A stretch of DNA of 64,000 nt from NCBI RefSeq assembly GCF_900240295.1, contig NZ_OEQB01000004.1, positions 186,001 to 250,000 on the forward strand, given 5' to 3'. Under the pieces are notes generated by a model. That model searched no databases and was not told the DNA's origin. It was given only the letters and a program-made list of their open reading frames with translations. Below are positions 1-64,000 of the stretch, piece after piece; within the stretch, counting starts at the first letter, position 1; every line of letters starts with the position of its first letter. The translations under genes and the position numbers were made by a program. The stretch is from Megasphaera vaginalis (ex Bordigoni et al. 2020) (GTDB lineage: Bacteria > Bacillota > Negativicutes > Veillonellales > Megasphaeraceae).

Positions 1-46
1 AAAGCACGGTGACTGAAAAAAATACGATGGGCCGCAACAATCTCAT
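1..46 (-). CDS. 5' end of an unidentified gene leaving the left edge
   Basis: An ATG at 46-44 on the minus strand opens a frame of 15 full codons reading MRLLRPIVFFSVTVL. It is preceded by a strong ribosome binding site (TAAGGAGG, about 54-62). The basic start followed by a hydrophobic run looks like a signal peptide or first membrane segment. A promoter-like pair lies at 86-114. Only the first residues are in the window, so no function can be given. The start is well supported; the product is unknown. Confidence 0.6.
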   Translation of the reverse strand, partial: MRLLRPIVFFSVTVL

Positions 47-85
47 AAAACGTTTCCTCCTTAGCCGCACCTGTTTATTACTTCC

Positions 86-114
86 ATCATACCATAAACT
101 ATTTCGGCCGTCAG
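86..114 (-). promoter_or_regulatory. Sigma-70-type promoter for the left-edge gene
   Basis: On the minus strand a CTGACG -35 (109-114) and a TATGAT -10 (86-91) are separated by 17 bp, 40 bp upstream of the ATG at 46. Confidence 0.5.
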
Positions 115-181
115 TATCTTGCCGGCCGGCGGAGCCTTGTCCGACAGTCGCCGCGATAATCTGCAACCGCCGGTTCAAGGC

Positions 182-221
182 AACTAAAAAGAAGGCCATA
201 TATATGGCCTTCTTTTTAGTT
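182..221 (-). terminator. Perfect 40-bp palindrome, terminator of the MFS gene
   Basis: The 20-bp arms (AACTAAAAAGAAGGCCATAT and its complement) form a hairpin with T-rich flanks on both strands, five bases after the stop codon of the MFS carrier. It can terminate in either direction. Confidence 0.85.
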
Positions 222-226
222 AACGA

Positions 227-1579
227 TTACTCATCGTCTTGCGGCTTAGCATTCCAGACAAGGAGAGCAAGGAGTGTGGAAAGGACGGCAGCGCCGACCC
301 AGAATGCGGTAGCATAGCCGAAATCATATGTTTTTACGCCTTCGACGACGGTAATTGTCATCAGTTTACCGGTAATAAATTCCTGAATGGCCGCGCCGGC
401 ATAGCTGAGGAGGCCGATCATGCCCATTGCCGCGCCGGTAACGCGTTTCGGAACGATGTCGACGGCCATCAGACCGCCCATGTAGCAGACCAGGGCGCCC
501 ATGGTAAAGCCGTAAAAGGTCATACAGAGCAAATCTGTCGTAAATGACTGGGGAGCCCATACGAAACCGGCGATGGAAGCGGAATAAAGAATCCCGTAGA
601 TGAGAGCCGGCGCATTGCGCTTGTGATTAAAGAACTTGTCGGAGATCCAGCCGCAGAGTAACGCGCCGAAGATGCCGGCGACCTGCATGTACGCCATGAC
701 TCCGGCGGCGCCCATGATGTCGTAGCCCTTGGCGGACGTCAGGTAGACGACGCCCCAGCTTTCGACGGCGTACCGGGCAATGTATACGCAGAGCGAGGAG
801 AGCCCGAGAATCCAGACGGCAGGGTTTTTGACGACGGCATTCCACTGCATGGCGCCGACGGATTTTTTCTTTTCCGCGTCGACCTGTTCCTGTGATTTTT
901 CACCGTAATACACGGCGCCGTTGGGCAGGCCGATTGTTTCGGGACGGTCGTTCATGCCGAAGTAGATAAAGGCCGTGCCGATCAAGGAGATGACACCAGC
1001 GGCGACGAAGCCCATCGACCAGTTGTAGGCGGAAACGATGGCGGCAATAGCGAAGTAGGCAAAGGACGAACCGAGGTTATGGCTGGTAAACCAGACGCCG
1101 TACAGTGTACCGCGTTGTTTGTTGCTGAACCATTGATTCAGCGCGACGATCGAAGGGCCGGCGCCGTAAGACTGGAACCAACCGTTGAGGCCCCAAAGAA
1201 TGGCCAACGGAACGAATGAATTCACGAGTCCCATACCTACCATTGTCAAGGAAGAGATAAAAAGACCGAAAGAAAAGAACCGTTTGTTGTTCATGCGGTC
1301 GGCAAGGAAACTGTTCGTGAATTTACCTAAACCGTAGGTAATGAAGAAAATGGAGCCGATTACCCCGACTTCCGTCGGTGTGACGATTCCGGAAGCGAGG
1401 AGCGGTTTTTTAATGACCGAATAGCTTTGACGGATAATGTAATAAAAAGCGTAACCGATCGTGATGGAAGCGAAAACACGCCAGCGAATGCTGTCAAACT
1501 TTTGCTTGACGACACGTTGGTCGGTTATCGGCTCCGCATCGGGTGACGTCTTGAAGAAACGCCAAATAAAATCTAACAT
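227..1579 (-). CDS. MFS organophosphate:phosphate antiporter (UhpT/GlpT family)
   Basis: Inner-membrane carrier of the organophosphate:phosphate antiporter branch of the MFS, about 450 residues, the usual length. Family features are the N-terminal RQSYSVIKKPL segment, GKFTNSFLADRMNNKR between TM2 and TM3, and GPSIVALNQWFSNKQRGT near TM4-5, all typical of UhpT/UhpC/GlpT. Hydrophobic segments alternate as expected for 12 TM helices. The ATG at 1579 was chosen over an earlier GTG (1591) because AGGTGG lies 8 bases before it. A LysR gene lies upstream in the same direction, separated by a terminator, so it may regulate this gene. The substrate (hexose phosphate, glycerol-3-phosphate or phosphoglycerate) cannot be told from sequence. 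Confidence 0.85.
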   Translation of the reverse strand: MLDFIWRFFKTSPDAEPITDQRVVKQKFDSIRWRVFASITIGYAFYYIIRQSYSVIKKPLLASGIVTPTEVGVIGSIFFITYGLGKFTNSFLADRMNNKRFFSFGLFISSLTMVGMGLVNSFVPLAILWGLNGWFQSYGAGPSIVALNQWFSNKQRGTLYGVWFTSHNLGSSFAYFAIAAIVSAYNWSMGFVAAGVISLIGTAFIYFGMNDRPETIGLPNGAVYYGEKSQEQVDAEKKKSVGAMQWNAVVKNPAVWILGLSSLCVYIARYAVESWGVVYLTSAKGYDIMGAAGVMAYMQVAGIFGALLCGWISDKFFNHKRNAPALIYGILYSASIAGFVWAPQSFTTDLLCMTFYGFTMGALVCYMGGLMAVDIVPKRVTGAAMGMIGLLSYAGAAIQEFITGKLMTITVVEGVKTYDFGYATAFWVGAAVLSTLLALLVWNAKPQDDE

Positions 1580-1685
1580 GAAAAATACCACCTTTCGATG
1601 TAGTTTATGATATCTTTATTATCGTAAACTTAGGGGAATCGGAAAATCGGAAGATTTCTGATTTTTTTGTAGGAAATTTTCCGAC

Positions 1686-1717
1686 AAAAAAATACCCTCT
1701 CCGGCGAGAAGGTATTT
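1686..1717 (-). terminator. Intrinsic terminator after the LysR gene
   Basis: AAATACCCTCTC pairs with GAGAAGGTATTT (one G-T mismatch) and is followed by a seven-base T run on the minus strand, 19 bases beyond the LysR stop codon. Confidence 0.8.
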
Positions 1718-1735
1718 CGAGATAAAACGTGGCGC

Positions 1736-2644
1736 TTACCGACAGCTGCGGCTCGGCCGTTTGTTGAAAAATTCCTTGAAAGACTGAACCCAGGTTCGTG
1801 TCGGGTGTGACAAGTAGCCTTTGCTTTTCCAGATCATTGCCAAGGTCCAGGGAATCTGCGGATCTGTCAGCGGAATATGGATGACATCACCGTCGGGAAT
1901 GCGGCGGCAGATCGTTTCCGGCAATAAGGCGATGCCCAATTTGGTGCGGACCATTTCGACGAGAAAATCCCAGTTGCTGCTCTGGCAGACGATTTTCGGA
2001 TCGGTCATGAGCTCTTGATAAAAAGAGCGGATAAAGGGATTCAGGCTGAACGTTTTCGGGTAGTAGACGAGCGGTTCCTCCTTGATTTCCTGTAGGGTCA
2101 GCTGGTTTTTCTTTGCCAGCTTATGATCTTTCCACAAGACGACTTCCAGACATTCCTTGTTGAAAATAAAGAATTCATACGGCGTTTCCGTCGTGATCGG
2201 CAAGGCTACGAAGCCGGCCTGGATGACGCCGTCGTCAATGGCCGAAATGACTTCCTGTGAGCCGACTTCTTTGATTTCCAATTCGATATCGGGATAGGCT
2301 GTCGTGAAATAATGAATAAAAGGAGAGATGAAAGAAGAGCCGACCATAGGCGGAATGCCGACGGCAAGCTTGCCGGAATTCAGCAGGCTCGGCGCCTTCA
2401 GGTCCTCGTTCAGCTGACTGAACTCCTTGATCAGCGCTTCCGCCTTCGGCAACAGGTAGATTCCCATTTCCGTCAGTTCCACATTTTTTCCGTTTCTGTC
2501 AAAAAGGCGGACATTCCAATTTTCCTCCAGCGCCTTGATGCCTTTGCTGATGGAAGGTTGGCTGATGTGCAGCGATTTTGAAGCCTTTGTGAAACTTTTT
2601 TTATGGGCAACTTCAATGAAGTATGTCAGTTGGAATAAGTCCAT
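1736..2644 (-). CDS. LysR-family transcriptional regulator
   Basis: 302 residues, the normal LysR length. The N-terminal winged HTH (residues 1-60) contains FTKASKSLHISQPSISKGIK. A periplasmic-binding-protein-like effector domain follows from about residue 90 to 295. The ATG at 2644 is preceded by GGAGGCGAGC. The gene points the same way as the MFS carrier downstream, and a terminator separates them. It faces away from dinB, so control of the carrier is only a guess from position. The co-inducer is unknown. Confidence 0.88.
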   Translation of the reverse strand: MDLFQLTYFIEVAHKKSFTKASKSLHISQPSISKGIKALEENWNVRLFDRNGKNVELTEMGIYLLPKAEALIKEFSQLNEDLKAPSLLNSGKLAVGIPPMVGSSFISPFIHYFTTAYPDIELEIKEVGSQEVISAIDDGVIQAGFVALPITTETPYEFFIFNKECLEVVLWKDHKLAKKNQLTLQEIKEEPLVYYPKTFSLNPFIRSFYQELMTDPKIVCQSSNWDFLVEMVRTKLGIALLPETICRRIPDGDVIHIPLTDPQIPWTLAMIWKSKGYLSHPTRTWVQSFKEFFNKRPSRSCR

Positions 2645-2788
2645 ATGCTCGCCTCCTATACGTAATTATCTTACCATACTCGCAACTTTTTTGCAGCGGT
2701 TACAGCGTGATAAAAGATGAGAAATCACCTATATTTTACTGGGAAAAACGTTGTATAATAGCAGTAATGGAAAGAGAGGCGCTGCAAA

Positions 2789-3970
2789 ATGCCTAAACGT
2801 TGGATTATGCATGTGGATATGGATGCGTTTTATGCTTCTGTAGAGCAGCGCGACAACCCTGCTCTGCGCGGATTACCGGTTATTGTCGGCGGCCTGACGG
2901 ACCGCGGCGTCGTAGCGACGGCTTCTTATGAGGCCAGAGCCTGCGGCGTTCATTCGGCGCTGAGTATGAAGGTCGCGCGGCAGCGCTGTCCGAACGGCGT
3001 ATTTCTGCCTGTTCGCATGTCGCACTACCGGCGCATATCGCATCAAATACGCCTTATCTTCTCACAGTATTCGCCGTATATCGAACCCTTGTCGCTAGAT
3101 GAGGCTTTTTTGGATATTTCGGGAATGGAAGGGCATTATACGGTTGTCACGGATCTCGGCAAGGCAATCAAGGCGGATATTTTGCGGGAAACGGGATTAG
3201 TGGCTTCCGTCGGCATCGGGCCCAACAAATTTTTGGCGAAGCTGGCATCGGACTTGGAAAAACCTGACGGACTGGTTCTGATCGGTTACGGTGAAGAGCA
3301 GAAACGGCTGGCGCCGTTGCCGGTGCGCAGACTTTGGGGCGTCGGCAAGGTTACGGCCGCTGCGTTGGAACGTGCCGGTTACCGTCACATCGGCGATATC
3401 GCCGCCGTCGGCCCGACTGCGCTGGAGCGTACCGTCGGCAAGCAGGCGCGGCGTATTTACGAGTTGGCTTGCGGCATTGACGACCGCCCGCTGTCGGTGC
3501 ACCGCCGGCCGCAATCTGTCGGCAGCGAGCACACCTATCCGCACGATCTGCAGACGCGCCGTGAAGCGGACGAACAGTTCCGCATCTTGGCGAATGAAGT
3601 TTCCTGGCGATTGCGCCGGAATCACCTTATGGGGCGAACGATAACGATCAAGGTCCGGTTTGCGTCGTTTCGGACCGTGACGCGGTCGTTGACGCTGGAT
3701 ACGATGGGGACTTGCGCGGAAGCGCAGTTGTATTTTGCGGCCAAACGGCTTTTTACCAGAGATCTGGCGTTTGAGCCGATACGGCTTTTAGGGCTGACGG
3801 TCAGTCAATTGCAGCCGCTGCAAATACAGGGCGATCTTTTTTCTGACGATGCGGAAACACAGGAAAAGGTGACGGCGGCGATCGACAGACTGCAGGAACG
3901 GTTCGGCAGACAAGCGATCATGAAGGGGTTTCTTTGGGAATTATCACAAGATAGAGAGACGAGAAAATAA
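2789..3970 (+). CDS. dinB: DNA polymerase IV (Y-family translesion polymerase)
   Basis: Error-prone Y-family polymerase that copies past DNA lesions. The first catalytic motif (HVDMDAFYASVE, residues 8-19) and the second (SLDEAFLDISG, about 103-113) give the three metal-binding acidic residues. The helix-hairpin-helix thumb region (RRLWGVGKVTAAAL) and a little-finger domain follow. Near residue 350 QGDLF matches the sliding-clamp binding motif. Length 393 is typical. A good -10 (TATAAT, 2754-2759) precedes it, with a weak -35. No clear LexA box was seen upstream. Start ATG 2789 follows GAAAGAGAGG. Confidence 0.95.
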   Translation: MPKRWIMHVDMDAFYASVEQRDNPALRGLPVIVGGLTDRGVVATASYEARACGVHSALSMKVARQRCPNGVFLPVRMSHYRRISHQIRLIFSQYSPYIEPLSLDEAFLDISGMEGHYTVVTDLGKAIKADILRETGLVASVGIGPNKFLAKLASDLEKPDGLVLIGYGEEQKRLAPLPVRRLWGVGKVTAAALERAGYRHIGDIAAVGPTALERTVGKQARRIYELACGIDDRPLSVHRRPQSVGSEHTYPHDLQTRREADEQFRILANEVSWRLRRNHLMGRTITIKVRFASFRTVTRSLTLDTMGTCAEAQLYFAAKRLFTRDLAFEPIRLLGLTVSQLQPLQIQGDLFSDDAETQEKVTAAIDRLQERFGRQAIMKGFLWELSQDRETRK

Positions 3971-4000
3971 ACAGTCAGCAACTGAAGGAGGTTTTTTACG

Positions 4001-4288
4001 ATGGCCATATACAAAATAGCTGCGCATACGGGAACGAATGATAACGGGTATATTCAATACGATGCAGATACACGGACCGTACAGGTTCATCTTTGTAATG
4101 ACGAGATCAACCGAAAGGTTTACGAGTACCTGACGACCTGCCAGACGCTTCACAACTATGTCGATCTGTCTTTTTTCGAGACGATCAAAGAACGGCCTGT
4201 CGCCAGTTGGGAAACGATGCGATTGGCGCTGGCGAAGGTCTGGATGGAACTGGGTGTGCATATTGATTGGAGCCGCAAGGTAGATTGA
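4001..4288 (+). CDS. Conserved-looking small protein of unknown function (95 aa)
   Basis: Not recognised. A strong AAGGAGG sits 8-9 bases before the ATG, and the gene starts 30 bp after dinB in the same direction, so it is probably co-transcribed with dinB. The product is soluble, mixed alpha/beta by composition, with no signal peptide, cysteine pair or membrane segment. The C-terminal part (ASWETMRLALAKVWMELGVH) looks helical. Codon use matches the neighbours. A role tied to the polymerase is possible but rests on position only. Confidence 0.7.
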   Translation: MAIYKIAAHTGTNDNGYIQYDADTRTVQVHLCNDEINRKVYEYLTTCQTLHNYVDLSFFETIKERPVASWETMRLALAKVWMELGVHIDWSRKVD

Positions 4289-4310
4289 TTTTTTCGTCAT
4301 ATGCCACATG

Positions 4311-4644
4311 TTATGCACAAATTACACACAATCTTGGCGCCTGTCTGTGTATAGGCTTTAAATGCCCTGTTTTTCGCCGCTTTTTCTCCTTCTTTTCGAG
4401 ACGAGATACCGCTTAAATTGTGGATAACTCAGATATCTCCAGGCGGAAAGAGCCGTGGCTTATCTCCTGCTATTCGCATATTGGAGAGGATAAGGCGGAA
4501 TCTTGACGGAAGGCGAAACGGCTGTGTACAGGTGTTGTGATTTTGTGTATAAGTTATCCTGAAAAGGGTAAATTTTGTGTGAAGAATTGTACAAATGGCG
4601 TAATTACGCCATTTTTTACAGCTGTTTTGAGCCGGTTGTCCACA
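4311..4644 (+). other. Cluster of DnaA-box-like 9-mers in a non-coding stretch
   Basis: The 408 bases between the small protein and the brnQ promoter hold three exact matches to TTATNCACA: TTATGCACA (4311-4319, plus), TTATCCACA (4419-4427, minus) and TTATACACA (4544-4552, minus). Three more have one mismatch: TTACACACA (4322-4330), CTATACACA (4346-4354, minus) and TTGTCCACA (4636-4644). Such density fits a DnaA-binding region: an origin, or a DnaA titration or reactivation site. No dnaA or dnaN lies in the window, though rpsF-ssb-rpsR, often origin-proximal in Bacillota, is 7 kb away. Motifs are seen; the role is inferred. Confidence 0.5.
4593..4614 (+). repeat. Perfect 22-bp palindrome with T tail
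   Basis: AAATGGCGTAA and its complement meet without a spacer, and the plus strand continues with a short T run (4612-4617 overall). It could be a terminator for upstream plus-strand transcription or a structural element inside the DnaA-box region. Confidence 0.5.
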
Positions 4645-4696
4645 TTTTGGTCATGGGAAACGGCTGGTGCGAGAACGTGCACGGAAAAGGATAGGC

Positions 4697-4725
4697 TTGA
4701 CGGGGGAGCATTTTCGGTATATAGT
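4697..4725 (+). promoter_or_regulatory. Promoter of the SAM-riboswitch/brnQ transcript
   Basis: TTGACG (4697-4702) and TATAGT (4720-4725) with a 17-bp spacer. Transcription would start near 4732, just before the riboswitch. Confidence 0.75.
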
Positions 4726-4744
4726 GAAGAAGTCTCATTACAAT

Positions 4745-4846
4745 ATGCATCTAGAGCAGCTGAGGGACTGGCCCGACGACGCTGCGGCAACCTTCCGGAA
4801 GGAAAGGTGCCAATTCCAGCGCCACGGCGATGGCGACAGATGACAA
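4745..4846 (+). promoter_or_regulatory. SAM-I (S-box) riboswitch aptamer
   Basis: The conserved S-box core is present in order: AGAG, GAGGGACTGGCCC, a GACGACGC turn, GCGGCAACC, a variable P3 hairpin (TTCCGGAAGGAA) and GGTGCCAATTCC. P1 closes with CATCT (4748-4752) against AGATG (4838-4842). The 3' P1 strand GATGAC (4839-4844) can instead pair with GTCATC (4865-4870) in the following terminator, giving the usual antiterminator switch. When SAM is bound, P1 forms and transcription stops. Control by methionine supply is established for this RNA class; here it governs the BrnQ-type carrier. Confidence 0.92.
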
Positions 4847-4860
4847 TAGGGGTTTTGCAG

Positions 4861-4892
4861 GTGCGTCATCGTTATGATGACGCATTTTTTTG
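4861..4892 (+). terminator. Riboswitch-controlled intrinsic terminator
   Basis: TGCGTCATC (4862-4870), a five-base loop and GATGACGCA (4876-4884), followed by seven T. It lies between the S-box aptamer and the brnQ start codon, and shares its 5' arm with the predicted antiterminator. Confidence 0.9.
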
Positions 4893-4919
4893 TGCAATCA
4901 TTCGTTAGGGGGAATCGTC

Positions 4920-6153
4920 ATGATTGAAACGAAAACACTTGCCGGCCGAACGGTGCGGCTACGAGACGTTTTTATTCTCGGATTTGCTTTTTTTGCGACG
5001 TACTTCGGCGCCGGCAATCTTATTTTTCCGCCGCAGTTGGGCTTGAGCAGCGGGACCGCTTTTCTTCCGGCACTGCTCGGGCTGTCCTTGTCAGGCATTC
5101 TGTTGCCTGTGTTTGCGCTTCTGGTTATTAACCGGTGCGGTGATGTGCGGCGTCTTACGGCACATGTCGGCAAGCACACGTATCATATCTTATTAACGTT
5201 GCTGATGATTATCTGTACCTTTGTTTCCATTCCGCGGACTTGCGCGACGGCCGTTCAGCTTGGCGTACAGGGGAATTTTCCCGATCTGCCTTTTACTGCC
5301 GGCGTGCTGATTTATTTTGCCGTCGCCTATTTTTTTACCTTTGATGAAGGCAGCGTTTTTGATAAGATGGGCAAATATTTGACTCCGATATTGGCGTTGA
5401 TCCTCATTGTTGTCGGTGCGGCTGGCATCTTTTTTCCCTTGGGGACGCCGGCAGATCCCGTTGTGGAGAATGCTTTTGTCAATGCTTTCTTGGGCGGATA
5501 TAATACCGGTGACGTTCTGGTCAGCTTCATCATGGCTTCCTTGTTTATCGGTGCCGTCGAGGCCAAGGGGTATACGACGCGGAAATCGCGCAATGAAGCG
5601 ATGGTGTTGTGCGGCCTGATTACGGTTATTCTGCTTCTGGTTATTTATGGCAGTCTTCTTTATATGGGGGCCTGTGTCAGCGGAGATTACGAACAGTCCA
5701 TTGGCCGTGCCGCGTTACTTGTCGCCATTATTCAGCGCGCTGTCGGCGGGAAGGGTGTCGTATCGTTTTTTCGTTATCGTGACGGCGGCGGTATCGGCGG
5801 CAACGGCGCTTTTGGGCGTTGACGGCATCGTTACGTATATCGGGTGGATCTACAGCATTTCCTATCCGCCCGTACTGGCATTAATGGTCTTGGGGACGTT
5901 TGCCAAGGTCATTCCCAATGACGGCGCGTATAGAGGGGCGACCTATTTGGTCGTTATCTATGCGTTGCTTGAAGCGTTTCCGGGCCTTAGCGGCATGGCA
6001 GCCGCTAAGGTCATTGTGGCGGTCACGCCGTTGTCGTCTTACGGCTTTGGCTGGATCACGCCCTTTCTCATCGGCTTTGTCGGCGGCGCTGTGTGGGGAC
6101 ACGTGCGCCGCGAAACGGCAATCGGTCCGGAAAATGAAAAAGCCATCTCATAA
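4920..6153 (+). pseudogene. brnQ: BrnQ-family branched-chain amino acid/methionine carrier, frameshifted
   Basis: The start ATG 4920 follows AGGGGG. The first part (to about 5765) has the family signature FFATYFGAGNLIFPPQLG and the early TM helices. The remainder continues in the +1 frame (SAATALLGVDGIVTYIGWIY to the stop at 6153). Moving from one frame to the other needs one base removed, most simply from the T6 run at 5766-5771. Joined, they give about 410 residues, normal for BrnQ. As written, translation stops at 5822 and the last helices are lost. The S-box upstream argues that the substrate is methionine rather than, or as well as, Leu/Ile/Val. A real mutation or a sequencing indel are equally possible. 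Confidence 0.8.
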
Positions 6154-6168
6154 GAGATGGCTTTTTTT
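6137..6168. terminator. Bidirectional terminator between brnQ and mrp
   Basis: AAAAAGCCATCTC and GAGATGGCTTTTT flank a short loop that contains the brnQ stop codon. A and T runs on both sides serve both convergent genes. Confidence 0.9.
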
Positions 6169-6170
6169 GC

Positions 6171-7007
6171 TTATTTACCGAAAATGCCGGTCAAATAAGC
6201 GGCTGTGTCTTCCAAATACGTTGCGCCGTATGTTTCGATTTCGCCTTTATCGCAATGGGCTGCGAAATTCGGATCGATCGGCAGTTTGGCGACGTGGGGG
6301 ATATCGTATTTTGCCGCCGAAGCGTCGGCGCGGCTCGGCCCGAAAATCTCATGACGGCTGTGACAGTCGGGACATTCGAAGTAACTCATATTTTCGATCA
6401 GGCCGAGGACGGGGACTTTCATCAACTCCGACATGCGCAATGCCTTTTCCACGATCATGGAAACCAGCTCCTGCGGGGAGGTGACGACGAAAATGCCGTC
6501 AATCGGCAGGGACTGGAATACGGTCAAGGGAACATCGCCGGTACCGGGCGGCATATCGACGAACATGTAGTCGATATCACCCCAGAGAACGTCGGTCCAG
6601 AACTGCGTAACGGCGCCGGCAATGACGGGGCCGCGCCAGACGACGGGATCGCCCGTATCTTCCAGGAGAACGTTCATAGACATGACTTTGATACCGGTCT
6701 TCGTTTCTACGGGATAAATGCCGTTTTCCGCGCCTTTTGCGCGCTTATGGAGGCCGAAGGTGGTCGGAATGGACGGCCCCGTAATATCGGCGTCCAAAAT
6801 GGCCGTCTTATACCCTTGCCGCTGCATTTGCGTTGCCAGCAGAGAGGTAACTAATGATTTACCGACGCCGCCTTTACCGCTGACTATGGCAATGACATGC
6901 TTGACCTGGCTGCCTTCGTGAAGCTTTGCCAATAAATCTTGCGGTTCTTTGCGACTGCTGCAGTTGCTGCTGCAGCTGGAGCAGCTTTGATTACAGTTTT
7001 CACTCAT
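6171..7007 (-). CDS. Mrp/NBP35-family P-loop ATPase, Fe-S cluster carrier
   Basis: Cytosolic ATPase thought to bind and deliver 4Fe-4S clusters. The N-terminus is cysteine-rich (CNQSCSSCSSNCSS). The deviant Walker A is SGKGGVGKSLVTS, followed by DADITGPSIP and the switch DMPPGTGD. A CPDC pair near residue 220 gives the bridging cluster site. 278 residues, typical. The ATG at 7007 is chosen because AAGGAG lies 9 bases upstream and it overlaps the DUF134 stop by 8 bp (ATGAGTGA), implying translational coupling. A GTG/ATG extension upstream lacks family similarity. Confidence 0.9.
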   Translation of the reverse strand: MSENCNQSCSSCSSNCSSRKEPQDLLAKLHEGSQVKHVIAIVSGKGGVGKSLVTSLLATQMQRQGYKTAILDADITGPSIPTTFGLHKRAKGAENGIYPVETKTGIKVMSMNVLLEDTGDPVVWRGPVIAGAVTQFWTDVLWGDIDYMFVDMPPGTGDVPLTVFQSLPIDGIFVVTSPQELVSMIVEKALRMSELMKVPVLGLIENMSYFECPDCHSRHEIFGPSRADASAAKYDIPHVAKLPIDPNFAAHCDKGEIETYGATYLEDTAAYLTGIFGK

Positions 7008-7365
7008 TTCTATCGTCTCCTTTTGCTCTCCCAAGGGCGGCACGGCAGCAGAGTGCGCGGCACGTGGCGGCCCGTTGACAGGTTTTGATATTGCCGCCTT
7101 CGATCAGGAGGCGTTTTCCATGGATAACGACATCGGCAAGCTTGCGGCGCGCCGTTTCATAGATACCGGTTACGGTTGTGCGGGAAACGGCGATCTGTAC
7201 AGCGCATTGCGCCTGTGTCAGACCGACGAGATCAATGAGGCGAATAACCTCGTACTCATCGACGGTCATAACGACAGTAGGCCGCATTTTTTTCTCGTCT
7301 GCCGGGAGAAATTCATCGACCTGAGGCAAGGCGCAAACCTTGCGGCAACGCGACGGTCTGGCCAT
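7000..7365 (-). CDS. DUF134/UPF0251 DNA-binding protein
   Basis: 121 residues with the family's N-terminal RPSRCRKVCALPQV and a sigma-factor-like HTH (GLTQAQCAVQIAVSRTTVTG, about residues 48-67). The cysteine-rich tail (CQRAATCRALCC) may hold a metal or Fe-S cluster. DUF134 genes commonly sit beside Mrp or NifX-like genes, and here the stop overlaps mrp by 8 bp. Start ATG 7365 follows AAAGGAGGTG; an upstream extension was rejected for lack of a ribosome binding site. It probably regulates its own operon through the palindrome in its promoter. The ligand is unknown. Confidence 0.88.
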   Translation of the reverse strand: MARPSRCRKVCALPQVDEFLPADEKKMRPTVVMTVDEYEVIRLIDLVGLTQAQCAVQIAVSRTTVTGIYETARRKLADVVIHGKRLLIEGGNIKTCQRAATCRALCCRAALGRAKGDDRNE

Positions 7366-7399
7366 GGGAAGACACCTCCTTTCAGAATGCATCGTCTTT

Positions 7400-7428
7400 A
7401 TTATAGAAATATAAATGACATATGTCAA
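7400..7428 (-). promoter_or_regulatory. Near-consensus promoter with palindromic operator for DUF134-mrp
   Basis: On the minus strand TTGACA-like TTGACA (7423-7428) and TATAAT (7400-7405) are 17 bp apart, a full consensus match. A perfect 12-bp palindrome TGACATATGTCA (7416-7427) overlaps the -35 and would block RNA polymerase if bound, consistent with autorepression by the DUF134 protein. Confidence 0.75.
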
Positions 7429-7508
7429 ATATCCTTAAAAAATAGCCATCACGGCGGCAAAAAGTATGATACAATTTGTATATACCCGCCGAATGAGGAG
7501 GTTTTTAT

Positions 7509-8390
7509 ATGAAAACATGGCAGATATATGCTGTAACGGCAGCCTTTTGGCTGGCAGTTCCGGGCGGTGCGACGTCCCTTGCCGCCGATACGGCGGTAAC
7601 CGTCGTCACCGCGCCGTCGGCGACGGCAGCGACACAGCCAAAACGGCAGGGCGCCGTAACGGATCCGGCCGTCAACTTGCCGAAAGTTGACGACTATTAT
7701 CTTACGAAAGGAACGACATACGCTAAGCTTACGGCGCGCATTGAACAGTTACCGGCAACGCTTACCGGATTGGATCAAGGGAGCGGAAAACACTATTACC
7801 GCGTGGACAAAGAACTTCGCGATAAATATTTTTATCGCGTCTGTACCTATGACGAGGCAACGCGGGAACGACTGGGCGAGTACCTGACGGCCAAAGACGG
7901 CACGAATGTCTGGCGTGTCCGCAGTGAAGGGGACACGCAGCTGATTTACGGGTCGGCGGCAACGTTATTGCAAAAAGTAAGGATACAGGCTGTTCCCGGG
8001 AAAATTCCGTTAGGTACGCAAGGCGCGTTGGCCGTAGCTGTACCCGGCAATGTACCCTGCGCGGTAGCGTTGCACAGCTTGAACGACGCCGTTGCCGCCG
8101 TTTCAAGTGACGGCGTCATCACGCCCGTTGCCTGTGGAAAAACGGCGATAGCGGCACAAATTACGGTCGGAAATCTGGTAAAAAATGATGTTGTCGATAT
8201 TTTTGTCGTGCCGAAAGACTACTATACGCGTCTCCGGCAATCGCAAGCGTATTATCTTCCCGTTTTATTCGGCTGGGGATTTGGCTGGGATGACGATTGG
8301 CGTTGGCGTCATTCGCACCGCCATCGTATGAGTCCGCCGCCTCGCCGCGTGAGCCCGCCGCCGCATCATCGGGCGCCCCATCGCCGCTGA
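7509..8390 (+). CDS. Secreted Big2-like protein with His/Arg/Pro-rich tail
   Basis: 293 residues. Residues 1-26 form a signal peptide ending at SLAA. A Thr/Ala-rich linker and an unassigned alpha/beta region (about 60-155) follow. Residues about 165-235 read like a bacterial Ig-like (Big2) fold, with AVAAVSSDGVITPVACGKTA matching its typical end. The C-terminus (about 250-293) is rich in Trp, then His, Arg and Pro, with repeats of the type SPPPRR/SPPPHH. This may bind metal or cell-envelope polymers. Start ATG 7509 follows GAGGAGG. Export is well supported; function is not known. Confidence 0.75.
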   Translation: MKTWQIYAVTAAFWLAVPGGATSLAADTAVTVVTAPSATAATQPKRQGAVTDPAVNLPKVDDYYLTKGTTYAKLTARIEQLPATLTGLDQGSGKHYYRVDKELRDKYFYRVCTYDEATRERLGEYLTAKDGTNVWRVRSEGDTQLIYGSAATLLQKVRIQAVPGKIPLGTQGALAVAVPGNVPCAVALHSLNDAVAAVSSDGVITPVACGKTAIAAQITVGNLVKNDVVDIFVVPKDYYTRLRQSQAYYLPVLFGWGFGWDDDWRWRHSHRHRMSPPPRRVSPPPHHRAPHRR

Positions 8391-8508
8391 CAGGACTGAT
8401 GAAACTGCGGGTCGTTTGCGGATATGGGCGGGGCGCATCACTGTTGCGACAAATAGGGAGTGACGGTTTTTTGATGATATAAGGACGAAATAGTTGGACA
8501 TAGCCGTT

Positions 8509-8540
8509 AAAAAAGGGCCGGCGCGATTGCAGCGCCGGCC
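8509..8540 (-). terminator. Intrinsic terminator of ggt
   Basis: GGCCGGCGC and GCGCCGGCC around a seven-base loop. On the minus strand the hairpin is followed by a T run (complement of 8509-8514), 39 bases after the ggt stop. Confidence 0.85.
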
Positions 8541-8578
8541 TTCCCTATCTATTGACGGGCAGCTGTTGCGCCCGTAGC

Positions 8579-10192
8579 TTACCAGGCGGCGACGACGCCG
8601 TCGGCACGGGGTTCCGTAGCGCCTGTTAAGACGCCGTCTTCATTGCGCCAAATGATTTGTCCTCTGCCGTAAGGCAGGGGATCGGCATTGACGGAGACTT
8701 CGTGACCTCTGGCTGTGAGTCCGTCAATAAGCGCTTGCGGTATGCCCCGCTCGACTTCGATTTTCTTGCCGCCGAGCCATTGCCAACGGGGCGCGTCCAG
8801 CGCTGCCTGCGGATTAAGATGAAAGTCGATGGTGTTCATCAGCACTTGAAATTGTCCCTGCGGCTGCATGAAAGCTCCCATGACGCCGAAAGCGCCGACG
8901 GCATCGCCGTTTTTCGTGACGAATCCGGGTATGATCGTGTGGTATGACCGCTTGGAAGGTCCGACGCAATTGTCACTGGCCGTGTCGAGGCTGAAGTTGT
9001 TGCCTCTGTCGTTCAGGGAAATGCCGTAGCCGGGGACGACAATTCCGGAGCCGAAACCGGCGAAGTTGCTCTGAATGAGAGAGACCATGGTGCCGTCTTC
9101 ATCGGCTGTACAGAGATAGACGGTGCCGCCGTTATCGGCATCGACTGGCTGTGGCAAAAGCGCGGCGGCGCCTATTTCACGGTAGCGTTTTTCGGCATAG
9201 GCATCGGCAAGGAGATCGGCTGTGTTCGTTTTCATGCAGTTCGGATCGGCGATATGGGTTTTCCCGTCTGTAAAAGCGAGCTTCATGGCTTCAATTTGTC
9301 GGTGCAGGGTGTCGACGGTATCGCGTTGGGCAAAGGTCATGCGGGACGCAATATTCAAAGCCATGAGGACGACGAGCCCCTGTCCGTTCGGCGGCATTTC
9401 CCAAATATCGTAACCGCGGTAGTTGGTGCAGATCGGGTCTACCCATTGCGGCTGATAAGCGGCAAGATCGCTTTGGCGCAGGAGACCGCCTGTTTGCAGA
9501 GAAAAGGCGGCGACGGCAGCTCCGATTGGACCGTCGTAAAGACTGCGGCAGCGGCTGGCGGCGAGACTGCGCAGCGTGCGGCCTAAGGCCGGCAATTTGA
9601 GCAGATCGCCGGGTTGGGCAGGCTTTCCGGTCGGATAAAAAACGGAAAAAAGGCCGGCAAAGGCGGGCTGCGCGCGAAAGTCGGAGAAGGCGTCCCATTC
9701 AGCCGCTAACATTGCCGCCAATGTCGGCATTACGGCATACCCTTCTTCGGCGTAGGCGATGGCGGCGGCAAAGAGCCGCTCGAAGGGCAGGCGGCCGAAG
9801 CGGTCATGGATTGCCGCCCACGCCGCCGGGGCGCCCGGTACCATGACCGGAAGCCAGCCCCGCAGCGGCATTGCGTCGTACCCGGCGGCTGTGACGCGGT
9901 CTCTGGTCAGCAGCGCCGGAGACGGACCGCTGCCGTTGATCCCGTGTAGCCTTCCGCCCGTCCAGATCAGCGCAAAAAGGTCGCTGCCGATACCGTTGCT
10001 CGTCGGTTCGAGAACGGTCAGGCAAATAGCCGTGGCCAGAGCGGCATCGACAGCGTTGCCGCCTTGTTTCAGCACATCGAGGCCGGCCTGTGCCGCCAAA
10101 TGCTGCGACGTGCAGACCATTCCCTTGCGGCCGTAGACGACTTCGCGTCGCGACGGATACGGATACAGTCCGGCATGGTAGGAGAATGACAT
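8579..10192 (-). CDS. ggt: Gamma-glutamyltransferase family (Ntn hydrolase)
   Basis: Autoprocessing N-terminal nucleophile hydrolase that cleaves or transfers gamma-glutamyl groups, as from glutathione. 537 residues. The large-chain part has GMVCTSQHLAAQAGLDVLKQ and GGNAVDAALA. The small chain would begin at the Thr of GGTVYLCTADEDGT (about residue 358), followed by FGSGIVVPGYGISLNDRG, where the glycine and substrate-binding residues lie. No signal peptide is seen, so a cytosolic enzyme of the YwrD type is likelier than a secreted one. Start ATG 10192 follows AAGAAGGG. A promoter lies at 10229-10258. Confidence 0.88.
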   Translation of the reverse strand: MSFSYHAGLYPYPSRREVVYGRKGMVCTSQHLAAQAGLDVLKQGGNAVDAALATAICLTVLEPTSNGIGSDLFALIWTGGRLHGINGSGPSPALLTRDRVTAAGYDAMPLRGWLPVMVPGAPAAWAAIHDRFGRLPFERLFAAAIAYAEEGYAVMPTLAAMLAAEWDAFSDFRAQPAFAGLFSVFYPTGKPAQPGDLLKLPALGRTLRSLAASRCRSLYDGPIGAAVAAFSLQTGGLLRQSDLAAYQPQWVDPICTNYRGYDIWEMPPNGQGLVVLMALNIASRMTFAQRDTVDTLHRQIEAMKLAFTDGKTHIADPNCMKTNTADLLADAYAEKRYREIGAAALLPQPVDADNGGTVYLCTADEDGTMVSLIQSNFAGFGSGIVVPGYGISLNDRGNNFSLDTASDNCVGPSKRSYHTIIPGFVTKNGDAVGAFGVMGAFMQPQGQFQVLMNTIDFHLNPQAALDAPRWQWLGGKKIEVERGIPQALIDGLTARGHEVSVNADPLPYGRGQIIWRNEDGVLTGATEPRADGVVAAW

Positions 10193-10228
10193 GATAATCC
10201 CTTCTTTCTGCGGTTTTTAGACATCTTC

Positions 10229-10258
10229 ACTATAGCACAGGCCCTATGCATTTTACAA
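10229..10258 (-). promoter_or_regulatory. Promoter of ggt
   Basis: TTGTAA (10253-10258) and TATAGT (10229-10234) on the minus strand with an 18-bp spacer, 37 bases from the start codon. Confidence 0.6.
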
Positions 10259-10336
10259 TGTGGCTCTTCTCAAACGGGAAGGATACGGATATAATAAAAT
10301 AATACGACGTCATTACCTTTGAGGAGGGGAATTTGA

Positions 10337-11227
10337 TTGACTAAGGCCATCTTAATTGTCAATCCGACTGCCGGAAGAGAGCGGGCCAAATACCACAAAG
10401 AAAATTTATACGACCAGCTGCGAACGATGTTTGCAGAAGTGGAACTGCGGGAAACGGGCAAGGCGGGAGATGCTACGGAATGGGCCAGGGAAGCTTCTTT
10501 AGCCGGCTATGATGCCGTTTTTTGCATGGGCGGCGACGGGACGCTCAATGAAACGGTCAACGGCTTGGCGCAGGCCCGGCAGGAAATCAATTTCGGTTTT
10601 ATTCCCATGGGTACGGTGAACGATTTGGCACGGGCGCTCCGCATTCCCCTTCATCCGGAAGCGGCGATCGCCATGCTGAAAAAGACGAAGACCGTAAAGG
10701 TCGATATCGGCAAAGTTAATGACCGGTATTTCGTCAATACCGTTGCTGCCGGCATTATGCCGGAAGCTGTCAGCAATGTGTCGATCGAGCAGAAAACGCG
10801 GCTTGGACCGCTGGCGTATTTTTTGACGGGACTGAAAGCGCTGCAGACGCACAGAGCGTCGCTTTTTAAGATTACGACGGAAAAGGGCGAATTTATTCAT
10901 CGGTCGCCGCTGGTCATTGCCATGTTGACGAATTCGGTTGGCAGCTTCCGCAATTTGGCGCCGCAGGCTCGCGTTAACGACGGCAAGATCTGGCTGGCCG
11001 TTTTTAAGGATTTTACGTATTTGGATTTAGTCAAGACGGTGCCGGAAATCTTGGCCGGCATGCCTCTCAGTTCCGAATACATGTATTTATCGACAGTCTC
11101 CAAGGTGACCGTTTCGCTCATGGACCAGGAACCGCTGACCAGCAACGTTGACGGTGACGCCGGGCCGGCTTTTCCGTTGCGTCTCGAGATCCTGCCGTCC
11201 TTTCTCTCCGTGTATGTGCCCGCTTGA
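10337..11227 (+). CDS. Diacylglycerol/lipid kinase (DagK/YegS family)
   Basis: Soluble or membrane-associated lipid kinase, 296 residues. The N-terminal catalytic domain has ILIVNPTAGR and the nucleotide-binding GGDGTLNETVNGL (about residues 60-72), then GFIPMGTVNDLARAL. The C-terminal beta-sandwich domain includes NVDGDAGPAFPLRLEI. It would phosphorylate diacylglycerol for phospholipid recycling or a related lipid. The start is TTG at 10337, chosen because GAGGAGGGG lies seven bases upstream and no ATG fits. A TATAAT lies at 10290-10295. Confidence 0.88.
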   Translation: MTKAILIVNPTAGRERAKYHKENLYDQLRTMFAEVELRETGKAGDATEWAREASLAGYDAVFCMGGDGTLNETVNGLAQARQEINFGFIPMGTVNDLARALRIPLHPEAAIAMLKKTKTVKVDIGKVNDRYFVNTVAAGIMPEAVSNVSIEQKTRLGPLAYFLTGLKALQTHRASLFKITTEKGEFIHRSPLVIAMLTNSVGSFRNLAPQARVNDGKIWLAVFKDFTYLDLVKTVPEILAGMPLSSEYMYLSTVSKVTVSLMDQEPLTSNVDGDAGPAFPLRLEILPSFLSVYVPA

Positions 11228-11237
11228 AGGACGAAAT

Positions 11238-11269
11238 AAAAAAAGACCACCGTCAGATGGTCTTTTTTT
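11238..11269. terminator. Bidirectional terminator between lipid kinase and rpsR
   Basis: AAAAAAAGACCA and TGGTCTTTTTTT around an eight-base loop, with homopolymer runs serving both convergent transcripts. Confidence 0.92.
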
Positions 11270-11272
11270 GTC

Positions 11273-11503
11273 TTATTCCGCCGTATACGGGAGCAAGGCG
11301 ATAGCGCGGGCCCGTTTGATGGCGATCGTAAGTTTGCGCTGATGTTTGGCGCAGACGCCGGAAACACGGCGCGGCAAGATTTTACCGCGTTCTGTCGTGA
11401 AACGGCGAAGTTTGGCAATATCTTTATAATCGATTTCATCAACATGATCGACGCAGAAGTTGCAAACTTTTCTTCTCGGTCTTCTTGAACGATCTCTTCT
11501 CAT
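11273..11503 (-). CDS. rpsR: 30S ribosomal protein S18
   Basis: 76 residues. The basic N-terminus is followed by the CNFC pair, [19 protein letters not shown] and the closing [21 protein letters not shown], all hallmarks of S18. It binds S6 in the small subunit. It is the last gene of the rpsF-ssb-rpsR operon, 45 bp after ssb. Retention of the cysteines marks a zinc-type (C+) variant. The ATG at 11503 follows GGGAGGAAAC. Confidence 0.97.
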
Positions 11504-11548
11504 GTATAGTTTCCTCCCTCTAGAATATAAAAGGGATATTTGGCATGG

Positions 11549-11983
11549 TTAGAACGGGATTTCTTCGTCTGAATCACTGCCAAGGCCGTCAAACCCGCTT
11601 CCGGACGAGGCCGGACCCTGTTGCGGCGATGCCGGCTGGGCACTGAACTGACGGGAATCGCTTCCCAAGGTCTGCCCGACAAAGTCGGCGACGACTTCCG
11701 TGACGTACCGTTTTTGGCCTTCCGCTGTTTCGTAGGAACGAACGGAAATGCGGCCTTCGACGAACACACGGCTGCCTTTGGCGAGATTATTGCCACAGCT
11801 TTCTGCCAAATTACCCCAGGCAACACAAGGAATAAAATCAGTTAATTCGCGCTGTTCCTGGCTTCCTGCCGGCACGTACGTGCGTGTGCAGGCAACCGTG
11901 AATCTGGCGACAGCTTTGCCTGTTTTCGTAAAACGAATTTCAGGGTCACGGGCTAAATTGCCCATCAATTGTACTGAGTTCAT
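11549..11983 (-). CDS. ssb: Single-stranded DNA-binding protein
   Basis: 144 residues: an N-terminal OB fold (about 1-105, beginning MNSVQLMGNLARDPEIR) and a Gln/Ser/Gly-rich linker. The acidic tip DSDEEIPF recruits replication and repair partners. It sits between rpsF and rpsR, the classic Bacillota arrangement. The start ATG 11983 has GGAGGCGC upstream, 16 bp after the rpsF stop. Confidence 0.97.
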   Translation of the reverse strand: MNSVQLMGNLARDPEIRFTKTGKAVARFTVACTRTYVPAGSQEQRELTDFIPCVAWGNLAESCGNNLAKGSRVFVEGRISVRSYETAEGQKRYVTEVVADFVGQTLGSDSRQFSAQPASPQQGPASSGSGFDGLGSDSDEEIPF

Positions 11984-11999
11984 GCCTTTGCGCCTCCGA

Positions 12000-12284
12000 T
12001 TATTCGCCGATCTTAACGATTAAGTGTTTCAAAATTTCGTCACGGATTTTCATGACGCGGTCAATTTCGAAAATCGCAGACGGCTCGATTTCGAAGTTGA
12101 TCAAGGTGTAATATCCGTCGTTCTGTTTTTTGACAGGATACGCGAGATGCCGTTTACCCCAGCGATCAACCTTTTCAATTGTTGCACCGTTCTTTGTCAG
12201 AAGATTGCTGACGAATTCGACGATCGGATCGACTTCAGCCTCTTCAAGCGGTTTTGCGATAAATATGACTTCGTACTTTTTCAC
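12000..12284 (-). CDS. rpsF: 30S ribosomal protein S6
   Basis: 94 residues from a GTG start at 12284 (KKYEVIFIAKPLEE...), with GAGGAGGTG eight bases upstream. Longer readings from ATGs further up lack similarity to S6 and run through the ribosome binding site. WGKRHLAYPVKKQNDGYY is the diagnostic central motif. First gene of rpsF-ssb-rpsR; S6 pairs with S18 on the platform of the small subunit. A promoter lies at 12363-12391. An S6:S18 autoregulatory leader could lie in 12290-12360, but its CCG box was not identified. Confidence 0.96.
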   Translation of the reverse strand: MKKYEVIFIAKPLEEAEVDPIVEFVSNLLTKNGATIEKVDRWGKRHLAYPVKKQNDGYYTLINFEIEPSAIFEIDRVMKIRDEILKHLIVKIGE

Positions 12285-12362
12285 GAAATCACCTCCTCTT
12301 TTGGACATATGGCCCTTCACGAAAAAAGGGCAGGAAGATGCCTGACCTAATCAAGCCTTTAT

Positions 12363-12391
12363 ATTTTAGCATAAGCGGAGGAAGAATACAA
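12363..12391 (-). promoter_or_regulatory. Promoter of rpsF-ssb-rpsR
   Basis: TTGTAT (12386-12391) and TAAAAT (12363-12368) on the minus strand with a 17-bp spacer, leaving a leader of about 70 bases before rpsF. Confidence 0.65.
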
Positions 12392-12435
12392 GGGCGGACA
12401 CAAAGTCCGGGCCTGCACTGCGCTGCGGAGCAGGC

Positions 12436-12470
12436 AAAAAAAGCAGGTTGAGGAATCGTCCTCAGCCTGC
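12436..12470 (-). terminator. Terminator of the first CoA-transferase gene
   Basis: GCAGGTTGAGGA pairs with TCCTCAGCCTGC around a four-base loop and is followed by seven T on the minus strand (12436-12442). Confidence 0.88.
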
Positions 12471-12486
12471 TTCTTACAGCCCTGCC

Positions 12487-13830
12487 TCAGCGTTTGTTGC
12501 TGTAACGCCAGATATTCATGGCTTCCGCTTCCTTGATCAGTTCTTCGCGGAAGTCGGGGTGTGCGATGCCGATCAGTCTTTCGGCACGTTCCCAGGTCGA
12601 TGCGCCCATGAGATTGACGATGCCGTATTCTGTAGCGACATAGTTTACCTGCGAGCGAGGATCCGTAACGGTCGTGCCCGGGATCAGTGTCGGACGGATA
12701 CGGGATTCGGCTTTGCCCGTTTTCTTGTTCATAAAGGTTGAGCGCAAGGCGATGATACTCTTACCGCCTTTGGAACGATAAGCGCCGTCGGCAAAGTCAA
12801 GTTGACCGCCGCTGCCGCTGATATGTTTCGTACCGGATGATTCGGAAGAGATTTGCCCGAAGAGATCGAGCTCAATGCAGTTGTTGATGGAAATAAAGTT
12901 ATCAATCTGCGCAATGACGCAGGGATCGTTTACATAATCGACGGGAAATGCTGCCAAGAAGGGATTGTCGTCAACCCAGTCATAGAGGTCCTGCGAGCCG
13001 ACGGCAAAGGCCCAGACGGCTTTGTCTCTGTCGAGAGCTTTCAGCTTGTTCGTGAGACGGCCTTTTTTGTACATCAGATAGAAAGCGTCGACGAGCATTT
13101 CCGTATGCATGCCGAGGTCTTTTAGATCGGAATCGGCGATCATGGCGCCGACAGAATTCGGTAAACCGCCGACGCCGAGCTGCAGCGTAGCACCGTTGGG
13201 GATTTCGTTGACGACCAGTTTGGCGATGGTCTGGTCGATTTCGTCACCCGTTGTAAAGGGAATCGTCGGCATCGGGATGTTGCCGGCTTCAACGATCGCG
13301 TCGACATCGGAAATATGGATGTGTTCACCACGGCCGCCTAAGGCGCGAGGCATTGCTTCGTTGACTTCGACGATGACTTTTTTTGCTTTTTTGGTGATCT
13401 GTTCAGTGGCGGAGATGTTCAGCCCGAAGTTGAAGAATCCGTTTTTGTCCATCGGCGCTACGGTGATCATGGCAACGTCCACGTCGAGGAGATCGCGGTA
13501 TATGGACGGTTCGTTGCGGTAACACATGGGAATGAAGTTATTCAGCCCTTTTGCGCATAACTTGCGGTCATACCCGCTCATGTGCCAGTTCATGAAGGTA
13601 AAGGTTTCACGAGTCGGATCGCATTCTACGATTTCACGAGGCGCAAAAGAGAAGGAACCGCGCACTTTAATGTCCTTCAGTTCGCCTTTGCGTTTGGCCA
13701 GGGCCTTATCCAGTAAAATCGGTTGCGACGTAGCCATTCCGTAGTCTACCCATTCGCCGGAACAAACGACCTTTACGGCTTCTTCCGGAGTCGTCAGCTT
13801 TTGGCGGTACATATCTGTCCATTGAGACAT
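12487..13830 (-). CDS. Butyryl-CoA:acetate-type CoA-transferase
   Basis: 447 residues, family I CoA-transferase of the Cat1/4-hydroxybutyrate CoA-transferase group. It moves CoA from an acyl-CoA to acetate (or the reverse), as in the last step of butyrate formation. Active-site Glu lies in SSESSGTKHISGSGGQLDF (about residues 325-343), with the GGQxDF motif that binds CoA; the N-domain has GVGGLPNSVG. It stands alone between terminators, which suits a central metabolic enzyme. A closely similar paralogue lies at 25623-26960. Which acyl-CoA is preferred cannot be told from sequence. Confidence 0.88.
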   Translation of the reverse strand: MSQWTDMYRQKLTTPEEAVKVVCSGEWVDYGMATSQPILLDKALAKRKGELKDIKVRGSFSFAPREIVECDPTRETFTFMNWHMSGYDRKLCAKGLNNFIPMCYRNEPSIYRDLLDVDVAMITVAPMDKNGFFNFGLNISATEQITKKAKKVIVEVNEAMPRALGGRGEHIHISDVDAIVEAGNIPMPTIPFTTGDEIDQTIAKLVVNEIPNGATLQLGVGGLPNSVGAMIADSDLKDLGMHTEMLVDAFYLMYKKGRLTNKLKALDRDKAVWAFAVGSQDLYDWVDDNPFLAAFPVDYVNDPCVIAQIDNFISINNCIELDLFGQISSESSGTKHISGSGGQLDFADGAYRSKGGKSIIALRSTFMNKKTGKAESRIRPTLIPGTTVTDPRSQVNYVATEYGIVNLMGASTWERAERLIGIAHPDFREELIKEAEAMNIWRYSNKR

Positions 13831-13969
13831 TTCTTTTCACCAAACCTTTCTGTGATTAATAAAACGATTAAGTTCTGTATTTCACATATTATTATAAAAC
13901 TTTTGGTACATATATACAAGAAAGAAATGCCTTTTAATCATACTTTAAATGCATAAGCCAATGAAAATT

Positions 13970-13998
13970 CCCGGCATATTTTCGAATCATATGCCGGG
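13970..13998 (-). terminator. Hairpin after the EF-G paralogue
   Basis: Perfect 10-bp arms CCCGGCATAT and ATATGCCGGG around a nine-base loop, 18 bases after the stop. Only a short T run follows on the minus strand, so it may be a weak terminator. Confidence 0.55.
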
Positions 13999-14016
13999 AA
14001 AACGTGAGAGGAGGAC

Positions 14017-16092
14017 TTATTCTTCTGATTCGGTAGCTGCTTTTTCAATGATTTCGTCCATCGTCTTTTTCGGTACTTCTTCATAAGCGCAGAAGGTCAT
14101 GTTGAAGGTGCCTTTGCCTTGGGTCATGGAGCGCAGCACCGTGACATAGCCGCTCATTTCGGCCAGGGGAACCTGGGCTTTGACGACGATAATGCCGTTG
14201 CGGTTGCGATGATGTTCCATGCCGAGGATGCGGCCGCGACGGCCGCTGAAATCGCCCATGACGTCACCCATGAATTCTTCGGGTACGACGACATCGACAT
14301 TGTAAATCGGTTCAAGAATAGCCGGTTTGGCATCGGGGACGCCTTTTTTCAACGCTTGCGCCGCAGCGACCTTAAAGGCCATTTCCGACGAGTCGACAGG
14401 ATGATAGGAGCCGTCTGTCAAGGTTACTTTGACGTTGATCATGGGGTAGCCTGCCAGCAGCCCTTTGGCCAGAGTTTCTCGAACGCCTTTTTCAACGGCA
14501 GGAATATATTGGCGCGGTACGGCGCCACCGAAGATGGCGTCGACAAATTCAAATTCCTCGCCGTTCGTCAGCGGCTCGATTTGGAGGAAAACATGGCCGA
14601 ATTGCCCGTGGCCGCCGCTTTGTTTCTTATGCTTGCCTTCTACTGTAACGGTACCGCGGATCGTTTCGCGATAAGGAATGTAAAGTTCCTGCTGAATTGC
14701 TTTGACGCCGTATTTCCGTTCCATTTTATTCATGATGTGGTCGAGGTGAACGTCACCCATGCAGCGCAGCAGGACTTGGTGGCCTTCCGTATCTTTCGTG
14801 ACCTGGCACGTCGGATCTTCTTCGCCGATGCGGTTCAGCGCATTGGTGAGTTTTTCTTCTTCGCCTTTTTTCTCCGGTACGAGGGCTACCGTGTGGAGCG
14901 GTTGCGGGAAGCGGATGGGATCATATTCGACAGGCGCTTCTGCAGTGGCGAATGTGTCGCCCGTACGGGCGTTGGACAACTTCGGGATTACGACGATGTC
15001 GCCGGCAGTCGCTTTTTCGACGGGAACCTGTTCTTTGCCGACGAGCGTGAGAAGCTTGCCCGGTTTTTCTTCCTTATCCTGGGTGACGTTGTACAGTTTG
15101 TCGCCGTCTTTCAATTCACCGGAGAAGATGCGCAGGTAGCTCAGCTTGCCAGCGAAAGGATCGATCAGCGTTTTGAAGACAAAACCGGTAAAGGGTTTGT
15201 TCGGGTACATCATGACGGGATCGCCTGTTTTTTTATCCGTGCCCATCATGACTTTCTGTGACGCGTCGGGCATGTAGCGAATGATACGGCCCAAGAGTTC
15301 CGTCGTGCCGATATGGTAGGTGGCGCTGCCGCACATGACAGGGCAAACGCGCCCCGTGAGCATGCCTTGCCGCAGTCCTTGCCGCAATTCCTCCAAGGTC
15401 AGTTCCTGGCCGTCGAGATATTTTTCCAGCAGTTCGTCGTCGCCTTCGGCGGCGGCTTCCATGCACATTTCGCGTACTTCGCGGGCTTTGGCCATGTATT
15501 CAGGCGGCACTTTTATTTCTTCCGCCTTGCCGTTTTTCCATTCCCAGGCAATCATCTTGCAGACGTCGATAATGCCGCGGAAATCGTTGCCTTCACCGAT
15601 CGGTATCTGCAAAGGCATGATTGATTTGCCGAAGACGGCGCGCATTTTTTCGAGGCAGCCGAAAAAGTCGGCGTGTTCGGCATCCATTTTGTTGACATAG
15701 ACCATGCGCGGCAGCTGCAGTTCGATACCGTAATCCCAGGCCCGTTCCGTATCCATTTCAACACCCGATTCGGCGGAAACGACCAGCAGGATGCCGTCGC
15801 TGGCTCGCAGCGCGGCGCGGACTTCGCCGCAAAATTCCGAATACCCCGGCGTATCGAGGAAATTCAGCTTGTAGCCCTGCCATTCGCAGGGCGCGATGCC
15901 TAGTTGAATCGTCACGTTCCGTTTGATTTCTTCCGGTTCGAAATCCATGATGTGTTTGTTATCCTTGCCTGTACCGACACCGGATACGGCGCCGCAGGCG
16001 AGAAGCAGGGATTCAACGACTGCCGTCTTGCCGGCACCGTCATGAGAGAGTACAGCTACGTTACGGATTTTATCGCTTGCATATTCTTTCAT
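14017..16092 (-). CDS. Elongation factor G paralogue (EF-G2 type GTPase)
   Basis: About 691 residues with all EF-G domains. GTPase motifs: HDGAGKTA (G1), DTPGYSEF (G3) and NKMD (G4). Switch I is altered: FEPEEIKRNVTIQ replaces the canonical ERERGITI. Domains IV-V (SSEMAFKVAAAQALKKG, MSGYVTVLRSMTQGKG) are intact. It is not next to the str operon ribosomal genes, as expected of the second EF-G copy, whose cellular role is unclear; some EF-G2 proteins act in recycling or stress. The ATG at 16092 is preferred over the TTG codon just before it; GGAGGCGA is upstream. Confidence 0.88.
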   Translation of the reverse strand: MKEYASDKIRNVAVLSHDGAGKTAVVESLLLACGAVSGVGTGKDNKHIMDFEPEEIKRNVTIQLGIAPCEWQGYKLNFLDTPGYSEFCGEVRAALRASDGILLVVSAESGVEMDTERAWDYGIELQLPRMVYVNKMDAEHADFFGCLEKMRAVFGKSIMPLQIPIGEGNDFRGIIDVCKMIAWEWKNGKAEEIKVPPEYMAKAREVREMCMEAAAEGDDELLEKYLDGQELTLEELRQGLRQGMLTGRVCPVMCGSATYHIGTTELLGRIIRYMPDASQKVMMGTDKKTGDPVMMYPNKPFTGFVFKTLIDPFAGKLSYLRIFSGELKDGDKLYNVTQDKEEKPGKLLTLVGKEQVPVEKATAGDIVVIPKLSNARTGDTFATAEAPVEYDPIRFPQPLHTVALVPEKKGEEEKLTNALNRIGEEDPTCQVTKDTEGHQVLLRCMGDVHLDHIMNKMERKYGVKAIQQELYIPYRETIRGTVTVEGKHKKQSGGHGQFGHVFLQIEPLTNGEEFEFVDAIFGGAVPRQYIPAVEKGVRETLAKGLLAGYPMINVKVTLTDGSYHPVDSSEMAFKVAAAQALKKGVPDAKPAILEPIYNVDVVVPEEFMGDVMGDFSGRRGRILGMEHHRNRNGIIVVKAQVPLAEMSGYVTVLRSMTQGKGTFNMTFCAYEEVPKKTMDEIIEKAATESEE

Positions 16093-16186
16093 CAATAAAT
16101 CGCCTCCTATGAATCACGTTACTTATATGATTCGTTATGCTGAGGTGATTTTCCTTTTTTTGCGAAATAATATTTTTAAAAGCGAA

Positions 16187-16200
16187 GCCGCCTCTGCGGC
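16187..16200 (-). terminator. Possible terminator after the M20 hydrolase
   Basis: GCCGC and GCGGC with a four-base loop, followed on the minus strand by TTCGCTTTT. Short and with a broken T run. Confidence 0.4.
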
Positions 16201-16230
16201 GTAAAATAAAACTGCAACGCGATCGGTGTT

Positions 16231-17418
16231 TTACTTTTTTAAAGCCGCCAAGGCCAGAGCCGACAGCATTTCGACGCCGACGGGCAGACAGTCTTCGTCG
16301 AGACTGAAGCGCTCGTTGTGCAGCGGGTATACGACGGCGCCGGGAGCCGTCGCGCCGAGCCAGAAAAAGGCGCCGTCATACACTTCCAGATAACCGGAAA
16401 AATCTTCTGCCGTCATGGCCGGCTCGGTGATTGCCGGCAACGCTTCTTCGCCGAAGCGTTCGGCGGCGACGGCGGCGGCGAAGGCCGCCTGTTCCGCACT
16501 GTTGACGACGGCGCCGTAGCCTTTTTCGTAAGCTAGCTCGCTTTCGGTTCCGTAGATCGTGTCGAAGCCTCGGATCAGGTTCTGCAAATGTCCTTCAATC
16601 ACGGCTTGTGTTTCCTTGTCATAGGTCCGGCAGGTACCTTCGATGACGACTTCGTCGGCCATGATATTGTAGCGCGTGCCGCCGGTGATTTTACCGAACG
16701 TGAGTACTGCCGGCGCCAGGGGATTGATCTTGCGGCTGATGCTGTCTTGCGCGGCGGAGACGAAGCGGCAGGCGGCGACGACGGCGTCGATTCCCTTGTG
16801 CGGCATGGCGGCATGACTGGCTTTGCCGCGGATGGTCACGGTCAGGCGGTCGGATGCGGCCATGAGAGGGCCGGCTTTGACGCCGATTTGGCCAGTCGGC
16901 AGCGTCGGCCAGACATGGAGTCCGTAGATGGCGTCGATGCCGTCGAGGACGCCGGAGGCGACGATGCTTTTGGCGCCGCCGTGCGGCGAATTTTCTTCAG
17001 CCGGCTGGCAGACGAAAATGATGTCGCCGTCAAAGGTGTCGCGCAATTCGTTGAGGACATGGGCCGCGCCCATGAGAATGCTCATGTGGCCGTCATGGCC
17101 GCAGGCGTGCATTTTGCCGGCATGGCGTGAGGCAAAGGGAAGTTCCGTCGCTTCGCTGATCGACAGGGCGTCCATATCGGCTCGCAAGGCGACCGTTCGT
17201 CCCGGTTTTCTGCCGTGCAGCGTACCGATCAGGCCGTTGCCGCCGATGCCGGTTTTGACGTCGAGGCCGAGTTCTTTCATTTCCGCCGCCAGGAGCGCCG
17301 CCGTCTGATACTCTTCATTCGATGTTTCCGGGTGAGCGTGGATCGTACGTCGCAGGACGCGAATCCGCTCTGCATATTTTTCTACTAATTCCCGTAACTT
17401 ATCTTTTTTTACCGTCAT
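16231..17418 (-). CDS. M20-family amidohydrolase/peptidase (hippurate hydrolase-like)
   Basis: 395-residue cytosolic metallohydrolase that removes acyl groups from N-acyl amino acids or cleaves related amides. Metal ligands are seen in HACGHDGHMS (about residues 104-113), the catalytic/metal Glu pair in PAEENSPHGG, then GLHVWP and the late His in YPLHNERF. The dimerisation insert (KASHAAMPHKGIDAV) is present. Start ATG 17418 follows GGGGGGATC. It is divergent from an M18 aminopeptidase, so both may serve peptide use. Exact substrate unknown. Confidence 0.88.
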   Translation of the reverse strand: MTVKKDKLRELVEKYAERIRVLRRTIHAHPETSNEEYQTAALLAAEMKELGLDVKTGIGGNGLIGTLHGRKPGRTVALRADMDALSISEATELPFASRHAGKMHACGHDGHMSILMGAAHVLNELRDTFDGDIIFVCQPAEENSPHGGAKSIVASGVLDGIDAIYGLHVWPTLPTGQIGVKAGPLMAASDRLTVTIRGKASHAAMPHKGIDAVVAACRFVSAAQDSISRKINPLAPAVLTFGKITGGTRYNIMADEVVIEGTCRTYDKETQAVIEGHLQNLIRGFDTIYGTESELAYEKGYGAVVNSAEQAAFAAAVAAERFGEEALPAITEPAMTAEDFSGYLEVYDGAFFWLGATAPGAVVYPLHNERFSLDEDCLPVGVEMLSALALAALKK

Positions 17419-17549
17419 GGAGATCCCCCCGAATCCTCTTCCCTTTTTGTGAGATTATACTATAATTAACTATATATAAGTACCGATATCGGATGACAGC
17501 AGGTACATTATTGAGAAATTGATTAATTATACCATGGAGGAGAAATTTT

Positions 17550-18917
17550 ATGAAGAGCTATGATAAAAAAAATAACGTTTGGGCCCGTTTTTCTGAAACA
17601 GAGCGGGTTCAGATGGAAGAATACAGTAAAAATTACCGTCTTTTCCTGGATACGGCGCGGACGGAGCGGCTGGCCAACAGGGAGATTATCGGCCAGGCGG
17701 AAAGCGCCGGGTTCCGGCCTTTTGACCGTTTTACGGAGCTTCACGCCGGTGATAAGGTTTACTGGAACCAGAAAGACAAATCGGTCATTCTGGCCGTGAT
17801 CGGCACGGAGCCCATCGAAAAGGGCATGAAGATCGTCGGTTCCCATATCGACTGCCCCAGGCTGGATCTTAAAGCGGTTCCCGTCGTCGAACAGAACCGG
17901 ATCGTTTATTTCAAAACCCACTATTACGGCGGTATTTTAAAGTACCAATGGGTCTGCCGGCCGTTAAGTCTCAGCGGCGTCGTTTATACGGCCGACGGCG
18001 GCAAGATCGACATTTCCATCGGTGACGCGCCGGACGATCCCGTTTTTTATATTAACGACTTGTTACCTCACCTCGGCAAGGATCAGGCGGCCAAAAAATT
18101 GAATGAGGCTATTGAGGGCGAAATGCTGATGCCTATTGTCGGCATCAACGGCACGGAGGAAAAGACAAAGCCGGCGATTTTGGCGCTGTTGAAAGAAAAG
18201 TACGGCATTGAAGAAGAGGATTTTGCCAGTGCCGAACTGGAAATCATTCCCGCCCAGAAGAGCCGTGACGTGGGCCTTGACCGTTCGATGATCATGGCCC
18301 ACGGTCATGATGACCGCGTTTGCTCTTATGCCAATCTGGCGGCCATCCTTGATGCCGGAGCCGGTGCGAGGACGCAGGTCGCCCTTTTTGCCGACAAAGA
18401 AGAAATCGGTTCCGTCGGCAATACGGGCGTTCAGTCTTCGTATTTTCTCGACTTTACGGCAGAGCTTTTGGCGCTGCAGGGGCGGCAAGAGTCTCTTTAT
18501 CTGCGCCGCGCGCTGCGTCGCAGCGAAGTTCTTTCGGCTGATGTCTGCGCCGCCCTCGATCCCGTTTTTCCGGCGGCGTATGAAGAAGACAATGCGGCCA
18601 GGCTGGGCGGCGGGATCTGCCTCTGCAAATACACGGGGGCTCGCGGCAAGGCCGGCAGCAACGACGCCAACGCCGAATTTTTAGCGAAAGTCCGGCAGAT
18701 TTTCAATGCCGCCGGCGTGCCTTGGCAGACCGGCGAGCTCGGCAAGGTGGACCAGGGCGGCGGCGGAACGATCGCCTATATTATGGCCGACTGGGGTTGT
18801 GACGTCGTCGACTGCGGCGTAGCGATGCTCAGCATGCATGCCCCGCTCGAACTTGTGGCCAAAGCCGATGCGTACAGCGCCTATTTGGCATATAAAGCGT
18901 TTTTTGAAAGCAAGTGA
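17550..18917 (+). CDS. M18-family aminopeptidase
   Basis: 455 residues, cytosolic zinc aminopeptidase. Ligands and catalytic residues are seen in GSHIDCPRLDLK (about 99-110), DKEEIGSVG (central Glu pair), MAHGHDDRVCSYA and the late SMHAPLE His. The length and a trailing YLAYKAFF fit the M18 aminopeptidase I group of Bacillota, which prefers acidic or neutral N-terminal residues. Start ATG 17550 follows ATGGAGGAG. No clear terminator follows before the two-component operon. Confidence 0.92.
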   Translation: MKSYDKKNNVWARFSETERVQMEEYSKNYRLFLDTARTERLANREIIGQAESAGFRPFDRFTELHAGDKVYWNQKDKSVILAVIGTEPIEKGMKIVGSHIDCPRLDLKAVPVVEQNRIVYFKTHYYGGILKYQWVCRPLSLSGVVYTADGGKIDISIGDAPDDPVFYINDLLPHLGKDQAAKKLNEAIEGEMLMPIVGINGTEEKTKPAILALLKEKYGIEEEDFASAELEIIPAQKSRDVGLDRSMIMAHGHDDRVCSYANLAAILDAGAGARTQVALFADKEEIGSVGNTGVQSSYFLDFTAELLALQGRQESLYLRRALRRSEVLSADVCAALDPVFPAAYEEDNAARLGGGICLCKYTGARGKAGSNDANAEFLAKVRQIFNAAGVPWQTGELGKVDQGGGGTIAYIMADWGCDVVDCGVAMLSMHAPLELVAKADAYSAYLAYKAFFESK

Positions 18918-18983
18918 AGAGGATAGCTTTGAGGAGAGTGTGGTTCTGCCGTGGACAGCGGGACGACATTCTTTTTGCAATAT

Positions 18984-19038
18984 GTTTACCATTTCTTTAA
19001 CTTCGGTTTAGAAAAAGAAAAGGATGTTCGATTATACT
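18984..19038 (+). promoter_or_regulatory. Promoter with OmpR-type operator repeats before the first two-component system
   Basis: Half-sites GTTTAC (18984-18989), TTTAAC (18996-19001) and GTTTAG (19006-19011) recur at 10-12 bp. A TATACT -10 follows at 19033-19038. The TTTAAC-N4-GTTTAG core reappears before the PepSY gene and the second sensor kinase, suggesting a shared response-regulator site. Confidence 0.5.
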
Positions 19039-19118
19039 GAAGAAGGACGTATCGTTGCCGGCCCGCCGTCAGTCACGCGGTCCGAGGAACGATACCGTAG
19101 GGAAAGGATGTGATTGTC

Positions 19119-20588
19119 GTGAACCTGCGCATAGGAGATATGCCGTTGCGCCGCCGTCTCTTTCTGGCCAATTTCCTGATGGTCGTCATACCGGTGGCGC
19201 TGCTTTTTCTGCTCGGTACGGGGATTTTTGCCGTTTTTCAGTTTTCTGGAATTGTACCGCCGCGGGCGTTGGCTATTTTGTAGCCGGAAAAAGGGCCGGA
19301 GCTGCTGGTCCAGTTTTCCGCGGCGTCGCTACGCGACAAGGCGGAGCGTAAAGACGGATTTCGCTTGAAAGATATAGCGGAGGACTGCGCCTTACTGGAA
19401 GATATGGGTGTTCGCGTGTTAATCGAGAAAGAAGGACGGCTCGTTTATGCTTCGCCGGGAGCGGCGGCTCTGCAACGCGGCGAAAACGGGACGTCGTCGC
19501 AGGCTGCCTGGCAGGATGAAGACTTTACGTTCCGCTATACCGCCAAAAATAACCCTATCCGCATAATCGCCGCCGGAACCGTCAGAGAAGGGGAATTTCT
19601 GGGTCTCACGGGAAAGCGGATCCGACAGGGCGCCGAAGTGATCTTTATCATTATTATCGGGCTGGCTATTATCCAGATCATCGCTGTCGGAATCTATTTG
19701 TCGCGCCTTTTGTCGGACCAGATTCTGAATCCGTTGGCGGCGTTGCAGGATGCGACGGTGGAAATCTGTCGCGGCAATTTGAACCAGCCTTTGCCGGCAG
19801 CCGCACAAGATGAGATCGGCGCCGTTTGCAAAGATTTTGAGCAAATGCGGCTGAAGCTTCTGGAAGCGCAGCAGCGGCAGGAGACATACGAGGAAAACCG
19901 CAAGATCATGATCGCCGGCATTTCTCATGACCTAGCGACGCCGCTGACGAGTTTGAAAGGGTATGCCAGCGGTATACTGGACGGTATTGCGAAAACGGAG
20001 GAAAAGCGCCGCCATTATGTGGAAAAAATCGTGCAAAGTGCCTGCACGTTAGAAAAATTGGTAGAAAGCTTGTCGGTCTTTTCCAAACTCGATTTGGGGC
20101 AGACGGCTTTTTGTCTCGTGCCGGTATCGCTGCGAGACTATTTTGCCGACTATGTCGGCGAGCGGCGGGAGGCGCTGGCGGAAAAGGGGCTCCTGTTATC
20201 GCTGCGAAATACGGATGAAAGCGTGACAGTACAGATTGACAGAGTACAATTCGAACGGCTTGTCGATAATATTTTATCGAACAGTTTGAAATATAAGCAG
20301 GCGGAATTCGTTCACGTAGAGATTGCCTTGACCTGCAAGGGAGAAGACGTCGTTCTGACCTTTGCCGATGACGGCGCCGGCGTCGCGGCGGAAGAATTGC
20401 CGGCGCTGTTCGACACGTTCTATCGAACCGATGCGGCGCGCAGCAACGTTGCCAAAGGCAGCGGCCTGGGACTGGCTATTGTCCGGCAGATTACGGAAGC
20501 CATGGGCGGCAGAGTCCGGGCGGAACGGTCCGTTGCAGGAGGGCTGGCGATTGTCGTTGTTCTGCCGCTGGAGAAGGGGGAAGCATAG
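19119..20588 (+). pseudogene. Sensor histidine kinase interrupted by an in-frame TAG
   Basis: From a GTG at 19119 the frame runs through a first TM helix (FLMVVIPVALLFLLG), then meets TAG at 19281-19283 (codon 55). It continues in the same frame to 20588. The remainder has a short extracytoplasmic sensor part, a second TM segment, HAMP (about 195-250), the H-box SHDLATPLTSLKGY, N-box DNILSNSLKY and G-boxes ADDGAGVA and GSGLGLAIV. A TGG-to-TAG change is the simplest cause. Without readthrough, only a fragment starting at the TTG (19365) or later could be made, lacking TM1. The stop overlaps nothing; the regulator ATG follows at once. Confidence 0.78.
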
Positions 20589-21272
20589 ATGAAGATTTTG
20601 ATCGTAGAAGACGACAGTAATATTTTTGAATTGGAACGGGACTATCTGGAGGCCAACGGTTTTACGGTCGCTCATGCCGTTAACGGGGAAGAAGGCTTGC
20701 GGCAGGCGCTGGACAGCAGCGTTTCCCTCGTCATCCTGGACATCATGCTGCCCGGACTTGACGGGTTTCATATTTGCCGCGAATTGCGCAAAGAACGGGA
20801 TATTCCCGTCATCATCGTCTCCGCCAGGCGGGAAGAGATCGATAAGGTTCGCGGCCGGGGACTGGGCGCCGATGACTATATGGTGAAGCCTTTCAGCCCC
20901 GGCGAGATGGTTGCCAGGGTCAAAGCGCACTTGGGACGGTACGAACGCCTGACAAAAGCCGTACCCGAACAGCAGGTGATCAGCGTCAGAGGGTTGGAAA
21001 TACAGCCCGATGCCTATCGGGTCTTTCGGGACGGAGAGGAGATCAGATTGACGCATAAAGAGTTCGAACTCCTGCTTTTCATGGCGAAAAATGCCGGTAT
21101 CGTTTTCAGCAAAGACCGCCTGTTCGAGAAGATCTGGGGCTTTGATGCCGCCGGCGACAATGCGACGGTCATGGTACATGTCAATCGCCTTCGGGAGAAG
21201 ATCGAGCCGAATCCGCAGGAACCGATATACATTCAGACCGTGTGGGGCGCAGGCTATCGATTTGCCCTTTAA
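20589..21272 (+). CDS. OmpR-family response regulator
   Basis: 227 residues: receiver domain (1-120) with the acidic pocket EDD, phospho-acceptor Asp in VILDIMLPG (about residue 52) and Lys in VKPFSPGE; then a winged-helix DNA-binding domain ending VWGAGYRFAL. The ATG directly abuts the sensor stop codon, so the pair is co-translated. It likely acts on the direct repeats upstream of its own operon and of the PepSY operon. The signal is unknown. Confidence 0.93.
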   Translation: MKILIVEDDSNIFELERDYLEANGFTVAHAVNGEEGLRQALDSSVSLVILDIMLPGLDGFHICRELRKERDIPVIIVSARREEIDKVRGRGLGADDYMVKPFSPGEMVARVKAHLGRYERLTKAVPEQQVISVRGLEIQPDAYRVFRDGEEIRLTHKEFELLLFMAKNAGIVFSKDRLFEKIWGFDAAGDNATVMVHVNRLREKIEPNPQEPIYIQTVWGAGYRFAL

Positions 21273-21307
21273 TCGTTTGGAAAACGTAAGCAAAGCTTTT
21301 TTGTTTT

Positions 21308-21339
21308 GTTAACGATTGTTTAGAACTGGTCTGTATACT
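21308..21339 (+). promoter_or_regulatory. Operator and -10 upstream of the PepSY operon
   Basis: GTTAAC (21308-21313), four bases, GTTTAG (21318-21323), then TATACT (21334-21339). The same two half-sites and -10 occur before the sensor kinase gene, with the operator one helical turn (11 bp) further from the -10 there. Confidence 0.5.
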
Positions 21340-21386
21340 CTGAAGCGTAAAAACAAATCATTGTTCTCGCCAAGGAGGAATAGATC

Positions 21387-21998
21387 ATGAAAAATATTAC
21401 GGATAAGCAAAACATACAGGACGCTGCAGAACAGGTAAAAAAAGTTTGTACGAAAAAGGTAATGAAACGAATTGCCGCCGTACTTGTCGTTGTCGCTATC
21501 GCGGCAGGCGGCGGCGCCGCCTGGAAGCACCATCAGAAAGATGTGGAAAAGACGCAGGCCGTCGCGGCGCAGACGAGAATCGTCGCGCTGGAAGCGGAAA
21601 AGAAAGGCCTTGTCCTGCTGGATGAAGGAAAGATCCGATCCTTAACGGCGCAAGCGCTCGGTCTTGATGAAAATAACGTGACTTACGGCAAAATTGCGTT
21701 GCGCGATTCCGTAGGAGGAGCAAAGAAGGATACAGACAAGGAAGAAAAACATGCAAAGCATGAGGGCAAGAAGAAAGGCGGCGAACAACGCCGGGACGAA
21801 CAGACGTTGCGGCAGAATCCGGTAACAGGCGACACACAGCCTGTGACGGCAGCGCCGCAGGCAGTTCCGGCAGCAGCCGTAAACAGCAAGCCCTCTTTCC
21901 GGCCGATTTATGACATTTCGTGCAAGAGCGACAGCGTGAAATACAAGATACAGATTGACGCTGTTACCGGTGAAGTATTGCATATCGATGTCGCCTGA
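21387..21998 (+). CDS. Membrane-anchored PepSY-like protein
   Basis: 203 residues. One N-terminal TM helix (about 27-45), then an extracytoplasmic part. Residues 65-110 (ALGLDENNVTYGKIAL) and the last 35 (YKIQIDAVTGEVLHIDVA) match the two halves of a PepSY domain, separated by a 60-residue Lys/Glu- then Ala/Pro/Gln-rich low-complexity linker. PepSY proteins often sit beside two-component systems and modulate peptidases or sensors. Start ATG 21387 follows AAGGAGGAA. First gene of a likely operon with a PAP2 phosphatase and a methyltransferase. Confidence 0.75.
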   Translation: MKNITDKQNIQDAAEQVKKVCTKKVMKRIAAVLVVVAIAAGGGAAWKHHQKDVEKTQAVAAQTRIVALEAEKKGLVLLDEGKIRSLTAQALGLDENNVTYGKIALRDSVGGAKKDTDKEEKHAKHEGKKKGGEQRRDEQTLRQNPVTGDTQPVTAAPQAVPAAAVNSKPSFRPIYDISCKSDSVKYKIQIDAVTGEVLHIDVA

Positions 21999-22024
21999 TT
22001 GATTCGGCAGAAAGAGGACACGTC

Positions 22025-22600
22025 ATGGAAATGATTCAATTGGCAGATACGCAGATATTGTTCTGGATACAGAACCATCTCGTATATTCGCAGCTGACGC
22101 CGGTCATGATCGGCGTCAGCTACCTGGAGTACCTTTGGGTAGCGATCGGGATCGGACTGATCCTGCGTCCGGCTACGCGCCGTCTCGGCTATATTCTTTT
22201 TGCCGCGCTGATCGGCAGCGTCATTATCGGGCCGGGGGTGTTGAAGCATCTGGTCATGCGCGTCAGGCCTTGTTTCGTCTATCCTGATGTGATGACGGCG
22301 GTGCAGGTCGCGAGCGCGTCGGACTATTCGTTTCCGTCCGGTCATTCGTTGGCTTCTTTTGCCTCGGCTGCCGTCTTATACGCCGGCCTGGGGCGGCGCT
22401 ATGGCATTGCGGCGTTGATAACGGCCGGCGCTGTGGCCTTTTCCCGCCTTTATCTGTTTGTGCATTATCCGACAGATGTTTTGGCCGGCGCCGTCTTGGG
22501 AGTCAGCATCGGCAGTGTCGTCTGGCAGGTTTCGAAGCGCCTCGGCAACCGTTTTCGGCAGCTGTTTACGGTACAGCAAGGGAGGATTCGTCATGAGTGA
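22025..22600 (+). CDS. PAP2-family membrane phosphatase
   Basis: 191 residues with about five TM helices. The three phosphatase motifs are KHLVMRVRP (about 76-84), PSGH (about 107-110) and SRLYLFVHYPTDV (about 139-151). Such enzymes dephosphorylate undecaprenyl pyrophosphate, phosphatidic acid or phosphatidylglycerophosphate at the outer face of the inner membrane. It follows the PepSY gene by 26 bp and overlaps the methyltransferase start by 8 bp (ATGAGTGA). A role in envelope lipid recycling is likely; substrate not resolved. Confidence 0.88.
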   Translation: MEMIQLADTQILFWIQNHLVYSQLTPVMIGVSYLEYLWVAIGIGLILRPATRRLGYILFAALIGSVIIGPGVLKHLVMRVRPCFVYPDVMTAVQVASASDYSFPSGHSLASFASAAVLYAGLGRRYGIAALITAGAVAFSRLYLFVHYPTDVLAGAVLGVSIGSVVWQVSKRLGNRFRQLFTVQQGRIRHE

Positions 22601-23159
22601 GCGATTTCAGTTCTTTAAAAAGTTTTTGCAGGCGCCGCGTAAAATCGGCAGCTTGACGCTGAGTTCCCGGTATTTGACGGAAAAGATGTTCCAAGACGTA
22701 CCGTGGCAAGAATTGCGCACTGTCGTTGAACTGGGGGCGGGGACCGGTGTGTTTACGCAGTATATAGCGGCTCATAAGACCGGACAATGCCGTGTCGTCG
22801 TCATTGAGCAGGACGATGTTATGCGGCGGCAGCTGATGCGGACGTATCCGGATTTCCTTTATGGAAAGGAAGCGGCGTCGCTGCCGGAGATTCTGCGATA
22901 CTACGGGCTGACAGATGCGGATTGCATCATTTCGGGACTGCCCTTTGCCGTATTCGGAGAAGAAGAGCGGGAAGCGGTGCTGCAGGCTGTAGATCATTCC
23001 CTTGCCGCCGGCGGGCTCTTTGTCGCCTATCAATATTCCACGCAGATGTATCGCCGGTTTCACCGTGTTTTTCCGTCTGTACGCCTTTCCTTTACCTTAC
23101 ATAATTTGCCGCCTGCCGTTATTTACACGTGTCGGTCCTTCCACCCGCTTACGGTTTGA
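22593..23159 (+). CDS. Class I SAM-dependent methyltransferase, phospholipid N-methyltransferase-like
   Basis: 188 residues from ATG 22593, which has AAGGGAGG upstream and is translationally coupled to the PAP2 gene. Motif I is VVELGAGTGVFTQYI; the acidic end of strand 2 is VVVIEQD. The fold and the motif ISGLPFAVF resemble the PmtA/rRNA-dimethylase-like group that methylates phosphatidylethanolamine. The 3' end overlaps the convergent response-regulator gene by 11 bp. Coupling with PAP2 supports lipid modification. It is on the short side and the substrate is inferred. Confidence 0.75.
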   Translation: MSERFQFFKKFLQAPRKIGSLTLSSRYLTEKMFQDVPWQELRTVVELGAGTGVFTQYIAAHKTGQCRVVVIEQDDVMRRQLMRTYPDFLYGKEAASLPEILRYYGLTDADCIISGLPFAVFGEEEREAVLQAVDHSLAAGGLFVAYQYSTQMYRRFHRVFPSVRLSFTLHNLPPAVIYTCRSFHPLTV

Positions 23160-23841
23160 ATTTATAACCGACACCCCAGATCGTCAGGATGTGGACCGGA
23201 TTGGCCGGATCCGCTTCGATGGCTTCGCGGATCCGGTTGATATGAACCGGTACGGTGGCGGTATTGCCGAGAGAGTCCATACCCCAGATGCGATCGTAAA
23301 GCGTGTCGCGGCTAAAGACGACGTCGGCGTTGAGCATTAAGAATTCCAGCAGGGAGAATTCCTTGTTCGGCAAGTTTTTTTCGATGCCGTCGACGAAGAC
23401 GGCATGCGTGTCCCGGTGCAATTCCACGGCGCCGAAGCGGATGACCGTTTTGGCATGCGCCGCCGCGCCTTTCAGACGGGCGTATTGAGCCAGATGGGAT
23501 TTTACCTTGGCCACGAGGACGGTCGGTGAAAACGGTTTTTCGATATAATCGTCGGCGCCGAAGCCGAGACCGCGAATTTTATCGATATCTTCCCGCTTCG
23601 CCGTGACCATGACGATGGGAATGTCGATTACATCGCGCAGAGCCCGGCAGACCTTGAAGCCGTCCGGTCCGGGCAGCATGACGTCAAGGAGAATCAAGTC
23701 GTAGGCGCCGTTTATCGCGGCGCTGATGCCGGCGTCGCCGTTAGTAACGATGGTGACGTCGTAGTTGTTCATGGCCAGATAATCTTTTTCAATATTGGCA
23801 ATATCTGAATCATCTTCAATAATCAGAATTTTTTCGTTCAT
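23149..23841 (-). CDS. OmpR-family response regulator
   Basis: 230 residues: receiver with EDD, the phospho-Asp in LILLDVMLPG (about residue 53) and the EKPFSP Lys, then a winged helix ending IWGVGYKFKP. It overlaps the upstream sensor gene by 4 bp (ATGA) and forms a two-gene operon with it. It is clearly related to the regulator at 20589-21272, and a similar operator lies before its operon, so cross-talk is plausible. Confidence 0.93.
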   Translation of the reverse strand: MNEKILIIEDDSDIANIEKDYLAMNNYDVTIVTNGDAGISAAINGAYDLILLDVMLPGPDGFKVCRALRDVIDIPIVMVTAKREDIDKIRGLGFGADDYIEKPFSPTVLVAKVKSHLAQYARLKGAAAHAKTVIRFGAVELHRDTHAVFVDGIEKNLPNKEFSLLEFLMLNADVVFSRDTLYDRIWGMDSLGNTATVPVHINRIREAIEADPANPVHILTIWGVGYKFKP

Positions 23842-25301
23842 TTACGGACCGCCTCCTTTTGCGGAAAGGTAATTGAAACGGCGAGGCCGTGTGGCTGTAC
23901 GGCGGCAAACTGCGTGTGGCCCCGCATTTTGGCGGCGGCCTTGGTGACGATGGAAAGACCGAGGCCGCTGCCTTTGGCAACGTCGCTGCGGGCCCTGTTC
24001 GTTCGGAAAAACAGGGCCGACAGCTTGGGCAGGTCTTCGACGGCGACGCCGGGGCCGTCGTCGGTGACGGAAAGCGTTGCCGCAGCGTCTGTGACCGCGG
24101 TGGTGATGACGATGTGTACCGTATCCGCCGTTTTATAGTTGATGCTGTTGGCGATCAGATTTGTGAGGATCCGTTCCAAGAGCGCGGCGTCGCCGTCAAT
24201 GCGCGCAGTCGGATCGAGGACCGTTTCGATGACGGCTCCTTTTTGTCGCCATTCCGCTTCGTTTGCTTCCAGGAGCCCTGTGACGACCTGGCTTAGCGCC
24301 AGCGGCTGAAGCTCCGTTCCGAATGTAGGCAGGTCAAGCTTCGAAAACATGAAGAGTTGATCCAGCATGCGGTCCATGTCGTCGGCTTTCCGCCTGATCG
24401 TCTGCAAATACCGTTCCTGCTGTTCCGGTGTCCGGGCGACGTGGTCGAGGAGCCCTTCGACGTAAGCCTTGATGGATGTCAGCGGCGTGCGGAGATCGTG
24501 AGAGATGCTGGCGAGCAGTTCCTTCCTGGCCGACTCCGCCGCGGTCTGCGCTTCCAGAGAATGATGCAGTGCGGCGGTCATGACATTGAACATGGCGAGG
24601 GGCTTTTCGAATTCATCATGCGCCGTATGATGAAGCTGTACCTGTAAATTGCCGTTTTTGATTTCTTCGGCGCCGTCTTGTAACTTTTGCAGCGGCGGCA
24701 GGATGTGGCGCATGATAAAGTGAGACAGGAAAATAATGGTCAGCAGCAAAATCAGCACGAAGGAGATCAAAATGACCCAAAGGCCTTGCCGCGTCGCGTT
24801 CTCTATGGCGCGGTCCGTACTGTAGAGCATCTGTTTGCTGACCATACAGAGCGTATAAGGGCTGCCGGTTATCGTGCCCGTTTCATAGTAATAGCATGTC
24901 GTCGGTGTCGTTTCCGTATATACTTCTTTCTTACCCGTCGCTGCCGCCGCCTTGCCGGCAATATGCGCCGTTAAAGGGTGCAGCGTTTTGTCGCCGTACG
25001 TATAAAAGGGCCGGCCGTCTTTAGTCGCAAGGATATACGACTGCTTCGGTTCGAGAATATGCAGCAGCCACGTCATATTTTCCTCTTGCGACGGGTCGCC
25101 TTCCATTGCGCGGAGCAAGATGTGATGCACTGCCTGAGAAATATAATTGAATTGCGGCGTCGATTCCACGGCGACGTGATTATTGCTTTGCGAGAATTTC
25201 CAGAGCCCTGCGGCGATCGTTACCAGGACGACGACTGTCATCAGGATCGGTACGATGAACACCAGCAGATGGGACAAGATGAGTCGTTTTTTGATCGTCA
25301 T
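23838..25301 (-). CDS. Sensor histidine kinase
   Basis: 487 residues from ATG 25301 (GAGGGGAG upstream; the longer reading lacks a site). TM1 at about 9-32, a 130-residue extracytoplasmic sensor, TM2 about 168-192 and a HAMP domain. DHp domain has SHDLRTPLTSIKAY, the ATPase domain NLIANSINYK, DDGPGVA and GSGLGLSIV. It is transcribed with its regulator. The sensor domain is not a recognised family. It is the intact counterpart of the TAG-interrupted kinase at 19119. Confidence 0.92.
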   Translation of the reverse strand: MTIKKRLILSHLLVFIVPILMTVVVLVTIAAGLWKFSQSNNHVAVESTPQFNYISQAVHHILLRAMEGDPSQEENMTWLLHILEPKQSYILATKDGRPFYTYGDKTLHPLTAHIAGKAAAATGKKEVYTETTPTTCYYYETGTITGSPYTLCMVSKQMLYSTDRAIENATRQGLWVILISFVLILLLTIIFLSHFIMRHILPPLQKLQDGAEEIKNGNLQVQLHHTAHDEFEKPLAMFNVMTAALHHSLEAQTAAESARKELLASISHDLRTPLTSIKAYVEGLLDHVARTPEQQERYLQTIRRKADDMDRMLDQLFMFSKLDLPTFGTELQPLALSQVVTGLLEANEAEWRQKGAVIETVLDPTARIDGDAALLERILTNLIANSINYKTADTVHIVITTAVTDAAATLSVTDDGPGVAVEDLPKLSALFFRTNRARSDVAKGSGLGLSIVTKAAAKMRGHTQFAAVQPHGLAVSITFPQKEAVRK

Positions 25302-25336
25302 ATAACTCCCCTCCGTAAATTTATGATACACTAAAT

Positions 25337-25363
25337 TTTAACTTTTGTTTAATATTTGTTTCA
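25337..25363. promoter_or_regulatory. Third copy of the TTTAAC/GTTTAR operator
   Basis: TTTAAC (25337-25342), N4, GTTTAA (25347-25352), N5, GTTTCA (25358-25363), 36 bases upstream of the sensor kinase start. The core matches the sites at 18996 and 21308. In this copy the repeats read on the plus strand although the gene is on the minus strand. Confidence 0.45.
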
Positions 25364-25397
25364 AGTATCATTATATTTTTCTGACAAAATAAAGGGG

Positions 25398-25500
25398 CCT
25401 TCTGTAGAGAAGGTAAGGCGATACGTTCTGCCGGTGAGGGGCGCAAAACTTCCGAACTCCCAAACTCCCGCGCCTCTTCCGGCAGAGGGTATCTGTTTTT
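25398..25500 (+). ncRNA. Candidate structured RNA ending in a terminator-like hairpin
   Basis: A short hairpin (CCTTCT/AGAAGG, about 25398-25413) precedes a long imperfect stem. In it GATAC, TCTGCCGG, GAGG and GCGC (25420-25444) pair with GCGC, CCTC, CCGGCAGA and GTATC (25470-25493) around a 25-base loop. A run of seven T follows at once on the plus strand. No gene lies upstream on that strand. It may be a small RNA or a structured 5' region; no known riboswitch class was recognised. Confidence 0.35.
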
Positions 25501-25540
25501 TTGTCTGCCAGGCAGCCGCAGCGCTGCCTTTAAACGCGAA

Positions 25541-25590
25541 TAAACGAACAAAGCCCTGCCGTGATTACACGGCAGGGCTTTGTTCGTTTA
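25541..25590. repeat. Perfect 23-bp inverted repeat with four-base loop
   Basis: Arms 25541-25563 and 25568-25590 are exact complements (core AAAGCCCTGCCGTG). It lies 33 bp past the CoA-transferase stop, so it may terminate that operon, though no U run follows beyond the stem. Confidence 0.75.
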
Positions 25591-25622
25591 TGGGGTGGAA
25601 AAATGGTGAATGCTGATTGGTA

Positions 25623-26960
25623 CTATCTTTTATTGCTCTTCCGCCAGATTCGCTGGGCTTCGGCGGCCTTGATCAGCTCTTCGCGGAAGTCGGGATGAGC
25701 CAGAGAAATAATTTTCTCCGCCCGTTGCCACGTCGCCAGTCCGTTGAGTTCGGCAATGCCGTACTCCGTTACCATGTATGGCGCCTGGGTTCGCGGCGTC
25801 GTAATAACATCGCCTTGCGTAAAGTACGGCAAAATGTTGGAATGGCGAACGCCTTTTTTGTCGACGTACATGGACGGCATGGCCAGGAAGGCCCGACCGT
25901 GTTCCGCGGCATAGGCGCCGGTAACAAAGTCAAGCTGTCCGCCTGTACCGCTGATCTGCCGCGTGCCGGAAGATTCGGAACAGATCTGTCCGTACAGATC
26001 CATGGCGATGCAACTGTTAATGGAGATAAAGTCGTCGAGTTCGGCGATGACGGCGGGATTGTTGACGAACGCCATCGGCGCCGACAGAATCGCCTGATTG
26101 CAGTCGAGGAACGCATACAGCTCAGGCGTTCCCATACAGATGGAGAAGACGCCTTTATGGCGGTTGAGCACTTTCTTTTTGTTCGTGATCTTGCCGGCTT
26201 TGTAGAGTTCCAGATAGCCGTCGCTCATCAGTTCCGTGTGCATGCCCAGGTCTTTCAGATCCGATGCGGCAATAAGAGCGCCCAGGGCATTGGGCATGCC
26301 GCCGATGCCGAGCTGTAAAGTCATGCCGTCGTGCAAATAAGGGAAGATATGTGCGGCGATCTGCTGATCGATTTCGCTGGGCGCGCGGTTCGGCAGCGTG
26401 GCCAGCGGCACGTCGCTCTCGACGACGTAATCGACATCGCTAATATGGATGTGGTCATTGGCGATGCCGCTGATGACGGGCATGTTCCGATTGACTTCGA
26501 CGATGATCGTCTGCGCCGCGTCAAGCAATTCCTGCTGGCAGCAGTTGGTCAGGCCGTAATTGAAATTGCCGTTCTTATCCATCGGCGCGACGGTGACCAT
26601 GGCGACATCGACGGGAGCCGTGCCGCGCGTATAATAGGAGCCGCAGTTGCGGAAAAGCATCGGCGCGTGATAGGCCAAGCCCTTGTCCAGATAGGAGCGA
26701 TCCAGGCCGGAGCAGTGCCAGAGGTTGTACGTGAAGGCCTGATGCTCACGATCGTTTTCGACGACCTGTACTTTTTTGGTCGAAATAGCGTGGCGGATCT
26801 TGACGTCCGTCAATTCATCGCGGCGCCGGGCCAGCGCGGCGTCGAGACTTTCGGGAAAGGAACAGCACTGGCTGTAATCGACCCAGTCACCGGATTTGAC
26901 GGCCTTTACGGCTTCTTCGGCGGTGACCAGTTTTTGCCTGTATTCTGCATGGAAATCCAT
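25623..26960 (-). CDS. CoA-transferase of the amino-acid oxidation operon
   Basis: About 445 residues, related along its length to the CoA-transferase at 12487. Active-site Glu in CSESSGTRQISGTGGQLDF; GIGGMPNALG in the N-domain. The ATG at 26960 aligns with the paralogue start; an in-frame ATG at 26978 is an alternative. Last gene of iorAB-permease-aminotransferase-CoA-transferase. It would pass CoA from the aryl- or branched-chain-acyl-CoA made by IorAB to acetate, conserving the thioester as acetyl-CoA. That role is inferred from context. Confidence 0.85.
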   Translation of the reverse strand: MDFHAEYRQKLVTAEEAVKAVKSGDWVDYSQCCSFPESLDAALARRRDELTDVKIRHAISTKKVQVVENDREHQAFTYNLWHCSGLDRSYLDKGLAYHAPMLFRNCGSYYTRGTAPVDVAMVTVAPMDKNGNFNYGLTNCCQQELLDAAQTIIVEVNRNMPVISGIANDHIHISDVDYVVESDVPLATLPNRAPSEIDQQIAAHIFPYLHDGMTLQLGIGGMPNALGALIAASDLKDLGMHTELMSDGYLELYKAGKITNKKKVLNRHKGVFSICMGTPELYAFLDCNQAILSAPMAFVNNPAVIAELDDFISINSCIAMDLYGQICSESSGTRQISGTGGQLDFVTGAYAAEHGRAFLAMPSMYVDKKGVRHSNILPYFTQGDVITTPRTQAPYMVTEYGIAELNGLATWQRAEKIISLAHPDFREELIKAAEAQRIWRKSNKR

Positions 26961-26997
26961 TGCATCACCTGATTTCATAAGAATGTAGCGCCTTTTT

Positions 26998-28185
26998 TCA
27001 ACGGTAGCTGTCCATCAGCTTTTGGAATACCGGCAGCGACCGTTTGATCATTTCCGGGTCGACGCAGTAGGAAATGCGGACATAGCCGGGGCAGCCGAAG
27101 CTGTCGGCCGGAACGATCAGGAGATTCAAGGCTTTCGCCTTTGCGGAGAAGCTGTTGGCGTCGGCTTCCGGCGATTTCACGAAGAGATAAAAGGCGCCGC
27201 CGGGGTAAACGCAGTCATAGCCCATTTCCTTCAAACCGTTGTAAAGAAGACGGCGATTGCCGTCGTAAATGGAGATATCCGAGGTCCGGCCCAGGCACCG
27301 CAAGACGACATCCTGGAAGAGATGAGGCGCGCAGACGAAGCCCATCGAGCGTCCGGCGCCGCAGACTGCCGTGTAAACGGCTTTGCTGTCGGCGGCACAA
27401 TCGGGAACCAGGATATAGCCGATGCGTTCGCCCGGCAGGGAGATCGATTTGCTGTAAGAATAGCAGATGATCGTGTTGCTGTAATACTTGGGCACGTAGA
27501 GGATGGGCAGGCCGTCGTAAATAATTTCTCTGTACGGTTCGTCGGCGATCACGTAAATGGGATGGCCGACTTCTTTCGATTTTTTGGTCAGCAGGACGCT
27601 CAGCGCTTCGTACGTTTCCGAAGCGTAAACGACGCCTGACGGATTGTTCGGCGAGTTGATGATAATCGCCCGCGTCTGCGGGGTAATCGCCTTTTCCAGC
27701 AAGTCGAGAGAAATCTGGAATCGGTCGGTGTCGGGCGGAATGATGACTGTCTTGGCGCCGGCGTTGGCGATGAATGCCGTATATTCCGGGAAGAACGGCG
27801 CGATGACGATGACTTCGTCGTCGGGCGATTCGACCAGGGCTTTCAGCGTAATCGTCAGCGAGGCGGCGGCGCCGCAGGTCATGTAGAAATTATCGGCTGA
27901 TACGCGCGCGTCGTAGGTCTTGTTCATATAGTCTGCCAGCCCTTTGCGGACGGCTGTGTCGCCGGCTGCCGCCGTATACCCGTGAACGGCGACGGACGGA
28001 CGGGAAGAGACGATGTCGATGATCGCCTGGCGAACGTCTTCCGGCGCCGGTACCGTCGGGTTGCCGATGCTGAAGTCGAAGACGTTTTCCGCGCCTACTT
28101 TGGCGGCCTGTTCCTGGCCGTAAGTGAAGAGTTCACGGATCACGGAACTTTGCGAACCGAGCCGGTACATTTCTTGTGAAGCCAT
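26998..28185 (-). CDS. PLP-dependent aminotransferase (class I/II)
   Basis: 395 residues, fold-type I. The PLP-binding Lys is in SYSKSISLPGERIGY (about residue 235), with NSPNNPSGVVY and DEPYREI contacting the cofactor and FSIGNPTVPAP at the substrate side. ATG 28185 has ATAGGAGTG upstream. It starts 33 bp after the permease gene. It would turn the imported amino acid into its 2-oxo acid for IorAB. Sequence alone does not tell aromatic from branched-chain or alanine preference. Confidence 0.9.
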   Translation of the reverse strand: MASQEMYRLGSQSSVIRELFTYGQEQAAKVGAENVFDFSIGNPTVPAPEDVRQAIIDIVSSRPSVAVHGYTAAAGDTAVRKGLADYMNKTYDARVSADNFYMTCGAAASLTITLKALVESPDDEVIVIAPFFPEYTAFIANAGAKTVIIPPDTDRFQISLDLLEKAITPQTRAIIINSPNNPSGVVYASETYEALSVLLTKKSKEVGHPIYVIADEPYREIIYDGLPILYVPKYYSNTIICYSYSKSISLPGERIGYILVPDCAADSKAVYTAVCGAGRSMGFVCAPHLFQDVVLRCLGRTSDISIYDGNRRLLYNGLKEMGYDCVYPGGAFYLFVKSPEADANSFSAKAKALNLLIVPADSFGCPGYVRISYCVDPEMIKRSLPVFQKLMDSYR

Positions 28186-28218
28186 ATTGATCACTCCTAT
28201 ATCATATTTTCCCTTTTA

Positions 28219-29607
28219 TTATACCTCAGGATGATTGTTTATGACACTGTGCTTATGACCGTAGGCCACATAGATGATCAGGCCCAGAATGGACCAAAAG
28301 ACGAAGAGCGCCAGCGTGTGCCAGGAGAGCTGCGTGAAGATAAAGGCGCAGAAAATAAATCCCAAAGGCGCGATGATATGGACTGCAGGGCAGCGGAAGG
28401 CACGCGGTTTGTCGGGATAGATGCGGCGCAGGACGATGATGCCGACGCAGGAGCAGAGGAATGCGAAAATCGTGCCGGCGCTGCAGGTTTCGGCGACGAT
28501 CTGGATCGGCGTGAAGCCCGTGATGCAGGCGACGAGAATGCCGACGATAATTTGGATCTTATAGGGCGTATGGAACTTCGAGTGAACCTTGTACAGCGAC
28601 ATCGGCATCAAACCGTCGCGGCTCATGGAATAGAGCGCGCGGCTTTGCGCGAAGAGCATCATCAGGACGACTGTCGAAAGGCCGCAAAGAGCGCCGGTGC
28701 CGACGATGGCCGAGCCGGCGTGCATGCCGATGTATTCCAATACATAAGAAGCCGGCGCCGCCGTGTTCAGCATTTGATAAGGCACGACGCCCGTCATTGT
28801 GGCGCAGACGGCGATATACAAAATCGTACAAATCGTTAAGGCAGAAATGATGCCGATCGGCATATCCCGTTTCGGATTTTTCGTTTCTTCAGCCGCCGTC
28901 GACAAGGCGTCGAAGCCCAAGTAGGCAAAGAACAGGACGGCTGTCCCTGCCGTTACGCCTTTCCAGCCGAAGGGCAGGAAGGGATCCCAGTTGACGGGAT
29001 CGATATGGGGGGCTGCAAAGAAGAGGAAAATGAAGATCGTGCCGATTTTGATGAATACGAGAATCTTGTTTACTCTGGCGCTTTCCCTGACGCCGATGAC
29101 CAGCAGCAGCGTAGCCAGGAGCACGACGGCGGCGGCAGGCAAATTCACGATGCCGCCGTCTGCCGGCACCATAGTCAGCGCTTTCGGCAAATCGATGCCG
29201 CAGGAGTGAAGGATGCCGACGAAGTAGGCGGACCAGCCGCCGGCAACGGCGCTGGCGCCGACGGAGTATTCCAGAATCAGGCTCCAGCCGACCCACCAGC
29301 CGAAGATTTCTCCTAAAGACGCATAGGCATACGTATACGAGCTGCCGGCGACAGGTAAAAAGGACGCCAGTTCCGAATACGCAAGACAAACAAAAGCGCA
29401 GGTCACGCCGGCAAGAACGAAGGACAACATCAGCGCCGGTCCGGCGTACTTGGCGGCGCCGATGCCGGTCAGGACGAAGATGCCCGTGCCGATGATGATG
29501 CCGAGGCCCATCAAGGTTATATCCATGGCTCCCAACGCTTTCGTCAATTTCTTTTCCTGCGTTGTTGCCATCAGTTCATCAAAAGATTTCCGTCTGAAGA
29601 ACGTCAT
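28219..29607 (-). CDS. APC-superfamily amino acid permease
   Basis: 462 residues with 12 predicted TM helices. The family signature GLGIIIGTGIFVLTGIGAAKYAGPA is in TM1, and FFAYLGFDALSTAAEETKNP lies in the middle. It is closest in appearance to the cationic/neutral amino acid (YfnA/CAT) group. It lies between iorB and the aminotransferase, in the same direction with 33-37 bp gaps. The likely substrate is the amino acid oxidised by this operon. Confidence 0.9.
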   Translation of the reverse strand: MTFFRRKSFDELMATTQEKKLTKALGAMDITLMGLGIIIGTGIFVLTGIGAAKYAGPALMLSFVLAGVTCAFVCLAYSELASFLPVAGSSYTYAYASLGEIFGWWVGWSLILEYSVGASAVAGGWSAYFVGILHSCGIDLPKALTMVPADGGIVNLPAAAVVLLATLLLVIGVRESARVNKILVFIKIGTIFIFLFFAAPHIDPVNWDPFLPFGWKGVTAGTAVLFFAYLGFDALSTAAEETKNPKRDMPIGIISALTICTILYIAVCATMTGVVPYQMLNTAAPASYVLEYIGMHAGSAIVGTGALCGLSTVVLMMLFAQSRALYSMSRDGLMPMSLYKVHSKFHTPYKIQIIVGILVACITGFTPIQIVAETCSAGTIFAFLCSCVGIIVLRRIYPDKPRAFRCPAVHIIAPLGFIFCAFIFTQLSWHTLALFVFWSILGLIIYVAYGHKHSVINNHPEV

Positions 29608-29644
29608 AATTGGTTCATCCCCTCTCGAAAGGACAGATAGTTCA

Positions 29645-30220
29645 TTATACTGCGTTGAAGCCTAACGCAAAGGCTTGTAAATTGAGATCGATAAATTTCG
29701 GTTTGACCGTTTTGGCGATGATCGCCTTCCAGTCGATATCCGTCAGATCCAAGGCTTTAATCAGGGCGCCGAGGAGAACGATGTTGGCGCTCTTCGGGTT
29801 GCCAATGTCCGTTGCAATCTTTGTAGCGTCCAATTTCAGTACCGTCGCTCTCTTTTCCAGCTCTTCTATAATTGTCGTCGGATATTTCCGGGCTCCCGAC
29901 AAGATCGGCATGGACGGGATGCGGTACGTGTTGACGACGATCTTTCCGTCGGGCTTCATGAACTTCGCATAACGGGCGGCTTCCATTTCCTCAAAAGACA
30001 CGAGCAGGTCTGCCGCGCCTTCGCCGATAATCGGCGAATGGACCTTGCTGCCGAAGCGGACTTGGGTGCTGACGCTGCCGCCGCGCTGGCTCATGCCGTG
30101 AACTTCCGACATTTTTACATCATAGCCGTTTTCGATCAGGCCGATCGTCAGGATCTTACTGGCTAAAATCGTTCCTTGGCCGCCTACGCCGACAAACAAT
30201 ACGCTTTTTACGTCATTCAT
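29645..30220 (-). CDS. iorB: Indolepyruvate:ferredoxin oxidoreductase, beta subunit
   Basis: 191 residues, the pyruvate:ferredoxin oxidoreductase gamma-type domain that binds CoA. It begins VLFVGVGGQGTILASKIL and includes SEVHGMSQRGGSVSTQVR, both diagnostic of IorB. ATG 30220 follows GAAGGAGG, one base after the iorA stop. With IorA it oxidatively decarboxylates aryl-pyruvates to aryl-acetyl-CoA and reduces ferredoxin; some homologues act on branched-chain 2-oxo acids. Confidence 0.95.
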   Translation of the reverse strand: MNDVKSVLFVGVGGQGTILASKILTIGLIENGYDVKMSEVHGMSQRGGSVSTQVRFGSKVHSPIIGEGAADLLVSFEEMEAARYAKFMKPDGKIVVNTYRIPSMPILSGARKYPTTIIEELEKRATVLKLDATKIATDIGNPKSANIVLLGALIKALDLTDIDWKAIIAKTVKPKFIDLNLQAFALGFNAV

Positions 30221-30221
30221 C

Positions 30222-32006
30222 TTAAAGGACCTCCTTCCGGGAAATAGCACTCACAGGGCAGACTTGCGCGCAGACGCTGCAGCCGACGCAGTCGGCGGCG
30301 GAGATGGACGACTTCTTCTTTTCGTCATCAAAACGCAGTGCCGGACAGCCGGTGGAAAGACATTTCTTACAGCCGATGCATTTCTCTTGATCGACGACGA
30401 AAATACGATTGTCAATGGCAAATTCTTCCAGGTCTTCTTTCGAGAATTTTTTCAAGACGCAAGGCCATCTGGTAATGATGACCGACGGGGCGTCTGTAAT
30501 GGCGTAAGCCCAGTCCAGCGTTTCTTTCATCGCTTTCAGGTCCAAGGGATTGACGGTGCGTATGTTTTTGATTCCCAAGGCGCTGACGACGGCTTCCAGA
30601 TCAATCAGCGTCGTCGGATCGCCTTTGATGTTGTAGCCGGTGCCGGGATTTTCCTGATGGCCGGTCATGCCGGTAATGCGGTTGTCCAAGATGACGCAGA
30701 TCGTATTGGACCCGTTATACGCAACTTCCGTCAGCGAATTGATGCCTGTATGGAAGAACGTCGAATCGCCCATGACGGCGACGACGCGCTTATCCTGATG
30801 GCTCCGTTCAAAACTGTGTACCATGCCGTGGCCGACGGAAAAGGCGCTGCCCATACAAAGGGCGATGTCCTTGGCGTTCAGCGGTTCGGCTCCGCCCAAG
30901 GCATAACAGCCGATATCGCCGATCATGACGGTGTTTTTACGTTTGCTCAGTTCATAAAAGAAACCGCGGTGAGGACAGCCGGCGCATAAAGTTGGCGGCC
31001 GCGGTACGAGCAGGTCGTCCGGTACGTCGACGCCCTTACTTTCTTCGTGCAGAATGCCCTTGGCGATGATATTCGGATTCAGCTCGTCAATCTTGGGGAT
31101 GACGTCTTTTCCGTGGCAGGCGATGCTGGCCTGGCGGATCTGTTCTTCCATATACGGATCGAGTTCTTCAATGACGTACAACTCGTCAACGGCTTCGCTG
31201 AATTCTTTGATCTTTTTCAGCGGCATCGGGTAGGTCAGGCCGACTTTGAAATACGAAGCATTTTCGCCGAAGACCTCTTTCGCGTACGTGTATGCGGCGC
31301 CGGCAGCGACGATGCCGATTTTTGTGGAGTTCATTTCCGTGCTGTTCCACGGACAGATTTCCGTGTACTCTTTCAGCTTTTCTTCCCGTTCTTCAACGAC
31401 GTAACGGCGGACCTTGGAAACGGCAGGAACGGCATCCATCCGTTCGCGGTGTTTTTCATACAGGACCGGGGAGACTTCTTGGCGAACGCCTTCTTCGACG
31501 AGGCTCTTCGAGTGACAGACGCGTGTCGTCATACGCAGCATGACGGGAACGCCGAATTTTTCACTCAAGTCATAGGCGCCTTTCGTCATGTCGAGACATT
31601 CCTGCGAGTCCGACGGTTCCAACATCGCGATCTTGGCAAATTTGGCGTAATTGCGGTTGTCCTGTTCGTTTTGGGAAGAATGCATGCCGGGATCGTCGGC
31701 GGAAACGAACATGAAGCCGCCGTTTACAGCGAGATAGGAGAAGGTGAAAAGCGGATCGGCGGCCACGTTGACGCCGACCATCTTCATTGACGCAAAGGAG
31801 CGGACGCCGGCCATGGAAGCGCCGATAGCGGCTTCCATGGCTACCTTTTCGTTGGGAGCCCATTCGGCATAAACTTCATCGTAAGCGGAAATGTTTTCCA
31901 GTATTTCCGTACTCGGCGTACCGGGATAAGCGGAAGCGAAAGAAACGCCTGCTTCGTATAAACCTCTGGCGACGGCTTCATCTCCTGTCATTAGTTTTTT
32001 CATCAT
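30222..32006 (-). CDS. iorA: Indolepyruvate:ferredoxin oxidoreductase, alpha subunit
   Basis: 594 residues. An N-terminal pyrimidine-binding domain (MTGDEAVARGLYEAGV), a TPP domain (GDIGCYALGG, VVAVMGDSTFFHTGINSL) and a C-terminal two-cluster ferredoxin domain (CIGCKKCLSTGC and CVGCSVCAQVC) give the usual IorA layout. The tandem ATG at 32006/32003 follows AAGGAGG; earlier hydrophobic codons are an artefact of the AT-rich leader. First gene of the operon, behind a sigma-54-type promoter at 32093-32108. The enzyme is oxygen-sensitive in known anaerobes. Confidence 0.95.
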   Translation of the reverse strand: MMKKLMTGDEAVARGLYEAGVSFASAYPGTPSTEILENISAYDEVYAEWAPNEKVAMEAAIGASMAGVRSFASMKMVGVNVAADPLFTFSYLAVNGGFMFVSADDPGMHSSQNEQDNRNYAKFAKIAMLEPSDSQECLDMTKGAYDLSEKFGVPVMLRMTTRVCHSKSLVEEGVRQEVSPVLYEKHRERMDAVPAVSKVRRYVVEEREEKLKEYTEICPWNSTEMNSTKIGIVAAGAAYTYAKEVFGENASYFKVGLTYPMPLKKIKEFSEAVDELYVIEELDPYMEEQIRQASIACHGKDVIPKIDELNPNIIAKGILHEESKGVDVPDDLLVPRPPTLCAGCPHRGFFYELSKRKNTVMIGDIGCYALGGAEPLNAKDIALCMGSAFSVGHGMVHSFERSHQDKRVVAVMGDSTFFHTGINSLTEVAYNGSNTICVILDNRITGMTGHQENPGTGYNIKGDPTTLIDLEAVVSALGIKNIRTVNPLDLKAMKETLDWAYAITDAPSVIITRWPCVLKKFSKEDLEEFAIDNRIFVVDQEKCIGCKKCLSTGCPALRFDDEKKKSSISAADCVGCSVCAQVCPVSAISRKEVL

Positions 32007-32092
32007 AAACAGCCTCCTTGCTTTAAATATAAATATAAATACCATAAAAACATAAAAAGAAAACGAAAAAATCATTCAGGCAATGATATATA

Positions 32093-32108
32093 AGAAATTT
32101 TCGGGCCA
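32093..32108 (-). promoter_or_regulatory. Sigma-54 (-24/-12) promoter of the ior operon
   Basis: Minus-strand TGGCCCGAAAATTTCT fits TGGCACG-N4-TTGCW except at two bases; GG and the conserved C of the -12 element are correctly spaced. It lies 87 bases before iorA. It is facing a divergent sigma-54 activator gene, and its sequence extends into the same AATTTCTTATA found at the promoter at 40533-40548. Confidence 0.65.
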
Positions 32109-32193
32109 ATTATAGAAATACAGGTTTTACCTTATGTTTACCAAAAAGCATAACAGAAATAACTGCAACTTATGTAAAAAAAGTAGACAATAT

Positions 32194-32222
32194 TTTACTG
32201 ACAGGGTTTACTTTGCTACAAT
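32194..32222 (+). promoter_or_regulatory. Housekeeping promoter of the PrpR-type activator
   Basis: TTTACT (32194-32199) and TACAAT (32217-32222) with a 17-bp spacer, about 35 bases before the start codon. Confidence 0.5.
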
Positions 32223-32262
32223 AGAAGCATACGAGAACTGGTACGGGTAGGGGATGATAATC

Positions 32263-34161
32263 ATGGAAAAAATATCATTTTTGTTAGCCGATGAAATATT
32301 AAAAAAAGAAGTTGAGCAGATTCTCTGGATTTACCGGTCGGAGCAGGAGAAGATCGACATCCGGACGGAAATCGGGATTATCGACTTGGAGCATATTGAA
32401 AAACAGGCGCAGGACATGATTGCCGGCGGTGCGCAGGTTATTATTACGAACAGCGGTTCCCACTCGATTCTCAGCCGCACGATTACGGAAGTGCCGATCC
32501 TTTGTCTGTACAGCTCGACAAGCGATACGCTTTACACGCTTCATCAAGTGGCGTCGTATAATACGATTCATCTGCTGCTGAATAAAAATTTTATTTTTAA
32601 TGCCGAGCTCTGTTCCGACGATATCAAGAAGAAGCTGAAGATCCACAGCTCTTACAGTGTCGATACGACATATCATGAATTGCGGACCATTGTCAACCGA
32701 ATTCCCGTCACTTCCGACGCCGTCCTTGTCGGCTGCACGCTGTTGCCGCAGATCGCCAATACGCCGCTGCCGATTATGCCGATCAGGCCCAGTGAATCAG
32801 CTATCCTTTCTGTGTACCAATACGCCTGCGAATTGATATCCTTCAAGCGACAAGGGCAAAACTGGGGCGCCATGATCAGCGCCGTCCTGGAAAACTTCAA
32901 CGACGGCATCATCATTTGTGACGCCGCCGGAAAAATATACCATATCAATAAGATGGCCAAACGCTTTTTAAAGACGGCAGGCAATCCGGGTTACCTGCGC
33001 GACGTCTTGCCGGGCATCCTGGAAGAGGGGGCGGGGCCGCAGCAACTGAAGGAAAAGATCGTGACCTTGGCCCCGTACACGCTGGTCATTACGACGTCGA
33101 CTTTTCGCGTCGATCGGGACCAACATTATGCGCTGAATATCCGCGACGTTACGGAACTGCAACATCTGGAAAAACATATTCGGTACAAGTTGTCCAAAAC
33201 GGGTCTCCAGGCGCAGCATCACTTTTCCGATATCAAGACGATCAACGACGGCATGAAAAATATCATTCACACTGCCGCGACGATGGCGACTTACGATGCG
33301 CCGGTGTTGATCCAAGGTGAAAGCGGCACGGGTAAGGAACTGTTTGCGCAGAGCATTCATAACCACAGCCCGCGGCGTAACGGCCCTTTCGTCGTCGTCA
33401 ATTGTGCGGCGCTGCCGTCCGATTTGTTGGAAAGTGAACTTTTCGGCTACGTCGGCGGCGCCTTTACAGGCGCCCGCAAAGAAGGCAAGGCGGGGCTTTT
33501 CGAGCTGGCCCATAACGGGACGATTTTTCTCGATGAGATCAACAGCATGTCGCCCAATATTCAGTCCAAACTGCTGCGCGTTCTGGAAACGAAAGAAGTC
33601 ATGCGCATCGGCTCGGACTATATCATTCCCTTGGATATCCGCGTTATTTCCGCCAGCAATGCCGATATTATGCAGGCCGTTTTATCCGGGGCGTTTCGCC
33701 GTGACCTGTTTTTTCGTTTGAATACGCTGACGCTGAATCTGCCGTCTCTAAATGAGCGAAAAGAAGATATCGTTTATTTATTCGCCTTTTTTATGGAAAA
33801 AATTTCCGGAAAGAAGGGGCGGGGAAAAGCCGTTCCGCCGCAGCTGCAAAACGCCCTGGAACGGCATCGTTGGTGGGGAAATATCCGCGAACTGCACAGT
33901 GTAGCCATGCGGTATCATATATTCAGCGACAGTTGCAGCGACGATTACGGCGAGCTCTTTGACGATGTGAAACAGCCGGCGTCGGTGACCGGGACGCTGC
34001 GCCATGACGAGATGGTCCCCGATTTGGACATGAAAAAACTACAGGCTTCTTTCCAGCAATTAGTCATTCAGGATCTGTTGGATCAAGGCTATACCAAGGT
34101 TCAAGTTGCTAAGATTCTGCATCTGAGCCGTCAGACTCTGTTTAACAGGCTGAAACAATGA
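32263..34161 (+). CDS. Sigma-54-dependent activator with PrpR_N sensor domain
   Basis: 632 residues. A PrpR_N-type ligand domain (1-180, e.g. GGAQVIITNSGSHSIL), a PAS-like segment (about 205-300), and a sigma-54 AAA+ domain with Walker A GESGTGKE, GAFTGA loop and Walker B GTIFLDEI. The Fis-type HTH (KVQVAKILHLSRQTLFNRL) is at the end. ATG 32263 is preferred because AGGGG lies nine bases upstream; the ATG at 32254 sits too close. It diverges from iorA and should switch on that operon in response to an amino acid or 2-oxo acid. Convergent with rpoN, 13 bp apart. Confidence 0.92.
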   Translation: MEKISFLLADEILKKEVEQILWIYRSEQEKIDIRTEIGIIDLEHIEKQAQDMIAGGAQVIITNSGSHSILSRTITEVPILCLYSSTSDTLYTLHQVASYNTIHLLLNKNFIFNAELCSDDIKKKLKIHSSYSVDTTYHELRTIVNRIPVTSDAVLVGCTLLPQIANTPLPIMPIRPSESAILSVYQYACELISFKRQGQNWGAMISAVLENFNDGIIICDAAGKIYHINKMAKRFLKTAGNPGYLRDVLPGILEEGAGPQQLKEKIVTLAPYTLVITTSTFRVDRDQHYALNIRDVTELQHLEKHIRYKLSKTGLQAQHHFSDIKTINDGMKNIIHTAATMATYDAPVLIQGESGTGKELFAQSIHNHSPRRNGPFVVVNCAALPSDLLESELFGYVGGAFTGARKEGKAGLFELAHNGTIFLDEINSMSPNIQSKLLRVLETKEVMRIGSDYIIPLDIRVISASNADIMQAVLSGAFRRDLFFRLNTLTLNLPSLNERKEDIVYLFAFFMEKISGKKGRGKAVPPQLQNALERHRWWGNIRELHSVAMRYHIFSDSCSDDYGELFDDVKQPASVTGTLRHDEMVPDLDMKKLQASFQQLVIQDLLDQGYTKVQVAKILHLSRQTLFNRLKQ

Positions 34162-34174
34162 GTGCGCCGTCACT

Positions 34175-35437
34175 TTAGTTATGTCCTAATACTTTACGCA
34201 ATGATTTTTTGGGAATTCCCGCTTGGAGGCGCAGCTTGGCGACGGTGCGGCGGGCAATCGTAATGCCGTCGCGGCAGAGCGTGTCCGTCAACTCCTGATC
34301 GGACCAGGGATGTCGCGGGTCCTCGTTGGCGATCAAGTCGGCAATGCGCCGTTTGATGGCGTCGTCGGAAATGCTGTGTCTGCCGCAGGCGTAGGGCTGG
34401 GCGAGGAACTGATGAAAGCTGTACAGTCGGTTATTGAAAAGCAGATAACGATCACGGCAAACGCGGCAGATCGTGGCTTCGCTCAAGCCGGCTGCGGCGG
34501 CAATGTCCTTTTGCAGGAGCGGTTTGAGCGGGGCGGCGGCGACAAACGCCGCGTGCTGTACTTGGAGGATAATTTCCAGCGTGCGACTGATGGATTGCCG
34601 CCTGTAACGCAGCGCCGTTTCGAGATCGATAAAAGAGCGGCGCGCTTTGTGCAGGTACGTTTTTGTTTTCCTGTCGGCGTCCTTGCCGTATACCGCATAC
34701 AGATCGTCCCGGAAGGAAACCGTCGGCAGCTCTTGCAAAAAGCGGAAAGACAGCGTCTGTTCCGCTGTCAGGAAAACTTCGACTTCGGGCCGGACGTATG
34801 CTGTCTCTTCACTGATCCGGGAGAGCGGCTGCAATGATAAGGTCTTCAAAAAAGCGATGATGGACTGCAGGTCGTCCGACGATAGGCGCAGGGACTCTTT
34901 CAAACGCTGCCAATGGCCGTTCAAAAAGTCACCGTAAAAGTCGCGGAGAAGTCGTTCCGTTTGGGGCGGCGCGTTTTCACTGCGGCGCGTCTGGATCAGC
35001 AGCGCTTCCTGCAGTGACGCGGCGCCGATACCGGGCGGGTCAAGATGCTGGACCGCCGCCAGTCCACAAGCCATTTCCTGCGCTGTGAAGCCCTTGGTCG
35101 CGCCGAGTGAGACGGCATCGTCCGGGAAAAATCCCTTGTCGTCCAGGGAGCCGATGATCAGCGCCGCCGCCGCAAATATCCGTTGCGATAAAGACTGCAG
35201 CCGCAGCTGAGCCAAAAGCGATGCTCGCGCCGATGCCGGCCGGCTCGGCGTATCGAGCGGCGTCGTTCCGGCAGCGGCCACGTCATGGTAGTGCAGCTCA
35301 AGGAGCGGGTTTTCCGTCGCTGCATCCTGCAACAGCTGCGTCAAGTCATGGGTCTGCAGGGGAAGAATTTTTATGGAGAGCTGTTGAAATTGGGACAGCT
35401 TCGGTTTTAACTGTAAGGATAGGGAAATATCGGGCAT
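34175..35437 (-). CDS. rpoN: RNA polymerase sigma-54 factor
   Basis: 420 residues. Region I is Gln/Leu-rich (LSQFQQLSIKILPLQTHDL), followed by the core-binding domain (LSLQPLSR, RFLQELPTVSF). At the C-terminus the RpoN box appears as IARRTVAKLRLQAGIP. The ATG at 35437 follows GCAGGTG; the GTG at 35446 is less likely. It lies between the two sigma-54-dependent operons of this window, which makes a compact regulon. Somewhat short but all regions are present. Confidence 0.94.
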   Translation of the reverse strand: MPDISLSLQLKPKLSQFQQLSIKILPLQTHDLTQLLQDAATENPLLELHYHDVAAAGTTPLDTPSRPASARASLLAQLRLQSLSQRIFAAAALIIGSLDDKGFFPDDAVSLGATKGFTAQEMACGLAAVQHLDPPGIGAASLQEALLIQTRRSENAPPQTERLLRDFYGDFLNGHWQRLKESLRLSSDDLQSIIAFLKTLSLQPLSRISEETAYVRPEVEVFLTAEQTLSFRFLQELPTVSFRDDLYAVYGKDADRKTKTYLHKARRSFIDLETALRYRRQSISRTLEIILQVQHAAFVAAAPLKPLLQKDIAAAAGLSEATICRVCRDRYLLFNNRLYSFHQFLAQPYACGRHSISDDAIKRRIADLIANEDPRHPWSDQELTDTLCRDGITIARRTVAKLRLQAGIPKKSLRKVLGHN

Positions 35438-35523
35438 TACGGACACCTGCTCAGCGAATACTAACTGTACGTATATTTGTTAGTATACCATGAAAAAAGA
35501 GACTTGGCAGATGAACGGACAAT

Positions 35524-35560
35524 AAAAAGCTGTCGCAGCTAGATACTGCGACAGCTTTTT
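35524..35560. terminator. Bidirectional terminator between the Tct-like operon and rpoN
   Basis: AAAAAGCTGTCGCAG and its complement around a seven-base loop, with T runs on either strand. It sits 66 bases past the TctA-like gene on the minus strand. Confidence 0.9.
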
Positions 35561-35625
35561 TATACATGTAAATATGGACAGCGATGCTATATTACTTAAT
35601 GTTCTGGCATCAACAAAATGAGTAT

Positions 35626-36999
35626 TTATTTAATTCCCAATAGTGTTAACATTAGCCATGGTGATGCATAATATACCATGTATTGCACGCCCGTATGCAC
35701 GCCGAAGAAACGATTCAGAATACCGCCGAAAATGGCAATCGTTACGGCGATGGCAATGCCGACGATCCCGGCTTCAAAGTAAGAAATAACTACAATTAAG
35801 CCGGAAAACATACTGATAATCGCTTCTTGACTGACGTGCTTTAATACCCATGCGCTTGCCGTTCGGGCATAGTTCATAGAGAACGGATAAGCAACAAAAA
35901 AGGCAACAATCAGTCCAATATAACCAAAAATCAGAAAGTCCGCTGCAGTCATATAGTTGTGCAAGTTATGAACAGGCTGGGCAGTAAATACGGGAGGCGC
36001 ATTAAATAGTGGGGCCGCTGGACCCAGTCCAACGGGACTGAGAGGAATTCCGAACGCCAACAGGGGAATAATCGTTTCGGCAATGTATGTCGCTTCCGTT
36101 GTGCCATTCATTACTGCTAACGTAGAAGTCATTCGCTGATATAGGCCTTTGATGCGAGTCCCGACAAACTCACCCATCATGACAGTCATTCCGACAGGAC
36201 TGAACGTAAAGGTAAGAGCGGCGACTCCGGCAGTCATTGCATTATATAAAAGTTGGTGTTTTGAAAGTATCTTAACGGGATTAGGAAAATAGCCCTTCCA
36301 CGTTTTTAATTCCGGAGCGAGCCAAAATTCACGGGCAGACTCCCTTTTTAATAAATGGCGTGATCCAGGTGAAAGAACCGTTATCAGATCGGCAAACATT
36401 GGACCGATTGCGATTCCCAAGAACATACTGATAAATACACCGTGACCAATGCTGGCAATAGCCATTTTATTCAGGCCTTGGACGAAAAAAGCGAAGGGCA
36501 GCAATACAAACAGGCTGGCCCATTTACCGCCGGAGGTGTAGGCAATAATGATTGAGGCAATTGTAAATACAACTGGAGCCCAACTTTTGACGATGTCAGC
36601 AAATGGTGCAAGTAGAGAAGCAAATCCTACACTGACCGGTAATGCAAGAAATGCTGCAATAATACCACCGGAAATCATTTTACGCAAAGCCATGTGCGGG
36701 ACACCGAGCTTTCTCAATACTGCGGCATCTTCCAGCATCGGAACTGCCATCGTGTCGCCAGGTACTCCCATGAGGGCCGTTGGAATCGCATGAATCATGT
36801 GTTTGGAGATGGCAGCTCCCATAAACCACGAGAAAACAGCAACAGGAGGGACTCCTAAAAGGACAATCAAAAGAGTTAAAGGAGCAATTGTAGAAGTTTC
36901 GTCTGTTCCGGAAATCAAGCCGACTCCGGAAAAAATAATGCCTCCGGCCAATGCCATGAAAACTGCCCAGATCAAATCATTAAAGACAATCCCATCCAT
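35626..36999 (-). CDS. TctA-like multi-pass permease
   Basis: 457 residues with about 11-12 hydrophobic segments. GTDETSTIAPLTLLIVLLG and ALMGVPGDTMAVPMLEDAAVL resemble the glycine/proline-rich loops of the tripartite tricarboxylate transporter large subunit TctA. Start ATG 36999 overlaps the stop of the small membrane gene by one base (TAATG). No periplasmic TctC-type binding protein is present in the window, which is unusual. As the last gene of an operon with HMG-CoA reductase and AtuA-like proteins, it probably imports that pathway's carboxylate. The family call is moderate. Confidence 0.68.
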   Translation of the reverse strand: MDGIVFNDLIWAVFMALAGGIIFSGVGLISGTDETSTIAPLTLLIVLLGVPPVAVFSWFMGAAISKHMIHAIPTALMGVPGDTMAVPMLEDAAVLRKLGVPHMALRKMISGGIIAAFLALPVSVGFASLLAPFADIVKSWAPVVFTIASIIIAYTSGGKWASLFVLLPFAFFVQGLNKMAIASIGHGVFISMFLGIAIGPMFADLITVLSPGSRHLLKRESAREFWLAPELKTWKGYFPNPVKILSKHQLLYNAMTAGVAALTFTFSPVGMTVMMGEFVGTRIKGLYQRMTSTLAVMNGTTEATYIAETIIPLLAFGIPLSPVGLGPAAPLFNAPPVFTAQPVHNLHNYMTAADFLIFGYIGLIVAFFVAYPFSMNYARTASAWVLKHVSQEAIISMFSGLIVVISYFEAGIVGIAIAVTIAIFGGILNRFFGVHTGVQYMVYYASPWLMLTLLGIK

Positions 37000-37448
37000 T
37001 ACTTTCCACCTCCCTCAACGATTTGATTACTGGCTTCATTCGTTGCGCTTTGTCCTGCGAATAATTCATATAACTTTAGATCTTTCATTTCTTGTAAAAC
37101 TTTTTTATCTACGTATTTTAATTCGTCCTTTTCTTTTGCAGGGTCTATTTGTAATTCTTGCAAAACACGATCACGATCTTCTGCGGAAAACTCTTCTTCG
37201 TTTAATGATCGTTTAGGCTTAAACAAATTGGCACAAACGACGGCTGACAATACACACCCGCCGATCCCGAAAAGTAATGAATAGGCCGAAATCAATTTGT
37301 TGTCCAAGTTAGGAAACTGCATGCCTATGAGATAACTTGCGCCCAAGTAGCAACTCAAGCTAATGGCAATTCCAATTAGGATCCCTTTACTTAAATCGTG
37401 CAGAGTTACAGTGTCTCCCCATATATCTGCTAATGGTTCCTGTCTCAT
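36999..37448 (-). CDS. Small two-helix membrane protein paired with the TctA-like permease
   Basis: 149 residues. Two TM helices (about 22-42 and 55-78), then a charged cytosolic tail rich in Glu/Lys (RSLNEEEFSAEDRDRVLQEL). Coupled to the permease start by TAATG, so the two are made together; a TctB-like accessory role is likely from position though sequence similarity is not evident. Start ATG 37448, 15 bp after the HMG-CoA reductase gene. Confidence 0.6.
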   Translation of the reverse strand: MRQEPLADIWGDTVTLHDLSKGILIGIAISLSCYLGASYLIGMQFPNLDNKLISAYSLLFGIGGCVLSAVVCANLFKPKRSLNEEEFSAEDRDRVLQELQIDPAKEKDELKYVDKKVLQEMKDLKLYELFAGQSATNEASNQIVEGGGK

Positions 37449-37463
37449 AGCGGGATAACCTCC

Positions 37464-38726
37464 TTAGGTCATTTGTGTAATCAGCTCTTTCGCATACTCA
37501 ACGTTTATATTTTTTTCTGCAATCATCCGGGCTACTACTTTTTCAAGAACGTCTCCCTTTGCTCCTGCTACGGTAGCGACGTTTCGGGCATGAAGTTTCA
37601 TGTGCCCCTTTTGAATTCCGTCTGTAGCCAAAGCTCGCATGGCTGCGAAATTTTGGGCCAATCCGACAGCAGCGATAATGCGGGCAAGTTCTTCCGCTGT
37701 TTTTACCCCCAGTATTTTAATAGCAACTTGTGCCCCGGGATGGATTTTGGTGGCGCCGCCGACTAATCCTACCATCATCGGTAGCTCAATAGAACCTGTC
37801 AAGTTGCCGTTTATATCTTTTTCCCAACGGGTCATGGAGGTGTATTTTCCGTATTTATAATACATGTACGAGTGTGCGGCCGCTTCCATTCCTCTCCAGT
37901 CATTTCCTGTAGCAACGACAACCGGATCCATTCCATTCATTATCCCTTTATTACTCGTTGCTGCACGAAATGGATCTGCCTCGGCGAATGCATATGCGGC
38001 TATTATACCGTTGACAACGTCTTCTCCGCCGATAACTTCTTTATCGAATGTTGCCGTTGCTCGTGCCAGTCGATAGATCGCCAGGTTTGAAAGAATTCTG
38101 AGTTTTACAGTGCCTCCGGTTATCTGTTCAATAAGCGGTGCTACGGCTTCGGCCATCGTGTTTACCGCGTTAGCTCCCATTGCATCTCCGGTATCGACAA
38201 TCAAATGAACGACAACCATTGGGCCAATAATTGAATCAACGACACGGACGTTGATATCTTTAGCACCTCCGGTAATTTTGACGAGTACAGGATCTTTTTT
38301 ATTTGCAATAGAAAGGATTTCTTCTTTATGGTGTAATATTTCCTGGCAGGCGAAATAGGGATTAGAGATATCCACGACCTGGACCTGTGCAATCATAATA
38401 TTACCTGTATAACTGGTATGGAAACCGCCTCTGCTTCGTGCCATTTTTGCGGCATTGGATGCGGCGGCAACAATAGAGGCTTCTTCTACAACCATGGGAA
38501 TAACTTTTTCCTGCCCGTCAATAACAAAATTCATAGCGATACCCATCGGTAATTGGTAAGTGCCAATTACATTTTCGATACAATGATCGGCAACTTCATT
38601 CGGTAATGCGCCCGGTTTTACAATACGGTCGAGTTCTTCTGAAGATAAGCTTGCAAATTCAGCAACTTCTTGTGCTCTTTTTTCTAATGTAAGTTTATGG
38701 AATCCGGAATATTGATTTGTTTTCAT
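37464..38726 (-). CDS. mvaA: Class II 3-hydroxy-3-methylglutaryl-CoA reductase
   Basis: 420 residues. Catalytic motifs of the class II (Pseudomonas mevalonii-type) enzyme are all visible: the Glu in ENVIGTYQLPMGIAMNF, DAMGANAVNTM, the Lys in SNKGIMNGMDPV, the Asp in VATGNDWRGMEAAAHSY and the His in GHMKLHARNVA. It interconverts mevalonate and HMG-CoA with NAD(P)(H). No other mevalonate-pathway gene is nearby, and the sigma-54 control plus a transporter argue for a degradative role: mevalonate to HMG-CoA. Its substrate may also be a homologue of HMG-CoA. Start ATG 38726 follows AGAAAGGATG. Confidence 0.93.
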   Translation of the reverse strand: MKTNQYSGFHKLTLEKRAQEVAEFASLSSEELDRIVKPGALPNEVADHCIENVIGTYQLPMGIAMNFVIDGQEKVIPMVVEEASIVAAASNAAKMARSRGGFHTSYTGNIMIAQVQVVDISNPYFACQEILHHKEEILSIANKKDPVLVKITGGAKDINVRVVDSIIGPMVVVHLIVDTGDAMGANAVNTMAEAVAPLIEQITGGTVKLRILSNLAIYRLARATATFDKEVIGGEDVVNGIIAAYAFAEADPFRAATSNKGIMNGMDPVVVATGNDWRGMEAAAHSYMYYKYGKYTSMTRWEKDINGNLTGSIELPMMVGLVGGATKIHPGAQVAIKILGVKTAEELARIIAAVGLAQNFAAMRALATDGIQKGHMKLHARNVATVAGAKGDVLEKVVARMIAEKNINVEYAKELITQMT

Positions 38727-38769
38727 GATAAATTCATCCTTTCTGTGGGCTGTAATGTTCGTAGTTTAA

Positions 38770-39087
38770 TTAGGTATCAAGTTCAATTTCCATGCGAAGC
38801 AATGCGGCTTCCATACACTTGCCCAACGTGTCGAGACGCAGTGAGCGAGTGGCGCCGCCGTCCAGGGCATGGTGCATGACGAAGTTAAAGCCGTCGAGTT
38901 GGGGCAATTCGTATCGCGTGACATCGCCGAATACCAGTCCTTCAAAATGGCGGCGGACGCGATCGGCCGTCAATTGTTGTTCCATTGCTGCATAATATTC
39001 CGGTTTGCGGGCGTAGATGCAGATGTTTGACGTATCGCTTTTATCTCCGCAGCGTCCATGGGCAATATCTTTTAATTGTACGTTCAT
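38770..39087 (-). CDS. AtuA-like ferredoxin-fold protein (stand-alone AtuA C-terminal domain)
   Basis: 105 residues. The motif AHGRCGDKSDTSNICIYAR near the N-terminus corresponds to the ARSGDKG-type signature in the C-terminal domain of AtuA proteins. It is encoded separately here, right after the AtuA-like gene whose final codons contain its ribosome binding site (GAGGAGG). ATG 39087 was chosen for that site. The two proteins likely form one enzyme. Catalytic function is not known for either. Confidence 0.72.
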   Translation of the reverse strand: MNVQLKDIAHGRCGDKSDTSNICIYARKPEYYAAMEQQLTADRVRRHFEGLVFGDVTRYELPQLDGFNFVMHHALDGGATRSLRLDTLGKCMEAALLRMEIELDT

Positions 39088-39091
39088 TATC

Positions 39092-40450
39092 TTAAACCTC
39101 CTCAACATAAGTGGTTAATGTAATCGCGTCACGAGGAATCAATGTGGGCCAGAGAGCAAATACTTCGCTCGGGCGAGTACGGCCGCCGAAGAAGCAACCT
39201 TGTGCAGGGCCGTTTAAATTGCTGACGGCGGCAACTTCCGGCGTCAATTTTAATCCTTCCGCTTTGGTTTCCGTCATAATGGCATACCGGAGAACGACTT
39301 CGTTCAGGTCTGCGTTGAGTTCCGGCGCGAGCGGGCCGTGTAAGGCGTTGACGCCAAGGTAGCTGATGTTTTTACGGACGATCTGGGCGTTTTTCATGGC
39401 CAACCGTTTGTCAAGGATATCTGCGGCCAGTTTCGCTTTGTCGAGTGCGCGGGGCCAGGAATACGGCAGGTAGGCCACATTACGGTATCCTTCCAGATAG
39501 CCGACGCACAGCTTCAAGGTGTCGGGAGCCGGGGTGCCGGTTACGCCTTTGACGGCAACGTGGTCTTTTTCGATTTCTTCCAGGGTAATGCGACTGAAAT
39601 CGGCGATGACGTCGGGCGTAATATATTGAGACGGGTCGTGAATTTCATACATGAGTTGTTCTTTTACCGACTGCGGAGTAACGAGACCGCCCGTGTTTTT
39701 TGTTTTTGTCAGGACGAGGCTGCCCTTTTCGCTGACTTCTGCAATGGGATAGCCCAGATTTTCCGGACTCGGTACGTGTTCCCAGTCGTAATCGTAATTG
39801 CCGCCTGTGGCCTGGGCTCCGCATTCGCACAGATGGCCCGCCAGAATGCCGGTGGCTTTGGCTGTCCAGTCGTCGAGGTTCCAGCCGAATTCATGGATGA
39901 GCGGCGCTTCAAACATGGCGGTGTCCGTCGATCTGCCGAGAATGATGATGTCGGCGCCGTCTTGCAGGCATTTGACGATTGGTTCTACGCCGTAATATAC
40001 GTTGGCGTTTACCATGTTCGGGAGAATGCGGTCAATATCTTCGCCCGTATCCATATGCTTCATCGTAATCCCCTTGGCCCGCAGTTCGGGGATAAGTTCG
40101 CGGACATCGTCGCCGAGAACGTAGCCGACTTTTAAGTGGTAATTTCCGTTGTTAATGACTTCTTTTACTTTTTCGACACAGGCTTTTACATTCATACCGC
40201 CGGCATTGGTGATGACTTTCGTTCCTTTTTCGGCAATATACGGAAGCATGCCTTCGAGCGCTTTGATGAAGTCGCGGGCATAACCGGCTTCAGGCCGTTT
40301 TTCTTGTTGGCGCCGCATAATGGATAATGTCAATTCTGCCAGGTAATCACAGCAGATGTAGTCCAGGTTGTCCTGCTTAGCCATGGCGATAGGAGCGTCG
40401 CTCAAGTCGCCCCAGAACCCTTGGCCGCCGCCTATTCGGATTGTTTTCAT
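39092..40450 (-). CDS. AtuA-like protein (DUF1446, acyclic terpene utilisation family)
   Basis: 452 residues from ATG 40450 (AAAGAGGTC upstream). It opens MKTIRIGGGQGFWGDLSDAP, the family's N-terminal signature, with VITNAGGMN, DDVRELIP and ILGRSTDTA further on. AtuA is required for citronellol/geraniol breakdown in Pseudomonas, where an HMG-CoA analogue (3-hydroxy-3-isohexenylglutaryl-CoA) is an intermediate, but its reaction is unassigned. Finding it with HMG-CoA reductase suggests action on a 3-hydroxy-3-alkylglutaryl-CoA. First gene of the operon behind a sigma-54-type promoter. Confidence 0.82.
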   Translation of the reverse strand: MKTIRIGGGQGFWGDLSDAPIAMAKQDNLDYICCDYLAELTLSIMRRQQEKRPEAGYARDFIKALEGMLPYIAEKGTKVITNAGGMNVKACVEKVKEVINNGNYHLKVGYVLGDDVRELIPELRAKGITMKHMDTGEDIDRILPNMVNANVYYGVEPIVKCLQDGADIIILGRSTDTAMFEAPLIHEFGWNLDDWTAKATGILAGHLCECGAQATGGNYDYDWEHVPSPENLGYPIAEVSEKGSLVLTKTKNTGGLVTPQSVKEQLMYEIHDPSQYITPDVIADFSRITLEEIEKDHVAVKGVTGTPAPDTLKLCVGYLEGYRNVAYLPYSWPRALDKAKLAADILDKRLAMKNAQIVRKNISYLGVNALHGPLAPELNADLNEVVLRYAIMTETKAEGLKLTPEVAAVSNLNGPAQGCFFGGRTRPSEVFALWPTLIPRDAITLTTYVEEV

Positions 40451-40532
40451 ACGTATTGACCTCTTTTCTGAATACAATTTGTGAATACGATCATTTACTT
40501 GTTTTACAAGCAATGTGATACAACAGAGTATA

Positions 40533-40548
40533 AGAAATTATCGTACCA
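40533..40548 (-). promoter_or_regulatory. Sigma-54 (-24/-12) promoter of the AtuA-mvaA-Tct operon
   Basis: Minus-strand TGGTACGATAATTTCT matches TGGCACG-N4-TTGCW at all but two positions, with correct spacing, 83 bases before the AtuA-like start. It shares AATTTCTTATA with the ior promoter. Confidence 0.7.
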
Positions 40549-40627
40549 ATATTGATGTAAAAGATAAAAACGGCTTAATGAAGCGATTTTAATACAGTTA
40601 AAGAGAATGAAAACAATAAATAAAAAA

Positions 40628-40662
40628 CACTGTTGTATACTTTAAAGGTGTATACAACAGTG
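40628..40662. promoter_or_regulatory. Perfect 13-bp inverted repeat, likely activator site (UAS)
   Basis: CACTGTTGTATAC (40628-40640), nine bases, GTATACAACAGTG (40650-40662). Centred about 100 bp upstream of the -24 element, the usual place for an enhancer-binding protein. A half-site ATACAACAG recurs at 40518-40526, near the predicted transcription start. Confidence 0.6.
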
Positions 40663-40665
40663 GAA

Positions 40666-40707
40666 ATAATATACAAAGTAAACAGCTTTGTTTACTTTGT
40701 ATATTAT
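40666..40707. repeat. 19-bp perfect hairpin at the end of the activator gene
   Basis: Arms 40666-40684 and 40689-40707 (core ATACAAAGTAAACA) around a four-base loop. The stem reaches the activator stop codon. It has no T tail, so it could be a terminator of the activator mRNA or a second protein-binding site. Confidence 0.6.
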
Positions 40708-42119
40708 CATTGTGAAATTCCGTACATTTTTATTTTTTTATAAAAGGTTCTGCGGCTGATGCCGAGTAAGGCCATGGCTTTCGTTTTATTTCCCTTTGTT
40801 TGTTGCAATGCCTGAAGAATTTTTTCTTTTTCCACGTCTCTGATTTCGTCTTTCAGCTGGCCCTGCAGGCGAACGGGAGACCGCTTTTTTTCGGAAGTAG
40901 CGGCGCCGCTTACCGTATCTATACGATGAAGCTCTTCCGGCAAATGGCGGGGCTGTATTTCCGTTTCCGTGCATACGATAACGGCATATTCAATGCAGCT
41001 TTCCAATTGACGGACGTTGCCGAACCAGGAACCGCTTCGCAAGACCTGGCAGGTATCTGACGAAAGGGAGAGTTTTTTATGATATTTATCGGCGAATTTT
41101 TTCAGAAAGAAATTCGCTAAAAGCAGGATATCGTTGCCGCGCTTTCGCAGCGGAGGAATGACGATTTTAAATGTGTTCAGTCGGAAATACAAATCTTCCC
41201 GGAACGTTCCGGCTTCAACCATTTTTTGCAGGTTGCGGTTGGTGGCGGCAATGACGCGGACGTCGACCTTTTGAATCTTATCGGAACCGATTTTTTGGAT
41301 TTCTCCGGACTGGAGTACTCTTAGGAGTTTGGATTGCATAAATAAAGGCATTTCTCCGATTTCATCGAGGAAGATGGTACCGCCGTTTGCCAGTTCAAAT
41401 TTTCCTGCTTTACCGCCCTTAATAGCGCCGGTGAACGAGCCGGATGTATAACCGAACAGCTCGCTCTCAATGAGCGTGTCGGGAATGGCGGAGCAGTTCA
41501 TGCTGATGAACGGCTGTTTGCGACCGCCACTGCAAACGCGGACGGCATTTACAAAAACTTCCTTTCCGGCGCCGCTTTCGCCTTCAATTAATACCGTTGC
41601 ATCCGTGGGGGCCACGATTTCAGCCATTTTCAAGCAGCGTATGAACTGCGGGTCCTGTCCGATAATATAGGAATAGGCCGCCGGCAGCTTACTGTTTTCG
41701 CCGGCAGCCGATTTGAAAATGGACTGGCTGAGATTACGCGTCGTAATCAATTCCTGACGGGCGAGAGAAATATCGGTAATATCTTTAAATACGGAAACGG
41801 CGCCGATAAATTTGTTTTCCTGAAAAACAGGCGTAATATTGACGGTTACTTTTTTTCCGCGTGATTTTATTTCGACGCATTGGTGCAGCCGCGGCTGATA
41901 GTCTTTCAGCGTATGTAAAATGAGGGCGTCCGGTTCTATCTCCGCCATTCGTTTGCATTGGACCTGTTCTTTTTTTACGCGAAGAATCTTGGTATAGGCG
42001 TCGTTCACGTAGATAATGCGGGAATCCGTATCAATGATCACGACGCCTTCCGTGACGGTATCCATGGCTGCAAAAAACATTGCAGACGGTATAGGAGGAT
42101 TGGCAGCTGTTTCGATCAT
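40707..42119 (-). CDS. PAS-AAA+-Fis sigma-54-dependent activator
   Basis: About 470 residues. PAS domain (about 10-125, MDTVTEGVVIIDTDSRIIYVNDAY), AAA+ domain with Walker A GESGAGKE and Walker B GTIFLDEIGEMP. The sigma-54 contact loop reads GSFTGA rather than GAFTGA. The Fis HTH (NKTKAMALLGISRRTFYKKI) closes the protein. Three ATGs lie in tandem (42125, 42122, 42119); 42119 gives the best spacing to GAGGTG. It lies directly upstream of the operon it probably controls. The PAS ligand is unknown. Confidence 0.9.
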   Translation of the reverse strand: MIETAANPPIPSAMFFAAMDTVTEGVVIIDTDSRIIYVNDAYTKILRVKKEQVQCKRMAEIEPDALILHTLKDYQPRLHQCVEIKSRGKKVTVNITPVFQENKFIGAVSVFKDITDISLARQELITTRNLSQSIFKSAAGENSKLPAAYSYIIGQDPQFIRCLKMAEIVAPTDATVLIEGESGAGKEVFVNAVRVCSGGRKQPFISMNCSAIPDTLIESELFGYTSGSFTGAIKGGKAGKFELANGGTIFLDEIGEMPLFMQSKLLRVLQSGEIQKIGSDKIQKVDVRVIAATNRNLQKMVEAGTFREDLYFRLNTFKIVIPPLRKRGNDILLLANFFLKKFADKYHKKLSLSSDTCQVLRSGSWFGNVRQLESCIEYAVIVCTETEIQPRHLPEELHRIDTVSGAATSEKKRSPVRLQGQLKDEIRDVEKEKILQALQQTKGNKTKAMALLGISRRTFYKKIKMYGISQ

Positions 42120-42269
42120 CATCATCACCTCTTTTCCTATATTGTACATGTTTTTTATCGGAAAGGTAGTCTTTGTATTAAAAATATGGCGGTTTTGTGC
42201 AGCTGCGATTGTGCGCCCTTTTCGACGCGGCGCAGTCCGGCCGGCGGCGATTCGCCCGCTTTTTCCATC

Positions 42270-42305
42270 AAAAAAAATCGATTCCGGTCATCCGGAATCG
42301 ATTTT
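42270..42305 (-). terminator. Terminator after the 2-hydroxyacid dehydrogenase
   Basis: AAAATCGATTCCGG and its complement around TCAT, with eight T on the minus strand (42270-42277), 37 bases past the stop. Confidence 0.9.
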
Positions 42306-42341
42306 AAAAAGCTGTTTCGATAGGCTCGTTTCGTTGTAAGG

Positions 42342-43289
42342 TTATAAAATGACGTTCTGCTGCTTACCGGCCAGGAAGGTATGAATATTATCGAAGACGA
42401 TTACGGCGCGTTTTTCCATGGATTCCTTTGTGGCGAAAGCGACGTGCGGCGTGACGATCGTATTTTTGGCGTGGAGCAGCGGATGGTTTGTATCCAAGGG
42501 CGGTTCCGTTTCAAAAACGTCGATGCCGGCGCCGGCGATTTTGCCGCTGTTCAAGGCGTCCGCTAAAGCTTGGGAATCGACGACGGGACCGCGGGCTTCA
42601 TTGACGAGAAACGCCGTCGGTTTCATGCAGCCGATCGTTTCGGCGTTGATCAGGCCGCGGGATTTATCCGTTACGGGGCAGTGGAGAGAAACGATGTCGG
42701 ACTGGGAGAGCATGTCTTTCAGCGGCATGTATTTGATCAGATCCGTGTCCGCCTTGTTGGAGAAACCGTTATAGGCGATAACCTTGGCGCCGAAGGCGTG
42801 CACGAGCTCGGCGACTTTTGTGCCGATGGCGCCGGTACCGATGATGCCGACTGTCTTGCCTTCCAGCTCACTGCCGATGAAGCCGGCTTTGGTGCCGCCG
42901 GCGCGGCAGGCCGCTTCGACTTGCGGCACATAACGGAGCAGATCAAGGATCATGGCCAGCGTCAGCTCGGCAACGGCGACGGTAGAATAACCGGAAGCGT
43001 TGCTGACCTTGATGCCTCTGGCTTTGGCGGCGTCAAGCGCCACGTGGTCGACGCCGGTGAAAGCGACGTTGATGTATTTCAGATTCGGGCAGGCGTTGAT
43101 GACATCCGCTTTTAACGGCATGTTGGCGATCATCAGGATGTCGGCGTCCTTAGCTTCCTCGATTTGCACGGCTATGTCGTCAGTTCGTTCATAAGCGGTA
43201 AACTCATGACCGCCCGCCGTCAACGCCTGGACATACGAATCGAGTAATTCTTGCGTGATTCCGAGAGATTCGAGCAATACAATTTTCAT
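42342..43289 (-). CDS. D-isomer-specific 2-hydroxyacid dehydrogenase
   Basis: 315 residues, cytosolic. NAD-binding GTGAIGTKVAELVHAFG (about 150-166). Catalytic Arg in NEARGPVVD, Glu in DVFETEPP and His in TPHVAFAT are all present. The nucleotide-binding loop ends in YNGFSNK, and the usual discriminating acidic residue is not obvious, so NAD versus NADP preference is open. It interconverts a 2-oxo acid and D-2-hydroxy acid (lactate, hydroxypyruvate or hydroxyisocaproate type). Single gene between terminators and an aldo/keto reductase. Confidence 0.9.
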   Translation of the reverse strand: MKIVLLESLGITQELLDSYVQALTAGGHEFTAYERTDDIAVQIEEAKDADILMIANMPLKADVINACPNLKYINVAFTGVDHVALDAAKARGIKVSNASGYSTVAVAELTLAMILDLLRYVPQVEAACRAGGTKAGFIGSELEGKTVGIIGTGAIGTKVAELVHAFGAKVIAYNGFSNKADTDLIKYMPLKDMLSQSDIVSLHCPVTDKSRGLINAETIGCMKPTAFLVNEARGPVVDSQALADALNSGKIAGAGIDVFETEPPLDTNHPLLHAKNTIVTPHVAFATKESMEKRAVIVFDNIHTFLAGKQQNVIL

Positions 43290-43358
43290 GGATATCGTCT
43301 CCTTTTCGTAATGTATATGTATTATTATACGTATCTTTGTTGCGGAAGTAAATGAAAA

Positions 43359-44201
43359 TCAGCGGGCGAAAAAGGCTTTCGTAAAAGCGCCGTCCTGACT
43401 GTTGCCGATGAGATACAGGTCGCTGTTCATTTGCCGCAGCGCAGTCATTTCTTCGTCAGTTAAAGAAATGTCGAAAAGGTCTTTGTTTGCCAACAGCCGC
43501 TCACGGCGCATTGACTTGGGGACGACGGAAATCCCGTCTTGCGTGAAGAACCGGAGCGCGATCTGCTGCGGCGTCTTGCCGTACTTTTCACTTATAGCCG
43601 TGATCGCGGGAGCCGTGAACATCGTCGGGTCCTTAAATCGGCCGAAGGGTGAATAGGCCTGGTGCGCAATGCCGCGTTCCCGCAGCAGCGCGTGGAGCGA
43701 CGGATATTGGCAGCGCAGATGCGTCTCCACCTGATCCACTGCCGGAGCGACATCGTTGAATTCCAACAGATCCAGCAGCTGGCTCTCCATGAAATTTGAC
43801 ACGCCGATGGCGCGGACCGTGCCTGCCCGATAAAGTTTTTCCAGCGTGCGCCATGCATTGTATATATTGCCGTAAGGCCAATGGAGCAAGAGCAGATCGA
43901 GGTAATCGGTGCCGAGCTTTCGCAGAGAAGCTTCGACACTTTTTTCGCAGTCCGGCGATTCAAAAGAACGGTACCAGATTTTTGTCGTCAAAAACAACTC
44001 ATGCCGATCGACGCCGCTGCGCTTGACGGCTTTGCCGACGATTTCTTCGTTGCCGTAAGCCTGCGCCGTGTCGAGCAGGCGGTAACCGCAGTGAATGGCG
44101 TCGATAATATTCGCTTCGCCTGCTGCCGCGTCGTCGATCTTAAACGTTCCCAAGCCGACAAGGGGCATGACGACGCCATTATATAACGTAATTGTTTCCA
44201 T
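43359..44201 (-). CDS. Aldo/keto reductase (AKR5-like)
   Basis: 280 residues from ATG 44201 with AAGGAGGG upstream; an upstream extension to 44537 has no family similarity. Catalytic tetrad: Asp and Tyr in DTAQAYGNE, Lys in LTTKIW and His in LLLLHWPYG. The NADPH-binding VVPKSMRRERLLANK lies near the end. It fits the 2,5-diketo-gluconate reductase/AKR5 group that reduces small aldehydes and ketones. Substrate not determinable. Confidence 0.92.
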   Translation of the reverse strand: METITLYNGVVMPLVGLGTFKIDDAAAGEANIIDAIHCGYRLLDTAQAYGNEEIVGKAVKRSGVDRHELFLTTKIWYRSFESPDCEKSVEASLRKLGTDYLDLLLLHWPYGNIYNAWRTLEKLYRAGTVRAIGVSNFMESQLLDLLEFNDVAPAVDQVETHLRCQYPSLHALLRERGIAHQAYSPFGRFKDPTMFTAPAITAISEKYGKTPQQIALRFFTQDGISVVPKSMRRERLLANKDLFDISLTDEEMTALRQMNSDLYLIGNSQDGAFTKAFFAR

Positions 44202-44422
44202 ATGGAATCCCTCCTTAACAATTATTGTACTGCAAAGTCCGGGCGGCGGGAAGGAGAAACGGTGACGGGGACAGGCGGACAGGTGAAGCGGCGCCGCGCT
44301 ATTCCCTTTCCTCGCGCCGGCACTATCTGGTATAGTATAGTAAAGATGATTTATCAGATTCCCGCCGCGTCGGCGGGAACGGTAAGGCATTGACGTATTG
44401 GAAACGACAGGAGGGTTATACG

Positions 44423-44848
44423 ATGATTTGTAAACATTGCGGCGCGGAAATGCGCGATGACAGCCGCTTTTGTCCTCAATGCGGTGAAACCGTTTCCAGC
44501 GCGGCGCCGGACGTTCCGGCCGGACCGGAGTCGACATTTACCGGCACCTATCTGGCCTGCGCCGGGTATATGCTGCTGCTGACAGTTGCCGGCGCCGTCA
44601 CCTTCGGTATCGCCACGCCGTGGGTCTGGGCCGCGTATCTACGTTGGCGAAACCGCCACACCTTTATTCAGGGACGACAGCTTTTCTTTGATGGTACAGG
44701 GTGGGAACTTTTTTGGCGCAGTCTGCTGTGGATTGTTCTGACCTGCGTCACGTTCGGACTCTTCCTGCTCATCGTCTATGTGTCCTATGAACGCTGGCGA
44801 GTCAGCCATACGTATTTTGCTTCCCGGGAAGGAGAGAAGACGATCTAG
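44423..44848 (+). CDS. Zinc-ribbon membrane protein (DUF898-like)
   Basis: 141 residues. An N-terminal zinc ribbon (CKHCGAEM...CPQCGE, residues 3-25), a short Pro/Ala linker, and two hydrophobic stretches in a DUF898-like region (TFGIATPWVWAAYLRWRNRHTFI, VLTCVTFGLFLLIVYVSYERWR). ATG 44423 is preferred as it begins the zinc ribbon and follows CAGGAGGG. A TATAGT-type -10 and a CCCGCCG/CGGCGGG hairpin lie in the leader (44330-44380). Function unknown. Confidence 0.78.
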   Translation: MICKHCGAEMRDDSRFCPQCGETVSSAAPDVPAGPESTFTGTYLACAGYMLLLTVAGAVTFGIATPWVWAAYLRWRNRHTFIQGRQLFFDGTGWELFWRSLLWIVLTCVTFGLFLLIVYVSYERWRVSHTYFASREGEKTI

Positions 44849-44855
44849 TATACAT

Positions 44856-44899
44856 AAAAATGACAGCGTTGACAGTAAAATGTCAACGCTGTCATTTTT
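44856..44899 (+). terminator. Terminator after the zinc-ribbon gene
   Basis: 19-bp perfect arms (AAAAATGACAGCGTTGACA and complement) around GTAAAA, with a T run. It also marks the left edge of the AT-rich segment. Confidence 0.9.
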
Positions 44900-45011
44900 T
44901 TATAAATTACGGCACTTGTTGTCGGAAGTTTGTGTATATTAATCAATGCTTTTCCATTTTACAATCAAAATACATTGAGGATCGAAATATCTAAAGAAAG
45001 GAAGTGTTTTT

Positions 45012-46409
45012 ATGGAAGTTATTGGTGTTATTTTAAGTTTAGTTTTATTAGTTACGATTGCTTACCGGGGGTTTTCTGTTATTTTATTTGCACCGGTATG
45101 TGCTTTAGTAGCGGCGAGTATGTCTGATTTGCAGTTATTACCTGGGTATACCGAGTTGTTCATGGGAAAGGCCGTTATCTATATTAAGTCTTTCTTTCCC
45201 ATATTTCTCTTAGGGGCAGTATTTGGGAAAGTGATGGAAGAAACCGGGATGGCGGCAAGCATTGCAAAAGAAGTTATCCATGTTATTGGAAAAGAGAAAG
45301 CAATTGCAGCTGTGGCAATTGCCTGTATGATTCTTACCTACGGTGGGGTCAGTATGTTTGTTTGTGTTTTTGCCATATACCCGTTTGCCTCTGCTTTATT
45401 TAAGGAAGCCGATATTCCTAAGCGATTGATTCCCGCTGTGCTGGTTATGGGGGTTTTTACCCTGACAATGGATTGTGCTCCAGGGGCTCCACAAATTCAA
45501 AATATTATTCCCACTGTGTATTTAGGAACAACTACGTATGCAGCTCCTAAATTGGGGTTGATTTGTGGCATTATTTTGGTTGTTTTGAGTTATCTGTATT
45601 TAGAATGGAAACGGAAATTGGCTGTCAGGTGTGGGGAGGGTTATGGAAATCATGTGTTAAATGAATCGATAGCTGATGAAAATAGGAAATTACCTCCATG
45701 GTATATCTCCATTATTCCGCTTGTGACTGTATTAGGAATCAATTTTTTCTTTTCAGTAACATATCAGTGGAGTCCTGACTTAGTTAAACCCTTTCAACAG
45801 ATGAACTTGCCTCTAGTAGCTAAGTCTGTACAAAGTGTAATTTCTCTCTGGTCGTTAATTTTAGGATTGTTAGCATCTATCATTTTAGCCGCTGCTTTTG
45901 GATATAAGTTTATTGCTCCGAGTAGCAGCTTGAAAATAGCGCTTAATGCGGGAGCCTTAGGATCCTTGCTGGCAATTATGAATACGGCATCAGAAGTTGG
46001 TTATGGTAATGTGATTGCCATATTACCCGGATTTACGGAGATTGCTAATGTCTTGTTAAATGTTGGTGCTGGGTATCCTTTATTTAATGCGGCGTTGATG
46101 GTAAATGTGCTAGCCGGTATTACGGGATCAGCTTCGGGTGGCATGAGTATCGCTTTGGAAATTTTTGGGCAGCATTGGTTGGCAGAAACGGCTGCAGCCG
46201 GTATTCCGGCGGAAGTTCTTCATCGTGTGGTGGCAATGGCTTCAGGGGGACTGGACAGTTTGCCGCATAATGGCGGCGTTATTACGATCCTGGCAGTTTG
46301 TGGATTAACACATAAAGAATCATACAAAGATATATTTGCGATTACTGTATTTAAAATTGTTGTTGCCTTTTTTGCGGTGTTTTTATATGCCATAACGGGT
46401 ATTGTTTAA
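45012..46409 (+). CDS. GntP-family carboxylate:H+ symporter
   Basis: 465 residues with about 12 TM helices. GAVFGKVMEETGMAASIA, YGGVSMFVCVFAIYPFA and the late ASGGLDSLPHNGGVITIL are GntP-family features. Members carry gluconate or short hydroxy/carboxylic acids. The gene starts an operon with a CoA-transferase, an acyl-CoA dehydrogenase and a hydratase, so it likely brings in the acid they activate and oxidise. AT-rich codon use contrasts with genes before 44.8 kb. ATG 45012 follows AAAGAAAGGAAG. Confidence 0.85.
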   Translation: MEVIGVILSLVLLVTIAYRGFSVILFAPVCALVAASMSDLQLLPGYTELFMGKAVIYIKSFFPIFLLGAVFGKVMEETGMAASIAKEVIHVIGKEKAIAAVAIACMILTYGGVSMFVCVFAIYPFASALFKEADIPKRLIPAVLVMGVFTLTMDCAPGAPQIQNIIPTVYLGTTTYAAPKLGLICGIILVVLSYLYLEWKRKLAVRCGEGYGNHVLNESIADENRKLPPWYISIIPLVTVLGINFFFSVTYQWSPDLVKPFQQMNLPLVAKSVQSVISLWSLILGLLASIILAAAFGYKFIAPSSSLKIALNAGALGSLLAIMNTASEVGYGNVIAILPGFTEIANVLLNVGAGYPLFNAALMVNVLAGITGSASGGMSIALEIFGQHWLAETAAAGIPAEVLHRVVAMASGGLDSLPHNGGVITILAVCGLTHKESYKDIFAITVFKIVVAFFAVFLYAITGIV

Positions 46410-46435
46410 AAACATAAGGGAGGTATAATTTTATT

Positions 46436-47992
46436 ATGAAAAAAATAATTTCTGCTAAAGAAGCGACTGAGTTGGTACCGGATTCAGCAACAATATGTAT
46501 TTGCGGATTTGTTGGCAGCAATATTCCGGAAGAACTGCTGGAATCAGTAGAAAAACGGTATTTGAGTGAAGGTCACCCTAACAATCTAACTATTATTCAT
46601 AGCGCAGCCATCGGGGACGGGGATTATCGAGGTGTGAATCGCTTAGCTCATGAAGGTCTGGTTAAACGCATTGTCGGCGGACATTTCAATTTGGCTCCTA
46701 AGATGGGACGGATGATTGCAGATAATAAGGTGGAAGCTTATAATTGGCCGCAAGGAACGCTTACTCAATGGATACGAGATATATCGGCCCGCAAGCCTGG
46801 GATTATTACTCGCGTAGGGTTGAATACGTTTGTGGATCCCAGAGTGGAAGGCGGCAAACTAAATGATGTTACAACGGATGAGTTAATTGAAGTTGTTCAT
46901 ATGAACGGTGAAGAATTTTTGTGGTATAAACCGTTTCCCGTTAATGTTACCTTTTTGCGGGGAACAACTGCGGATATGAACGGTAATATTTCGACAGAGC
47001 ATGAAGCTGTAAAATTGGAATTGGTATCGGCGGCCTTAGCAGCAAAGGCTTCCGGCGGTATCGTTGTCGTCCAAGTGGAGCGTTTGGCCGAATCCGGAAC
47101 GATTTCTCCTAAAGACGTTGTTGTACCGGGAATTGACGTAGATTATGTTGTCGTTGCATCGGCTCCCGAATATTCGGAACAATCGTATGGAACGGCATAT
47201 AATCCTTCCTATGCAGGTGAAACGCGGATTCCTTTGTCACAGATTCCGCCGATGCCGATGAGCGCAAGAAAGATTATTGCCCGCAGAGCTGCTATGGAAT
47301 TAGTTCCCCATGCTGTGGTCAACTTAGGTATCGGTATCCCCGAAGGGGTGTCGTCCGTAGCCAATGAAGAACAGGTGGGAGATCAATTGATCTTGACTGT
47401 CGAAGCGGGACCGATTGGCGGTGTACCGGCCGGCGGCGGAGAATTTGGCGCTTCGGCTAATGCGGAAGCTATCATGGAGCATCCGTATCAGTTTGATTTT
47501 TATGATGGCGGCGGTTTGGATATCGCCTATCTGGGTTTAGCAGAGACGAACAGCAATGGTGATTTAAATGTCAGCAAATTTAAAGGGAGAATTGCCGGTT
47601 GCGGTGGGTTTATCAACATTACGCAAAACACTCCTAAAGTTGTTTTTTGTGGTACCTTTACGGCTAAAGGCCTGCAGGAAGAAGTACAGGATGGTAAACT
47701 TATTATCAACCAGGAAGGCGCGGTGCATAAGTTTTTAAAGAATATTGATCAGATTACTTTCAGTGGTACGTTTGCCAGAGAACATCAGCAAACGGTACTT
47801 TACATTACGGAACGATGTGTATTTCAGTTAGGTGATGAAGGATTGGTTTTAACCGAGATTGCACCTGGAATTGACTTACAAAAAGATGTGTTGGCTCAAA
47901 TGGATTTCGAACCGATTGTTTCGCCGGATCTAAAGATGATGGACACAAGAATTTTTAAAGATGAATGCATGGGAATGCAGCTTTCTGACTAA
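46436..47992 (+). CDS. Family I CoA-transferase (propionate/acetoacetate type, fused A+B)
   Basis: 518 residues, with both halves of a type I CoA-transferase in one chain. The N-half has ICICGFVGSNIPEELL; the C-half has the catalytic Glu in LTVEAGPIGGVPAGGGEFG (about residue 325). It resembles propionate CoA-transferases. It would load the imported acid with CoA from acetyl-CoA or similar. It starts 26 bp after the transporter (GGGAGGT upstream) and 23 bp before the dehydrogenase. Different family branch from the CoA-transferases at 12487 and 25623. Confidence 0.9.
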   Translation: MKKIISAKEATELVPDSATICICGFVGSNIPEELLESVEKRYLSEGHPNNLTIIHSAAIGDGDYRGVNRLAHEGLVKRIVGGHFNLAPKMGRMIADNKVEAYNWPQGTLTQWIRDISARKPGIITRVGLNTFVDPRVEGGKLNDVTTDELIEVVHMNGEEFLWYKPFPVNVTFLRGTTADMNGNISTEHEAVKLELVSAALAAKASGGIVVVQVERLAESGTISPKDVVVPGIDVDYVVVASAPEYSEQSYGTAYNPSYAGETRIPLSQIPPMPMSARKIIARRAAMELVPHAVVNLGIGIPEGVSSVANEEQVGDQLILTVEAGPIGGVPAGGGEFGASANAEAIMEHPYQFDFYDGGGLDIAYLGLAETNSNGDLNVSKFKGRIAGCGGFINITQNTPKVVFCGTFTAKGLQEEVQDGKLIINQEGAVHKFLKNIDQITFSGTFAREHQQTVLYITERCVFQLGDEGLVLTEIAPGIDLQKDVLAQMDFEPIVSPDLKMMDTRIFKDECMGMQLSD

Positions 47993-48015
47993 GACAGCAA
48001 TGAGGAGGAAAAATT

Positions 48016-49149
48016 ATGATTTTAACATCGGAACAGCAGGATATTCGTCATATTGCAGCAGAAATTTCTGAAAAGATACTTGCCCCGCAGGCAGCTTATT
48101 ATGATGAAACAGAAGAATTCCCTTGGGAAAATATCCGCCAATTAAGTCAAGCCGGCTTTATGGGCATGCTTGTACCAGAGATTTATGGCGGTTCCGAACT
48201 TAACACGGTAGCCAGTATGGTCGCTTTAGAAGAAATTTCTAAGGCGTGTGCGGCAACTGGGGCGATTGTAGCTGTACATAATGCTGCAGGTATTCTGCCT
48301 ATTCTAAATTTTGGAACGGACGAACAAAGAAAGAAATATTTGCCAAAGTTGGCAAGGGGTGAAATGATAGGGGCTTTTGCCTTGACCGAACCGGGAGCCG
48401 GCTCTGATGCGGCTAAGGTCATGACTACGGCAACAAACGATGGAGATGAATATATTTTAAACGGAAATAAATGCTTTATCAGCAATGGTGGTGTGGCTGG
48501 GACATTTGTCATTTTTGCCTCTAAGGATAAATCCAAAGGAGTTAAGGGATTGTCCGCATTTATTGTAGAAAAAGGGACTCCTGGATTTAGTATTGGTAAG
48601 CATGAAAAGAAAATGGGTATCAGAGCTTCATCTACAGTTGAATTAGTTTTTGATAATTGTCGGATTCCAAAAGGCAACCAATTAGGGAAAGACGGAGAAG
48701 GGTTTAAAATTGCTATGGCTACTTTAGATACTGCTCGCATTGGTATTGCAGCGCAGGCAGTCGGTATTGCGGAAGCTGCTTATGAAATGGCGAAGGACTA
48801 TTCGAAAGTGCGCGAACAGTTTGGAAAACCCATATGTGCCAATCAAGTAATTGCATTTACCTTAGCAGATATGGCTATTCAGATTGAAGCGGCCAGACAA
48901 TTGACCTACCATGCGGCAGCACTAAAAGACAGCGGTCAATCCTATGGAAAAGAAGCGGCCATGGCTAAAACGTTTGCATCAGATAGGGCTGTACAAATTG
49001 CTTTAGATGCTATTCAAATTATGGGAGGATACGGGTATTCCAGAGAATATTCGGCTGAACGACTCCTGCGTGATGCTAAAATTACGCAGATTTATGAAGG
49101 AACGAACCAAATCCAACGGTTAGTTATCAGCAGACAAATATTGAAATAA
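48016..49149 (+). CDS. Acyl-CoA dehydrogenase
   Basis: 377 residues, FAD-dependent. FAD-binding FALTEPGAGSDAA and FISNGG in the middle, the arginine-containing YSKVREQFGKPI, and the catalytic Glu in IYEGTNQIQRLVISR near the C-terminus. The length and position of the base fit the short-chain/branched-chain enzymes. It would form an enoyl-CoA from the acid activated by the preceding CoA-transferase. No electron-transfer flavoprotein gene is in the window. Confidence 0.95.
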   Translation: MILTSEQQDIRHIAAEISEKILAPQAAYYDETEEFPWENIRQLSQAGFMGMLVPEIYGGSELNTVASMVALEEISKACAATGAIVAVHNAAGILPILNFGTDEQRKKYLPKLARGEMIGAFALTEPGAGSDAAKVMTTATNDGDEYILNGNKCFISNGGVAGTFVIFASKDKSKGVKGLSAFIVEKGTPGFSIGKHEKKMGIRASSTVELVFDNCRIPKGNQLGKDGEGFKIAMATLDTARIGIAAQAVGIAEAAYEMAKDYSKVREQFGKPICANQVIAFTLADMAIQIEAARQLTYHAAALKDSGQSYGKEAAMAKTFASDRAVQIALDAIQIMGGYGYSREYSAERLLRDAKITQIYEGTNQIQRLVISRQILK

Positions 49150-49161
49150 GGTGGGATAATG

Positions 49162-50049
49162 ATGAGTAAGGTTAATCTGGGAGAAATATTAATTGGAAAA
49201 AAAATGGAACCGAGATATTTGGAATACAATTGGCGTGATATTGTGTTATATGCGTTGGCAGTCGGAGCAAAACGGGAAGATCTGTCATATACGTATGAAA
49301 AAAATTTGAAAGCCTTGCCGACATACGGAACGATACCGTATTGGGGGACGGTCAATGTTCGGCCGTATCAGTGGATGCCGCTGCCGGGATCGATGATTGC
49401 CAATGATATTATCAAACCGACTATTTCCTTTTTAAATATGGATCACGAAATTATTATGCATCGTCCTATTGATGCGATTAAAGGAACTTTTCAATGGCAA
49501 GATGAAATTACCGATGTTTATGATCGTGGAGAAGGAAAAGGTGCTGTCGTTAAGACCAAAGTGGTTGTACGAGATGAAGCTGGTAACGATGTGTGCACAA
49601 ATTATTCGACCACATTTTTCCATGAGGCCGGCGGGTTTGGCGGCAAGCCAATGCCGAAGAGCGCTGTTGTTATTCCTGATAGAGAACCGGATATTGAAGT
49701 TGATGATTATATCAGCCCTGTGCAGAATTTACTCTATCGGTTAACCGGAGACACGAATTTGGTCCATGTTGATCCTGACTATGCGCAGAAGATGGGGTTT
49801 GAAACTTCGTTCATGCAGGGGCTTTGTTCGTTTGGTTTTTCTTGTCGCAATTTGATAGCACAACTTATCCCGGGGCAGCCGGAAAGGATGAGTCGTATGG
49901 CAGCGCAAATGACAAGTGTCCTTTTTCCTGACACTCCGGTAGCTGTCCGTATTTGGCGAATAGAAGAAGGGAAAGTGTATTTTCGATTTATCAACAAGAT
50001 GACAGGAAGAGCTGTTTTAGATCGTGGCGTTTTTGAATATACGGAATAA
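49162..50049 (+). CDS. MaoC-like enoyl-CoA hydratase 2
   Basis: 295 residues, two hot-dog domains. The second has the hydratase-2 motif with catalytic Asp and His in LTGDTNLVHVDPDYAQKMGF, followed by QGLCSFGFSCR. It would add water to the enoyl-CoA from the dehydrogenase, giving a (3R)-hydroxyacyl-CoA. Two ATGs in tandem (49159, 49162); the second has better spacing to GGTGGG. Last gene of the four-gene operon, 12 bp after the dehydrogenase. Confidence 0.8.
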   Translation: MSKVNLGEILIGKKMEPRYLEYNWRDIVLYALAVGAKREDLSYTYEKNLKALPTYGTIPYWGTVNVRPYQWMPLPGSMIANDIIKPTISFLNMDHEIIMHRPIDAIKGTFQWQDEITDVYDRGEGKGAVVKTKVVVRDEAGNDVCTNYSTTFFHEAGGFGGKPMPKSAVVIPDREPDIEVDDYISPVQNLLYRLTGDTNLVHVDPDYAQKMGFETSFMQGLCSFGFSCRNLIAQLIPGQPERMSRMAAQMTSVLFPDTPVAVRIWRIEEGKVYFRFINKMTGRAVLDRGVFEYTE

Positions 50050-50071
50050 ATATATTTACAAATTGTCGGTT

Positions 50072-50128
50072 AAACAATAATAAGTACAGGGAGAGGTATC
50101 TTGCTGCTTCCTGTACTTATTATTGTTT
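50072..50128. terminator. Long hairpin after the hydratase gene
   Basis: 19-bp perfect arms (AAACAATAATAAGTACAGG and complement) around a 19-base loop. Interrupted T run; likely ends the carboxylate operon. Confidence 0.7.
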
Positions 50129-50215
50129 GGATTTCAGCGATAAATTTGAATCGTGTACGTGTAATTGAACAATGATATAATTGTACTATAAACATGAAGA
50201 GGGGAGCATTGTTGT

Positions 50216-51688
50216 ATGAACGATACTGTCTATGCGAAAACCTTAAAAAGAATTGTTCTTTTTGCACAAATCAAATATGGACTATTGGCAGAAACCATTG
50301 GCTATGATGTTTCTTATATAAGTAAGTGGATTACGGGTGCTCGTCTGCCTGCAGCAAAAAATATGGATGTAATACACCAGGATATAGGGAAATTTTTGGC
50401 GGAAATCTTTATTAAGGAACACAGAGAAAAAGAGTTTTGCCATACATTTGGCCTTCCGGAAATTTCTTTTTCTGAAGAACTATCTTTTCAAATTGCGCAG
50501 ATACTGTGCCGGGCATATAGAGTATCCGTGCGCGTTAAACAACCATTGGGAAATAATGCTGCAGCTATTTCTGAATTTATTTTTGGAAAATCAGATTGCC
50601 AGAAAGTGTTGCATAATTTATTAGTCTCCCTAGAAGATAATCTTGCTCCCTTGTCAATGGTAATTACTGGGGAGCTTTGCAATTTGGGAAAAAATCATTT
50701 TTGGCAACAGATCCGTAATCTGAATATAAAAAAGCAGCGTTGCACTATTCATGTGGGTTTGGATTTGCAATTGTTGGAACAGAGGACAGCAACGCAGGTA
50801 GAAGTCCTGTATACATGCTTAGATAGTTTATTAAACTGCAATTTTTATATTCATGAAGGCACCTTTAAAGCGTATCAAAATATTATTGTCGTAGAAGATA
50901 GATTTGCTTTGGCATATTGGCTTGATGGCGATGGTTATATAGACGTCTGTATGGAGATTACCGATGCCGTACAAGTGCGTGCCTTTTATAATAAATGTAA
51001 GGCATATTTAATGACTTGTCCTGTTCTTATCCTGCCAAAAGATACCTTGGGTATGGAACGGTTTGGGTATAGAGATACGTTTTTTACATCACAGCGGTTT
51101 TTCTATTTTTTGACAAACGGATTCGAATTTCTTTTACCGGATGAGGTTTTTATATCTCTATCTGAAAAAGTGAGAAGCGGAGAAGTGCCTGCGGTAACGG
51201 AAGAGTGGGTACGGCGTATTTTTATTACATGGAAGAAGCTAATGGATAAAGCGGAGTTAAAGTTTATACTACCGACTAATACTATTATCAGATATTTAGA
51301 AACAGGATATATTCATCTTACCGATTTGTCATATAAGCTGTCAAAAGAGGAACGGCGTCTTCATTTAGAACAGATACTTAAAGTGATGCAGGAGAATCCG
51401 AAAATCTCTCTTGGTTTTATTGTTCCGACAAGTGGTCTCAGTTATACGGAGAATATATGCAACCTTTCTTTTTATTCAAACTATTCAACCGCTTTTTTTA
51501 AGAAAAATCTTCAAGCTATTGTAAGTGGCGTTGCGCCGATTTATTTAATAGAAAATCCGATCTTGATTCAATGTTTTCATAAATTTTTTGAAGGATTGAA
51601 ACAACTTCCCTGTTACAAAGAATATTCAGCAGAAGAACTTCAACGATTATATGACAGATATCAATATTTATTAGATTTTTTAAACTGA
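50216..51688 (+). CDS. Large HTH protein with unassigned C-terminal region
   Basis: 490 residues. The first 60 contain an XRE-like HTH (LLAETIGYDVSYISKWITGA). The remaining 430 match no family recognised here; they are mixed alpha/beta with many aromatic residues and no TM segment. AT-rich like the operon before it. It starts 88 bp after the hairpin that ends the carboxylate operon and in the same direction, so it may be the cluster's regulator. ATG 50216 has GAGGGGAGC upstream. Function is unknown apart from likely DNA binding. Confidence 0.72.
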   Translation: MNDTVYAKTLKRIVLFAQIKYGLLAETIGYDVSYISKWITGARLPAAKNMDVIHQDIGKFLAEIFIKEHREKEFCHTFGLPEISFSEELSFQIAQILCRAYRVSVRVKQPLGNNAAAISEFIFGKSDCQKVLHNLLVSLEDNLAPLSMVITGELCNLGKNHFWQQIRNLNIKKQRCTIHVGLDLQLLEQRTATQVEVLYTCLDSLLNCNFYIHEGTFKAYQNIIVVEDRFALAYWLDGDGYIDVCMEITDAVQVRAFYNKCKAYLMTCPVLILPKDTLGMERFGYRDTFFTSQRFFYFLTNGFEFLLPDEVFISLSEKVRSGEVPAVTEEWVRRIFITWKKLMDKAELKFILPTNTIIRYLETGYIHLTDLSYKLSKEERRLHLEQILKVMQENPKISLGFIVPTSGLSYTENICNLSFYSNYSTAFFKKNLQAIVSGVAPIYLIENPILIQCFHKFFEGLKQLPCYKEYSAEELQRLYDRYQYLLDFLN

Positions 51689-51964
51689 AATCGTATGCAA
51701 CTATATTACTGACAATATAAACAGCGTCCGTGCCGTTGCTCTTGACTCAAGGATATAGCGATAAAACTTTAACTGCACCCAAATCGCCGGATAACCTTTA
51801 GGTTCAAACGATAATAGACAAATCTACCTGAGAAAAGACAGATATAAACAAGAAAAATTATGATCGACCGTGTTCAATGGAGCAAGAGGAAATAATCTTG
51901 CTGTTAAACGCAAACTACACAGCAATTAAAACTCATTAAAATAATTTGGCAGGGAGAATGATCG

Positions 51965-52039
51965 GATCCGCAGATCACGGAACGGATCATCGCCTTCTTG
52001 CAGAAGCATCTGGGCAGTTTTGCTCTTCGCGGTCAATGA
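51965..52039 (+). pseudogene. 3' remnant of a native gene (25 codons)
   Basis: Within the 400-bp gene-free stretch 51689-52088, a GC-rich frame reads DPQITERIIAFLQKHLGSF... and stops at 52037-52039; a TGA sits just upstream (51959-51961 region). The amphipathic helix is like the C-terminal end of an alpha/beta hydrolase or similar. Codon use matches the 52-57 kb genes, not the AT-rich DNA to its left. I read it as the tail of a gene cut off when the AT-rich segment arrived. The rest of the stretch holds nothing recognised except a TGGTATAAT extended -10 at 52047-52055. Confidence 0.4.
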
Positions 52040-52088
52040 GCACGCATGGTATAATGATGGAAAAACGACGGAGAGGAAACGAGTCGGT

Positions 52089-52220
52089 ATGAAGGGAATA
52101 CGGATTGGGCTGTTCATGGCGGCGCTGGCGTGTCTTGCCGCCGGTATCGGCCGCGGCGAGATGACGGCGGTATGGCAGAAGGCCGCCACTGTCTGTCTGG
52201 AGTGTATCGGCCTTGGATAA
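52089..52220 (+). CDS. 43-residue CXXC membrane mini-protein (CD1871A type)
   Basis: One N-terminal TM helix (GIRIGLFMAALACLAAGIG), then GEMTAVWQKA and an LECIG end with the CLEC cysteine pair. This matches the small CD1871A-type CXXC proteins of anaerobic Bacillota, which are found beside 4Fe-4S membrane proteins. The stop codon overlaps the TTG start of the Fe-S gene by 8 bp. ATG 52089 follows GAGAGGAAAC. The cysteines likely take part in electron or disulfide transfer with the two genes that follow. Confidence 0.75.
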   Translation: MKGIRIGLFMAALACLAAGIGRGEMTAVWQKAATVCLECIGLG

Positions 52221-53076
52221 GCGAACTGCCGTGCAGGGCCTCTGGTCCGCCGTGACGAACGGAAATTGGGACGGTTTCCTGCAGGGAAGCGTTTATCACG
52301 GCTCCTTGAAATCGTTCTGCCTGCCCGGCCTGAATTGCTATTCCTGCCCCGGTGCTTTGGGCGCCTGTCCTGTCGGCGCCCTGCAAAGCGCTTGCAGCGG
52401 CGTGGTCCTGCGTATTCCGTTCTACGTCGTCGGCACGCTGCTTCTCGCTGCGCTGCTTTGCGGCCGCTTTATCTGCGGCTGGTTTTGCCCGTTCGGGTTT
52501 GTGCAGGAGCTTTTGTATCGGTTGCCGGGCAAAAAGCTGCGTAAATCGCCGCGTCTGCGACGGCTGACGTACGGAAAATACGGAATGGCGGCTTTCGTGG
52601 CAGCCGTACCGCTCTTGCTGTTTGGCCTTACCGGCATTGGCGAACCGGCTTTTTGCAAATATCTTTGCCCGGCCGGGACGCTGGAGGCGGCGGTGCCTCT
52701 TTTGGCCGTCAGTGAACGGCTGCGTGCCGCCGCCGGCTGGTTGACGGCAGGGAAGTTTTTGCTATTGGCGCTGTTATTGTTGGCGGCAGTGCCGGTTTAC
52801 CGTCCGTTTTGCCGTTTTTTCTGCCCCCTTGGCGCCTTTTACGGCTTTTTCAACAAGACGGCGTTGTTCGGTATTGCCGTCAAGGAGACGGCATGTACGC
52901 ACTGCGGCGCTTGTGCGCGCCGTTGTCCGATGGATGTGCGCCGCGCCGGCGACAGGGAGTGTATTTCCTGCGGCGCCTGCCGCCGCGTTTGTCCGTCCGG
53001 AGCGATTGCCTTTAAACGACCCTTTCCATTCTCTCTGAAGGAGGATTGTTCTCTATGTTCAAAAAAGGATTCTTGA
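52213..53076 (+). CDS. NapH-like 4Fe-4S membrane protein
   Basis: 287 residues from a TTG start overlapping the previous stop, so probably coupled. Four or five TM helices, with cysteine motifs CGWFCPFG and CRFFCPLG at the membrane face, CKYLCPAG between, and two C-terminal ferredoxin clusters (CTHCGACARRC, CISCGACRRVC). It resembles NapH/YccM electron carriers and would move electrons from the cytosol or quinols outward. It is followed by a TlpA-like lipoprotein that overlaps its end by 22 bp. Confidence 0.85.
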   Translation: MDKRTAVQGLWSAVTNGNWDGFLQGSVYHGSLKSFCLPGLNCYSCPGALGACPVGALQSACSGVVLRIPFYVVGTLLLAALLCGRFICGWFCPFGFVQELLYRLPGKKLRKSPRLRRLTYGKYGMAAFVAAVPLLLFGLTGIGEPAFCKYLCPAGTLEAAVPLLAVSERLRAAAGWLTAGKFLLLALLLLAAVPVYRPFCRFFCPLGAFYGFFNKTALFGIAVKETACTHCGACARRCPMDVRRAGDRECISCGACRRVCPSGAIAFKRPFPFSLKEDCSLCSKKDS

Positions 53077-53597
53077 TCGGCCTGCTGCTTTGCTGCGCCC
53101 TTGTCTTTGCCGGTTGCGGCGGTGCGGAAACGGCGGCGCGGTCTGACGGAAACACCGTCGAACAGCAGTTGTCGCTGAAGGCGGGAATGACGGCGCCGGA
53201 TCTCGCGCTGACGTCTTTCGGCGGACAGGCTGTGCAGCTGGCGACGCTTTATCAGGATAAGCCTGTGTACCTGAACTTTTGGGCCTCGTGGTGCCCGCCT
53301 TGCGTGCGGGAGCTGCCGGATATCGAAAGGGCTTATGAAACATACGGCAAGGACGTTCATTTTGCCGCCGTTGCCATTGATGCGAAGTCGGACGATGCCG
53401 CCGCTTTTCTGGAACGGAAGAATTTTACGATGCCCGCTTATTACGCCGCCGGAGAACAGTTGAATCGGGACTATCACGTTGACGCCGTTCCCCTGTCCCT
53501 TTTGATTGCCAAAGGCGGTCGCATCGTGGCTGTCCGCATTGGCGCCATGACGGGCAAGGAACTGGCCGAATTCCTGGCGCCGGCGCTGGACAAGTAA
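53055..53597 (+). CDS. TlpA-like thioredoxin lipoprotein
   Basis: 180 residues from ATG 53055 (GAAGGAGG upstream). Lipoprotein signal peptide with lipobox VFAGC, then a thioredoxin fold with the active site FWASWCPPCVREL and cis-Pro in VDAVPLSLLIAK. It sits outside the inner membrane, where it would reduce disulfides or a partner enzyme with electrons from the Fe-S protein. The trio (CXXC mini-protein, Fe-S protein, TlpA) looks like one redox relay. Confidence 0.92.
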   Translation: MFKKGFLIGLLLCCALVFAGCGGAETAARSDGNTVEQQLSLKAGMTAPDLALTSFGGQAVQLATLYQDKPVYLNFWASWCPPCVRELPDIERAYETYGKDVHFAAVAIDAKSDDAAAFLERKNFTMPAYYAAGEQLNRDYHVDAVPLSLLIAKGGRIVAVRIGAMTGKELAEFLAPALDK

Positions 53598-53628
53598 AGG
53601 CATGCGAAGATGATAGGAGCTGTTTTAT

Positions 53629-54996
53629 ATGTATGTACGTTCACAAAAAACGGATATGCTTCACGGCAGCATTTGGGATAAGCTGATCCTCTTTGCGCTG
53701 CCGCTGGCGTTGACGGCATTGTTGGAACAGCTCTTTAACGTTGCCGATGTGGCTGTGTTGGGGCAGTTCGTCGGAAAAGAGGCCGTTGCCGCTGTCGGCA
53801 ATAACTTGGCGCTCATCGCCCTGCTCGTCAATCTCTTTATCGGCTTGGCTCTCGGCAGCAACGTCGTGATCGCCCGTCATCTCGGCGGCCGGCGACCGGA
53901 CCTCGTCCGTCAGGCCGTGCATACGTCGTGGCTTCTGGCTGTTGCCGCCGGTTTTGTCCTCATGCTCATCGGCCAGCTGATCACGACGCCCGTGCTGACG
54001 CTCTTGGCCGTTCCCGGTGAGGTCCGGCCTATGGCGGAAACGTATTTGCGCATTTATCTACTGTCCCTGCCGTTTATCAGCCTTTACAATTTTGAAGCGG
54101 CCATCTTTCGCAGCCGCGGTAATACGCAGTCGCCGCTGGCGGCTTTGCTGGTTTCCGTTGCCGTCAACGGCGTGCTGAATTTCCTTTTCGTCACGATCTT
54201 TGCCGACGGCGTTGCCGGCGTGGCCTGGGCGACGGTTTTGGCGATGGCCCTGTCGGCAGGCATCCTGTTTATTTGTCTGCTTCGAGATGACAGCAGTATC
54301 CGATTGGAGTGGAAAAAACTGGGCATACAAAAAGCGCTGCTGCAGGACATCGTCCAGATCGGCTGGCCCGCAGCGCTGCAGGGTATGGTCTTTTGCCTTT
54401 CCAATATTCTGATTCAGGAGGCCGTAAACAGTCTGGGGCCGGATGTCATGGCGGCATGCAGCATCGGTATTACGATCGAGATGGCCGTATACTGTATCAT
54501 CGTTTCCTTCGCGCAGGCGAGTACGACGTTTATCAGTCAGAATTTCGGCGCCGGAAAACTGCGCCGCTGCATGGATATCATGACCTGGGCGCTGGCCCTG
54601 GATATTTTGTTTACGCTGGCCGTTTGCGGCACGGTGTATTTCTTTTCCCGGCCTCTCGTCGGCCTGTTCAACTCCGATCCGCAGGTGGCAGAGCTGACGA
54701 TCATGCGGATCAAATGGGTTCTCACCTTGGAATTTATTCAGATCTTCATCGACGTCTTTGCCGGGATTATGCGCGGCTACGGCTATTCTCTGCCGCCGGC
54801 CGTGCTGACGATGATCGGCGTCTGCGGCGTCCGCATCACCTGGATTTATACGATTTTCGCTTGGGAACCGACCTATTTTACCTTGATTCTCGCATATCCT
54901 GTCAGTTGGACCGTTACGGGGGTGCTGATGACGATTGAATACGGTCGTTTCCGAAAACACCTGATCCGCCGCCGGCATGTGCAGCGGCTGACGTGA
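53629..54996 (+). CDS. MATE-family efflux transporter
   Basis: 455 residues with 12 TM helices in two halves. The first helix region has LPLALTALLEQLFNVADVAVLGQFVGKEAVAAVG, typical of MATE; the second half includes TTFISQNFGAGKLRRCMDI. It exports cationic drugs or metabolites using an ion gradient. It is 31 bp after the TlpA gene and may share its transcript; no functional link is evident. ATG 53629 follows ATAGGAGC. Confidence 0.92.
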   Translation: MYVRSQKTDMLHGSIWDKLILFALPLALTALLEQLFNVADVAVLGQFVGKEAVAAVGNNLALIALLVNLFIGLALGSNVVIARHLGGRRPDLVRQAVHTSWLLAVAAGFVLMLIGQLITTPVLTLLAVPGEVRPMAETYLRIYLLSLPFISLYNFEAAIFRSRGNTQSPLAALLVSVAVNGVLNFLFVTIFADGVAGVAWATVLAMALSAGILFICLLRDDSSIRLEWKKLGIQKALLQDIVQIGWPAALQGMVFCLSNILIQEAVNSLGPDVMAACSIGITIEMAVYCIIVSFAQASTTFISQNFGAGKLRRCMDIMTWALALDILFTLAVCGTVYFFSRPLVGLFNSDPQVAELTIMRIKWVLTLEFIQIFIDVFAGIMRGYGYSLPPAVLTMIGVCGVRITWIYTIFAWEPTYFTLILAYPVSWTVTGVLMTIEYGRFRKHLIRRRHVQRLT

Positions 54997-55017
54997 CCTG
55001 ACGATACCGCCTTTGGG

Positions 55018-55048
55018 CATCGGGGACTTTGTCCCCGGTGCTTTTTTT
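55018..55048 (+). terminator. Terminator after the MATE gene
   Basis: CATCGGGGAC and GTCCCCGGTG around TTT, followed by seven T. Confidence 0.88.
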
Positions 55049-55251
55049 GCGGCAGTGCGCTTTTTCCTCTATCAGGCAGGCTACGAGCCCATTGCATCTT
55101 CGGAACGGTTCCGTTGTGAGGCGGCGGTATACTGCCGCTGCCGTTGATATTATTTTGTCATATACCTTGCTTTTTGCAGAGCAGGAAGATATATTTATGA
55201 CGGAATGTGTCTACAATTAGGCGCGTGAGACGGGATGAAAGGGGAAAGAGC

Positions 55252-57773
55252 ATGTTGAATCGGATATTTAAGGTAATTTGGAGTAAGCTCAAAAACAGGT
55301 ACGTCGTCGTTTCCGAAATGGCGGGGCGTGATGGCAGACAAGGAGCCGGACGGCGCTTATCCGGCAGGCGGCGAGCGGGCCGGATAGCTGCTGTCGCGGC
55401 ACTGAGCAGTGTGGCGTTTGGCGGAACTGGTCTGGCGATAGATGCTGTTTTTGATAATGTAACCATCAATGGGTGGCTGGTTCTACGGGATAATATCGCA
55501 GCGGGCGGCTTACCTGTCACCAAGATTGACATGGGACACGTTACGGCAGAGGTGGGCTTGCGAAGCCATGGCTATTTGGTTGTAGGGGCTGATGATACGC
55601 CTACGGGCACGACGTTGGTGGCAGACCGCTCGGCTTCCATCGGCACGAATAATCAGATAGATGGACAGAATTCGCTGGCCGTGGGTGTACTCAATAGGGT
55701 GAACGGGTATTCGGCCCTTACGTCTGGCTATCAGAATACGGTGTGGTCCTATGGCGGGAGCGCTATGGGCCGCAATAACGTATCGGCCGCGTCATATTCC
55801 TTTGCCGGCGGGTATATGTCACAGGCCGGAGATCTCAGTGCCTTTGACGTCACGACGCCGGAAGGAAAGGCGGCAATACAAAACAGTACGAAGGGATGGC
55901 TCTCCTTTGCCTACGGGTATATGGCTAAAGCCTTAGGTACGGCGTCGACTGCGCTCGGATATAAAACGACTTCTTCCGGGAAATTTGCTTTTTCCGCCGG
56001 CGCGATGTCCACGGCGTCCGGTGTAAGCAGTGTCGCATTAGGCGGCGGCAGTCAGGCGGCGGCCGATAATTCCATGGCCGCCTTAGGCGGCACGGTGTCA
56101 CGGGGGGGAGGGATCGGCTGCAATCGGTAAAGGCGCCCTTGTCAATACGACGGATACTGTTGCCTTAGGCGCGGCGTCTGTCGCGGATCGGTCTTCCGGC
56201 GCGACCGGCTGGGCCCCGGCCGTGGCAGGCGACGGCAGCGCCTGGCATTCGACGGCCAACGCCATTGCCGTCGGCAGTGCGAGCACCGATACAACCCGTC
56301 AGATTATCGGCGTGGCAGCCGGCAGCGAGGCTACGGATGCTGTCAATGTGGCGCAGCTGCAAGCGCTGGATACGAAGTACGATGCCCAATTGGCGCAAGG
56401 CTTTAACGTGAAGAGCGGCGGCGCGACGGCCAACTTGGCTCTCAACGGCACGGCGGCGCCGACGTTGGAGTTTGCCGGCGACGATAATATCAAGGCGTCT
56501 CTGAACGGGACGAAGGTTTCGTATTCTTTAAATAAGGCGGGAATTACGAACACGTTGAGTGATACCTTTGCCAAGGTGGACGCAAGCAATCTGACCGATG
56601 ATAATGTGGCTTCGTGGAAAACCAAACTGGGGGTGACGGAAAGCCAGATCAATAATGCCAGCGCCTGGGATATTTTTCGGTAACGGCGCGGACAAAGTGA
56701 CGACGGTCGCCAAAGGCGGACAGGTAAAATTTGTCGATGGAGAAAACACGACGGCAACAGTCACAAAAGATGCAGAGGGAAAAGCGACGGTAATCTTTGA
56801 TCTGAAAAACACCATATCCTTAGGCAAAGACGGCGCTGAAGGGCACATCGGCCTGAACGGTAAAGACGGACTGACGGATATCCGGACGGGATCAGGCGTT
56901 GCCGGCGTAAACGGCAAGGTCGGCGAAAAGGCGACCCGCATTCTTTACAAAGACCCGAAAGGCGCTGAACAGCAGGTAGCGACGCTCGCCGACGGCTTAC
57001 GGTTTAAGGGCGATAGCGGTGAAGCGGCGAAATCGTTGAACAGTGTCATGACGATAAAAGGGGCTGACGTGAACATATCCACGGCCGTAAATGATGGCGG
57101 CGATATGCTGATCAGTCTCGGCAAGAACCTGAAGGTAGACAGTTTGGCTGCAGGCGGCACGGTGATCGGGAAAGAAGGGATCTCCGTCAAAGGCAGCGAC
57201 GGGAACGCTGTCGCCATTACGAAGAACGGTATTGATGCAGGCGGCAAGGCGATCAGCAATGTCGGAAGAGGCGTGAATGCAGATGATGCGGTGACCAAAG
57301 CGCAGCTTGATGAGGTGGCAAATCATGCAGGCGCCAATTTACTGCCGGCGGTTCATGAACTCGGGAGCCGGGTGAATCGTGTCGGCGCCGGAGCGGCAGC
57401 GTTGGCGGCGTTGCATCCGCAGAATTTCGATCCCGACGATAAATGGGATTTTTCTGCCGGCTACGGCAATTATCGGGGCGCCAACGCACTGGCGGTCGGC
57501 GCTTTCTATCGGCCGAACGGTACGACGATGATTTCTGTCGGCGGCAGTTTCGGCGGCGGTGAAAATATGCTCAATGCCGGCGTCAGTCTTAAGTTCGGCA
57601 GCCACAATCCTTATGCCGGTTATTCCGGCGCGGCACTGCACGGCGTCATTGCGGACCAGGACAGGCAGATTGCGGAACTGAAGCAAGTCGTCGCTTCGCA
57701 GCGTGAAGAAATGCAGACCATGAAGGCGCAAATGCAGACCATTTTGCAACGGCTGGATACATTGAAAAACTAA
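55252..57773 (+). pseudogene. YadA-like trimeric autotransporter adhesin with two frameshifts
   Basis: About 840 residues if repaired. Residues 1-24 (MLNRIFKVIWSKLKNRYVVV) are an extended signal peptide region. Head repeats of the SLAVGVLNRVNGYSALTSG type follow, then a neck/stalk motif (IIGVAAGSEATDAVNVAQL) and a C-terminal YadA anchor (HELGSRVNRVGAG, then barrel strands). A coiled coil (about 50 residues) extends past the barrel. One extra G in the G7 run at 56102-56108 ends the first frame at 56130. One extra T in the T5 run at 56673-56677 moves the third frame. As written, no product reaches the outer membrane. ATG 55252 has AAAGGGGAAAG. Confidence 0.85.
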
Positions 57774-57798
57774 CGGTCATAAACAGGCCATCATCGTT

Positions 57799-57860
57799 GA
57801 AAAGAAAAAGCCTCGACGGCAACAACCATTCAGTTGTTGCCGTCGAGGCTTTTTCTTTTC
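57799..57860. terminator. 28-bp perfect stem terminator after the adhesin
   Basis: Arms 57799-57826 and 57833-57860 (core AAGCCTCGACGGCAACAAC) are exact complements around CATTCA, with T-rich ends on both strands, 25 bp past the adhesin stop. Confidence 0.9.
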
Positions 57861-58032
57861 GTGTTTCTGCAGCATGGAGAAGAATGGGAATAAAAATGGC
57901 CATATCCCCTGTAATGTAAAAATATCGATTTACGTTTTTTACTCTTTGAGTATTGAAAACAGTTCTCATGTAAAAAGTTTTGACGAAAATTTTCTGTCAG
58001 GGGATTTTTTGACAATATTCATATGGGATATT

Positions 58033-58914
58033 TTAAATTTTGAAATCTTTCAGATACTCTGATAAAAGATCTAGTGCTCGTTTTGTGCTGGGGCGAGGGG
58101 ACTTATGAGTAATTATATAGGCTGTCAGATTTTTAGGGGGCTCATCTAGTAAGGCATAGGTGAAGTTGCCTGATTTTATGGCGCGTTGGGCAAGCCATAA
58201 GGGCGCAATTGCCCAGCGGTCCGTATCCTGCAAGAGTTGCAAGAGTAAAGGTGATCCTGTCAGCATTGTCGGAGATGTAAAAATGTCAGAAGGCCAATGG
58301 TCATCATGCCATGCCTTGAATTCGGGTGTCCAAGGAACATATATTTCTGATTTTGTGTTTAAACGATTGTTTTTTACTAAAATACGACCGGCTGTTTTGG
58401 GAGACCCGGATTTCAATAAAACCATAGGTGTTTGTTTCCACGGAATACACTTTATATTGGGATATTTCATATTGCGCCAAACGACAGCAATATCTATCAT
58501 GCGTTGGTCTACGCGAGGATACAATTCTGTAGTGTGTTCGGTATGAATTTCCAGGTGAATAGTCGGTTCATGCAAGAAAAGCTGGTGGAATAATGTAGGG
58601 AAAATAAAATCATTAAGTAATTGTACTGATCCAAAGGATAGGTGGAGACTTTCACCGGCTTTCTTAAAATGAGCCATTTCTATTGTGAGAGATTCCCAAC
58701 GTCTTGCAATAGGCATGAAATCCTCTCCCGAAGGTGTTAGGGTAATTTCTTTTATGCCTCTGCCTCGCTCAAACAGTGTTAGTCCCAATTCATTTTCCAA
58801 ATTTTGGAGTCTATGAGTTATTGCTGTTTGGGTAATAAATAGGTTTTCTGCAGCACGGCTCATATTGCGGGTTTGTGCAATAGCTAAGAAAGCTTGGATG
58901 TCGTGTATGTGCAT
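58033..58914 (-). CDS. LysR-family regulator of the RraA/amidohydrolase cluster
   Basis: 293 residues: HTH at 1-60 (RNMSRAAENLFITQTAITHRL), effector domain from about 90. AT-rich codon use, like the divergent cluster it faces. The 174-bp gap contains an imperfect repeat ATAACA...TGTTAT (59013-59045) that suits a LysR operator. It likely controls the cluster in response to its substrate. Confidence 0.88.
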   Translation of the reverse strand: MHIHDIQAFLAIAQTRNMSRAAENLFITQTAITHRLQNLENELGLTLFERGRGIKEITLTPSGEDFMPIARRWESLTIEMAHFKKAGESLHLSFGSVQLLNDFIFPTLFHQLFLHEPTIHLEIHTEHTTELYPRVDQRMIDIAVVWRNMKYPNIKCIPWKQTPMVLLKSGSPKTAGRILVKNNRLNTKSEIYVPWTPEFKAWHDDHWPSDIFTSPTMLTGSPLLLQLLQDTDRWAIAPLWLAQRAIKSGNFTYALLDEPPKNLTAYIITHKSPRPSTKRALDLLSEYLKDFKI

Positions 58915-59088
58915 GTATTCACCTTCTAAATATGAAAAATATTGATAATAAAATAATTATATATTCATTTTACCGCACAAACAAGGTGATGTAGAATAAC
59001 AACAAGTAATTAATAACATGATGAATGCGCAATCACTATTGTTATATTACCTGTTGTTTTATATTAAATATTTATGGGAGGGGTTAAA

Positions 59089-59769
59089 ATGAATAATGTT
59101 GGGTGTAAAATTGTTGAAAATTTTGAAAGACCGTCGAAGGAACTGGTAAATTTATTTCAAGGAATGCCGGTTGCCAATATTGATGATTGTATGAATCGTA
59201 CGGCTGCTGTGCGCTCTGATATATCCCCGTTAAACCATGCACCGTTATTAGGGACTGCTTTTACCGTTAAAGTTCCAGAAGGAGATAATTTGATGTTCCA
59301 CGCTGCGATGGATATGGCAAAACCGGGGGATGTCATCGTTATTGATGCCGGAGGAGATGCTAATCGGGCTATTTTTGGCGAATTAATGATCACCTATTGC
59401 AAAAAAAGAGGACTGGCCGGCGTTATTGTGGATGGCGCTATTCGTGATGCAGGCGAAATAGCAGAAATGGACTTTCCTGTATATGCCAAAGGGGTAACGC
59501 CTAACGGCCCATATAAAAATGGCCCCGGTGAAATTAACACAGTGATTTCCTTTGGAGGGAAGGTAGTTTGTCCCGGCGATATTATTGTAGGAGATGCAGA
59601 CGGCATCATTGTAATTAAGCCGGAAGAAGCAGAAGAAGTTGCTGCGGCTACTAGAAAAGTCATGGAAAAAGAAGCGGGGATTATGAAACATATTACTGAA
59701 GATGGTACGTATATCCGTCCTTGGGTAGCCGATAAGTTAAAAGAAATAGGTGCTGAGATCGTAAAATAG
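59089..59769 (+). CDS. RraA/HMG-aldolase family protein
   Basis: 226 residues from ATG 59089 (GGGAGGGG upstream). The swivelling beta/alpha fold has GTAFTVKVPEGDN, and the metal/substrate motif VDGAIRDAGEI keeps the Arg-Asp...Glu (RDxxE) pattern of active 4-hydroxy-4-methyl-2-oxoglutarate/oxaloacetate aldolases. A catabolic context rather than an RNase E one also favours aldolase over RraA function. It would split a 4-hydroxy-2-oxo-dicarboxylate to pyruvate and a second oxo acid. Substrate inferred. Confidence 0.82.
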   Translation: MNNVGCKIVENFERPSKELVNLFQGMPVANIDDCMNRTAAVRSDISPLNHAPLLGTAFTVKVPEGDNLMFHAAMDMAKPGDVIVIDAGGDANRAIFGELMITYCKKRGLAGVIVDGAIRDAGEIAEMDFPVYAKGVTPNGPYKNGPGEINTVISFGGKVVCPGDIIVGDADGIIVIKPEEAEEVAAATRKVMEKEAGIMKHITEDGTYIRPWVADKLKEIGAEIVK

Positions 59770-59795
59770 ATTTAAGAGATAAGGAGTAGGTTGTC

Positions 59796-60683
59796 ATGAA
59801 ATTAGGATTTATTGGTTTCGGTGAAGTTGGATATGAAATTAGTAAAGGGCTCACTGATGAGGGATTAAAAGAAATATATGCATATGATGTGATGCAGAAT
59901 GATGCTGAGAAAGGCCATTTTGTTTTTGAGCGGGCCCATGCTGTCGGTGTTCAGCTTCTTAATTCGGGAACAGATGTAGTAGATATGTGCGATATTATTA
60001 TGATGGTAGTTCCCGGAACATTTGCTCTAAAGACGACGGAAGGATTGTTGCCATCAGTAACGAGGGAAAAAATCCTTGTCGATTTATCGACTAGCTTGCC
60101 AAGCGTTAAAAAAAGAGAAAGCCAATTAGTTAGTAAACGTGGCGGTAATTTTATTGATGGGGCATTGATGGCCAGTCTTAGTCAGGCTCACTATAAAGTT
60201 CCTGTTTTAGTTTCCGGTGCGAAGTGCAATCCTTTTATTGATGCACTGGTGCCTTATGGAATGAATATTAAAGCAATTACCGATAAACCGGGTGATGCCA
60301 TTGCCATCAAATTTGTTCGTAGTATTTATATGAAAGGGATTGCTGCATTAGGTGCGGAAATGCTTGAAGCAGCGCATGTATTAGGCGTTGAAAAGTCCGT
60401 TATCGAATCCATCGGTACGACTTTAGATGGTAAGAGTTTTGATTTTAATAATGATTATCTTGTTGTGGCCAGTGCTTGGCACGGAGCAAGGCAAGCCCAT
60501 GAAATGAGCGATGTCAAAAAAATGCTCGAAGATATCGGCGTAGATCCCATTATGACGAATGCTACGGAAAAACGTTTGGAATGGTTTCGTGATTTGGGGG
60601 CGCATGAGTATTTCCACGAAGAAAGACCGGATCATTGGCACGATATAGCTGTTTTGTGGGATAAAGCGCGAAGCAATGATTAA
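59796..60683 (+). CDS. NAD(P)-dependent beta-hydroxyacid-type dehydrogenase (DUF1932)
   Basis: 295 residues. Rossmann start MKLGFIGFGEVGYEISKGL, the conserved FIDGALMASL region, Lys in AIKFVRSIYMKG, and a DUF1932 C-terminal helical domain (ERLEWFRDLGAHEYF). These relate to 6-phosphogluconate and 3-hydroxyisobutyrate dehydrogenases. It would oxidise a hydroxy acid in the same pathway as the aldolase. ATG 59796 has AAGGAGT, 26 bp after the aldolase gene. Confidence 0.82.
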   Translation: MKLGFIGFGEVGYEISKGLTDEGLKEIYAYDVMQNDAEKGHFVFERAHAVGVQLLNSGTDVVDMCDIIMMVVPGTFALKTTEGLLPSVTREKILVDLSTSLPSVKKRESQLVSKRGGNFIDGALMASLSQAHYKVPVLVSGAKCNPFIDALVPYGMNIKAITDKPGDAIAIKFVRSIYMKGIAALGAEMLEAAHVLGVEKSVIESIGTTLDGKSFDFNNDYLVVASAWHGARQAHEMSDVKKMLEDIGVDPIMTNATEKRLEWFRDLGAHEYFHEERPDHWHDIAVLWDKARSND

Positions 60684-60710
60684 AATACTACTAAAGGGAG
60701 GATTATAATT

Positions 60711-62006
60711 ATGAAAGCATCTAAATTTAGATATTGGATCATATTTATGGTTCTGTTAATAATGACGATTAATTATATTGATAGAGGTGCATTGGCCTAT
60801 GCTCAACAAGATATTATTAGGGAATTTGGATTAAATTCATCTCAATGGGGAAGCATACAGGGATTCTTTGGATATGGATATATTTTTGGTGGTCTCTTTG
60901 GGGGGATTCTTGCTGATAAAAAGGGCCCTCGTTTCGTCTGGATTGTATTTGTAACAATTTGGTCAGTATTCGTTGCTATGACTGCCTATGCAGGTGAATT
61001 AGGGATGAGTCTTTTTGGCGGTTCAGCTATGGCGGGCTTCTTTGTTGTTAGAACTATGTTCGGTTTTTCAGAAGGGCCGTCCTTTGTCTCTATGAGTCGT
61101 ACTTTAGCTAATTGGGTAGCGCCAGGAGAAAGAACATTTACTTCTTCAATTACGTTGATAGGAACTCCTTTAGGATCTGTTATTACTGCTCCGGTAGCAG
61201 TGTTTTTGATTTCCTTCTTCAATTGGAGAACTGCATTTCTGATTTTAGGGGGCTTGGGAGTGATTTGGGTTTTATTGTTCTCGAGGATTTTCACAAACTT
61301 ACCAGAAGAAAATATTCGAGTCAATAAAGAAGAAATAAAACTGATACGGTCCGGAGTGGATAATGATGTAGTTGCATCAGAAAAGGAAAAACAGCAATCT
61401 CATTGGTATGATTTCTTTAAAAATCCAGCGTATTTATTCAATACTGTCGGCTTTTTCGCAATAAGTTATATTATTTTTATGTTGCTCACATGGACGCCGA
61501 AGTATTTGCAAGATGTATATGGAATGAGTCTTAAATCATTGTGGTATTTAGGGATGATACCTTGGATTGGACCTATTTTTTCTACACCATTAGGCGGAAG
61601 AATTGCTGATTTCATTTTTAAAAAGACTGGAAATCTCAGAATAGCAAGAAATAGCGTTGCGATGGCTTCATTGCTTCTTTCGGGAGCTTCCTTTATTTGT
61701 ATTCCTTTTGCGGGAAGTATGACCGCAGTTCTAACTTTGATGGCATTGGGAAATACAGCTGCGCTTGCCTCCAATTCTATTTATTGGAGTAATTTGATTG
61801 ATATTGACCCAACTAGGACGGGCGCTTTTGGTGGAATTATGCATTTTTTGGGACAAACAGCAGCTATGTTAGCGCCTACTATTACAGGGATAATGGTCAC
61901 AACTTATGGATATAATGCCGGATTTGTATTAGCGGGGACAATTTGTTTGTTAGGAGTCATTAGTGCATATTTTGTAACATTCCATCATAAACATGCATCT
62001 ATATAA
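60711..62006 (+). CDS. MFS transporter, anion:cation symporter type
   Basis: 431 residues with 12 TM helices. The start WIIFMVLLIMTINYIDRGALAYA and the GPSFVSMSRTLANWV motif are those of the ACS branch, which carries hexuronates, glucarate, tartrate, phthalate and similar organic anions. It is placed in the middle of the cluster and would import the substrate. ATG 60711 has GGGAGGATT. Confidence 0.9.
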   Translation: MKASKFRYWIIFMVLLIMTINYIDRGALAYAQQDIIREFGLNSSQWGSIQGFFGYGYIFGGLFGGILADKKGPRFVWIVFVTIWSVFVAMTAYAGELGMSLFGGSAMAGFFVVRTMFGFSEGPSFVSMSRTLANWVAPGERTFTSSITLIGTPLGSVITAPVAVFLISFFNWRTAFLILGGLGVIWVLLFSRIFTNLPEENIRVNKEEIKLIRSGVDNDVVASEKEKQQSHWYDFFKNPAYLFNTVGFFAISYIIFMLLTWTPKYLQDVYGMSLKSLWYLGMIPWIGPIFSTPLGGRIADFIFKKTGNLRIARNSVAMASLLLSGASFICIPFAGSMTAVLTLMALGNTAALASNSIYWSNLIDIDPTRTGAFGGIMHFLGQTAAMLAPTITGIMVTTYGYNAGFVLAGTICLLGVISAYFVTFHHKHASI

Positions 62007-62018
62007 GGGGGGAAGCAT

Positions 62019-63149
62019 ATGTATGACTTGGTAATTAAAGATGCCATTATTATTGATCCGGAAAATGAGCAAATTACCCAAGGCTCAATGGCCATTAAAG
62101 GTAATGAAATAGTTCCTTATGAAGATAATGAGCCTTCTAAGAATATAATTAATGCTGCCGGAAAATATGTATCGCCAGGATTTATAGATTTTCATACGCA
62201 TGTATATAGTGGGAGTATGTATGGGATAAATCCAGATTTATTATTCCCTTATGGCGTAACTACCGTAGTTGATCAAGGTACGGTAGGGTATATTAATTTT
62301 GATAGTTTCTATAATGAGACATTCTCTAGATTGATGAAAACTTATATGTTTATTAATGTGTTTCCTATGGGGCAGCCTGGGGGAAACATGCCAGAAATAT
62401 TAAATCCATCTCTATTGCATTTAGAGAAAATTAGCCATTTGTTACATAACCACAAAGAACTTATTAAGGGAATAAAGATTAAATACATCCATAATACTAT
62501 AGGAGAATTTGGGGCAATTCCCTTGAAAATGGCACTGGATTTTGGTCATGAAGTGGGGGTTCCGGTGTGTGTGCATACGACAGATTCGCCGGCAAGTGCC
62601 AGTGATATTTTGGCATTATTGCGCGCTGATGATATATATTGTCATTGCTTCCAGGGGCATGGAAATACTATATTGAACCAGAACGGGAGTGTGCCTGAGG
62701 AAATATTTGATGCTCAACAAAGAGGCGTAATATTGGATGCGGCGAATGGATGTATTAATTTTGATTATACGGTAGCAATGAAAGCATTTGAATGCGGATT
62801 TGAACCCGATGTTATTAGTACGGATTTAACAAGTAAAGGGTTTAATGTTCCGGGAGCAGCTATGGCAAGAAATTTAGCGTTCATTATGTCGAAATACTTG
62901 AATATTGGTATGAGTATAGAAAAAATAATTAAGGCAGTTACGTTTACACCTGCAAGAATTATGGGATTAGAGGATTATATTGGGACGATAAAGATAGGAA
63001 GTAATGCTGATCTTTGTTTGTTTGAAATATGTAACTTACCACATTCATTTTTGGATGCGAATAATATTGAAAGAATCGGCTATCAATACATTAAGGCTGA
63101 AGCAACAATTGTAGATGGGGAAATCGTTTATCTAGGAGCTGAGTTATAA
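62019..63149 (+). CDS. Metal-dependent amidohydrolase
   Basis: 376 residues, amidohydrolase superfamily. Metal-site residues are visible: HTH in FIDFHTHVYSG, a likely carboxylated Lys in GIKIKYIHN, His in VCVHTTDSP and HCFQGHGN, and Asp in VISTDLTSKG. The start DLVIKDAIIIDPEN and the late GTIKIGSNADLCLFE are typical. It may open a cyclic amide, imide or lactone before aldol cleavage. The EF_0837/AHA_3915-like group is the nearest recognised. ATG 62019 has AAGGGGGGAA, 12 bp after the transporter. Confidence 0.85.
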   Translation: MYDLVIKDAIIIDPENEQITQGSMAIKGNEIVPYEDNEPSKNIINAAGKYVSPGFIDFHTHVYSGSMYGINPDLLFPYGVTTVVDQGTVGYINFDSFYNETFSRLMKTYMFINVFPMGQPGGNMPEILNPSLLHLEKISHLLHNHKELIKGIKIKYIHNTIGEFGAIPLKMALDFGHEVGVPVCVHTTDSPASASDILALLRADDIYCHCFQGHGNTILNQNGSVPEEIFDAQQRGVILDAANGCINFDYTVAMKAFECGFEPDVISTDLTSKGFNVPGAAMARNLAFIMSKYLNIGMSIEKIIKAVTFTPARIMGLEDYIGTIKIGSNADLCLFEICNLPHSFLDANNIERIGYQYIKAEATIVDGEIVYLGAEL

Positions 63150-63198
63150 GGAATAATAAATTAAAATTAAGGATTTATTATTAAATTGTTTAAATTTT

Positions 63199-63236
63199 GA
63201 CTGAGGGTTAGTACATTACAGCCCTCAGTCTTTTAT
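63199..63236 (+). terminator. Terminator of the amidohydrolase operon
   Basis: GACTGAGGG (63199-63207) pairs with CCCTCAGTC (63222-63230), followed by TTTTATCTT. Between here and 63435 the DNA is AT-rich and shows nothing recognisable. Confidence 0.8.
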
Positions 63237-63435
63237 CTTAACAACATAAGTGATATAAAAAATTATATATTGCTATTGCGATATAAGTAAGGGTGATTTA
63301 GTTTGTTCGCCGAATATTTTACTCATGGAATTCTAGATTAAAGCTACTTAGAAGAACTTATGTTTAAACTCAAAATATTAGATATAGGCAAGTTTATATC
63401 TATAAAGAATATCAAAATAAAAAAATACATATAAA

Positions 63436-63474
63436 ATAAAAAGACTGAGTCTAGTGGATTGCTATACTCAGTCT
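63436..63474 (-). terminator. Terminator of the nicotinamidase-like gene
   Basis: AGACTGAGT (63442-63450) and ACTCAGTCT (63466-63474); on the minus strand a TTTTTATTTT tail follows. The stem shares GACTGAG with the terminator at 63199. Confidence 0.75.
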
Positions 63475-63534
63475 AAAGATGTTTTAAATAATTTATCTAG
63501 TCCATTGGGATGAATTGAGCATTCGCCTTCTGTT

Positions 63535-64000
63535 CTATACAATATCGATATGGCACGCTGCCATTGATTGCAGGGCCCGTTCATGGTCTTCCGGCGAGGA
63601 ACCGGCGCAGCAGGAGCTGTCGACGCTGATTTTCTTTTCCGGATAGAAGGCTTTGAGCAGGAGCGCGTTGGAAATAACGCAGATGTCGGTACAGACGCCC
63701 ATTACGGTAATTTCGTCATAGGGGGCCGCTTCGCCGACCAGATCGGTGCAGCCGAAGGTCGGTTTTTGCAGGATCGTGGCAAAGAGCGAGTAAGGCAGCA
63801 GTTCCCGGCAAATGTTCCAGCCCGGCGTGTTGCGGATACAGTGCGGTACCGGCAGTTTCCGGCCTTCCTGGGTGAACAGGTAATCTTCATCGTGCGTGTC
63901 TTTGGTAAAGAGGATATCGTAATCACTGGCGCCGCTTCGTTTCAGGTCTTGAATCTTGGCGGCGATTTTCGGGGCGACAGCTTTGGCTTCCGCCGTGCCG
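63535..64000 (-). CDS. Isochorismatase/nicotinamidase-family cysteine hydrolase, 5' end missing
   Basis: 155 codons to a TAG at 63537-63535; the start lies beyond the window. Visible features: the Asp-containing FTKDTHDEDYL with LPVPHCIRNTPGW (metal-binding region) and the catalytic Cys in VMGVCTDICVISNALLL. The arrangement fits nicotinamidase or a close relative, which turns nicotinamide into nicotinate for NAD salvage. The N-terminal catalytic Asp segment is off the edge. GC-rich codon use shows that native-type DNA resumes after the AT-rich cluster. Confidence 0.85.
   Translation of the reverse strand, partial: GTAEAKAVAPKIAAKIQDLKRSGASDYDILFTKDTHDEDYLFTQEGRKLPVPHCIRNTPGWNICRELLPYSLFATILQKPTFGCTDLVGEAAPYDEITVMGVCTDICVISNALLLKAFYPEKKISVDSSCCAGSSPEDHERALQSMAACHIDIV

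Follow-up and report, generated by a model that had tools for sequence, protein, structure and literature searches.

What is a dense group of DnaA boxes doing in non-coding DNA well away from dnaA? The window, that is the whole stretch of DNA analysed here, is 64 kb long (C4:186001-250000 of its genome), and the cluster lies at 190 kb of contig C4. Its features are listed in Table 1. The first-pass annotation had described three exact and three one-mismatch boxes on both strands of 334 bp of non-coding DNA, with a 22-bp palindrome among them. The box listing agrees on the exact boxes and on the use of both strands, and the stretch is indeed non-coding and lies between the end of ORF95 and a SAM riboswitch. 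The one-mismatch boxes are also present, although there are four of them rather than three. The palindrome was found inside the cluster, and matches its own reverse strand at 100%.

Table 1. Features of the cluster and its surroundings (positions are those of the window).
Feature	Position	Strand	Description
DnaA-box cluster (whole element)	4311..4644	.	3 exact and 4 one-mismatch TTATNCACA boxes in 334 bp
Box B1	4311..4319	+	TTATGCACA, exact, first of tandem pair
Box B2	4322..4330	+	TTACACACA, 1 mismatch, head to tail, 11 bp after B1
Box B3	4346..4354	-	CTATACACA, 1 mismatch, facing B2, 24 bp on
Box B4	4419..4427	-	TTATCCACA, exact, 73 bp after B3
Box B5	4544..4552	-	TTATACACA, exact
Box	4578..4586	-	TTCTTCACA, 1 mismatch, weakly supported; relatives without clear counterpart
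Box B7	4636..4644	+	TTGTCCACA, 1 mismatch, closing box of opposite direction
22-bp palindrome	4593..4614	.	one copy of 16-bp dyad, consensus TGGCATAATTATGCCA; hairpin on both strands
dinB (DNA polymerase IV)	2789..3970	+	upstream neighbour in 17/17 family genomes
ORF95	4001..4288	+	uncharacterised 95-aa protein, neighbour staying with cluster
Promoter-like site	4697-4725		between cluster and riboswitch, starts 53 bp past cluster
SAM riboswitch	4744..4846	+	of downstream brnQ-like gene, outside cluster

The density of boxes is a local property. Boxes with at most one mismatch are not enriched in the window overall (48 found against 43 expected), and the whole genome has 57 exact boxes compared with 51 for a reversed control pattern, which is barely an excess. 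Exact boxes were searched genome-wide, and the scan for one-mismatch boxes covered 1.83 of the 2.21 Mb. At the rates found in the scanned 1.83 Mb, a stretch of 334 bp would be expected to contain 0.009 exact boxes and 0.23 with one mismatch, and the probability of at least three exact boxes is about 1e-7, uncorrected for the choice of place. In the same scan the cluster is the top-scoring 350-bp window, with a score of 13, while the best window for any of 60 permuted consensus patterns scored 9. The second and third ranks (scores 11 and 8) are the two gaps around dnaA, and rank 4 is a contig end (G000:C1:453-679) with two exact boxes and one one-mismatch box.

A box score above that of either gap around dnaA is what might be expected if the cluster were a replication origin, or the distant half of a bipartite one. 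The other evidence points elsewhere. The first-pass annotation placed the cluster away from dnaA, and this is correct: dnaA is at 75.3 kb of C4, about 115 kb from the cluster or 5.2% of the genome. The cumulative GC skew of C4 has its minimum at 75 kb, which is at dnaA and not at the cluster (this holds for contig C4, the other contigs being unordered). The same turn at dnaA is seen in G014, while the skew of G002 is too noisy to read. Near dnaA of the window's genome there are two further groups of DnaA boxes and a run of DnaA-trios, the latter in the dnaA-dnaN gap.

The window's family, f1, has 17 genomes, and the dnaA locus was read in 14 of them (dnaA was not found in G013, and G015 and G016 were left out). 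In each of the 14 the dnaA-dnaN gap contains DnaA boxes. A strict trio run occurs in 4 of these 14 loci and in none of the 17 clusters. With a relaxed rule, chosen after the sequences had been inspected, the trio score is at least 4 in 13 of the 14 loci (G005 has 3) and does not exceed 3 in any of the 17 clusters. Thus, boxes beside an unwinding element with DnaA-trios were not found at any of the family's clusters. The distance from ORF95 to dnaA is variable, which also argues against a bipartite origin. The proposal that the cluster is oriC itself is rejected on the skew and on the boxes and trio run at the dnaA locus, and a second origin part, the other form of this idea in the annotation, finds no support, given that the skew turns at dnaA and the 17 homologous clusters have no trio run. 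We conclude that an origin function of either kind is extremely unlikely.

The variation in distance deserves a closer description. ORF95 is 11-379 kb from dnaA, or 0.6-8.7% of the genome, in 25 genomes that have both on one contig; the cluster was seen in 23 of these and not seen in G035 and G036, and several of the genome sizes are rounded. In G009 and G014, ORF95 is on the opposite side of dnaA compared with the window. As controls, genomes that have ORF95 but lack the cluster have it at 8.5-25% from dnaA (six genomes of family f14) and 10% (G063, family f7). However, in genus g12 of the sister family f4, which also lacks the cluster, ORF95 is 2.0-5.4% from dnaA (six genomes, rounded sizes). 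Nearness to dnaA is therefore weak evidence for a function of the cluster, and may simply reflect the synteny of ORF95 itself.

ORF95 is present in all 17 family genomes, with a broken reading frame in G003, and in all 17 it is followed by a box cluster. Together the family clusters, 7.1 kb in all, contain 63 exact boxes and 95 with one mismatch. For comparison, the dinB-side flanks have 0 exact and 22 one-mismatch boxes in 25.5 kb, and those on the other side have 1 and 12, respectively, in 16.2 kb. The 420-bp counting frame was shifted to follow a later start of the cluster in G003 (by 190 bp) and in G004 (by 70 bp). A DNA search with the cluster in the genus matched only 1 of 15 genomes, the window's own, which means that the spacers are not conserved; the boxes do align. 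The usual layout is two head-to-tail boxes 11 bp apart, followed by a facing box 34-35 bp on in most of the family and 24 bp on in the window. An inverted box comes about 72-78 bp further, then more inverted boxes and a closing box. Some boxes are degenerate, for example in G005, G008, G011, and G014. The first-pass annotation asked about conservation in relatives, and named a distant skew inversion together with poorly conserved boxes as evidence against its reading. The inversion is distant, being at dnaA, but the boxes are not poorly conserved: the cluster is at the same place throughout the family, and also occurs beyond the genus.

A motif search with 13 masked clusters identified a 16-bp dyad between the boxes in most of the family, and the palindrome in the window is one copy of it. 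When the sites of the genome under test are excluded from the matrix (for G006, G007, and G010, those of a near relative), no more than 1 of 100 shuffles equals the best dyad match in 14 of the 17 genomes. The copy in the window is the top match in the scanned 1.83 Mb, in this case with its own site in the matrix. A generic inverted-repeat search gave nothing clear. The palindrome was considered as a terminator and rejected: it is absent from the terminator scan, and the related dyads have no constant T-run.

This additional dyad may bind an accessory protein, and could be taken to mean that the boxes are maintained for positioning the chromosome or for a different DNA-binding protein, and that DnaA is not what mainly binds them. 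This is quite improbable. The 9-bp boxes match DnaA sites, the dinB-side flank holds a better dyad match than the cluster in 4 of the 17 family genomes, and the dyad was not seen in the clusters of f4 (the one moderate match there, in G060, is not among the boxes).

ORF95 was found in 211 of the 260 genomes sampled from the class Negativicutes. It matches no Pfam or NCBIfam family at E 0.001, with only weak, scattered Pfam matches, and a single match to a solved chain has E 0.91. The structure prediction was confident (pLDDT 92), but Foldseek gave no match at E 0.001 or better, and the best VIA Z was 3.5 over 58 residues. The surroundings of ORF95 vary. Comparing the longest ORF on the downstream side between 48 loci gave 31 groups with no resemblance to one another at E 1e-8, and on the upstream side the longest ORFs, from 51 loci, form 10 groups. 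These neighbours were picked by length, and some are perhaps not genes, such as that in G004, which has nagB on the other strand. It is concluded that ORF95 and the cluster form the stable pair.

The neighbours bear on the idea that the cluster is a transcriptional control region, through which DnaA would regulate the SAM riboswitch/brnQ unit, or ORF95 and dinB. DnaA also acts as a transcription factor in B. subtilis, as stated in part of one report (PMC4447404), and a promoter-like site starts shortly after the cluster, although one such site was found where 1.1 were expected. Against this, the downstream ORFs change between loci as described, and some run towards the cluster, which moreover is mostly at the 3' end of ORF95 and not in front of it. 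Such a role is therefore not likely. The brnQ-like gene 3' of the riboswitch is itself split over two frames (ORFs 4890-5822 and 5647-6153), from either a pseudogene or a sequencing error. Elsewhere in the window, 49000-52000 and 58000-64000 are AT-rich (GC 36-40%, against mostly 45-58% in the rest) with a strong positive GC skew, and have possibly been acquired.

Outside the window's family, the sister family f4 was first taken as a whole to lack the cluster. This was wrong, and is true of genus g12 only, in which 13 of 13 loci have ORF95 and no cluster, with 0 exact boxes in 5.5 kb; in a 14th genome, G040, ORF95 was not found. In genera g10, g11, and g13 the cluster is present in 12 of 14 loci among the matches listed, and in the other two (G035 and G036) the contig ends 142 and 206 bp after ORF95. 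Writing the core as the distance between the tandem boxes and then that to the facing box, four g11 loci have 11/12, while g13 has 11/15 in 6 of 7 loci read forward and in 7 of 7 read from the other strand. In G033 no core was found on the forward strand, and the matches on the reverse strand are weak. Six of the 14 sister-family loci (L215, L216, L219, L222, L224, and L226) were scanned for tRNAs, and in each of these six a tRNA-Arg(CCT) gene follows the cluster. E. coli datA is described as lying downstream of a tRNA operon (PMC10380432).

For the rest of the class, 40 loci were chosen before inspection, from listed places, to represent 20 families outside f1 and f4. Fourteen of them are from f14 and four from f18, and the ORF95-bearing families f9, f11, f12, f19, f30, f34, and f35 are outside the sample. 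ORF95 was not found in f2 and f3 (16 genomes). A common core emerges, in which a box is followed by a second box 12 bp on and a facing box 22 bp further (12/22). Allowing at most 2 mismatches in 24 positions, this core occurs in 20 of the 40 loci, representing 16 of the 20 families, and every other spacing is found in at most three loci. There are no 12/22 cores in 125 kb of flanks, nor in 200 Markov shuffles. The loci with ORF95 but no core are all 14 from f14, all four from f18, and those of f7 and f25.

In 19 of the 20 core loci there is an inverted box 44, 53-55, 62-65, or 75-79 bp past the facing box, distances that can be read as steps of about one helical turn; other boxes are elsewhere. 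The core is not always directly adjacent to ORF95, being about 760 bp (G076) and 920 bp (G091) after it with a possible ORF between, and in G079 it overlaps the end of the ORF95 open frame. L264 (G061) and L272 (G076) have the core twice, as if duplicated. It is also found after the ORF95 of a distant metagenome-assembled genome, CTSoil_082 (L263), whose ORF95 is 32-33% identical. The arrangements in the window (11/24) and in the sister genera (11/12 and 11/15) are variants of the same core. That the spacing stays the same in 16 families is a hint of a complex with a defined shape, as opposed to a simple sponge for DnaA, and the constancy of the core suggests something more than titration, as far as can be judged from sequence.

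The oriC regions of the same bacteria share the box consensus and modules of tandem plus facing boxes. Among 34 dnaA loci, a comparison confined to f1 and f4, such modules have spacings of 11/11 in 10, 11/12 in six, and 12/13 in six, so that the 11/12 of the g11 clusters is shared with many of them. The differences are that 12/22 occurs at only one of the 34, and that the clusters have no trio run.

DARS sites in E. coli stimulate the release of ADP from DnaA. The E. coli DARS core and the core described here have the same topology, with a tandem pair spaced by about 12 bp and a single box facing it. This raises the possibility that the cluster is a reactivating site of this kind, in which DnaA bound at the tandem pair would meet, head to head, DnaA bound at the facing box and lose ADP, raising ATP-DnaA before initiation. 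A constant spacing in 16 families would suit such an allosteric complex. In the bioD-uvrB gap of MG1655, which we take to be DARS1, a box faces a tandem pair at distances of 14 and 12 bp, and the 11/15 of g13 is close to this. Two papers describe the head-to-head pair of DARS as essential and its third box as stimulatory (PMC10380432, PMC8682772).

The three-box topology is present in the window (11/24, with two mismatches in all) and in 20 of the 40 class loci, but it is not diagnostic, in view of the similar modules at the dnaA loci. The DARS1 spacing of 12 and 14 bp was not found in the window or in the common core, where the facing distance is 24 and 22 bp rather than 14, and g13 comes nearest; there are also more boxes here than in DARS1. 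A position near oriC is more like datA, and no DARS2 core could be made out in the E. coli stretch examined. A reactivating site is the leading alternative explanation, but a rather doubtful one.

The interpretation that we favour, and consider somewhat probable, is that the cluster is an origin-proximal site for DnaA assembly that limits re-initiation, rather than an origin. DnaA would build a defined complex on the tandem pair, the facing box and the further inverted boxes. Because its distance from oriC is about 115 kb, or 5% of the genome, the site would be copied soon after initiation, and the doubled site would bind, and perhaps inactivate, DnaA, so that a second initiation is held back. 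The same kind of action has been proposed for datA in E. coli and for the DnaA-box clusters close to oriC in B. subtilis. A cluster that is copied early and holds DnaA, and that has no trio-type unwinding element, should leave less free DnaA after initiation. We infer the DnaA binding, the complex formation and the negative effect, and the negative sign in particular is a guess. Titration or reactivation, the remaining suggestion of the first-pass annotation, fits to the extent that the box content and the place beside ORF95 are conserved beyond the genus; the two are not separable by sequence.

YabA gave no match above the cut-off in any of the 17 family genomes, and one sub-threshold match with stops in G007. 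Bac_DnaA has a single match in the window's genome, which is dnaA itself, with further weak matches in five of the other 14 genus genomes. Cis-acting control of DnaA would therefore fill a gap. In genus g11 (G034-G039) all six genomes searched have a second protein, a 165-aa open frame with a strong Bac_DnaA match of E about 1e-26 (for example G036:C4:146320-146730), which is possibly Hda-like.

There are counter-arguments to a DnaA-assembly site. ORF95 occurs without a cluster in f14, f18, f7, f25, and g12. The core also varies, from 11 with 24 or 34-35 in the window's family to the spacings of g11 and g13, and B2 and B3 in the window carry mismatches. The spacings in f4 and the distances in cluster-less genomes weaken the arguments from a constant core and from nearness to dnaA, and strengthen the likeness of g13 to DARS. 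A more far-reaching version of the assembly site is prompted by the association of ORF95 with the core, which persists across 16 families other than f1 and f4 even as the flanking ORFs change. The two could form a two-part DnaA control module of Negativicutes, in which a stereospecific DnaA complex on early-copied DNA is tuned by ORF95 and replaces control by Hda or YabA. This extension is tentative.

For E. coli, the sites outside the origin that act on DnaA are understood; for B. subtilis this is less so. A study by Okumura et al. in 2012 reportedly concerned oriC-proximal DnaA-box clusters of Bacillus subtilis. Removal of all six of the B. subtilis clusters leads to early initiation, in the accounts given by two reviews (PMC5295017, PMC13220808), although the first of these also has a passage in which the clusters have no significant role (PMC5295017). 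The element described here resembles them, going by the title of the study, in consisting of DnaA boxes outside oriC and near the origin: it has several boxes, above chance expectation, at 5.2% of the genome from oriC in the window's genome. It differs in being tied to ORF95 and in having a core that is shared by 16 of the 20 families examined beyond f1 and f4.

The E. coli datA locus promotes ATP hydrolysis by DnaA, and has an essential IHF site at a set distance from its boxes. The family clusters are similar to datA in being groups of DnaA boxes near oriC, and differ in having a palindromic dyad. Extracts from two sources describe datA as a negative, origin-near DnaA-box site in which spacing matters (PMC4585315, PMC10380432), and one of these also has DARS-like sequences conserved in many proteobacteria (PMC10380432). 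Among the matches listed for open-licence papers there was no DnaA-box cluster outside oriC in Negativicutes, which is a weak negative.

A candidate DnaA site that has one shared geometry and keeps the same neighbouring gene through much of a Bacillota class would be a new example of such sites. It would make the generality of cis-acting DnaA control testable, also where YabA and Hda are missing, and the families that have ORF95 and no cluster are a natural experiment. The recurrence of the cluster beside ORF95 in many families of one class suggests, on the basis of sequence comparison, an undescribed control site for chromosome replication. As a kind, DnaA boxes outside oriC, the cluster would be ordinary beside those of B. 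subtilis and E. coli, and what appears to be new is the depth of its conservation, its common core and its constant neighbour.
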